From Lachnospiraceae bacterium (lineage in GTDB: Bacteria > Bacillota > Clostridia > Lachnospirales > Lachnospiraceae): a stretch of DNA of 34,445 nucleotides. Positions within the stretch are counted from its first letter, which is position 1. Every line of letters starts with the position of its first letter. A model generated the notes under the pieces. It did not search any database, was not told the origin of the DNA, and saw nothing but the letters and a program-made list of their open reading frames with translations. Location of the stretch: the NCBI GenBank assembly GCA_029062885.1, contig JAIDPH010000282.1:1-34445 (forward strand), in the 5' to 3' direction. Made by a program: the position numbers and the translations under genes. Below are positions 1-34,445 of this stretch, piece by piece.

Positions 1-88
1 CATAGAAGTCATAAAAGTAAATAAAAATAAATTTTACAAATTTTTAATAAGATTTATGAGTTGGTTTATTTTTATTGAACGATAGACG

Positions 89-97
89 TGATATAAT
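89..97 (+). promoter_or_regulatory. Extended -10 promoter for the two-component operon
   Basis: TG at 89-90, one base, then a perfect TATAAT at 92-97, which is an extended -10 element. The -35 region about 17 bp upstream is only T-rich, as is common for extended -10 promoters. It lies 51 bp before the TTG start of the kinase. Confidence 0.5.
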
Positions 98-148
98 AAA
101 CGCAAGCTCAGCAGCATGAGCTGCAAAGAAAAGATAGGAGGAATTCGC

Positions 149-1624
149 TTGAAGTTCAAAACCCGATTGCTTATTACTTCAATTTTAATTATTGTAGTAC
201 CGCTTTTGCTGACGGCAATCGCTTTTATGGGGATTGGCATTTATATGGCGAATTCAGGCTCGGAGTTTGAGGGCTCCGGACAGAATTATACTTCTTTTGC
301 TTATACATTGGAAAATTATAATAAGATGACGGAAGAAATCATTCTGGATGTAAAAGAGCAGATTAAAGAGGATTCTTCCAGAATAGAGGATACTGAATAT
401 CTTAGTGAAATTAATAAGAGGCTGGCGAGCCTGCCTTCGTACATCTTAGTCAGAAAAAACGGGAATATTTATTATACCGGAAATGATAAAGCGGCGGAGA
501 AGATTTTCGCTAAACTGCCGGAGTACGGAAGCGATATGCCGGATATGGCAAGAGGCTATTATTATCACGATATGCGTAAATTGGTTAAACAGCTTGATTT
601 TACCTTTTCTGACGGAAACGAGGGAAGTTTTTTTATCATAACAAGGGTAAGCACCATGATTTCTCAAAAAATGCTGGTAGATATGATATTGGCATTTGTC
701 CTGATTTTGATTTTTACCAGTATGTTTTTGACACAGTGGCTGCAGAAGGGCGTATTTACACCGGTAAATCAGTTAAATACCGCAATGCAGAATATAGCTG
801 AAGGAAATCTGGAATATCGTCTTGAGAGTAACGGAAAAGGTGAAATAGGAGAACTGTACAGGAATTATGAAGACATGAGACTCCGGCTGAAAGAGTCCAC
901 GGATGAGAAATTCGAGCAGGAAAAGCAGAACAGGGAACTTATAAGCAATATTTCCCATGATCTTAAAACCCCGATTACCGCTGTTAAAGGATATGTGGAA
1001 GGCATCATGGACGGTGTAGCCGATACGCCTGAAAAAATGGATAAGTATATAAAGACTATATATAATAAGGCAAATGACATGGATAGGTTGATAAATGAGC
1101 TTACTATTTATTCCGGTATAGACAACAACAGGATTCCTTATGATTTTCACCGCATCAACGTAGCGGAATATTTTGGAGACTGCGTGGAAGAAGTCGGACT
1201 GGATTTGGAATCCAAGAATATTCAACTGAACTATGAAGATCTGGTATCGCCCGACACGCAGATAATTGCCGATCCGGAGCAGCTGAAGCGGGTCATCAAT
1301 AATATTATCAGTAACAGCGTAAAATATTTGGGTACGGAAAAGGGAGTAATTGATATCCGTATTCTGGATGAGGTGGATTCTATACGTGTTGAGATAGAAG
1401 ATAATGGAAAAGGCATTTCAGCAAAGGATTTACCAAATATTTTCGAGCGCTTCTATCGGACGGACGCGTCCAGAAATTCATCACAGGGAGGCAGCGGTAT
1501 AGGGCTTTCAATTGTCAAAAAAATTATTGAAGATCATGGCGGTTATATATGGGCTACCAGTAAAGAGATGGAAGGGACATGCCTGCATTTTGTAATCAGG
1601 AAATATAAGGCGCCGGAACAATAA
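149..1624 (+). CDS. Sensor histidine kinase with HAMP domain
   Basis: Membrane histidine kinase that autophosphorylates and passes phosphate to the regulator encoded 22 bp downstream. The TTG start at 149 is chosen over the upstream ATG at 116 because a perfect AGGAGG (136-141) sits 7 bp before TTG and because the protein then opens with a normal basic stretch and a membrane helix (about residues 6-33). An extracytoplasmic sensor region follows (about 34-173), then a second helix (174-197), a HAMP linker, and HisKA with the SHDLKTP box (phospho-acceptor His270). The ATPase domain has an N box (NNIISNSVKYL, about 384), a G1 box (EDNGKGI, about 416), an F box (FERFYR) and a G2 box (GGSGIGLS, about 446). 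All catalytic boxes look intact, at 491 residues. The signal sensed cannot be told from sequence. Confidence 0.93.
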   Translation: MKFKTRLLITSILIIVVPLLLTAIAFMGIGIYMANSGSEFEGSGQNYTSFAYTLENYNKMTEEIILDVKEQIKEDSSRIEDTEYLSEINKRLASLPSYILVRKNGNIYYTGNDKAAEKIFAKLPEYGSDMPDMARGYYYHDMRKLVKQLDFTFSDGNEGSFFIITRVSTMISQKMLVDMILAFVLILIFTSMFLTQWLQKGVFTPVNQLNTAMQNIAEGNLEYRLESNGKGEIGELYRNYEDMRLRLKESTDEKFEQEKQNRELISNISHDLKTPITAVKGYVEGIMDGVADTPEKMDKYIKTIYNKANDMDRLINELTIYSGIDNNRIPYDFHRINVAEYFGDCVEEVGLDLESKNIQLNYEDLVSPDTQIIADPEQLKRVINNIISNSVKYLGTEKGVIDIRILDEVDSIRVEIEDNGKGISAKDLPNIFERFYRTDASRNSSQGGSGIGLSIVKKIIEDHGGYIWATSKEMEGTCLHFVIRKYKAPEQ

Positions 1625-1646
1625 GAAGAAAGGAGTACTATATAAT

Positions 1647-2336
1647 ATGAGCAGAATTTTGATTATTGAAGATGAGGAAGCAATTGCGGATTTGGAGAAA
1701 GACTATCTGGAACTTAGCGATTTTGAAGTAATAATTGAAAATACAGGGGATGCCGGACTTGCAAAAGCGTTGTCGGAAGAATTCGACTTAATAATTCTGG
1801 ATCTCATGCTGCCGGGGATGGATGGATTTGAGGTATGTAAGAACATCAGGGAAGAGAAGAACATACCTATTATTATGGTATCTGCTAAAAAAGATGATAT
1901 TGACAAAATCAGAGGTTTGGGATTGGGTGCGGACGACTATATGACCAAGCCCTTCAGCCCCTCTGAACTGGTGGCGAGAGTCAAGGCGCATATGTCGCGG
2001 TATGACAGACTGGTAGGAAGTACTCAGAAGATTAATGACATGGTTGAAATCAGGGGTTTGAAAATAGATAAAACGGCAAGAAGAGTATATCTGAATGGTG
2101 AGGAAAAAATTTTTACAACGAAGGAATTTGACCTTCTTACCTTTTTGGCAGAGAATCCCAATCATGTATACACGAAAGAAGAACTATTCCGGGAAATATG
2201 GGATATGGATTCTATAGGGGATATCGCGACCGTGACAGTGCATATTAAGAAGATTCGGGAGAAAATAGAATTCGACACTACTAAACCGCAGTATATTGAA
2301 ACTATCTGGGGCGTAGGGTACCGGTTTAAAATTTGA
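1647..2336 (+). CDS. OmpR/PhoB-family response regulator
   Basis: DNA-binding response regulator, the partner of the adjacent kinase. The receiver domain (1-120) has the acidic pocket E8-D9, phospho-acceptor Asp52 in LDLMLPG, and the Lys of the TKPF motif. The winged-helix DNA-binding domain (about 130-229) has the typical TKEFDLL and the C-terminal IWGVGYRF motif. At 229 residues it is full length. AGGAG at 1631 precedes the ATG. The kinase-then-regulator order with a 22-bp gap points to one transcript. Target genes are unknown; the neighbouring permease may be one, but no binding repeat was identified. Confidence 0.95.
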   Translation: MSRILIIEDEEAIADLEKDYLELSDFEVIIENTGDAGLAKALSEEFDLIILDLMLPGMDGFEVCKNIREEKNIPIIMVSAKKDDIDKIRGLGLGADDYMTKPFSPSELVARVKAHMSRYDRLVGSTQKINDMVEIRGLKIDKTARRVYLNGEEKIFTTKEFDLLTFLAENPNHVYTKEELFREIWDMDSIGDIATVTVHIKKIREKIEFDTTKPQYIETIWGVGYRFKI

Positions 2337-2423
2337 AAATATATTAAAAAGATTTCGTTATAAATTTTTCATATATCTCTCATACTAATACAATAAAAAT
2401 ATGGTGAACATGGGAGAAAAAAT

Positions 2424-3497
2424 ATGAGTGACTGGAGCAATGAGATATATTCCGTTATATTTGAAAAGAATAGACTGGTCAGGTTCGGAACGGTAACCTT
2501 ACTGGTTTATCTTTTTTTTCGATTTATTTTTCCGTTGATTGCGCCATTTTTTCTTGCATTCATATTGATTACATTATTTTACCCCATGCTGCAGCATATT
2601 CAGAAGAGAATTCCGATGAAGAAGAAGTTTCTTGCAGTTGGAGTGCTGCTTCTTATTTTATCATTTATATCTGTTGTCTTCTGGGTGCTTGGGTACAATA
2701 GCAGCGGACAGCTGGACGGACTTACGGATTTTGTTGAGGAGGCATATGATAAAATACAGATTTTTCTTCATCAGTGCTGCTATAGTCTGGATGGTAAATT
2801 TGGCTGGAATGGATATGAAATAGAGAATTTTTTTGTAGAAAAAATGACTGTAATAATGGAAAACGTTCAGGTACAGGTGATTCCGAGGATGATTTCGTCA
2901 TCTTATACATGCTTTAAGGGGTTGTTTAGCGTCGTGGCGTTTCTTTTTATTACATTGATTGCGGCGATTTTAATGGAAAAAGACTATAATTCTTTTATTG
3001 AATGGCTTAAAACCTCAGAAGACACATTTTTCATATGGAAAACAGTGGAGGGTGTTCTGGACTATATTATTACATTTATTAAAGCACAGGGAATTATAAT
3101 GCTTATTATAATAGTGACATGCAGCTCCGTCTTATGGGCTGCGGGAATCTCCGGAAGCATATTTTGGGGAATTCTTGCGGGTTGTCTTGATGTATTGCCT
3201 TTTATCGGTACGGGGATTGTTTTAGTACCGATAGCCATATGGCAGCTGTTAAATGGCTATTATGTGGCGGCGGCAGTTTGTCTGGCACTTTATATAGCGT
3301 GTATTTTCATTAGGGAATTCCTGGAGCCGAAGTTAATAGGGGAAAGGCTTGGGATTGCGCCGGTACTGATGATGCTTGGGCTTTATGCAGGGATTAAGCT
3401 ATTTGGAGTTGCAGGAATTATCGAAGGCCCTCTGGCATTAATTGTTATATATCAGCTGCTAAAGGAAAGTGATTATTGCCGTCGGACACAGTCGTGA
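2424..3497 (+). CDS. AI-2E/YtvI-family membrane permease
   Basis: Polytopic membrane protein of the AI-2E transporter family (UPF0118). It has paired hydrophobic helices at the N-terminus (about residues 18-50 and 70-90), a central soluble segment, and a conserved C-terminal half of several helices with the family signatures GCLDVLPFIGTG and FLEPKLIGERLGI. In spore-formers the closest described relative is the sporulation protein YtvI. AI-2 transport itself is shown for only some members, and others move Na+ or are uncharacterised, so no substrate is claimed. GGAG precedes the ATG by a normal distance. It stands 87 bp after the regulator and may be co-transcribed with it. Confidence 0.82.
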   Translation: MSDWSNEIYSVIFEKNRLVRFGTVTLLVYLFFRFIFPLIAPFFLAFILITLFYPMLQHIQKRIPMKKKFLAVGVLLLILSFISVVFWVLGYNSSGQLDGLTDFVEEAYDKIQIFLHQCCYSLDGKFGWNGYEIENFFVEKMTVIMENVQVQVIPRMISSSYTCFKGLFSVVAFLFITLIAAILMEKDYNSFIEWLKTSEDTFFIWKTVEGVLDYIITFIKAQGIIMLIIIVTCSSVLWAAGISGSIFWGILAGCLDVLPFIGTGIVLVPIAIWQLLNGYYVAAAVCLALYIACIFIREFLEPKLIGERLGIAPVLMMLGLYAGIKLFGVAGIIEGPLALIVIYQLLKESDYCRRTQS

Positions 3498-3508
3498 ATT
3501 TAATTGGT

Positions 3509-3537
3509 TTGACGAAATGGTGCATACATTTTATAAT
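3509..3537 (+). promoter_or_regulatory. Sigma-A promoter TTGACG-17-TATAAT
   Basis: TTGACG at 3509-3514 and TATAAT at 3532-3537 are separated by exactly 17 bp, a near-consensus vegetative promoter. It is 58 bp ahead of the O-antigen-ligase-like gene and would also serve the small Cys-rich peptide gene behind it. Confidence 0.7.
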
Positions 3538-3595
3538 AACTGCAGAAATAAAAGATGTATGATATCGGAAGCATGCAGTATGCGAAGGATTATTC

Positions 3596-5218
3596 ATGGA
3601 AAAAGTAAAAAAAGGTAATGAACAAAGAAATAGTGTAAGTAATTGGAAAGAGCGTTTGCTGAAGCTCGCCGGTCAGACAGGAAATTATTTTTTAAAAATA
3701 TATTTTCTCATACTTATAGTAGTATATCCCTTTTATATGCAAGATGGCTATAGGGAAATCGGAGCAGTTAAATACTTTTTTTTCCGTAAAATAAGTATTT
3801 TAGTAATTGGGATTATGGCGCCTGTCGTAATAATTATTTTTTTGTGCAGCAGAAAGGCACAAGGGAATAAAAAGAAATTGATTTTGGAGAATTGCAGAAG
3901 ACCGTCGGTTACAGACCTGTTTGCGTATGGATATCTGTTGATAGTTCTTATTTCATATCTGTTTACGGACTTTCGCGGTGAAGCTTTTTGGGGAGCGGAT
4001 GGCTGGTATATGGGCATGGTAAGTCAGATTTTATTCGTTCTCATATATTTTATGTTTTCAAGGTATTTCCGATGGGATAATGATATGTTGTATGTGGTGC
4101 TTGGCAGCTCCGGGCTGGTGTTTTTACTTGGTATTCTTAACAGATATTCTATATATCCAATCCCTATTCAAGTAAAGGCACCGGAGTTTATTTCTACACT
4201 TGGAAATATTAACTGGTTTTGCGGATACTGGTCAGTTTTTGCTCCGCTTGGCATTATGTTTTACTGGAATAGCAGGGATGGTTGGCAGAGATTCGCGGCA
4301 GGTGCGTATGTAGTGATATGCTTTATAACAGGAATGACGCAGGGAAGCAGGAGCGCATATCTTACGCTGATAGGTATTTTTGCTTTATTGTTTTATCTCT
4401 CATTTCAGGAAAATCAGAAAATGTACCGTTTTCTGGAGATATGTGGTTTATTTGCACTATCCGGTCAGATAGCCAGACTGTTACGGTATCTGCCGGGATT
4501 CACTATGAATTACGAAGACGAACTGGGAAGTATATTTACTGATACGGGATTGACCTTATACATAGGAGCGGTTATTCTTGCGCTATACCTGCTGCTGCAT
4601 TATCTGACAGAGCATAAGGGATGTAGAATAAACAGATACAAAATCCTGCGCCGGTGCGTCATGTTCATGATTGCTACGGTTTTATTAGTATATATTTTAC
4701 TGACAATAGTCAATACATATATTCCGGGGAACTTAACAGGACTTGCTGGCAAACAGGCTTTTATATTTAATGATAAATGGGGCAACTCCAGAGGTATTAC
4801 ATGGATATGCGGCTTGCTGGCATATATGGATATGACTCCGATACAGAAACTTGTGGGTGTGGGACCTGATTGTTTTGCGGAATATGTATACGGAATCCCG
4901 GAACTTGCAGAACGTGTCTATATGGCATTCGGTGATTCCAGACTGACAAATGCGCATAACGAATGGATTACGATGCTGGTAAATCTTGGAGCCTTGGGAG
5001 CTATCTGCTATGTTGGAATTTTTGTTTCCGCATTTATACGGTTCCTAAAGAAAGCTCCGGAAAAGACTTTTCTATATTTGTGTGCGGCAAGCGTTTTGGC
5101 TTATATGATACATAATATTGTGAGCTTTCAGCAGGTGCTTAACACCCCGTTTGTCTTTTTGATCATAGGAATCGGGGAAGGAATCTTGAAGAAAAGCCAA
5201 ACGGAAAATGATAAATGA
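3596..5218 (+). CDS. O-antigen ligase / Wzy-type polymerase family membrane protein
   Basis: Large integral membrane protein (540 residues, about 12 predicted helices) of the WaaL/Wzy_C superfamily, which joins or polymerises lipid-linked glycans on the outer face of the membrane. Seen: the conserved GSRSAYL motif around residue 250 in the middle helices, and a long extracytoplasmic loop before the NAHNEW motif (about 452-457), whose His is the catalytic-loop residue of the family. In Gram-positives the role could be teichoic-acid, S-layer or exopolysaccharide glycan ligation or polymerisation. No glycosyltransferases flank it, so the substrate is unknown. GAAGGA precedes the ATG. A strong promoter lies 58 bp upstream. 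Confidence 0.8.
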   Translation: MEKVKKGNEQRNSVSNWKERLLKLAGQTGNYFLKIYFLILIVVYPFYMQDGYREIGAVKYFFFRKISILVIGIMAPVVIIIFLCSRKAQGNKKKLILENCRRPSVTDLFAYGYLLIVLISYLFTDFRGEAFWGADGWYMGMVSQILFVLIYFMFSRYFRWDNDMLYVVLGSSGLVFLLGILNRYSIYPIPIQVKAPEFISTLGNINWFCGYWSVFAPLGIMFYWNSRDGWQRFAAGAYVVICFITGMTQGSRSAYLTLIGIFALLFYLSFQENQKMYRFLEICGLFALSGQIARLLRYLPGFTMNYEDELGSIFTDTGLTLYIGAVILALYLLLHYLTEHKGCRINRYKILRRCVMFMIATVLLVYILLTIVNTYIPGNLTGLAGKQAFIFNDKWGNSRGITWICGLLAYMDMTPIQKLVGVGPDCFAEYVYGIPELAERVYMAFGDSRLTNAHNEWITMLVNLGALGAICYVGIFVSAFIRFLKKAPEKTFLYLCAASVLAYMIHNIVSFQQVLNTPFVFLIIGIGEGILKKSQTENDK

Positions 5219-5232
5219 TAATGGGGGAGCAT

Positions 5233-5361
5233 ATGAGTACAATAGTAGTACTTGCGGTAATAGCGGCAGCTACCGTGATGGCGATTAGGAGTATAGTACG
5301 TAACAGGAAAAACGGTAAGTCGTGTGGCGGCGACTGCGGTCATTGTGATGGATGCAGATGA
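5233..5361 (+). CDS. FeoB-associated Cys-rich membrane peptide
   Basis: Forty-two-residue protein: one N-terminal membrane helix (about residues 3-18), a basic stretch (RNRKNGK), and a Cys-rich tail CGGDCGHCDGC with four Cys. This matches the FeoB-associated Cys-rich family usually encoded beside the ferrous iron transporter FeoB. GGGGGAG (5223-5229) lies just before the ATG. It begins 14 bp after the O-antigen-ligase-like gene, so the two are probably co-transcribed. No feoA or feoB lies in this window, which makes it an orphan. The Cys cluster could bind Fe(II) or another soft metal; this is inferred, not shown. Confidence 0.8.
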   Translation: MSTIVVLAVIAAATVMAIRSIVRNRKNGKSCGGDCGHCDGCR

Positions 5362-5452
5362 TATTTTAAACGGATATAAAAGAATTCAGTAAAAAACACT
5401 GGTAAAAATTCTATTTTTTTTATACAATATCAATATAAGAAACATTTCAAAA

Positions 5453-5480
5453 AGTGATGATAGGACAGACGACCATCACT
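5453..5480. promoter_or_regulatory. Inverted repeat in the ahcY leader
   Basis: AGTGATG (5453-5459) and CATCACT (5474-5480) form a perfect 7-bp inverted repeat with a 14-base centre. The right arm abuts a TATAAT (5480-5485), and the start codon follows at 5532. It could be an operator or an RNA hairpin. No good -35 was found for this -10. Confidence 0.4.
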
Positions 5481-5531
5481 ATAATAAAAATTCGGCTGGC
5501 TTAATGACTATTTTATAAGGAGGAGACTATC

Positions 5532-6779
5532 ATGGGTAGTGAAATCAGAGACATTAACTTAGCCGAATCAGGCAAGCAAAAAATCGAGTGGGTGAAGAGG
5601 AACTGTGACCTGCTCCGCACCTTGGAGGAGGAATTTTCCGAATCAAAACCGTTTGCCGGAAAGAAAGTGGCGCTGTCTGTACATCTGGAGGCAAAAACTG
5701 CTTATTTGTGTCTGGTACTTAAGGCCGGTGGTGCAGAAATGTATGTGACAGGTTCCAATCCGTTGTCTACACAGGATGATGTTGCCGCAGCTTTGGTTAA
5801 GGCTGGACTGGAGGTACATGCATGGTATAATGCAACACCCGAGGAGTATGAAAGGCATATCCGCAGCGTACTGGAGGTAGGTCCGAATATCATCATTGAT
5901 GATGGCGGCGATTTGGTAAATATGGTGCATAAGGAAATGCCACAGCTTATTCCGAACATCATAGGAGGTTGCGAGGAAACTACAACCGGAATCATTCGTC
6001 TGGAAGCGATGAATAAGGCAGGAGAGTTGAAATTCCCGATGGTTCGTGTAAATAATGCGGACTGCAAGCATCTGTTTGATAACAGATACGGTACTGGACA
6101 GTCTGTATGGGATGGTATCAATAGGACAACCAATTTGATAGTGGCTGGAAAGATTGTCGTAGTGGCAGGCTATGGCTGGTGCGGTAAGGGAACGGCGATG
6201 AGGGCTAAAGGCCTTGGCGCAAGAGTCATTGTTACGGAAATTGACCCTATTAAGGCAATCGAGGCTGTTATGGATGGATTTGACGTAATGCCTATGAATG
6301 AAGCAGCTAAAGTCGGTGATTTCTTTGTTACCGTAACAGGTTGTGACGGAGTTATAGATAAAGAAGATTTTGCAGTTATGAAAGAAGGCGCTATTCTTTG
6401 CAATGCAGGACACTTCGACTGTGAAATTGACATGGCATGGCTTAAGAAAAATGCAGTAGAAACGAGAGAACAGAGAAAAAATATTATGGGCTACAAACTT
6501 CCTACCGGACAGTGGATTTTCGTTCTGGCAGAAGGTCGTCTTGTAAATCTGGCAGCAGGAGACGGACATCCGGCGGAAATCATGGATATGAGCTTTGCAA
6601 TTCAGGCGCTTTCTGCAAAGTACTTGGTAGAACACGGAAGTGAATTAAAAGAAAAGTTGATAGATGTTCCTGTAGAGGTTGATAAGGATGTAGCAAAACG
6701 TAAGCTTGCGTTCCTTGGAAAAGAAATTGATGTTCTGACACCGGAACAGGAAAAATATCTGAACAGCTATTCTTTATAA
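5532..6779 (+). CDS. ahcY: Adenosylhomocysteinase (SAH hydrolase)
   Basis: NAD-dependent hydrolase that splits S-adenosylhomocysteine into adenosine and homocysteine, relieving product inhibition of methyltransferases. Catalytic positions of the family are present: His51 in SVHLEAKTA, Asp in DDGGDL, Glu in CEETTTG, Lys179, and Asp183-Asn184 in LFDNRYG. The Rossmann NAD motif is GYGWCGKG from residue 213. The length (415) and the short C-terminus ending LNSYSL, without the Lys/Tyr tail of eukaryotic enzymes, fit the compact bacterial/archaeal (Thermotoga-like) class. AAGGAGGAG precedes the ATG. It stands alone, with no metK, metH or adenosine-salvage gene nearby. Many Firmicutes use Pfs/LuxS instead, so it may matter for the methyl cycle here. 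Confidence 0.95.
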   Translation: MGSEIRDINLAESGKQKIEWVKRNCDLLRTLEEEFSESKPFAGKKVALSVHLEAKTAYLCLVLKAGGAEMYVTGSNPLSTQDDVAAALVKAGLEVHAWYNATPEEYERHIRSVLEVGPNIIIDDGGDLVNMVHKEMPQLIPNIIGGCEETTTGIIRLEAMNKAGELKFPMVRVNNADCKHLFDNRYGTGQSVWDGINRTTNLIVAGKIVVVAGYGWCGKGTAMRAKGLGARVIVTEIDPIKAIEAVMDGFDVMPMNEAAKVGDFFVTVTGCDGVIDKEDFAVMKEGAILCNAGHFDCEIDMAWLKKNAVETREQRKNIMGYKLPTGQWIFVLAEGRLVNLAAGDGHPAEIMDMSFAIQALSAKYLVEHGSELKEKLIDVPVEVDKDVAKRKLAFLGKEIDVLTPEQEKYLNSYSL

Positions 6780-6799
6780 AAGGATAAAAATGCCTGTAA

Positions 6800-6829
6800 A
6801 ATCCCCCGTATATTATGGTACGGGGGATT
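6800..6829 (+). terminator. Strong GC hairpin after ahcY
   Basis: AATCCCCCGTA (6800-6810) and TACGGGGGATT (6819-6829) form a perfect 11-bp stem with an 8-base loop, 21 bases past the stop codon. The sequence after it is not a clear U-tract, so termination may be partial or it may be a 3'-end stabilising hairpin. Confidence 0.65.
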
Positions 6830-6872
6830 CTGTGCAATACATGGGCATGAAATCGACGAAAGGGATAAAGGC

Positions 6873-7913
6873 TTGGAGATGAAAAAAGAACGGGTTTTAT
6901 ATCTTGATTTAATCCGCATCATCTGCTTTTTGATGGTGACAGCGTATCATTTTTCGGTTGCGGCAAGGACGCTTGGCATTAATGCAAACGTGGGATTGTA
7001 TCAAGGGATTGTACATATAGTGTGGGGACCGATTGCAGTATCATGTTTTTTAATGGTATCCGGTGCGTCGTTAATCTATCGCTACGAGGAGACGTTTTCA
7101 TTGAAAGAGTTTTATAAAAAACGATTTCTTGGACTGTATCCGCTGTTTTGGCTTGCGTATCTGTTTGCGTTCCTTGACTTTTTTTATAGGATGAAATCCA
7201 TTCCGGGAGGACCCAAAATTAATTTTTTGTTGTCGATAATTGCGATGGACGGGTATTTTAGCGAATGGATTCCTACATTTTATATGCTGGGAGAGTGGTT
7301 TCTGGGTGCAATCGTGATGCTCTATATTCTGTTTCCACTGTATCGGTTTGTAATGTGCAAGTGTAAATATATTCTGCCCGTTGTGTTTTTTGCGCTGAGC
7401 GTGGTACTGCTTTATCATAATCCGTTTCCGATGATGATTGAAAAAACTCTGATAATGTGCAGCATGTATTTCGTATTAGGTATGCTGCTCGAGATGCTGC
7501 GCAGGAGTCCGAAGCAGCGCGCGGTCAGGATTGGAAGGAAGATTGCGGCGGCGGTCGGCGTCGTGTTCTTTATTGTGGTGTATTCGGTGGAAAAGACCGG
7601 ATACTTATTTAATCCCTATCATGCGATTTTTATGCTGTCGGTGTCGTTCTATCTGATCGTGATGGAGGTGGCGGAGTGGATTAGAACGGAGAAGGTGAGA
7701 AGACTGATAAGTCTTATCGGAAAACATTCATATGCTTATTTTTTATTACACCATGTGTTTTTGTATAAATATCTTCCGAATTTTTCAGGTGCCACGATGG
7801 ATGCTTCCAACACTTTCTTTTTATATTTAAGTTGTGTGGTGTATATTTATGCGCTGGCGGTTGGACTGGACAGGATTTATGCCGCGCTCGTGCGCTCCAT
7901 TAGGAAGGAGTAG
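6873..7913 (+). CDS. Acyltransferase-3 family membrane protein
   Basis: Integral membrane O-acyltransferase of the OafA/acyltransferase-3 type, which transfers acyl groups to extracellular glycans or other acceptors. Seen: about ten hydrophobic helices over 346 residues, the N-terminal LDLIRIICFLMV segment with the family's conserved His in AYHFSVAAR, and the late helix with HSYAYFLLHH. Two starts are possible. TTG at 6873 has AAAGGG 8-9 bp upstream, while ATG at 6879 has a GGAG that is too close. TTG is preferred. The protein differs by two residues either way. It is 11 bp from the ABC exporter, so probably one operon. The acceptor is not evident. Confidence 0.8.
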   Translation: MEMKKERVLYLDLIRIICFLMVTAYHFSVAARTLGINANVGLYQGIVHIVWGPIAVSCFLMVSGASLIYRYEETFSLKEFYKKRFLGLYPLFWLAYLFAFLDFFYRMKSIPGGPKINFLLSIIAMDGYFSEWIPTFYMLGEWFLGAIVMLYILFPLYRFVMCKCKYILPVVFFALSVVLLYHNPFPMMIEKTLIMCSMYFVLGMLLEMLRRSPKQRAVRIGRKIAAAVGVVFFIVVYSVEKTGYLFNPYHAIFMLSVSFYLIVMEVAEWIRTEKVRRLISLIGKHSYAYFLLHHVFLYKYLPNFSGATMDASNTFFLYLSCVVYIYALAVGLDRIYAALVRSIRKE

Positions 7914-7924
7914 GGTTATAAACA

Positions 7925-9700
7925 ATGAAGCTGCAAAATGAAACTGCATCAAAATATAAAGCCGGAGAATTATTGAAAAGATTTCTCCCATATTATAAAA
8001 AATACTGGACCGTTGTAGTAATTGATTTGTTTTGCGCCGGTCTGACGACGATATGCGAAATGGTTCTGCCGATGATTATAAGATATATTACAAATACGGG
8101 CATGAACGATTTGGCATTGCTCAGTGTGAATATTATACTCCGCATGGGAGCTTTGTATCTGGTATTGAGGGTAATAGATACCCTTGCAAATTTCTATATG
8201 GCATATACCGGGCATGTCATGGGTACGAAGATTGAAACAGACATGCGGCGGGATGCGTATGCTCATCTGCAGAGACTTTCCGATACATACTATAATAATA
8301 CGAAGGTTGGACAGATAATGGGGCGGATTACTAATGACCTGTTTGATGTGACTGAATTCTCACATCACTGTCCGGAGGAATTTTTTATTGCAGCGATTAA
8401 AGCGATAATTTCCTTCATAATCCTTTCCGGCATCAATATATGGCTGACTCTGATTATTTTTGCTATCGTGCCTGTCATGTTAGTTACCTGTACGATTATT
8501 AATCTGCAGCTTCGAGCTGCGTTCCGCCTGCAGAGAGTCCAGATTGGCGAACTGAATGCCAGAATAGAAGACAGCCTGCTTGGGCAGAAGGTTGTTAAGA
8601 CATTTACTAACGAAGAAAAGGAAGAAGAAAAATTTGAAGAAGATAATCAGAAGTTCTATAGAATTAAGAAGAGAGGCTACAAGTTCATGGCGGCCTTTCA
8701 GACAACAACGAGGGCGTTTGATGGGTTGATGTACCTTACGGTATTAACGGCAGGTGGCATTTTCATGGTATATGAATTGATTTCCCCGGGAGACCTTGTA
8801 GCGTATGTCATGTATGTCTCGACGCTGATTGCGACGATAAGAAGGATTATCGAATTTGCCGAGCAGTTCCAGAGGGGTATGACAGGAATCGAAAGATTTG
8901 TTGAAATCATGGACAGCGAGATAGAGATTTTTGATGAACCGGATGCAGAGCCATGCATTAATGTGAAAGGTGATATTTCCTTAAAGGACGTGAGCTTTGC
9001 TTACCCTGATGACCATAATATTGTGTTCCGCGGCTTAAATTTGGATATCCATGCAGGAGAAAAAATTGCCATTGTCGGACCCTCCGGAGGCGGTAAGACA
9101 ACTCTTTGCAATCTGATCCCGAGATTCTATAACCTGGACGAAGGCGAGATTATTCTGGATGGTCAGAATATCAGAAAATATACGCTAAAGAGTCTGCGCC
9201 GGAATATCGGAATGGTGCAGCAGGATGTATATCTTTTTTCAGGAACGGTTTATGAGAATATCGCATACGGCCGAGACAATGCGACAAGGGAAGAAGTAAT
9301 TGAGGCGGCAAAAAGAGCGGGCGCACACGAGTTTATTGAAGCATTGAAGGATGGATATGACACTTACGTCGGAGAACGTGGTGTAAAGCTTTCCGGCGGA
9401 CAGAAACAGCGAATCAGCATTGCCAGGGTATTTTTGAAAAATCCTCCGATTCTGATTCTGGATGAAGCGACTTCCGCACTGGATAATGAAAGCGAGTTTC
9501 AGGTTGCCAAATCACTGCGGGAATTGGCAGAGGGCAGAACGACGATTACCATAGCGCACAGACTGTCCAGTATTCGCAATTCTGATAGGATTCTGGTATT
9601 GACAGAGGACGGGATTGTTGAGGAAGGAAACCATGAGCAATTGCTCGAACAGAAAGGAATATATTACAGCTTTTATGTGACTGCAAATGAACTGAAATAA
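7925..9700 (+). CDS. ABC half-exporter, MsbA/LmrA-like (permease fused to ATPase)
   Basis: Single polypeptide (591 residues) with a six-helix exporter membrane domain (about 25-310) and a C-terminal nucleotide-binding domain. ATPase motifs are intact: Walker A GPSGGGKTT (about 385), Q-loop in MVQQDVYLFSGT, signature LSGGQKQR (about 488), Walker B ILILDEAT (about 509) and H-loop TIAHRLSS. Only one such gene is present, so it probably acts as a homodimer, or pairs with a partner encoded elsewhere. It follows the acyltransferase by 11 bp, which suggests export of a lipid, peptide or glycan precursor. The substrate cannot be told from sequence. Confidence 0.93.
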   Translation: MKLQNETASKYKAGELLKRFLPYYKKYWTVVVIDLFCAGLTTICEMVLPMIIRYITNTGMNDLALLSVNIILRMGALYLVLRVIDTLANFYMAYTGHVMGTKIETDMRRDAYAHLQRLSDTYYNNTKVGQIMGRITNDLFDVTEFSHHCPEEFFIAAIKAIISFIILSGINIWLTLIIFAIVPVMLVTCTIINLQLRAAFRLQRVQIGELNARIEDSLLGQKVVKTFTNEEKEEEKFEEDNQKFYRIKKRGYKFMAAFQTTTRAFDGLMYLTVLTAGGIFMVYELISPGDLVAYVMYVSTLIATIRRIIEFAEQFQRGMTGIERFVEIMDSEIEIFDEPDAEPCINVKGDISLKDVSFAYPDDHNIVFRGLNLDIHAGEKIAIVGPSGGGKTTLCNLIPRFYNLDEGEIILDGQNIRKYTLKSLRRNIGMVQQDVYLFSGTVYENIAYGRDNATREEVIEAAKRAGAHEFIEALKDGYDTYVGERGVKLSGGQKQRISIARVFLKNPPILILDEATSALDNESEFQVAKSLRELAEGRTTITIAHRLSSIRNSDRILVLTEDGIVEEGNHEQLLEQKGIYYSFYVTANELK

Positions 9701-9707
9701 AAAACGC

Positions 9708-9736
9708 TTACATTTTTAAAAATTTAATGCTAAAAT
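9708..9736 (+). promoter_or_regulatory. Sigma-A promoter TTACAT-17-TAAAAT
   Basis: TTACAT at 9708-9713 and TAAAAT at 9731-9736 with a 17-bp spacer, in the gap ahead of the CarD-like gene. Two mismatches in the -35 box and one in the -10 box. Confidence 0.5.
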
Positions 9737-9796
9737 TATAGTATACAGTTGATTTATTAAGGGTTTTACTTGTTTTCAGTGTCAGGAGGAGAAGGC

Positions 9797-10306
9797 ATGT
9801 TTGAAATTGGCGAATTAATTATGTGTGGGGGACATGGGGTTTGTCGTGTTACGGCAATTACGGGAAATCCGATTGATAAGCTGGATAAGAAGAAAAAATA
9901 CTATATTCTGGAGCCTGTTTTCGAAAAGGGAAGTACTATTTATACGCCTGTCGATAATGATAAGGTCATTATGAGAAAAATCATGAATGAAAAGGATGCA
10001 AAGAAGCTGATCGGAAAGATTCCCGATATCGAGACAGTGTGGATAAAGGAGGAGAAGACCAGAGAACAGATGTACAAGGAAGCAATCCGAACTTATGACT
10101 GCCATAGCTTGGTGCAGATCATTAAAACCCTGTATCTGCGCAAGCAGGATAGAGTACAGCAGGGGAAAAAGGTGCTTTCTTCCGACGAGCATTATCTAAA
10201 GAAAGCTGAGGAGCTTCTTTACAGCGAAATGTCATTGGCATTATCTATTCCGAAGGAAAGCGTTGAAGAGTATATCGCTGAAGAAATCAGTAAGAATAGA
10301 AAGTAA
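9797..10306 (+). CDS. CarD-like transcriptional regulator
   Basis: CarD/CdnL-family protein (169 residues from this start). The N-terminal Tudor-like domain starts MFEIGELIMCGGHGVCRV, as in the RNA-polymerase-interacting domain of CarD and TRCF. The rest is helical (about 70-169), as in CarD C-terminal domains that touch promoter DNA at the -10 upstream edge. The ATG at 9797 is chosen over the TTG at 9770 because AGGAGG (9784-9789) sits 7 bp before it and the domain begins exactly there. It has its own promoter at 9708-9736 and shares a bidirectional terminator with the convergent ComFB-like gene. Family members stabilise open complexes; the regulon here is unknown. Confidence 0.88.
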   Translation: MFEIGELIMCGGHGVCRVTAITGNPIDKLDKKKKYYILEPVFEKGSTIYTPVDNDKVIMRKIMNEKDAKKLIGKIPDIETVWIKEEKTREQMYKEAIRTYDCHSLVQIIKTLYLRKQDRVQQGKKVLSSDEHYLKKAEELLYSEMSLALSIPKESVEEYIAEEISKNRK

Positions 10307-10340
10307 CGCCAACTTTTACTAAATATTTTGTGATAAAAAA

Positions 10341-10380
10341 GGGTCAAGCGTACGTGTTTGCACGTATACCTGACCCATTT
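10341..10380. terminator. Bidirectional terminator between carD-like and comFB-like genes
   Basis: GGGTCA (10341-10346) through TGACCC (10371-10376) forms a long imperfect stem around a TTTG loop, with inner arms GTACGTG/CACGTAT. It is flanked by A6 on the left and ATTTTATA on the right, giving a U-run on both strands. It sits between two convergent genes. Confidence 0.85.
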
Positions 10381-10393
10381 TATATAGTGGTAT

Positions 10394-10753
10394 TTATTCA
10401 GCAGTATTGCTGTCAGCGGGTACCTGCTCGCTAGGAGCGGAGTCGTTATCTGAGGAAGCCTGTTCTGCATTGGCAGTATTCAGAGGCGGATGATGTGGGT
10501 GGCTGCCTATTATGGTAATGGCTGAAACAACGGCTGTTAATATTTCGGCTTCTACTTGAGAGGAAGCAGTATCGAAACGATGCATAACGATGCCCTTAGC
10601 TGTACGTGCATATTTTGGTTGCAAGCGGTTCAATGCATAAGTTGCCATATCCAGTTTGCAATCGTCACAGGAGCAGACATTCGGCATGGTGGGCAAAAGC
10701 TGATTAAGCGTATGCTCCACATTATCTTCCATCATATTCTTTAGTCCTTCCAT
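10394..10753 (-). CDS. ComFB-family protein
   Basis: Small soluble protein (119 residues) matching the late competence protein ComFB family. The conserved core covers the first 80 residues: NMMEDNVEHTLNQLL, the CSCDDCKLDMATYALN segment with three Cys, then LQPKYARTAKG. Some cyanobacterial ComFB proteins have been described as cyclic-dinucleotide receptors; whether that holds here is unknown. After the core there is a His/Pro stretch (GSHPHHPP) and an acidic, Ser/Ala-rich tail of about 30 residues, probably disordered. GGAGG lies upstream of the ATG at 10753. No competence genes are adjacent. Confidence 0.82.
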   Translation of the reverse strand: MEGLKNMMEDNVEHTLNQLLPTMPNVCSCDDCKLDMATYALNRLQPKYARTAKGIVMHRFDTASSQVEAEILTAVVSAITIIGSHPHHPPLNTANAEQASSDNDSAPSEQVPADSNTAE

Positions 10754-10840
10754 TATAAATCCTCCATAAGTAATTGATCTCTATATTTTTGAAGCCATTA
10801 AATCGGATATATATACTATCATACTATATATTATAACTTT

Positions 10841-10855
10841 TTTAAATGATTATCA
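10841..10855. promoter_or_regulatory. Fur-like box upstream of the metal permease gene
   Basis: The 15 bases match the 7-1-7 Fur-type consensus at 11 of 14 positions. The right half ATTATCA is perfect and the left half is poor. It lies 42 bp upstream of the -35 of the ArsP_2-type gene, in an AT-rich region where chance matches are likely. Confidence 0.25.
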
Positions 10856-10896
10856 ATATTAAATTGTAACAAATGTATAATATTTTTAGTTTTTTA

Positions 10897-10925
10897 TTGA
10901 CCTTTTTGATAAATATGGTTAATAT
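10897..10925 (+). promoter_or_regulatory. Sigma-A promoter TTGACC-17-TAATAT
   Basis: TTGACC at 10897-10902, a 17-bp spacer, and TAATAT at 10920-10925, correctly placed 57 bp before the permease start at 10983. Confidence 0.6.
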
Positions 10926-10982
10926 TTATACAATCTTAGACATTAAATGCATAAAAAGAGTTTGCAGAAAAGAGTGTATTAT

Positions 10983-11837
10983 ATGTTAGACATCATTTTG
11001 GATACTTTACTGGACAGCGTGAAATTATTACCGTTTTTATTTCTGACTTATCTTGCGATGGAATATCTGGAGCATAAGGCGGGAGAGAGGATGCAGAGTA
11101 CAATTCGTAAATCGGGTAAGTGCGGCCCTGTTATTGGTAGTATTTTGGGGGCTTTTCCCCAGTGCGGATTTTCGGCGGCAGCATCTAATTTATATGCAGG
11201 AAGAATTATCACGCTTGGTACTTTGTTGTCTATTTACCTGTCTACTTCGGATGAAATGCTCCCGATTCTGATTTCCGAAAAAGCCGGACTCAGCATGATA
11301 TTGAAGCTGTTGGGAACGAAGATAGTAATTGGCATGATTGCCGGCTTTCTGATTGACGCAGTGGTTAATCGTTTTTTCCTTAAGAAAGAAAGAAAACCGG
11401 AAATAGAGCATTTGTGCGAGCAGCATAATTGCCATTGTGATGAAGGTATTATGAAATCTGCCCTGCATCACACGCTGGAAATCTTTATTTATCTGTTGAT
11501 TGTTTCGTTCATACTGAATATAGTGATTGCTATAATCGGTGAAGATTTTCTGGCAAATTTGGTTCAGAACCGATTGATTGTGGGAGAAGTACTGGCAGGA
11601 ATAGTAGGTCTTATTCCAAACTGCGCCGCCTCCGTAATCATTACCCAGCTTTATTTGAAAGGCATTCTGGGTGCGGGCGCCATGGTGTCGGGATTGCTGG
11701 TAGGAGCAGGCGTTGGTACGCTTGTATTGCTGCGTGTAAATGACCGACCAAAGGAAAATGCCGGCATTATTTTCCTGCTCTATGCAGTTGGCGTGACTGC
11801 AGGTATTGTTGTTGAACTGCTTGGGATTACTTTTTAA
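10983..11837 (+). CDS. ArsP_2-type heavy-metal permease (putative arsenic/manganese exporter family)
   Basis: Ten-helix membrane protein of the family annotated as putative arsenic efflux or manganese transporter (284 residues). Two halves show similar motifs: GAFPQCGFSAAASN near residue 55 and GLIPNCAASVIITQ near residue 213, each a Pro-x-Cys turn in a helix, suggesting an internal duplication. Between them is a cytoplasmic loop rich in Cys and His (HLCEQHNCHCDEG), a plausible metal site. The ATG at 10983 is preferred to the ATG at 10947 because MLDIILDTLLDS is the family N-terminus and the upstream ATG has no ribosome site. Its stop lies one base before the stop of the convergent MBL gene. 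Confidence 0.8.
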   Translation: MLDIILDTLLDSVKLLPFLFLTYLAMEYLEHKAGERMQSTIRKSGKCGPVIGSILGAFPQCGFSAAASNLYAGRIITLGTLLSIYLSTSDEMLPILISEKAGLSMILKLLGTKIVIGMIAGFLIDAVVNRFFLKKERKPEIEHLCEQHNCHCDEGIMKSALHHTLEIFIYLLIVSFILNIVIAIIGEDFLANLVQNRLIVGEVLAGIVGLIPNCAASVIITQLYLKGILGAGAMVSGLLVGAGVGTLVLLRVNDRPKENAGIIFLLYAVGVTAGIVVELLGITF

Positions 11838-11838
11838 G

Positions 11839-12615
11839 TCATAGTAAAGTCACTGCTTTTCCGGCAGAAGGCTTTACGACGGGTAAATCGGGAAAACGTT
11901 CTTCCAAAGCCCTTTTCAAGGGTCTGGTATCTATATGATTGGAAATGGGCGGAAAAGCATCGTCAAAATGGTCTAAAAGAACCGTTCGTGGTTCGATTTT
12001 CTCAATAATGGAAAGCGTGGGAGTAACTAAATCCGTTGCGCCCTGATAAGGAAGTATCAGCATGTCCACATATTTAGGATATTCTACGTTTTCATCCAGT
12101 CCCAGACTGCCGAGGACAAGAATCCGTTTGTCGGCTGTATCAATCTGAAATGCAAGCGTTTCATTTCCCTCAGGATGTGTATGATTTTTGAAAAGCAGAT
12201 ATAGAAAATTAGGAAAATACCTTAGTATTCGGGTGTTCAAAAGGGTGCGTCTGATTAATTTTGAATCAAAATGAATATGCTTTCCTGACAGAACAGTGAC
12301 TCTGATTTGCCCGAAATGCAGCACATCGCCGGGGCGGATGATAACAATCTGATCGCTGTCAACATTCTTTTTCTCCAAAGTAGCAGCCGGAAGTCCGCTG
12401 CAATATACCGTAGAATCTGAACTCTGGAGAATTTTAGGGATGCTGCCAAGATGATCAATATGTCCATGTGTAATCAGAATAGCCCCATCTTTTTTATAAT
12501 CCAATAAAGAAGGATGATTTTCTGAACCTCGCAGCGGCAGGAAGGGATCAATAAGAATCTTGTCTTTTCCTTTTTCAATTAGCAATGATGCCGTTCCAAA
12601 CCATGTGATCTTCAT
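11839..12615 (-). CDS. MBL-fold metal-dependent hydrolase (UlaG/UPF0173-like)
   Basis: Metallo-beta-lactamase-fold hydrolase, 258 residues from the chosen ATG. The metal motif HGHIDH is at residues 50-55, later ligands include His in GKHIHFD and Asp in GSLGLDEN, and the N-terminal MKITWFGTASLLIE is typical of the UlaG/YtkL-like subgroup. The start at 12615 is chosen because AAAGGTGAT lies 5 bp upstream; the longer reading from 12651 has no ribosome site. It has its own promoter (12660-12688). The substrate of this subgroup is mostly unknown (UlaG itself is a lactonase), so only hydrolase activity is proposed. It is convergent with the permease gene with no terminator between them. Confidence 0.85.
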   Translation of the reverse strand: MKITWFGTASLLIEKGKDKILIDPFLPLRGSENHPSLLDYKKDGAILITHGHIDHLGSIPKILQSSDSTVYCSGLPAATLEKKNVDSDQIVIIRPGDVLHFGQIRVTVLSGKHIHFDSKLIRRTLLNTRILRYFPNFLYLLFKNHTHPEGNETLAFQIDTADKRILVLGSLGLDENVEYPKYVDMLILPYQGATDLVTPTLSIIEKIEPRTVLLDHFDDAFPPISNHIDTRPLKRALEERFPDLPVVKPSAGKAVTLL

Positions 12616-12659
12616 AATAATCACCTTTCCTTTCTTAATCTTATCCCTCAATTATGTTC

Positions 12660-12688
12660 ATTGTATGGCAGGACATGGATTTTTGCAA
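12660..12688 (-). promoter_or_regulatory. Sigma-A promoter TTGCAA-17-TACAAT (minus strand)
   Basis: On the minus strand TTGCAA (12688-12683), a 17-bp spacer, then TACAAT (12665-12660). It directs the MBL-fold gene whose start is at 12615. Confidence 0.6.
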
Positions 12689-12745
12689 GTAATTGTGAAT
12701 CAAAAATTATTCATGACATTAAACTGTTCATTCATGTTAATCGTA

Positions 12746-12774
12746 TTGATAATCTTTGCGTTTTTTTCTACACT
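12746..12774 (+). promoter_or_regulatory. Sigma-A promoter TTGATA-17-TACACT
   Basis: TTGATA at 12746-12751, a 17-bp spacer, and TACACT at 12769-12774, 43 bp before the 124-residue gene at 12817. It diverges from the MBL promoter. Confidence 0.55.
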
Positions 12775-12816
12775 AAGGTAGAAGAAAATAAGTATACCGT
12801 ATTGTGGGAGGAAGTT

Positions 12817-13191
12817 ATGTACGTTAATGGACTTGGAATGCGAAATATAGGGCAATTGCAGGCAGCCGGAAGTGGTAGTCAGAAGACATCGAAAATAAAC
12901 AACTTTGAAGATAATATGCAAAAGGCTGTGGAGACTTGGAAGGCAATCACAAAAACAGGAGATGGTTCGGACTCTTCATACACTAATAACAGCGAGGATT
13001 ACTGCTGCGACCAATGCTATATGAACAGCAAGATAATTAACCAAATGCTGATGCGTAGCTTATACTCGCAGAGTTTAACGGGAAGTATGATGGGGATACC
13101 GTCATATGGAAGCAGCAACTCCGTTCTGTCAGCTTATGGGAACACACTGGGGCTGCTTGGCAGCAGTATATTTGGCAATATTCAGATATAA
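12817..13191 (+). CDS. Uncharacterised 124-residue Cys-cluster protein
   Basis: Not recognised. The ATG at 12817 follows GGGAGGAAGTT, an excellent ribosome site; the longer open frame back to 12661 has none and runs through the promoter. The protein has no signal peptide or membrane helix. Residues 1-60 are polar and Gly/Ser/Lys-rich. A compact cluster YCCDQCY (about residue 66) follows, then a Met/Ser/Gly/Asn-rich tail ending in alternating hydrophobic and Gly residues (LGLLGSSIFGNI). A lone gene with its own promoter and its own terminator suggests a real, separately expressed product. The tail composition recalls small surface or flagellum-associated proteins, but no homology is claimed. 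Confidence 0.7.
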   Translation: MYVNGLGMRNIGQLQAAGSGSQKTSKINNFEDNMQKAVETWKAITKTGDGSDSSYTNNSEDYCCDQCYMNSKIINQMLMRSLYSQSLTGSMMGIPSYGSSNSVLSAYGNTLGLLGSSIFGNIQI

Positions 13192-13208
13192 AGATATAAA
13201 AGTAAAAG

Positions 13209-13233
13209 TCAGGCTTAGCAGCCTGATTTTTTT
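13209..13233 (+). terminator. Intrinsic terminator after the 124-residue gene
   Basis: TCAGGC (13209-13214), loop TTAGCA, GCCTGA (13221-13226), then T7. Classic rho-independent terminator 18 bases past the stop codon. Confidence 0.9.
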
Positions 13234-13238
13234 GTAAT

Positions 13239-13284
13239 AAAAAAGCACCATCCCCAAGGCACTTACGTCCTCAAAAATGGTACT
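13239..13284 (-). terminator. Terminator of the tRNA-Lys transcript (minus strand)
   Basis: On the minus strand AGTACCAT (13284-13277) pairs with ATGGTGCT (13251-13244) with one G-U pair, followed by T6 (13244-13239). It lies just downstream of the tRNA 3' end and is convergent with the plus-strand terminator beside it. Confidence 0.7.
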
Positions 13285-13290
13285 CCCGAC

Positions 13291-13363
13291 TGCGCCTTCA
13301 GGGGCTCGAACCCTGGACACCCTGATTAAGAGTCAGGTGCTCTACCAACTGAGCTAAAAGCGC
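13291..13363 (-). tRNA. tRNA-Lys (anticodon CTT)
   Basis: On the minus strand the 73 bases fold as a full cloverleaf: acceptor GCGCTTT with AAGGCGC (one G-U) plus discriminator A, D arm GCTC/GAGC with loop AGTTGGTA, anticodon stem CCTGA/TCAGG with loop CTCTTAA (anticodon CTT, reading AAG = Lys), 5-base variable loop, T stem CAGGG/CCCTG with loop TTCGAGC. The CCA end is not encoded, as the next bases are GTC. It has its own promoter upstream and terminator downstream, so it is a single-tRNA unit. Confidence 0.96.
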
Positions 13364-13383
13364 ATATTTACAACGTAAGTGTT

Positions 13384-13412
13384 ATTATAGTATAATGTTT
13401 TTTAGTTTGCAA
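13384..13412 (-). promoter_or_regulatory. tRNA-Lys promoter TTGCAA-17-TATAAT (minus strand)
   Basis: On the minus strand TTGCAA (13412-13407), a 17-bp spacer and a perfect TATAAT (13389-13384), ending 20 bp before the tRNA 5' end. Predicted initiation gives a leader of roughly 14 bases. Confidence 0.8.
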
Positions 13413-13492
13413 GTATTTTTTCACATTTTTTTTATATATTTTAAAGAAATTTTTAGGAATATGCTTTGAAGCTGTGTTTCGGAGGAAAAAAG

Positions 13493-14260
13493 ATGATATT
13501 TGAGAGTCATGCTCATTATGATGACAAGGTGTTTGAGGAAGACAGGGACATACTTTTGCAGTCCATACAGGCAAATGGAATAGATACGGTAATTAATGTA
13601 GGAGCAGGCATAGACAGCTGTAAAAAGACAATCGAGCTGATGAATAAATACCCGTTTATCTATGGGGCGATAGGCATACACCCGAGTGAGACCGGGAAAC
13701 TTGACGAAGAAAACTTTATATGGCTTAAAGAAAGCTGCAGCCATGAAAAAACGGTTGCCGTCGGGGAAATAGGTCTGGATTACCACTATGAAGAACCGGA
13801 ACATTCTGTCCAGAAGGAATGGTTTGAGAGGCAGTTGGAACTGGCGAGGGATGTGAACCTTCCGGTTATCATTCACTCCAGAGACTCTGCCAGAGATACT
13901 TTAGATATAATGAAAAACCTTCATGCCGAAGATTTGGGCGGCGTAATTCATTGCTTCTCATATACGAAGGAAATTGCAAGGGAATATCTGGATATGGACT
14001 TTTACTTTGGTATCGGCGGGGTGATTACTTTTAAGAATGCAAAGAAAATAAAGGAAGCGGTGGAATATATTCCGATTGAGAAGATTCTGTTGGAAACGGA
14101 CAGTCCATATCTTGCGCCGGAGCCGAATCGCGGAAAACGTAATTCATCTTTGAACATTCCGTATATTGCTGAAGAGATTGCATTATTAAAGGGAATAAGC
14201 TATGAAGAAGTGATTGCGGTAACACATGAAAATGCGGATAGGCTGTTTCATGTCAGATGA
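13493..14260 (+). CDS. tatD: TatD-family metal-dependent deoxyribonuclease
   Basis: TIM-barrel metal-dependent hydrolase of the TatD/YcfH family, 255 residues. Metal ligands are all visible: HxH in ESHAHYDD (His6, His8), Glu in GEIGLDYHYE, His in IIHSRDS, His in GVIHCFS and Asp in LETDSPYLAP. Family members show 3'-5' DNase/RNase or D-aminoacyl-tRNA-type hydrolysis. The ATG at 13493 is chosen over the TTG at 13466 because GGAGG lies 7 bp upstream and the domain starts there. It is followed 36 bp later by rsmA, the usual Firmicutes order, although rnmV (RNase M5), often found between them, is absent. Confidence 0.92.
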   Translation: MIFESHAHYDDKVFEEDRDILLQSIQANGIDTVINVGAGIDSCKKTIELMNKYPFIYGAIGIHPSETGKLDEENFIWLKESCSHEKTVAVGEIGLDYHYEEPEHSVQKEWFERQLELARDVNLPVIIHSRDSARDTLDIMKNLHAEDLGGVIHCFSYTKEIAREYLDMDFYFGIGGVITFKNAKKIKEAVEYIPIEKILLETDSPYLAPEPNRGKRNSSLNIPYIAEEIALLKGISYEEVIAVTHENADRLFHVR

Positions 14261-14296
14261 AGCGTAAATGGTAGAGAAAATGGAAGGAATATAGAT

Positions 14297-15166
14297 ATGA
14301 AAAATCTGGGGAATGCCGGAAACACAATAGAGATTTTACAGAAGTATAACTTCAGTTTCCGCAAGAAATATGGGCAGAATTTTTTGATTGACGCAAATAT
14401 CTTGGAGAAAATTGTGGATGCTGCGCAGATAACTGAGACAGACTGCGTGTTGGAGATTGGACCCGGTATTGGCACGATGACGCAATATCTGGCGGAAAGA
14501 GCGAAAAGCGTCTTTGCTGTGGAGATTGATGCAAATCTGATTCCCATATTACAGGATACTCTTTCATCATGCAATAATGTAAAAATTATCAATCAGGATA
14601 TATTGAAAGTAGATATAAACCATATTGTAGAAGAGCAAAATGAAGGAAATCCAATTAAGATAGTTGCGAATCTTCCCTATTATATAACAACGCCAATTAT
14701 TATGTCATTGTTGGAAAAGCATGTTAAGCTGCAAAGCATTACGATTATGGTGCAAAAGGAAGTGGCAGACAGAATGCAGGCTGGACCGGGAACAAAAGAT
14801 TACGGTGCGCTGTCATTAGCAGTACAGTATTACACTAAGCCTGAGATTATTGCCAAGGTTCCTGCATCCTGCTTTATGCCAAGACCTAATGTAGATAGTA
14901 CCGTCATAAGACTGACAAGATATGAGCATCCGCCGGTGGAAGCGTTGGACGAGGAATATTTATTTGCCGTTATCAGAGCATCTTTTAATCAAAGAAGAAA
15001 AACTCTGATAAATGGTCTTTCCAATGCGGGCAACCTTGGGATAGGTAAAGAGAGAGCAGCGGCGGTTTTGGAACAAATGGGATTACCGACACAAATACGC
15101 GGAGAAGCGCTAACTTTGGAACAGTTTACAGAACTTTCCAATTATCTTTTACAAAAGAAAGAATAG
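14297..15166 (+). CDS. rsmA: 16S rRNA dimethyladenosine transferase RsmA/KsgA
   Basis: SAM-dependent enzyme that dimethylates two adjacent adenosines (A1518/A1519, E. coli numbering) in the 3' end of 16S rRNA during small-subunit maturation. Motifs: FRKKYGQNFLID near the N-terminus, SAM-binding VLEIGPGIGTMT (about residue 51), acidic VEIDANLIPIL, and the catalytic NLPYYITTPII (about 127). The C-terminal domain has FNQRRKTL. At 289 residues it is full length. AGGA precedes the ATG at a proper distance. It follows tatD closely and likely shares its transcript. Confidence 0.96.
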   Translation: MKNLGNAGNTIEILQKYNFSFRKKYGQNFLIDANILEKIVDAAQITETDCVLEIGPGIGTMTQYLAERAKSVFAVEIDANLIPILQDTLSSCNNVKIINQDILKVDINHIVEEQNEGNPIKIVANLPYYITTPIIMSLLEKHVKLQSITIMVQKEVADRMQAGPGTKDYGALSLAVQYYTKPEIIAKVPASCFMPRPNVDSTVIRLTRYEHPPVEALDEEYLFAVIRASFNQRRKTLINGLSNAGNLGIGKERAAAVLEQMGLPTQIRGEALTLEQFTELSNYLLQKKE

Positions 15167-15208
15167 GGAAAGTTTAATTAAAAAAATACAATATAAAGGA
15201 AATTAATA

Positions 15209-15237
15209 TTGCGATATCACCATATCTGGTATATACT
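15209..15237 (+). promoter_or_regulatory. Sigma-A promoter TTGCGA-17-TATACT
   Basis: TTGCGA at 15209-15214, a 17-bp spacer, TATACT at 15232-15237. Predicted initiation near 15244 leaves a leader of only about 15 bases before the TTG start at 15259, just enough for the ribosome site. Confidence 0.6.
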
Positions 15238-15256
15238 ATTAAGATAGAGGTGATAT
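15214..15256. promoter_or_regulatory. Inverted repeat spanning the promoter and the ribosome site
   Basis: ATATCACC (15214-15221) is the perfect complement of GGTGATAT (15249-15256), which contains the Shine-Dalgarno core. A second inner pairing TATCT (15223-15227) with AGATA (15242-15246) extends it to 13 pairs. The left arm lies in the promoter spacer and the right arm on the ribosome site. It could act as a DNA operator or as an SD-hiding hairpin in read-through RNA from rsmA. Confidence 0.55.
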
Positions 15257-15258
15257 TT

Positions 15259-17760
15259 TTGGATAAGTATGAATACAAGGTTCGCGCTGATGAAATTAAA
15301 TCACTGATAGCTGAAGGGGAATATGGAGAAGCAGTAAAAATTGCAGACACCATTGACTGGCGCAGGGTCAGAAGCGTCATGATGCTATGTACCATTAGTG
15401 ATGTATATAAAATAAATCGGAGATATCAGGAAAGCAATGATATCCTGTTATTAGCATACGAAAAACATCCAACGGGAAGGTTGATTGTATATTCGTTGTG
15501 CGAATTGGCAATTAAGATGGAAGATTATGCGCGGGCGGTTGAATACTTTAAGGAGTTTGTGCAGATAGCGCCCAGAGATACCGGTAAGTATATTTTGCAG
15601 TATCGTTTATATGAGGCGCAGGAGGTTCGTCTGGAAGAGCGGATTGCCGTTCTGGAAGAATTTAAGAAACGCGATTATCGTGAGAAATGGGCATATGAGT
15701 TAGCGTATCTATATCACAGAATCGGACTTGCAACGAAGTGCGTTGAAGAATGCGATGAAATGTATCTTTGGTTCGGAGAAGGGAAATATGTATGTAAAGC
15801 GCTTGAGTTGAAGGCGTTGCATGCTCCGTTGAGCGCTGACCAGCAGGCGAAATATGATTCATGGATTGGCAGACGCAGCGGGGAAGACAGCTCAGACGAG
15901 GAGAATCCGGCGGATGAAGAAAACGCTGATGAAGAAGATATTAATGAAGAAATAGATGAAAGCGAAGGAGAAGAAGAGGAAGAAAACGAAGAAGTAAATG
16001 ATGATATTATGACCATGCCTACTACAGAGCTTCCGGAAGTGAAGACCGTAGACGTAGGTCAATATAATACTCTCAATTTACAAAAGGCATTAGCGGAAAG
16101 TATGAAGGAGGTTCTGGAGGAGGAAGAGTCATCTGTTTTGGAAGAAACATCCGATTCAGAAGAAGAGCCTTCCATTTCAGAAGAAGAATCTTCTGATTTA
16201 GAAGAAGAACCTTCTATTGTAGAGCAGATTATCGCTCCGCTGTTACAGGAAACAGGGGAAATATCGGGTCCTGAGCTTGAACAGTACAGGACTGATGCGC
16301 CGGAAATTAACGTGCAGGAAACTATCGAGCCGGAAATTGACGAACACGATGACACGGAAATACAACCGGAAGTGACGCGTCAGGAGGCTGTGAGAGATTT
16401 CTATGTACAGCCAAGCAGATACGATGGTGTCTTGGCGCAGGAATATGACGGACAGATCAGTCTGGTAGTTCCGGATGAAAAGAAAGTTGAAAAACAGATT
16501 ACCGGACAGCTTAGCATAGAAGATGTTATGGCTGAATGGGAAAAGATGAAAAAGAGAAATGAACAGAAGCGTATGGAGGCGGTTCGCCAGAAGATATTAT
16601 CTGATACAGGAGGTCTGTTTGCTGAATTTGACGAGGCGACCAAAAGCGGCCTGTTAGAGCAGCTTGAGAAAGTTTTCGAGATGACGGAATCGATAGAAGA
16701 TGATATTTCTCCTACCGTTAAGAAAGTGATTCTTCCGAATGAAGCGAAAACAGAACTGAATAATTATACACAGCAGGAAGAAAGCAATGAGACCGATGAA
16801 GCACCGCAGGAAATGTCCGAGGATGTACTTACGGAAGATGATGAAGTTGAAGAATTAGAAGAAATTGAAGAGACTGAAACGGTTGAAGAATCTCAAATTG
16901 CCGAAACGGTTGAAGAAATTGAAGAGTCTAAGGACGTAGAGGAAGCTAAAGACATAACTGATGCGACCCCGAAAGCGCATCCACAACCGCCTCAGGAACA
17001 TAATCGTGCAATCAGAGAATTAACCGATGAAGAAAAGGAACTATTTGGGCCATGTGTTAATAATAAGAAGACTAAGGATCAATTAATCCACACATTGGAT
17101 AATATGAGCATGGCGGCATACACCGGTAATGTTATTGTTACAGGCGAAGAAGGCAGCGCGTTGGACCTGGCAAAGAATCTGATTCGCGAAATGCAGAATA
17201 ATGATAGTAACTTTTCAGGCAAGGCAGCTAAAATATCCGGAGAAGTCCTGAATAAAAAAGACATCCACGAAACAATAGGAAGACTTGTCAATGGAGCACT
17301 GATTATTGAGAAGGCGTCCGGCTTAAACGCCGAAACTATTGCTAAGCTCAATAAAGAGCTTGAGAAGTATAATGTGGGATTGCTGCTGTTCATGGAAGAT
17401 ACAAAGCTGGATATGAACAAACTGCTGTCAAAAAATGAGATATTAAAAGAAAACTTTAATCTAAGGGTTGACATTGAGCCTTTGGATAATGAAGCATTGG
17501 TTGCCTGTGCAAAGCTGTACGCGAAGGAGATGGAATATTCCATTGATGAATTCGGCATTTTGGCACTCCATACGCGGATATCGGAGATGCAGACGAGCGA
17601 CCATGCAGTGACTGTGGCGGAAGTGAAGGAATTGATAGATGAAGCGATTTACTACGCAAATAGAAAGACGCCGAAACATTTTCTGGACATTCTTCTGGCA
17701 AAAAGGTATGATGAAGAAGACATGATTATTTTACGGGAAAATGACTTTATGCACAATTAA
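15259..17760 (+). CDS. TPR / acidic-linker protein with degenerate AAA+ domain
   Basis: Large protein (833 residues) not assigned to a named family. Residues 1-200 are helical with TPR-like repeats (for example [14 protein letters not shown] and [15 protein letters not shown]). Two very acidic low-complexity blocks lie at about 211-324 and 511-564, separated by a less acidic segment with a charged helix (about 418-450). The C-terminal 590-794 follows the layout of CbbX/SpoVK-type AAA+ domains but lacks key residues: the Walker A site reads [13 protein letters not shown] (no GKT) and the Walker B site reads [11 protein letters not shown] (no DE pair). TTG at 15259 is chosen because AGAGGTGAT sits 4-5 bp upstream. 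It lies 23 bp before glgB, probably one operon. Likely a scaffold or regulator rather than an ATPase (inference). Confidence 0.72.
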
Positions 17761-17783
17761 TAAAGATGTAGGGGGGCTTTTTA

Positions 17784-19712
17784 ATGGCAGGTAAGGCAGT
17801 TACAAAAAAAGAAGCAGGTAATAAGGTGTTTATTTCGGAGGATGACCAGTATTTATTCGCTCAGGGAACGCACTATGATATTTATAAAAAACTCGGTGCG
17901 CATCCGTCTGTGGAAGACGGGATAAAAGGAATGTCTTTTGCAGTATGGGCGCCTAATGCGGCAAGTGTGAATGTTATAGGTACATTTAATGACTGGAATG
18001 AAGAAAGCCATCCGATGACGAAGCTGGGTCCCGGTGGAATATGGCAGTTATTTATTCCGGATGTTGGTGAGAATGAGATGTATAAATATCTTATTCATAC
18101 CAATGGCGGTGAAAAACGTTACAAAGCGGATCCATTTGCTAATTATTCTGAGATGAGGCCGGGTAATGCGTCTAAGACCTTTGATATATACAAATTCAAA
18201 TGGACTGACAGCGCATGGATGAGCGCGAGAAACGGTAAGGATTATAATAAGGAGCCGCTTGCCATTTATGAGTGCCACATCGGTTCCTGGATGAAACACC
18301 CTGACGGAACTGAAGAGGGATTCTATAACTACCGTGAATTTGCGGACAGGATTGTAGAATATTTAAAGGAAATGCAATATACTCATATAGAACTCATGGG
18401 AATCGCAGAATTCCCGTTTGATGGTTCATGGGGTTATCAGGTGACAGGATATTACGCTCCGACTTCACGATATGGGAATCCTGAAGATTTTATGTATCTG
18501 ATTAACGAATTGCATAAGAACAAGATAGGCGTCATTCTGGATTGGGTTCCCGCGCATTTTGCAACTGATGCGCATGGCTTGGAAAGATTCGACGGAGAGT
18601 GTATTTTTGAGCATCCCGACCCGAGGCGCGGAGAACATCCTGACTGGGGCACTAAAATTTTTAATTATGGAAAAACGGAAGTAAAAAATTTCCTGATTGC
18701 CAACGTTCTATTCTGGGCAAGGGAGTATCATGTAGACGGTATCAGGGTGGATGCTGTAGCATCTATGTTGTATTTGGATTATGGTAAACGTGACGGACAG
18801 TGGCTGCCTAATCAATATGGTGGTAATAAAAATCTGGAAGCAATAGAGTTCTTCCGTCATATGAATTCGGTTGTTCTCGGCTCTATCCCCGGATTTTTGA
18901 CAATTGCGGAAGAATCTACAGCGTGGCCTCTTGTTACGGGTAAAGTCGAAGATGAAGGTCTGGGATTCAGCTTTAAATGGAATATGGGTTGGATGCATGA
19001 TTTCTGCGAATATATGAAATTGGATCCGCTTTTCCGTAAGAATAATCATTATGCCATGACCTTTGCCATGAGTTATAATAACAGCGAGAACTATATTCTT
19101 CCGTTATCTCACGATGAGGTTGTGCATTTGAAATGCTCCATGCTGAATAAAATGCCGGGCTATCCGGTAGATAAATATGCGAATCTGAGAGCCGGATACA
19201 GTTATTACTTCGGACACGCAGGAAAGAAACTGCTCTTTATGGGTCAGGATTTTGGACAGGAGAGAGAGTGGAGTGAAACAAGGGAATTGGATTGGTTCCT
19301 TCTGGGGGAAGAACTGAATCTGGGTATGCACGAGTATGTAAAAGAATTGTTGAAGATTTACAGGAAGTATCCGGCAATGTATTCCATTGATAACGATTGG
19401 GGCGGATTTGAATGGATTAACGCAGACGATGCTGAACGCAGTACATATAGCTTTTTCAGAAAAGATGCTACAGGAAAAAATAATATTCTGTTTGTCCTCA
19501 ATATGACTCCGGTGATGCGGGAAGGATATAAAGTCGGCGTTCCTAAGAAAAAGAAATATAAGTTGCTTCTGAACAGTGATGATAAGCGTTTCGGGGGTAA
19601 TGGGCATGTGATACCGGCAGAAATTTCCGCAAAAAAAGAAACCTGCGATTTCAGAGATTATAGCATTACATTTGATTTACCGCCGCTTACAGCTGCGATT
19701 TTCATATTCTAA
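17784..19712 (+). CDS. glgB: 1,4-alpha-glucan branching enzyme GlgB
   Basis: GH13 branching enzyme that cuts alpha-1,4 glucan chains and rejoins them as alpha-1,6 branches in glycogen. The N-terminal CBM48-like domain (about 35-130) has VWAPNAASVNVIGTFNDW. The catalytic barrel shows region I DWVPAHF, region II GIRVDAV (nucleophile Asp323), region III AEEST (acid/base Glu376) and region IV LSHDE (Asp444). A C-terminal beta domain follows. At 642 residues it is full length. AGGGGGG precedes the ATG. No other glycogen genes are adjacent; it follows the TPR/pseudo-AAA gene by 23 bp and ends at a strong terminator. Confidence 0.96.
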   Translation: MAGKAVTKKEAGNKVFISEDDQYLFAQGTHYDIYKKLGAHPSVEDGIKGMSFAVWAPNAASVNVIGTFNDWNEESHPMTKLGPGGIWQLFIPDVGENEMYKYLIHTNGGEKRYKADPFANYSEMRPGNASKTFDIYKFKWTDSAWMSARNGKDYNKEPLAIYECHIGSWMKHPDGTEEGFYNYREFADRIVEYLKEMQYTHIELMGIAEFPFDGSWGYQVTGYYAPTSRYGNPEDFMYLINELHKNKIGVILDWVPAHFATDAHGLERFDGECIFEHPDPRRGEHPDWGTKIFNYGKTEVKNFLIANVLFWAREYHVDGIRVDAVASMLYLDYGKRDGQWLPNQYGGNKNLEAIEFFRHMNSVVLGSIPGFLTIAEESTAWPLVTGKVEDEGLGFSFKWNMGWMHDFCEYMKLDPLFRKNNHYAMTFAMSYNNSENYILPLSHDEVVHLKCSMLNKMPGYPVDKYANLRAGYSYYFGHAGKKLLFMGQDFGQEREWSETRELDWFLLGEELNLGMHEYVKELLKIYRKYPAMYSIDNDWGGFEWINADDAERSTYSFFRKDATGKNNILFVLNMTPVMREGYKVGVPKKKKYKLLLNSDDKRFGGNGHVIPAEISAKKETCDFRDYSITFDLPPLTAAIFIF

Positions 19713-19730
19713 ATTATAATATATTAGCAT

Positions 19731-19770
19731 AAAAGGGATAATCTTGATGGTTATCCTTTTTATATTTTAT
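19731..19770 (+). terminator. Intrinsic terminator after glgB
   Basis: AAAAGGGATAATC (19731-19743) pairs with GGTTATCCTTTTT (19749-19761) with a few G-U pairs around a TTGAT loop, then ATATTTTAT. Closes the glgB transcript just before the flagellar promoter. Confidence 0.88.
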
Positions 19771-19783
19771 TAATTGCCAAGGT

Positions 19784-19810
19784 TAAAAAATAAACAATTA
19801 ATACCGATAT
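19784..19810 (+). promoter_or_regulatory. Sigma-28 (SigD/FliA) type promoter TAAA-15-ACCGATAT
   Basis: TAAA at 19784-19787, exactly 15 bases, then ACCGATAT at 19803-19810. This differs from the Bacillus SigD consensus (TAAA-N15-GCCGATAT) at one position. It is 75 bp upstream of the flagellin start, giving a leader of about 68 bases. Confidence 0.8.
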
Positions 19811-19884
19811 TAAGAATAGAGATAGTTTTTTATCTATATGCATTTTATCATATTTATCTTATATTAGAACAGGAGATAGAATAC

Positions 19885-21867
19885 ATGCTGTCTATACAGA
19901 ATAATATGCTTGCCAAGAATGCAAACAGGCAATTAGATGTAAACATCAAGAAGAATGTAAAAATATCTGAAAAGCTTTCATCTGGATATCGTATTAATAG
20001 AGCGGCGGATGATGCGGCCGGTCTGGCTATTTCGGAGAAAATGCGCAGGCAGATACGCGGTCTGAATCAAGCGGGGGAGAATATCAAAGACGGAATAGGA
20101 TATGTACAAACTGCTGAGGGTGCTTTGAATGAAGTGCATGAGATGCTTCAGCGTATTAACGAACTTGCCGTAAAGGCGGCGAACGGTACAAATAATGTCG
20201 AGGACAGGGCATATATTAATGAAGAGATACAGGCATTGAAGTCAGAGGTGGCGCGTATTTTTAGTACCACATCTTTTAATGAGCAGAGGATTTGGGAGCC
20301 TGAGGAATATACTCCGATAGTTGACTATACAAAAAAGCAGGCCGTTAGTTATACCAGAAACGCTTATAAAAATAATGATATAACGAATGAAACCTGTGGT
20401 GTATTAGCCTCAAATGGATATGCAGTTGATGCAGATCAGGATGGAGTTAAGGTTACGTGGACTGGTTATGATCGTAAGTCATATGAAACAAAAAGGATTG
20501 ACTGGGATACTTTAAAGGAAAATAATTACTCGTTTGATATTGAACCTACGGATGATGATGGGAATGTTTTGTTTACATATAGTGTTTCTATGCATGTGGA
20601 GGAGACTGCTACATTGGACGATATTATAGGCAGTATTAATAACACTAGGCTGCCATCAGACCCTCATGTAAATATAGGCGCCAAATTTAAAAGTGATCAC
20701 GATCCGAGTGTAACCATCTATAGTGCATCTATTAGTTATGCGGCGGCTTATGTTTCAAATAGAAATTCAGTTGACGGATATGATTTTGATAATGCCAATG
20801 ATGACTGTATCTATCCTGTATTGAATGCGAATAATAGCAACTTAACAAAATATCCAAGTGCGACTGTGCCGGCTGATGCGAAAAACGATGATGGAACATG
20901 GGAGCTTTTATTTTATATGGAGGGGATTGGAAACGTAACAGCTAAAGCTACATCATGTACTTACTATTCATATGATAGAACCAATGACGATTATGACTTT
21001 TGGTGGGTATGGAGCTACTATAGTGACGGCTCACGACATGATGTTGGTAAACCGAAAACTACCGATGCAACTTTAAGAGGTGTAATGGATGCACTGACCG
21101 GAACAAAAGAGGATGAAACGCCTGGTCTGCTTAAAAGAGAAAATGATGGAGTGGGTGATGAGGGAGGGTATATATATCTTTCCTTTCAATTAAATGATAT
21201 TGCTTCGGATAAGGATCTTATTTATGGAGATAATCTTAATTTGCGTTCCTTAAGCAGTATAGGAAGTATTACCATGCGGATTGGAGTAGCTCCTGATGAC
21301 ACCGAAGAAAAAGTATTAAAGAAAATTACCGAGACATTGAATGATAGTACGATTGTTGATTTATTTAATTCCAGTGCTACTGATTATGCCCGCTATAATA
21401 GTACTATAGCATCGGTTAATCCGGGTTATAATGTAGAAGTTCCAGTCTACGGTGATGTCATAACAAGCGGCAAACAATACTTCTGGGTACAGGCAGGTGC
21501 GGAAGCCGGACAGCATATTGATATAGAATATGATGCACTCAGTCTGTATGCATTGGGAATGCAGAAGACGGATGTGCTTACAGTAGAAAGCGCCAGCCGC
21601 GCAATTGATGAGGTTAAAGGCGCGATTCAGATAGTAAGCGAACAACGTTCACTATTTGGTGCATATCAGAACCGTTTGGAGCATGCCTATAATATAAATA
21701 AAAATGTTGAAGAAAATACTCAGTCAGCCGAATCCCTTATCAGAGATACGGACATAGCGGATATGATGATGGAGTATTCCATTAACAACATTCTATTACA
21801 GGCAGGAACCAGTATGCTTGCGCAGGCAAATCAGAGCAGCCAACGGATTTTAGAATTACTTAGCTGA
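19885..21867 (+). CDS. Flagellin with a large variable domain
   Basis: Filament subunit (660 residues). The N-terminal D0/D1 helices (about 1-140) carry the hallmarks LSSGYRINRAADDAAGLAISEKM and MLQRINELAVKAANGT. The C-terminal D1/D0 (about 570-660) has QNRLEHAYN, IRDTDIADMM and ends QRILELLS. Between them are about 420 residues of Asp/Tyr/Trp/Ser-rich, presumably surface-exposed sequence (for example DDYDFWWVWSYY), so it is well above the roughly 280-500 common for flagellins. The start at 19885 is chosen because AGGAG (19871-19875) precedes it and MLSIQNN is the flagellin start; the open frame back to 19774 runs into the promoter and is not coding. The gene name is left open because multiple flagellins exist. 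Confidence 0.96.
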   Translation: MLSIQNNMLAKNANRQLDVNIKKNVKISEKLSSGYRINRAADDAAGLAISEKMRRQIRGLNQAGENIKDGIGYVQTAEGALNEVHEMLQRINELAVKAANGTNNVEDRAYINEEIQALKSEVARIFSTTSFNEQRIWEPEEYTPIVDYTKKQAVSYTRNAYKNNDITNETCGVLASNGYAVDADQDGVKVTWTGYDRKSYETKRIDWDTLKENNYSFDIEPTDDDGNVLFTYSVSMHVEETATLDDIIGSINNTRLPSDPHVNIGAKFKSDHDPSVTIYSASISYAAAYVSNRNSVDGYDFDNANDDCIYPVLNANNSNLTKYPSATVPADAKNDDGTWELLFYMEGIGNVTAKATSCTYYSYDRTNDDYDFWWVWSYYSDGSRHDVGKPKTTDATLRGVMDALTGTKEDETPGLLKRENDGVGDEGGYIYLSFQLNDIASDKDLIYGDNLNLRSLSSIGSITMRIGVAPDDTEEKVLKKITETLNDSTIVDLFNSSATDYARYNSTIASVNPGYNVEVPVYGDVITSGKQYFWVQAGAEAGQHIDIEYDALSLYALGMQKTDVLTVESASRAIDEVKGAIQIVSEQRSLFGAYQNRLEHAYNINKNVEENTQSAESLIRDTDIADMMMEYSINNILLQAGTSMLAQANQSSQRILELLS

Positions 21868-21914
21868 CAATGCGGTGGTTTACAGTTTATATTTACTGGT
21901 TGAAAATCAGGGGT

Positions 21915-21941
21915 TAAGAAAATAATAAAGTATGCCGAAAT
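21915..21941 (+). promoter_or_regulatory. Sigma-28 type promoter TAAG-15-GCCGAAAT
   Basis: TAAG at 21915-21918, exactly 15 bases, then GCCGAAAT at 21934-21941. It matches the SigD consensus closely, with one mismatch in each box. It is placed to drive the repeat-protein, second flagellin and fliS genes. Predicted initiation near 21948 falls inside the first arm of the terminator described next. Confidence 0.72.
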
Positions 21942-21980
21942 AAAGGGTAACTGTATAAAGCACAGTTACTCTTTTTATAT
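21942..21980 (+). terminator. Terminator of the large flagellin gene
   Basis: AAAGGGTAACTGT (21942-21954) pairs with ACAGTTACTCTTT (21962-21974), one G-U pair, 7-base loop, then TTATAT. It lies 75 bases past the flagellin stop, directly behind the sigma-28-like promoter. Confidence 0.8.
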
Positions 21981-22006
21981 AAAGACCTACTACATGGAGC
22001 GTGTGT

Positions 22007-25000
22007 ATGAAGATTACATTTGACAATAGTAATACCAATCAAAATGTAGACAAGGTGATGACAACTACATATCGAGATACTCATACGGAGAAAACGAAAC
22101 AAACGAGTGCATTTGCATTAGACATTTCTGGAACAGTTATGGATAACACAGCTTACAAAGGTCAGGGAAAGACCGCGGAAGACGTTATGCAGTATGCGGG
22201 ACAAATTGATGTTGCCACGCAGAGAGACTATATGACAGTTATGTCTAATTCTATGTCTACAGAAGATTTTAGCCGTATGATGAAAGAAGGTTATCATATC
22301 GGCGATATGGATGTTGAAGAAGTCGTTACCATTGTTGATAAGATTAAGTCGGAGCTTATTAAAGGCGGAACGCAGGTTGCGGGATATACTGACCAAATAG
22401 ATGCAGAAACTCTTGAGAAAATTACAGGCAGTGAAGCATTTGCAAGAGAACTTTGTAATCAGTTTGCAAAACATGATGTACCAATTACGAAAGAAAATGT
22501 AATAGACGCCAAAAAGGCATATGATAGGGCGACAGAGCTTCAGGAAATGACGGAAGGCGCCATAAAATATATGGTTGAGAACCAAATGGCACCTACGATA
22601 GATAACCTGTATCTGGCAAATCATAGTTCTACAGCGGATGGTGACAGGCAGGGTAGAGGTTACTATTCAGACGGTTCGGGATATTATGCTAAGAAGGCAG
22701 AGGAATTTAACTGGCAGCAGTTGCGTCCTCAGATGGAAAAAGTTCTTACAGAGGCTGATTTAGAGGTTAACGAGGAAACGCTGGAAGATGCAAAATGGCT
22801 TATTGAAAAAGGAATTCCTTTAACACCGGAAGCTGTTGACAGACTTTATCAGTTGGATAATTTAACACTGCCACGAGACGATGAACAGATTCTTTCTACA
22901 ATTGCAGCTGCTATATCAGATGGCAAAAGCGCAGGAGCGGCAGATCTTGTAGATGGTAAAAGCAGTTTTGAAAAGGCTGCGGAGTATGTAGAAAGATTTG
23001 AATATATTACGGATGAGGCAGTTGATAAAACTGTAGCAGACGGAAAAGAACTTACTTTATCTAATCTGGAAGAAGCACAGAAACAGTTAGTGGATGTTCG
23101 GACTTCTACAGAAAAGAATTCTGAAGATAATAGTATTACAACTACTAATGTTTTAGCAGAGCTGCCTGAGAATATTTCAGCAAGACGGCAATTAGAAGAA
23201 GTTCGTCTGATGATGACAGTAGAAGCTAATCGTAAATTACTGGAAAGTGGGTATTCGATTGATACTACCGAGCTGGAAAAGTTAGTAGATGATTTAAGAA
23301 GGATAGAAGATTGGCAGAAGCAGCGCTTATTCAATGAGGAAAATGTTGAAAGAGCATTGGAAAAAGCTTCTCTTTATACTGAAACTCGCAGCAAAGTATC
23401 AGAATTACCTTATATGCCTATAGATGTTGTCGGCAGGTTTAAAGTTTCAGATGAAGATTTTACTTTAAATCAGGTACATATAGATGGCAGCGCGTTAAGA
23501 AATCATTACGATGAAGCCAAAGAAAAATATGAAGCATGGATGACGACAATAAGAGAAGATTTGGGTGACAGTATTAATAAAGCCACTCAAAATGCTGATG
23601 ATATTCTGAAGGACATGGGATTGGAGACCAGCGAAGAAAATCGTCGTGCAGTACGCATTCTTGGATATAATAGTATGGAGTTGACTGAGGAAAATATACA
23701 GTCAGTTAGAGAATCTGATATGGAACTTCGCCGCGTAATTGATAAAATGACGCCAGCAGTTGTTTTACAGACGATTCGTGATGGTAAAAATCCTTTGGAG
23801 ATGACGGTACCGGAACTGAATGATTATTTGGATTCCATGCAATATGCAAGGAATCAGGAAAACGAAAAATACAGCAAATTTTTATATAAGCTGGATAAAA
23901 ATAAAGAAATCAATGAGCAGGAAAGAACAGCTTATATTGGTATTTACCGTATGTTTAGACAATTTGAAAAGAATGATGGCGCTGCGGTTGGAGCACTGTT
24001 GAATATGGGTGTGGAGCTTTCCTTTAAGAATATGCTAAGCGCAGTTCGCAGTAGTAAAAAAGTCGGCATGGATTTTCTGGTGGATAATGATTTTGATGGA
24101 ATTGACGCAATAGAGAAAAATATGTCGATTACTACACAGATAGAAAGTGGCTTCCGAAAGTATTATCGCGATATAGTCGCAGATATAGCGGATCGGATGG
24201 CGAAGCAGGAAGCTTCTTTGGAAAAAGAATATCATGAAGAACAACTGAAAGACTGCCGGCAGGCATGTGAAGCTGAAGATGCGATTATAGAAGAGCTGCT
24301 GCATAATAGACAGCCAATATCAACAAATAATTTGGAAGCAGCAAATATGTTATTGAATAATAGAGGTTTTCTTTTTAAAAAGCTTAACGAATTGACTGAT
24401 TCAGCTAATGAAAGCAAGGTAAAAGCAGCCGTTGCAAAGCTTACGGAGTCAATGATTGATAAGGATTCCTTGCAGGAAGCTTACGAAGAAATGCAACAGG
24501 TTTTTGAAGAGGCTTTGGAAGAAGCACAGTATGATGAAGGTATAAGTTATATTGACTTGAAGACAATCCAGAGCTGCCGTAAGCAGCTGACACTAGCGGT
24601 AAATCTGGCACAGGAAGAAAATTATCATATACCTGTTGAAATCAATGGAGAGACGACTTCTATTCATTTGAAAGTCCTTCATGATAAAGAAGATTCCGGT
24701 AAAGTAAAAGCAACTTTTTCTACAGAAAACTATGGAAAGGTTGCGGCGGAATTCAGCATCAGAAATAACAAAATATCGGGTTATATAGCATGTTCCACAT
24801 CAGAAGGATGCGAAAGCCTGCAAGGAAAAGAAGAAGACCTACGCGCGGAACTGAAGAAGAATTTTGCAGATATATTGCAAAATGATACGGAGTTTGGAAG
24901 CATTGGCGTGATTCATAGCAAAGAATTGGATTTGAATGGGTTTTCAGCCAAAGAAACACAGAACGGGCAGGAAGCAGACAATACTTCGTCAGTGCAGACA

Positions 25001-25051
25001 GCTTCATTATACCGGATAGCAAAAGCATTTATTTCAGTTATTTCAGATTAA
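22007..25051 (+). CDS. Giant flagellar-locus repeat protein with FliK-like C-terminus (DUF6240-like)
   Basis: A 1014-residue protein lodged between two flagellin genes. It resembles, from memory, the DUF6240 proteins of Lachnospiraceae flagellar loci. There is no signal peptide or membrane helix. The body is acidic and helical, with about seven imperfect repeats each opening with a pattern like hxT-x-x-N/T-h-x-x-A, starting near residues 158, 252, 348, 440, 558, 669 and 769. The last part (about 855-985) is beta-rich, with IPVEINGETTSIHLKVL and TENYGKVAAEFSI, resembling the C-terminal domain of the hook-length protein FliK. The ATG at 22007 is preferred to GTG at 22001 (GGAG 8 bp upstream). 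A role in hook/filament length or flagellar export is inferred from context. Confidence 0.75.
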   Translation: MKITFDNSNTNQNVDKVMTTTYRDTHTEKTKQTSAFALDISGTVMDNTAYKGQGKTAEDVMQYAGQIDVATQRDYMTVMSNSMSTEDFSRMMKEGYHIGDMDVEEVVTIVDKIKSELIKGGTQVAGYTDQIDAETLEKITGSEAFARELCNQFAKHDVPITKENVIDAKKAYDRATELQEMTEGAIKYMVENQMAPTIDNLYLANHSSTADGDRQGRGYYSDGSGYYAKKAEEFNWQQLRPQMEKVLTEADLEVNEETLEDAKWLIEKGIPLTPEAVDRLYQLDNLTLPRDDEQILSTIAAAISDGKSAGAADLVDGKSSFEKAAEYVERFEYITDEAVDKTVADGKELTLSNLEEAQKQLVDVRTSTEKNSEDNSITTTNVLAELPENISARRQLEEVRLMMTVEANRKLLESGYSIDTTELEKLVDDLRRIEDWQKQRLFNEENVERALEKASLYTETRSKVSELPYMPIDVVGRFKVSDEDFTLNQVHIDGSALRNHYDEAKEKYEAWMTTIREDLGDSINKATQNADDILKDMGLETSEENRRAVRILGYNSMELTEENIQSVRESDMELRRVIDKMTPAVVLQTIRDGKNPLEMTVPELNDYLDSMQYARNQENEKYSKFLYKLDKNKEINEQERTAYIGIYRMFRQFEKNDGAAVGALLNMGVELSFKNMLSAVRSSKKVGMDFLVDNDFDGIDAIEKNMSITTQIESGFRKYYRDIVADIADRMAKQEASLEKEYHEEQLKDCRQACEAEDAIIEELLHNRQPISTNNLEAANMLLNNRGFLFKKLNELTDSANESKVKAAVAKLTESMIDKDSLQEAYEEMQQVFEEALEEAQYDEGISYIDLKTIQSCRKQLTLAVNLAQEENYHIPVEINGETTSIHLKVLHDKEDSGKVKATFSTENYGKVAAEFSIRNNKISGYIACSTSEGCESLQGKEEDLRAELKKNFADILQNDTEFGSIGVIHSKELDLNGFSAKETQNGQEADNTSSVQTASLYRIAKAFISVISD

Positions 25052-25082
25052 TAATTACAGGTCTTGTAAGGAGGAATACAAT

Positions 25083-26567
25083 ATGAGAATCAACTATAAC
25101 GCAACTGCAATGCGTGCCAACAATGCATTAAATGTAGCAGATAACAGAGTATCTTCATCTTTGCTGAAACTTTCATCAGGTCTGAAAGTAAACCGTGCTA
25201 AGGATAATCCGTCAGGATATGCGATTGGGCGTAGAATGGATGCGCAGATAGAAGGCGTTTCCGTAGCCACACGTAATGCCAATACAGGTATTTCCATTAT
25301 TGAAACATCGGATGGAGCACTGACTGAAGTACATGAGATGTTGCAGAGAATGAACGAACTGGCAATCAAGGGAGCTACAGGAACCCTTACTACGGCTGAC
25401 AGAGCGACATTGGATGCAGAATTGGTTCAGCTGAAACAAGAAGTCACAAGAATTGCCAAGGATACGGAATTCAATGGGCAGACGCTTTTGGATGGAACTT
25501 TTGATTTGAAGGGTTATACTAATGATTTAAGTATAAAAGTCGGTTATTATAGTGATGATGTATTGGTTAAGAAGTATACGGTTGATGCGTTGACTGTTAT
25601 CTATAATGATGACGGTAAAATTGATATGGATAGAACCAATGCCACTTTTGTTCCGGGAGCCAATTTCCCTAAAGGTTCAGAAATTACTGCCGTAGGAGAG
25701 AACTGCGTTACGATTTCGGACGGTAATGGATTTGAAATTACGCTGGATATAGTAGAAGATAATCCAACACATATTTTAGAAGCGGAAAATAATAGCGCAG
25801 ATACTGTTGCAAGCGTTAGCGTTAGCGATGCAAGGGAACCAATAGTCGAAGGCGATTTTTCAATAACATTGGAATATGATAACAGTACTCCTCCACAGCT
25901 TACGGTGCAGGCAGGCAATGATGCGACTACAGAATTTCTTGATGGAGCAACAATCGGTAGAAGCGGTAATAGCATTAGTATTAGAAAAGGAGAGGAAGTA
26001 GTAACTGTTCAATTAACAGGCGATGCGGTAGATTTATTGGATGGTACTAATATTGCGGGTAACAATCCTAATCCTGTTGGTACACGGAGTCCCATTAGTA
26101 TAAATATTAGTGTTGAAGATACTGGTGAGACCTATGTTTCAAGCAGAAATCTTGTACTGGATATCACCGGCATTGGAGCTATGGATACGCAGATTGGAGC
26201 TAACGAAGGGCAGACTTTGGCAATCCGTATTCCTACAATTTCATTGCAAAGACTGGGACTCACCGGTGCTAACCTGATGACTCAGGATAGCAGTAGCGAT
26301 GCAATTGTAGCTGTCAAGTCAGCTATTGCATATGTATCAGCCGTAAGAAGCCGCCTCGGTGCATATCAGAACCGTCTGGAGCATACGGTCAGCAGTCTGG
26401 ATATTACGAGTGAAAATATGACCGCTTCATATTCCCGTATTATGGATGTGGATATGTCAGAAGAGATGACAACTTATACTTCACAGCAGGTTGTTTCACA
26501 GGCAGCGGTTTCCATGCTGGCACAGGCGAATGAAAGACCTTCACAGTTGTTACAGCTTTTACAGTAA
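25083..26567 (+). CDS. Flagellin (second copy, medium length)
   Basis: Filament subunit of 494 residues. The N-terminal domain starts MRINYNATAMRANNAL and holds KLSSGLKVNRAKDNPSGYAI and MLQRMNELAIKGATGT; the C-terminal domain has AYQNRLEHTVSSLDIT and ends with ANERPSQLLQLLQ. The central part (about 150-400) is a variable, Asp/Thr/Asn-rich domain unlike that of the 660-residue flagellin upstream. AAGGAGG lies 7 bp before the ATG. The gap to the upstream repeat-protein gene is only 31 bp with no promoter, so it is probably read from the sigma-28-like promoter at 21915. The two flagellins share only the terminal domains. Confidence 0.96.
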   Translation: MRINYNATAMRANNALNVADNRVSSSLLKLSSGLKVNRAKDNPSGYAIGRRMDAQIEGVSVATRNANTGISIIETSDGALTEVHEMLQRMNELAIKGATGTLTTADRATLDAELVQLKQEVTRIAKDTEFNGQTLLDGTFDLKGYTNDLSIKVGYYSDDVLVKKYTVDALTVIYNDDGKIDMDRTNATFVPGANFPKGSEITAVGENCVTISDGNGFEITLDIVEDNPTHILEAENNSADTVASVSVSDAREPIVEGDFSITLEYDNSTPPQLTVQAGNDATTEFLDGATIGRSGNSISIRKGEEVVTVQLTGDAVDLLDGTNIAGNNPNPVGTRSPISINISVEDTGETYVSSRNLVLDITGIGAMDTQIGANEGQTLAIRIPTISLQRLGLTGANLMTQDSSSDAIVAVKSAIAYVSAVRSRLGAYQNRLEHTVSSLDITSENMTASYSRIMDVDMSEEMTTYTSQQVVSQAAVSMLAQANERPSQLLQLLQ

Positions 26568-26629
26568 ATTAAAAAGGCGTTGGCTTTTATAACTTCACGA
26601 TTAATTGGAAAGGAGTGCGTCAATCGTAT

Positions 26630-27106
26630 ATGACAAAGGAATTAAAGCAGGAGTATACGTTAAGAATTACGCAGGCTAATAAGACACAGCTGATCACTAT
26701 TCTGTATGAGATGATATTGACTTATCTGGATGAAGCAAAGACGGCGCTTGATGCGGAAGATAAATCTGAATATAAGGCCGCTATTCGTAAAATAAGGGGT
26801 TGTATGAATGAACTTACAGCATCGCTTCATTTTGAATATGAGATTGCGCAGAATCTGTTACAGCTCTATCTGTTTATAAACAAGGAGCTGGTACATGCAA
26901 GTATGCATTATGACAAAGAGAATCTGGAACATGTTGAAGCAGTTATTAAACCGCTTCATAGCGCATATAAACAGATTGAATCGCAGGACGTATCCGGACC
27001 GGTCATGGGTAATGCCCAGACGGTTTACGCCGGACTGACATATGGCAGGAATACACTGTCAGAGAATATTGCAGACCCTTCTGCAAACCGGGGATTTTGT
27101 GTTTAG
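26630..27106 (+). CDS. fliS: Flagellin export chaperone FliS
   Basis: Small helical chaperone (158 residues) of the FliS family, which binds the C-terminal D0 helix of newly made flagellin and hands it to the export gate. Family pattern seen: YTLRITQANKTQLITILYEMILTY near the N-terminus and ALDAEDKSEYKAAIRKI after it, with a long C-terminal tail that is probably disordered. Two starts are possible: GTG at 26615, inside the ribosome site, and ATG at 26630, 14 bp behind AAAGGAG. ATG is preferred, although the spacing is long. It lies directly behind the second flagellin gene, as expected for a chaperone-client pair. FliD, FliW and CsrA are not in the window. Confidence 0.88.
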   Translation: MTKELKQEYTLRITQANKTQLITILYEMILTYLDEAKTALDAEDKSEYKAAIRKIRGCMNELTASLHFEYEIAQNLLQLYLFINKELVHASMHYDKENLEHVEAVIKPLHSAYKQIESQDVSGPVMGNAQTVYAGLTYGRNTLSENIADPSANRGFCV

Positions 27107-27119
27107 AATATTTGAGAGT

Positions 27120-27157
27120 TTAAGCGCAGGCCATTTGGCTTGCGCTTAATTTATATA
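27120..27157. terminator. Terminator between fliS and the convergent carboxypeptidase gene
   Basis: TTAAGCGCAGGCC (27120-27132), loop ATTT, GGCTTGCGCTTAA (27137-27149): a 13-bp stem with one G-U pair, followed by TTTATATA on the plus strand. The right arm contains the stop codon of the minus-strand gene. Confidence 0.8.
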
Positions 27158-28399
27158 TGCATATAGTGCAGCTGCCGGCAATACAATGCTGTGCTGAAGC
27201 CATATGTTAGGGTACTGAGTTGCCGGAAGAGGACATGCAACATTACCTGTTTCGAAGGTAATGGAACATACGGGAGTGCCATTGCTGTATATATAATCAA
27301 GATAACTGCCGGTCATTATGTCTCCGGCGGGCATTTTTTTATAAGGGACAAGCGACAGCATATATTTTGAAAAATCTTTATGAAGCTGGTGGTAGCCGGT
27401 TCCTGCGACATCGTAGTATGCGATTTCACCCATGGAGTGATAGCTGATGATGATGGAAGGGCTATACTTCTGAGTGACAGAAGCAAGTGCTGATGTCTCA
27501 GGCTCTGAGAGCGGAGCAGCTCCTGCATATTCAGAATAAGAGGGCAGGACAACTTTTGCATCAAAACCAAAACCTGCCGGGAAGTTTCTGTTAAGGTCTA
27601 CACCGTGGGCGTTTGCTTTCCATTCTTTAAGATAATTTTCATAGGAACTTTTTGTGCGCATAGTGAGGATGTCACATTGATAGCAGGTGCGTACGGTCTG
27701 TATCAGCTCTGATGAACGCAGTCCGCTTTCCCCAAACTGACTGATTGCAATGCCGTCAGGGTTTACCATAGGTATGATATGTATTGCAGCATTGGAGAAT
27801 AGCTCGCGGTAGCTTATACCGCCATAAGTTCCGCTGTCATAATACTTAAGACAATACTCCAATTGTTCCATTACAAGTAACGGATTGGCGTATTCGCGGG
27901 CATGTATGCCTGCCTGTATCAGTATGTGTTCGGTGGCGTTTTCATTCCCCATGACAAGCTCATACAGTGCTCTGTTATCGACAGAGGTACCGATTGTATT
28001 GACATGAAGCAGACCGGGGTATCTTGCCTGAAGCTGCCGGATATCTTCCACCATTTCTTCATAAGTATACATATCGTAATCACATACTATGGCGTCAGCC
28101 TGCTTAAGATATCTTACATCTACATAACCATCCAACGCTGTGCCATATATGCTTATCCCGGCACATGAATCCATAGGGCCTGATATAACCTGAACGGCAG
28201 TTCCGTCAGGCAGAGTAGCTATGGGTTTTCCTTTCATGGAAGAGTCGGCATATACACTAAGTCCCTTTCCGGAGAATCTGACATAACAGGTTGGAAACGA
28301 GGACACTTCGGATGCTGTTGCCTTAATCGGGATAAGAAACGAGAATAATAAGACAGAAAATAAAAAAAATATCTGAAAAGGCTTTCTATAAAGATTCAT
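27146..28399 (-). CDS. Secreted SH3-domain / M14 zinc carboxypeptidase
   Basis: Exported metallopeptidase (417 residues). It has an N-terminal signal peptide (Lys/Arg then a hydrophobic run to about residue 24, with a likely cut after the Ala-Ser-rich segment), a bacterial SH3-like domain (about 38-98) and an M14 carboxypeptidase domain (about 108-417). Catalytic residues are visible: zinc ligands His166 and Glu169 (HARE) and His321 (SYHSMGE), substrate Arg271 in DLNRNF, and general base Glu383 in TFETGN. The SH3 domain suggests wall binding; M14 members with this layout often trim peptidoglycan stem peptides (D-glutamyl endopeptidase type) or other peptides. GGGGAA precedes the ATG at 28399. 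It has no operon partner. Confidence 0.92.
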   Translation of the reverse strand: MNLYRKPFQIFFLFSVLLFSFLIPIKATASEVSSFPTCYVRFSGKGLSVYADSSMKGKPIATLPDGTAVQVISGPMDSCAGISIYGTALDGYVDVRYLKQADAIVCDYDMYTYEEMVEDIRQLQARYPGLLHVNTIGTSVDNRALYELVMGNENATEHILIQAGIHAREYANPLLVMEQLEYCLKYYDSGTYGGISYRELFSNAAIHIIPMVNPDGIAISQFGESGLRSSELIQTVRTCYQCDILTMRTKSSYENYLKEWKANAHGVDLNRNFPAGFGFDAKVVLPSYSEYAGAAPLSEPETSALASVTQKYSPSIIISYHSMGEIAYYDVAGTGYHQLHKDFSKYMLSLVPYKKMPAGDIMTGSYLDYIYSNGTPVCSITFETGNVACPLPATQYPNIWLQHSIVLPAAALYAYIN

Positions 28400-28477
28400 T
28401 GCGTAATTCCCCTTTATTCAGTAATATGCTTAAACGCAATATTAATGTTAACATGGGAGATTATGATAAGTCAAATT

Positions 28478-28762
28478 TTATATAAGACTGCTTTTCTCAG
28501 AGAGATTACCTTCGATTTCTTCGAGCAGTAGGCCACTCTTTTCGGCATGCTCTAACAAATACTTATATCTTTTCATAATAGAGTTTACTTCATAAATATA
28601 GCAGTCTATCAAATCCGGATCGGTTACATTATCGAAACCGGAGTAAGCGATTTCCAAAGCACGTCTGGTCTGAACCAGCTCTTCCCGTATAGATGGCTTA
28701 CAAAGTTCCACTATGTCCTCTGTATTGGTCTGATTGGATTTTTGATGAAATAAAATCTTCAT
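28478..28762 (-). CDS. YaaL-like DUF2508 protein
   Basis: Small soluble protein (94 residues) matching the DUF2508/YaaL pattern: a helix with LVQTRRALEIAYSGFD, then the signature DPDLIDCYIYEVNSIMKRYKYLL. Function unknown. AAAGGAG lies about 13 bp before the ATG, longer than usual, but no closer start codon is in frame. In many Firmicutes yaaL is co-directional with bofA; here the two face away from each other across 185 bp. Confidence 0.82.
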   Translation of the reverse strand: MKILFHQKSNQTNTEDIVELCKPSIREELVQTRRALEIAYSGFDNVTDPDLIDCYIYEVNSIMKRYKYLLEHAEKSGLLLEEIEGNLSEKSSLI

Positions 28763-28947
28763 ATTAGAACCAATGCTCCTTTCATTGCCCGCTAATTTGA
28801 GTACAATAAATCTTTCTTAAAAAAGTATAGTCAAAATATGGAAAAAATATTCCGGTTATATTAAAGCGCAATTGTGCATATAGATTAGTAAAAATAAATA
28901 AAAATGCCAAGCAGTATGACATAAAGATAAAGGAAGGATGGATAATT

Positions 28948-29220
28948 ATGGAAAAAATAGGTAGCGTAGCGGCTATTTTAGTTGTATGTACTCTGGTACT
29001 TGTAATAGGTGCATTCGGAAGAAAAATTGAGTGGATTATTAATTTTGTTTTGCGTGCAACATTGGGAACGATAGGAATTTATTTTCTGAATAATTTCCTG
29101 ATAGCAAGTAATATTTCAGCTGCTGTAGGCATTAATCCCATGACTGTTTTGACATCCGGAATCCTTGGATTTCCAGGGCTTATAGTGCTTTATGGCATTA
29201 ATTTTTTCAAAACATTGTGA
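28948..29220 (+). CDS. bofA: BofA-family pro-sigma-K processing inhibitor
   Basis: Small membrane protein (90 residues) with helices at about 5-22, 30-52 and 70-88 and the family ending GILGFPGLIVLYGI. In Bacillus, BofA holds back the SpoIVFB protease that activates sigma-K in the mother cell; in Clostridia the family persists even where that checkpoint is weaker. AAGGAAGG precedes the ATG. Its presence fits a spore-forming lineage. It lies upstream of the Tad promoter and is probably a separate unit. No good vegetative promoter was found in front of it, which would suit a sporulation sigma factor. Confidence 0.9.
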   Translation: MEKIGSVAAILVVCTLVLVIGAFGRKIEWIINFVLRATLGTIGIYFLNNFLIASNISAAVGINPMTVLTSGILGFPGLIVLYGINFFKTL

Positions 29221-29256
29221 GGTTTTCACAAAAAAGATTTTTTTATCAAAAAACAC

Positions 29257-29285
29257 TGGACAAGATTAAATGATGCATATATAAT
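29257..29285 (+). promoter_or_regulatory. Sigma-A promoter TGGACA-17-TATAAT for the Tad operon
   Basis: TGGACA at 29257-29262, a 17-bp spacer and perfect TATAAT at 29280-29285. Predicted start near 29292, giving an unusually long leader of about 144 bases before the first gene. Confidence 0.7.
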
Positions 29286-29291
29286 TCGATT

Positions 29292-29430
29292 TACAACTCA
29301 GGAATTCTTACATTGCGTATATGGCATTTATGATAACAAGTGCCATATCACATCAGTTAAAACTGCTTCTGCAGTTATCAGGGAATATCTTCCAATGATT
29401 CCGTAGAGTCGATTTTTTACAAAGGGGGTG
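29292..29430 (+). ncRNA. Structured 5' leader of the Tad operon, candidate riboswitch/attenuator
   Basis: Pairings seen by eye: GGAAT (29301-29305) with ATTCC (29398-29402) and CATTG (29311-29315) with CAATG (29393-29397) form a bulged closing helix. Inside it are ATATGGCA/TGCCATAT (29319-29326 / 29341-29348) and AACTGC/GCAGTT (29361-29366 / 29371-29376). The first hairpin loop carries TGATAAC (29331-29337), complementary to GTTATCA (29374-29380), a possible pseudoknot. Competing with the closing helix, TGATTC/GAGTCG (29396-29401 / 29406-29411) forms a short terminator-like stem followed by T6 (29413-29418), just before the ribosome site (29422-29431). No known class was recognised; c-di-GMP-I and -II consensus bases are not evident. 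Confidence 0.5.
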
Positions 29431-29435
29431 GTCTG

Positions 29436-29969
29436 ATTGGACTGACTTGCTATCACATTCTGTTAATTCTATTGCTCATAGTAGCTGTCATTATGGATTA
29501 TAAGCATGACAGGATACCTAACGGCATAATTATGTTTGGTACTGCCATCGGTTTTCTTTCCCACTCCAGAGGAAATGGCTGGCAGTGTATATTAAGTGCC
29601 GGTGTTGCTATACTCATTTCCTTCTGTATTTTGTATCCTTTATTTCGTATTGGAGGTATAGGAGCCGGAGACGTGAAGCTGTTACTTATGACAGGCAGTT
29701 ACTTTTCGGTTGATATGCAGCTTCATATCATGATGTTTTCTTTTATTATCGGAGCGTTACTATCCATTGAAAAAATGATATCGGAAGATAATTTTAAAGA
29801 AAGAATGCAATATTTGTGTTCATATATGATGGACTTGCTGCGTACAGGGCAATGGAAATTATACGGAGAGAATCTGAGCACGAATTACCATAAGTACAAA
29901 AGCAATAAAATACATTTTGCGTTACCGATTTTTTTAAGTGTAATGCTTGGATTAGGAGGAATATTTTGA
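29436..29969 (+). CDS. Prepilin peptidase (TadV/CpaA-like, A24 family)
   Basis: Membrane aspartyl peptidase that removes the leader from Tad pilins. The catalytic Asp pair is present: Asp in IMDYKHDRIPN (Asp21 from this start) and Asp79 in GGIGAGDVKLL. Start choice: the first standard in-frame start codon is TTG at 29472, but that lacks a ribosome site and cuts the first membrane helix in half. A strong AAAGGGGGTG (29421-29430) lies 5 bp before an in-frame ATT at 29436, from which the helix is complete (LILLLLIVAVI). ATT is taken as the likely start, CTG at 29442 being the alternative. First gene of the Tad operon; its stop overlaps the next start by two bases. Confidence 0.82.
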   Translation: MGLTCYHILLILLLIVAVIMDYKHDRIPNGIIMFGTAIGFLSHSRGNGWQCILSAGVAILISFCILYPLFRIGGIGAGDVKLLLMTGSYFSVDMQLHIMMFSFIIGALLSIEKMISEDNFKERMQYLCSYMMDLLRTGQWKLYGENLSTNYHKYKSNKIHFALPIFLSVMLGLGGIF

Positions 29970-31015
29970 AACAAAAGATTTTTGCAGTCTGCGATTTGGA
30001 AGAGACTTATGCATTTCGGATGGCTGAGTATATTGTAGATAGGATATCGATGCCGTATGTTCTGCATCTTTTTACCAAAACGGAAGAATTACAGCCTTTC
30101 TTGGAGAGGCAGGAAATTTCTGTTTTGATGATTGGAGAGAGCGCCATACGACAGCTAAAAATAAAACCAACTGCGCCAAATATCTTTATCCTTCAGGAAA
30201 ATGCAGAGGAGAGCGGGCAGGTAGATGAATTGTTGGCAGAGACTGAGAGGGGAACTAACTATAAGTATATAAATAAATATCAGAATCCGGAGCAGATAAT
30301 ATGTGAAATGCTGGAACAGATTACAGAGCTTAAAGTATGGAGTGAAAAAAAGCAGGAACAGGAATTAAAAATAAAGGTAGTAGGGATATACTCACCGGTA
30401 CGAAGATGCCTGCAAACTACATTTGCTCTGACGATGGGGCAGCTGATAGCCAGAGAACATAAAGTACTATATCTGAATTTTGAATGCTTTTCAGGATTCA
30501 GTAATATGCTCCATAGGGAATTTCCTGCAGATATGATGGACATGGTCTATTACTTTAACTGTGCCAAAGAGAAGATCTCTACCAGACTGCCCTCAATCGT
30601 ACAGAACATAAACGGATTGGATTTTATTCCGCCGGGAGAAGCCAACCTTGATATGCAGGGAATTACAGGAGAAAAATGGATAGAACTAATAGAAACAATT
30701 GGGAAAATAAGTGATTATGAATATCTGATTCTGGATTTGACAGATGGAATGAATGGACTGTTTGAGCTGCTGTCGCGTTGCTATAAAATTTATACGATTA
30801 CGAAGGATGACAGTTTTGCCATGGCTAAGATGAATCAGTATGAGAAGATTTTACAGCTGAATAAGTTAAACGATATTGCAGATAAAACAGTGAAATGCCG
30901 TTTTCCATTTTTTGAAAAAATACCATCGGATATGAACCTGATGACGCATGGCGAACTCGCGGGATATGTTAAGGCAATTATAAAAGAGGATTTATATGAA
31001 AAACAGACAGGATGA
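29966..31015 (+). CDS. TadZ/CpaE-like pilus assembly protein with degenerate P-loop
   Basis: Tad-system MinD/ParA-superfamily protein (349 residues). Residues 1-120 resemble a receiver-like domain; 130-349 have the ParA-like fold pattern. The Walker A site (about 138-152) reads GIYSPVRRCLQTT, lacking both lysines of KGGxGKT, and the later DLTD segment stands for the Walker B-type Asp. TadZ proteins place the pilus machine at a cell pole, and atypical nucleotide sites are known in this family. The TTG start overlaps the previous stop (TTGA at 29966-29969) with AGGAGG at 29954-29959, so translation is coupled. Assignment rests on context and fold pattern. Confidence 0.78.
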   Translation: MKQKIFAVCDLEETYAFRMAEYIVDRISMPYVLHLFTKTEELQPFLERQEISVLMIGESAIRQLKIKPTAPNIFILQENAEESGQVDELLAETERGTNYKYINKYQNPEQIICEMLEQITELKVWSEKKQEQELKIKVVGIYSPVRRCLQTTFALTMGQLIAREHKVLYLNFECFSGFSNMLHREFPADMMDMVYYFNCAKEKISTRLPSIVQNINGLDFIPPGEANLDMQGITGEKWIELIETIGKISDYEYLILDLTDGMNGLFELLSRCYKIYTITKDDSFAMAKMNQYEKILQLNKLNDIADKTVKCRFPFFEKIPSDMNLMTHGELAGYVKAIIKEDLYEKQTG

Positions 31016-32231
31016 TATAAGAAAACAGTTACGTGAAACGTTGGCGGCGAGCATTGATTATTCCAGAGAAATATCTGATGAAGAGATGCAGGAGCTTATT
31101 GACGAGCTGCTTATAAGGGAAGGCAAAAAACAGGCGTTGACTTTGAGTGAGAAAGAAAGTCTGCGTAAAGAACTTTTTCATGCAGTCAGAAAATTGGATG
31201 TACTGCAGGAACTTATCGATGACACTGATATTACGGAAATAATGATAAACGGACCGGATAATATTTTTATTGAGAAAAAAGGCAGATTAATACATTCGGA
31301 GATGAAATTTGAAAGTAAAGAAAAGTTAAGTGATGTGATTCAGCAGATTGTAGCGACCTGCAACAGAGTCGTCAATGAATCGTCTCCTATTGTTGATGCC
31401 CGGCTGGAAAACGGTGCAAGAGTTAACGTGGTTTTAAATCCGATAGCTCTGAACGGACCGATTGTTACAATTAGAAGATTTCCGGACAAGCCAATTGTCA
31501 TGGAGGATTTGATTTCATTTGGTTCGATTCCGGAGAATGTATGCCTCTGGCTTAAGGATTTGGTGAGGGCGAGATACAACATTTTTATCAGCGGCGGAAC
31601 AGGTTCGGGAAAGACAACCTTTTTGAATGCGCTATCCAATTATATTCCTAAGGAAGAGCGAATCATTACCATAGAGGATAGCGCAGAGCTGCAGATTCTG
31701 AATATTCCTAATATAGTCAGGCTGGAAACAAGGAATGCAAATGTAGAAGGTTGTAAGGAGATTACTATTAGGGATTTGATTAAGTCTTCACTTAGGATGC
31801 GTCCGGATAGGATAATTGTTGGCGAAGTCAGGGGAGGTGAAGCTTTTGATATGATGCAGTGCCTGAATACGGGGCATGACGGTTCCATGTCAACAGGGCA
31901 TGCCAACAGCTCCGGAGACATGCTATACAGATTGGAAAATATGATTTTGATGGGGATGGATCTGCCATTAAATGCCATAAAGCAGCAGATTGCTTCCGGA
32001 ATTGATATTATTATTCATCTTGGCAGACTTCGGGATAAATCCAGAAAAGTATTGGAAATTGTGGAAGTTCTTGGCTTCGCGGAGGGAGAGATTAAGCTGA
32101 ATCCACTGTATCGGTTTGAGGAAAAAGGTGAGGATAATGATGGCAAAGTATTGGGAATATTACAGCAAAAAGGAGAACTGACTTATGTTGAAAAACTTAA
32201 AGCAGCAGGGATTCGGACGAGCGAATGTTGA
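30996..32231 (+). CDS. CpaF/TadA-type secretion ATPase
   Basis: Hexameric ATPase that powers Tad pilus assembly (411 residues). An N-terminal helical domain (1-60) is followed by the CpaF-type N domain, then the motor: Walker A GGTGSGKTT (Lys206), the Asp box around ITIEDSAEL, Walker B region RIIVGEVRGGE, and His box with TGHDGSMSTGHAN. All catalytic motifs are intact. The ATG at 30996 overlaps the tadZ-like gene by 20 bases and is preceded by GAGGA. Its last 47 bases overlap the tadB-like gene. It is the clearest marker of this operon. Confidence 0.95.
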   Translation: MKNRQDDIRKQLRETLAASIDYSREISDEEMQELIDELLIREGKKQALTLSEKESLRKELFHAVRKLDVLQELIDDTDITEIMINGPDNIFIEKKGRLIHSEMKFESKEKLSDVIQQIVATCNRVVNESSPIVDARLENGARVNVVLNPIALNGPIVTIRRFPDKPIVMEDLISFGSIPENVCLWLKDLVRARYNIFISGGTGSGKTTFLNALSNYIPKEERIITIEDSAELQILNIPNIVRLETRNANVEGCKEITIRDLIKSSLRMRPDRIIVGEVRGGEAFDMMQCLNTGHDGSMSTGHANSSGDMLYRLENMILMGMDLPLNAIKQQIASGIDIIIHLGRLRDKSRKVLEIVEVLGFAEGEIKLNPLYRFEEKGEDNDGKVLGILQQKGELTYVEKLKAAGIRTSEC

Positions 32232-32964
32232 TTATGGAAGCTATATGCTAAGCGGAAGAGAATGGATAATATATTCTGCCGAAGCCATGCTGATCTTAGC
32301 TGCCATAGGATATTTCTTTTACCGCTCTGTATGGGCGTGTCTGGTTTTGTCACCTATACTCATTATTTTTTTGAAGGAGAAGAAAAAGGAACTAGAAAAA
32401 ACAAGAAAGCAGGAACTTAATGTGCAATTCAAAGACGCGGTATTGTCAGTGTCAGCTAATCAGAGAGCCGGATATTCCGTGGAAAATGCTTTCAGGGAAG
32501 CATATAGGGATATGGCTATGCTATATGGAACTGAAAGCGATATTTGTCGTGAAATCAGTCATATTGTAAAAGGTCTGGACAATAACGTTACGCTGGAAAG
32601 GCTGCTATATGATTTCGGAGTCAGAAGTCATGTATCGGATATAATGCAGTTTGCAGATGTTTTTATGATTGCCAAGCGCAGTGGTGGGAATATGACAGAG
32701 ATTTTGTCTGCGACAGCGGATACGATTGAGCAGAAAATTACTGTAGATAAAGAAATACAGGTTCTGGTCAGCGCTAAGAAAATGGAGCAGAGAATCATGA
32801 ATATGGTTCCGTTTCTAATTATTATCTATATTGAACTGACATCAAAAGGATTTTTTGACGTGTTGTATCATAACCTGACAGGCATTCTTATTATGACAGT
32901 ATGTCTTGCCGTTTATCTGGCAGCATTTATGATTTCGAGAAGACTGGTGGAAATAGAGGTTTAG
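32185..32964 (+). CDS. TadB-like inner-membrane platform protein (T2SSF family)
   Basis: Tad platform protein (259 residues) with two N-terminal helices (about 28-60), a cytoplasmic T2SSF domain (about 82-205, with NQRAGYSVENAF and the RSGGNMTEIL motif typical of GspF/TadB) and two C-terminal helices (about 210-255). It pairs with the TadC-like protein encoded next and couples the CpaF ATPase to the pilus. AAGGAG lies 9 bp before the ATG. It overlaps the CpaF gene by 47 bases in another frame, an unusually long overlap that suggests strict co-translation. Confidence 0.9.
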   Translation: MLKNLKQQGFGRANVDYGSYMLSGREWIIYSAEAMLILAAIGYFFYRSVWACLVLSPILIIFLKEKKKELEKTRKQELNVQFKDAVLSVSANQRAGYSVENAFREAYRDMAMLYGTESDICREISHIVKGLDNNVTLERLLYDFGVRSHVSDIMQFADVFMIAKRSGGNMTEILSATADTIEQKITVDKEIQVLVSAKKMEQRIMNMVPFLIIIYIELTSKGFFDVLYHNLTGILIMTVCLAVYLAAFMISRRLVEIEV

Positions 32965-32986
32965 CAGAAAAAGGAGCATAGTTTGT

Positions 32987-34445
32987 ATGATTTATGTATA
33001 TATTGTTGTCTTGGGAATTTTTATACTGTTGTTTGCAATTTCACGAACAGAAAATGTATCTGTGTATATGAATAAGGATGAAAAGAAATCTTTTCCGGGC
33101 GAAATATTTTTTTTAAGGGCAGCTCTGTGGTGCATGAAGCAAAAGGAGAAATTCATAGAAAAAAGTGCGGGCAATGGCATGAGAAATAAAGAACTGCTCT
33201 ATAGAAGCCAGCTTGAGAAGAATTTGAAGCTTCTGAATCCATCGTTACCGGAGAAGCAGCAGGCAAAGGAATTTTATGAACGGCAGTATTCTATTATGCT
33301 GCTGGTACTGTTTGCCGGAAACCTGCTTTCGTTGTGCATGGCACTTAGTTCGCGTACGGACAGGCTTTTGCAGGAAGGGCACTATATCAATAGAAAAGGA
33401 TATGGGCAGGGAGACATAGAGGTTGCTCTATTAGCTGAGGTGGAAGGAAGAGAAACGGAAAGTATTCTGTATACCGTAGATGAGCAAAAATATACAGATG
33501 AAAAAATCGAATTGTTGTATCAGAATGCAGTTGCGCATCTCCCGGAAATAATTCTGGGAGAGAATAAAAGTATGGCGGAAGTAACGGAAGACCTTAATCT
33601 GGTAACTGCGATAGAAGGCTATCCATTTAAGATAGAATGGGAAAGCAGCAGTTATTCACTTATCCATACTGACGGCACTGTTAATAATAAAGAATTAGAA
33701 AAAGCGGAAATAGTGACATTGCAGGCATACTTCCGATATGACGGAATGGAATTTGAACAAATTTTCCCGGTGCAGATACAACCGGAGGTTTTGACAGAGG
33801 AGGAACTATTTCTACAAAGTATTGAAGCTTCTCTGGAAGAACAAAATCAGGCGAGCAGGACAGGAAACGCCATGATATTGCCGGATTATATAGAAAACAA
33901 AAATGTAATTTGGAGGGAGGTGATTCAGGATAACAGCGGCTATTTCTTTCTGCTCATATGTGCTGCTTCCATATTGATATTTTTTTTAAGGAGCAAGGAT
34001 GTGGAGAAGGATTTGGAAAAAAGAAAAAAGGAATTATTGTTAGATTATCCGGAAGTAATTAGCAAATTGTCACTATATATGGGTGCCGGAATGACCATAC
34101 GGAGAGCCTTTTTCAAGATGGGGGAGGATTATAAAAGGAAAGAAGCTTTTAATAAAAAACGATATGCCTATGAGGAAATCTTATTGCTTGTGAATGAACT
34201 GCAAAGCGGTATATCGGAGACAGAAGCTTATGTACATCTTGGAAAACGGTGTCAGCTGCAGCCATATATGAAGTTGAGTGCATTGCTGTCACAAAACCTG
34301 CGTAAGGGCAGTAATGATTTGCTGATGATGTTGCGGCAGGAAGCTTCGGGCGCATTTGAGGAAAGAAAGAATACCGCAAGGAAATTGGGGGAAGAAGCCG
34401 GAACCAAGCTTCTTATGCCAATGATGATGATGTTATGTATTGTCA
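32987..34445 (+). CDS. TadC-like platform protein with inserted Ig-like domain (truncated by window end)
   Basis: The open frame runs to the window edge (486 codons, no stop). It has helix 1 (residues 3-19), a charged region (20-100), helix 2 (102-122), a large soluble domain (123-317), helix 3 (318-336), then a T2SSF domain beginning DYPEVISKLSLYMGAGMTIRRAF and a last hydrophobic stretch at the edge. If the T2SSF part is cytoplasmic, the 123-317 domain is outside. Within it, 184-266 reads like an atrophied bacterial Ig (aBig-type) domain: ENKSMAEVTEDLNL, IEWESSSYSLIHTDGTV, VTLQAYF. AAGGAG precedes the ATG by 10 bp. Ordinary TadC proteins (about 300 residues) lack such an insert. Confidence 0.85.
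   Translation, partial: MIYVYIVVLGIFILLFAISRTENVSVYMNKDEKKSFPGEIFFLRAALWCMKQKEKFIEKSAGNGMRNKELLYRSQLEKNLKLLNPSLPEKQQAKEFYERQYSIMLLVLFAGNLLSLCMALSSRTDRLLQEGHYINRKGYGQGDIEVALLAEVEGRETESILYTVDEQKYTDEKIELLYQNAVAHLPEIILGENKSMAEVTEDLNLVTAIEGYPFKIEWESSSYSLIHTDGTVNNKELEKAEIVTLQAYFRYDGMEFEQIFPVQIQPEVLTEEELFLQSIEASLEEQNQASRTGNAMILPDYIENKNVIWREVIQDNSGYFFLLICAASILIFFLRSKDVEKDLEKRKKELLLDYPEVISKLSLYMGAGMTIRRAFFKMGEDYKRKEAFNKKRYAYEEILLLVNELQSGISETEAYVHLGKRCQLQPYMKLSALLSQNLRKGSNDLLMMLRQEASGAFEERKNTARKLGEEAGTKLLMPMMMMLCIV

Follow-up and report, generated by a model that had tools for sequence, protein, structure and literature searches.

What does the short region between bofA and the Tad pilus operon of this Lachnospiraceae bacterium encode, and at which step might it act on the operon that it precedes? 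The first-pass annotation proposed an attenuator or riboswitch with two exclusive folds, and mentioned control near the ribosome site as a second option. In the present study, we compared this region with those of related genomes, in an attempt to separate what is shared within the genus from what is peculiar to a single sequence.

A structured leader RNA ahead of the Tad operon

Throughout, the window denotes the whole stretch of DNA analysed (34,445 nucleotides), and the promoter, the leader, the ribosome site and cpaA lie on its forward strand. The leader is flanked by bofA (28948-29220, Pfam BofA) and by cpaA/tadV (29436-29969), the prepilin peptidase A24 gene (Pfam PF01478, in a scan from 29433) which heads a Tad operon that also includes tadA (T2SSE) and tadB (T2SSF); the gene between cpaA and tadA has no Pfam match and was named tadZ by position. 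The well-formed promoter announced by the first-pass annotation is present, namely a sigma-A-type element at 29257-29285 with a -35 of TGGACA (29257-29262), a 17-nt spacer and a -10 of TATAAT (29280-29285). A -35 (TGGACA or TAGACA, 16-17 nt spacing) is found in all 59 same-genus leaders, and the conservation of the -10 among them is circular, as they were chosen via a TATAAT. Transcription would start near 29292, with the 5' end of the Tad-operon mRNA close to the first helix of the fold. The promoter region itself (about 29232-29291) has a 78% match in a genome of another family (L013, G051 contig C140:475-536), which may reflect contamination or transfer. Further upstream, a 1016-aa DUF6240 protein is encoded at 22001-25051, between two flagellin genes.

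The conserved structured RNA occupies 29293-29410 and consists of four helices common to the relatives, in which P1 encloses the hairpins P2, P3 and P4. The 5' strand of P1 (ACTC, A, GGAAT; 29296-29305) starts some 10 bases downstream of the -10, close to where the transcript should begin, and its 3' strand (ATTCC, GTA, GAGT) lies at 29398-29409, so that GGAAT (29301-29305) pairs with ATTCC (29398-29402) and ACTC (29296-29299) with GAGT (29406-29409). Inside lie the P2 hairpin core (29319-29348), variable in length across relatives and missing from some, the P3 hairpin AACTGC-TTCT-GCAGTT (29361-29376), a conserved AUC joining P3 to P4 (29377-29379), and the P4 hairpin GGAA-TATC-TTCC (29382-29393). 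The two hairpins first described within the long-range pairing hold up as P2 and P3, and P4 joins them inside P1. The long-range pairing itself, originally drawn as 29301-29315 with 29393-29402, is essentially correct: its outer part (GGAAT/ATTCC) belongs to the conserved P1, whereas the inner extension CATTG/CAATG (29311-29315 with 29393-29397) occurs in only 1 of the 59 leaders and, by eye, in the nearest relative, L139.

The minimum-energy fold of the isolated 29293-29410 segment (-32.0 kcal/mol) contains P1-P4, and the segment 29290-29435 is more stable than most of its shuffles (z = -2.27; 5 of 200 equally stable). Over the 59 leaders the mean fold z is -3.1, with 52 below -2 and one positive. 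When the Shine-Dalgarno (SD) site or the early coding sequence is added, alternative structures of the window become more stable than the one with P1, by 1.4 and 2.2 kcal/mol; the probability of P1 is then 0.04 in the window and 0.65 on average over the 59 leaders. P1 is also degraded, by eye, in part of the window's clade, and against shuffled strands it reached p<=0.05 in 19 of 58 single leaders (median p 0.08).

Covariation, which the first-pass annotation had suggested looking for in the paired segments, is seen in P2 and P3. All seven model pairs of P2 and all three of P3 show two-sided changes, and the cpaA tree has 24 and 8 compensatory double changes in these helices, against maxima of 9 and 2 in slid controls whose partners were moved by 1-4 columns. 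P1 and P4 have no double changes on the tree, and a plain count gives two P4 pairs with two-sided changes. The support for P1 in orthologous leaders is of another kind: across 61 sequences it is near-invariant and 95.3% of its cells are paired, but not one two-sided change was counted. A G-C pair at 29302-29401 of the window, where relatives have A-U, adjoins a one-base deletion and was therefore left out of the count. In the alignment of the 61 sequences fitted to the covariance model R1, 92.4% of cells are paired. Of five measures computed on it, four, among them the covariation score, are higher than in any of 500 shuffles; the fifth, how many pairs show a two-sided change, is reached in 35 of the 500. 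All five lie above every slid version. The structure was derived manually from the aligned leaders, and alignment A3, being fitted to that structure, is biased towards it; RNAalifold on a plain MAFFT alignment recovers 9 pairs only. The segment 29293-29410 is a genuine structured RNA, conserved and located where the Tad-operon mRNA is expected to begin.

Distribution and novelty of the leader

The same-genus relatives were located via cpaA, which gave a strong match in 58 of the 60 genomes searched, the window's own included; these yielded 59 leaders, two of them from G077. Their shared plan runs from a block near ACAACUCAAGAAAUUCUAUG directly 3' of the -10 through P2 to P3 (GCC/GGC), AUC, P4 (GGGA/UCCC) and AUUUC(R)UUGAGUC; this last segment is complementary to the first block, and the two together form P1. 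Model R1, built on 46 of the 59 leaders, matches the window at 29288-29410 (42.3 bits) and 68 of 77 same-genus genomes at E<=1 (66 at E<=0.02), at a single place per genome except in G077, which has two. Among the best 80 of 366 named cpaA loci, 61 match at E<=1 and 57 at E<=0.003, and in all 61 the match lies immediately 5' of cpaA. Most of the nearest named records carry the label Lachnospiraceae, as the first-pass annotation had guessed; among the matches listed, L139 is the closest relative (CpaA 89% identical) and stands outside the 59 leaders. The nine genomes that R1 does not match comprise four with a cpaA behind a divergent leader (G016, G034, G063, G067), two lacking a cpaA match (G008, G082) and three outside the cpaA search (G100, G104, G113).

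With strict filters, R1 was positive in 2 of 150 genomes of the family sample and 2 of 392 of the order sample, all from the window's genus, and matched none of the 148 family-sample genomes from other genera. With filters off, it gave no meaningful match to L198 or L214, single leaders from two other genera, and in 11 other-genera leaders the P1 pairing was no better than in shuffles (lowest p 0.09). A P4-like hairpin, often GGRACA...CGUYCC, was seen in 12 of 43 cpaA leaders of other genera (L129, L179, L191, L198, L202, L206, L213, L214, L215, L216, L250 and L258), against a mean of 1.2 and a maximum of 4 in 200 shuffles. Because several of the 12 are closely related and the pattern was picked after inspection, membership of the element in a wider family beyond the genus is only a lead.

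The first-pass annotation did not recognise the class, and neither does Rfam 15: in the leaders of the window and of six relatives' loci no family reached its cut-off, the best being FinP, whose 17.1 bits fall short of its cut-off of 45. Like the Tad leader, the c-di-GMP-I and c-di-GMP-II riboswitches (RF01051, RF01786) are structured leaders, some of them before pilus genes, as in C. difficile; unlike them, the Tad leader matches neither covariance model, with no window match at gathering score or at E<=10 in 29200-29500, and none at E<=5 in the six relatives' loci. Across 41 same-genus genomes, c-di-GMP-I matched one (L260, G029 contig C45:505-586) and c-di-GMP-II none, counts that do not establish absence of these riboswitches from the genus because both models were silent in 14 control genomes.

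Orphan structured leaders described from comparative genomics likewise have a conserved 5' fold with covariation, and the Tad leader differs from those described in matching no Rfam 15 family. Term searches of the main texts of three discovery papers (PMC8040213, PMC11109978 and PMC8632094) gave nothing on pili, Tad or Lachnospiraceae, and only an unrelated passage on Clostridiales; titles and abstract openings on Tad pilus and riboswitch describe no such leader, and a search on prepilin peptidase, noncoding RNA and RNA motif found nothing. The candidate family looks new, and its kind, the structured cis-regulatory leader, is known.

The start region of cpaA

An SD site, AAAGGGGGTGG (29421-29431), precedes cpaA in the window, and an SD-like site lies upstream in all 64 same-genus named loci compared. 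Where both could be located, 10-29 nt (median 17) separate P1 from the SD. The cpaA frame of the window holds no ATG, GTG or TTG close to the SD, and its apparent first codon is ATT (29436-29438). Across the 64 loci, codon 1 is ATT in 51, GTT in 5, ATA in 4, ATC in 3 and AAT in 1, at a spacing of 7 nt from the SD in 46. ATT accounts for 356 of 933 other Ile codons of these genes (38%), versus 51 of 64 at codon 1. The conservation of third positions is 0.89-0.92 in codons 1-3, 0.55-0.84 in codons 4-8 and 0.34-0.92 in ten later codons, and synonymous changes in codons 2-3 (GGG, TTA) suggest that translation begins at codon 1 or 2. An in-frame stop at most 36 nt upstream, with no canonical start in between, occurs in 40 of the 64 loci. 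Some canonical in-frame start lies upstream in 22, within 12 nt in five (L142, L144, L150, L159, L183): a TTG at -3 in L142 and L150, and a GTG at -6 or -9, inside the SD, in L142, L144, L159 and L183. In L142 and L150, cpaA may start at the TTG directly 5' of codon 1. Taken together, the comparison indicates that cpaA apparently starts at AUU in most same-genus loci. One locus, L139 (around 3000), has AAT in place of the ATT as well as an out-of-frame ATG, and fits AUU initiation badly. In other genera, by eye, the start of cpaA is TTG, GTG or ATG in several cases.

E. coli infC has an ATT start and is controlled by IF3, and the GTC start of Streptomyces sigR, behind a very extensive ribosome-binding site (AGGAGGTG), is repressed by IF3, according to PMC5472188. 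With these genes cpaA shares a non-canonical start behind a good SD, the combination looked for in IF3-controlled genes and here recognised from sequence; it differs from them in the addition of a conserved structured leader and in heading a pilus operon, and any IF3 effect on it would be by analogy. In the window's own genome, the infC locus (L259, near 1501 of G000 contig C194) reads GGAGG...ATT AGC GAA and likely also starts at AUU, as does E. coli infC. Since infC of the same genome looks like an AUU gene too, IF3-sensitive initiation of cpaA is suggested.

Several other features of the start region were considered. An out-of-frame TTG-GAC-TGA (29437-29445) overlaps the ATT start; at this offset the 64 loci have TTG in 56 and ATG in 1, and the third codon is the first stop in 57. 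Frameshifting or re-initiation from this mini-ORF was set aside, AUU initiation being simpler. Sequestration of the SD by early coding sequence was rejected as well, the predicted pairing of the SD with downstream sequence (0.83) being barely above that with shuffled coding sequence (0.77). Across the leaders, no conserved pairing of the element with the SD emerged; alternative pairings of the start region with either the 3' strand of P1 or the flank of P4 were considered by eye and dropped, and a leader peptide was discarded too, the short AUG-UGA of some leaders not being conserved by eye.

How the leader may act on cpaA

We favour, with moderate confidence, an orphan leader that regulates cpaA in cis, at translation initiation. 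Initiation, or the lifetime of the mRNA available for it, is the most likely level of action rather than transcription termination, because the fold ends 10-29 nt before the SD and no conserved terminator is found; of the two options originally raised, control near the ribosome site is accordingly judged the better. Transcription would begin near 29292, and roughly 118 nt at the start of the Tad-operon mRNA would fold into a compact four-helix RNA, P1 forming once its 3' strand emerges and closing P2, P3 and P4. The folded leader would leave a short linker, the SD and the AUU, and would act in cis on cpaA, the first gene of the operon. Initiation of cpaA may be weak by design, with an AUU behind a good SD; by analogy with infC and sigR it would be slow and IF3-sensitive, so that the state of the leader could set cpaA output. 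Points against this reading are the lack of two-sided changes in P1, its modest pairing in single leaders and its degradation in part of the window's clade, the nine genomes of 77 without R1, the failure to find a conserved pairing that links the fold to the SD, the AAT of L139 and the 22 loci with upstream canonical starts.

Three further proposals are compatible with a translational leader and name what sets it. The first, a new riboswitch class in which a small molecule or second messenger bound at the P1-P4 junction would switch the translation of cpaA, seems to us a tentative possibility. It would account for a compact multi-helix fold with conserved unpaired UUCU and AUC beside a variable P2, that is, for a conserved, folded, aptamer-like domain in a leader; against it, the element precedes a single gene in, under R1, a single genus, and neither a conserved terminator nor an SD-sequestering switch was recognised as its expression platform, other kinds of platform being possible. 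The leader should not be called a riboswitch yet. We consider somewhat doubtful the second, a binding site for a protein such as an autoregulating Tad protein or a general RNA-binding regulator: the single target operon wherever the element was placed and P1 strands near-invariant beyond the needs of pairing are in its favour, but a candidate protein was not identified. Rather unlikely is the third, a signal-free 5' stabiliser or ribosome-standby structure in which P1 would cap the 5' end and leave the linker free for the 30S; the position of P1 just past the -10 and the length of the linker suit it well, yet P1 and the junction are more conserved in sequence than a plain stem would need.

The transcription attenuator with exclusive ON and OFF folds and a pseudoknot, as first proposed, is now very improbable. 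Its terminator-like stem does exist in the window (6 pairs, -3.9 kcal/mol) and overlaps P1, and the T6 run once read as its tail (29413-29418) is kept, by eye, in L139; neither, however, is conserved in the genus. A consensus scan found no terminator in the window, and a run of at least five T within 45 nt 3' of P1 occurs in 10 of the 59 leaders, at scattered offsets and in four of them beyond the SD. The supposed pseudoknot, TGATAAC/GTTATCA, has both arms in a single one of the 59 leaders, that of the window, L139 retaining by eye the 3' arm alone. A conserved terminator hairpin with a T-run, exclusive of an antiterminator, was thus not found, and since terminator, T6 and pseudoknot are missing in nearly all relatives, the attenuator is not supported. 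Least probable of all, the conserved blocks would be a DNA operator overlapping the promoter, which suits the near-invariant block directly 3' of the -10 but not the compensatory changes of P2 and P3 or the fold z-scores.

Returning to the translational leader, a bolder version, which we put forward as an unlikely speculation, would combine a new ligand-sensing class with the AUU, such that Tad pilus output in gut Lachnospiraceae is set by both a signal and IF3 while the UUG-GAC-UGA mini-ORF serves as a decoy start. If borne out, the leader would represent a family of cis-regulatory RNA not described before, which controls the surface pili of gut anaerobes, and cpaA would be one of the rare genes outside housekeeping operons to keep a non-canonical start codon throughout a genus.
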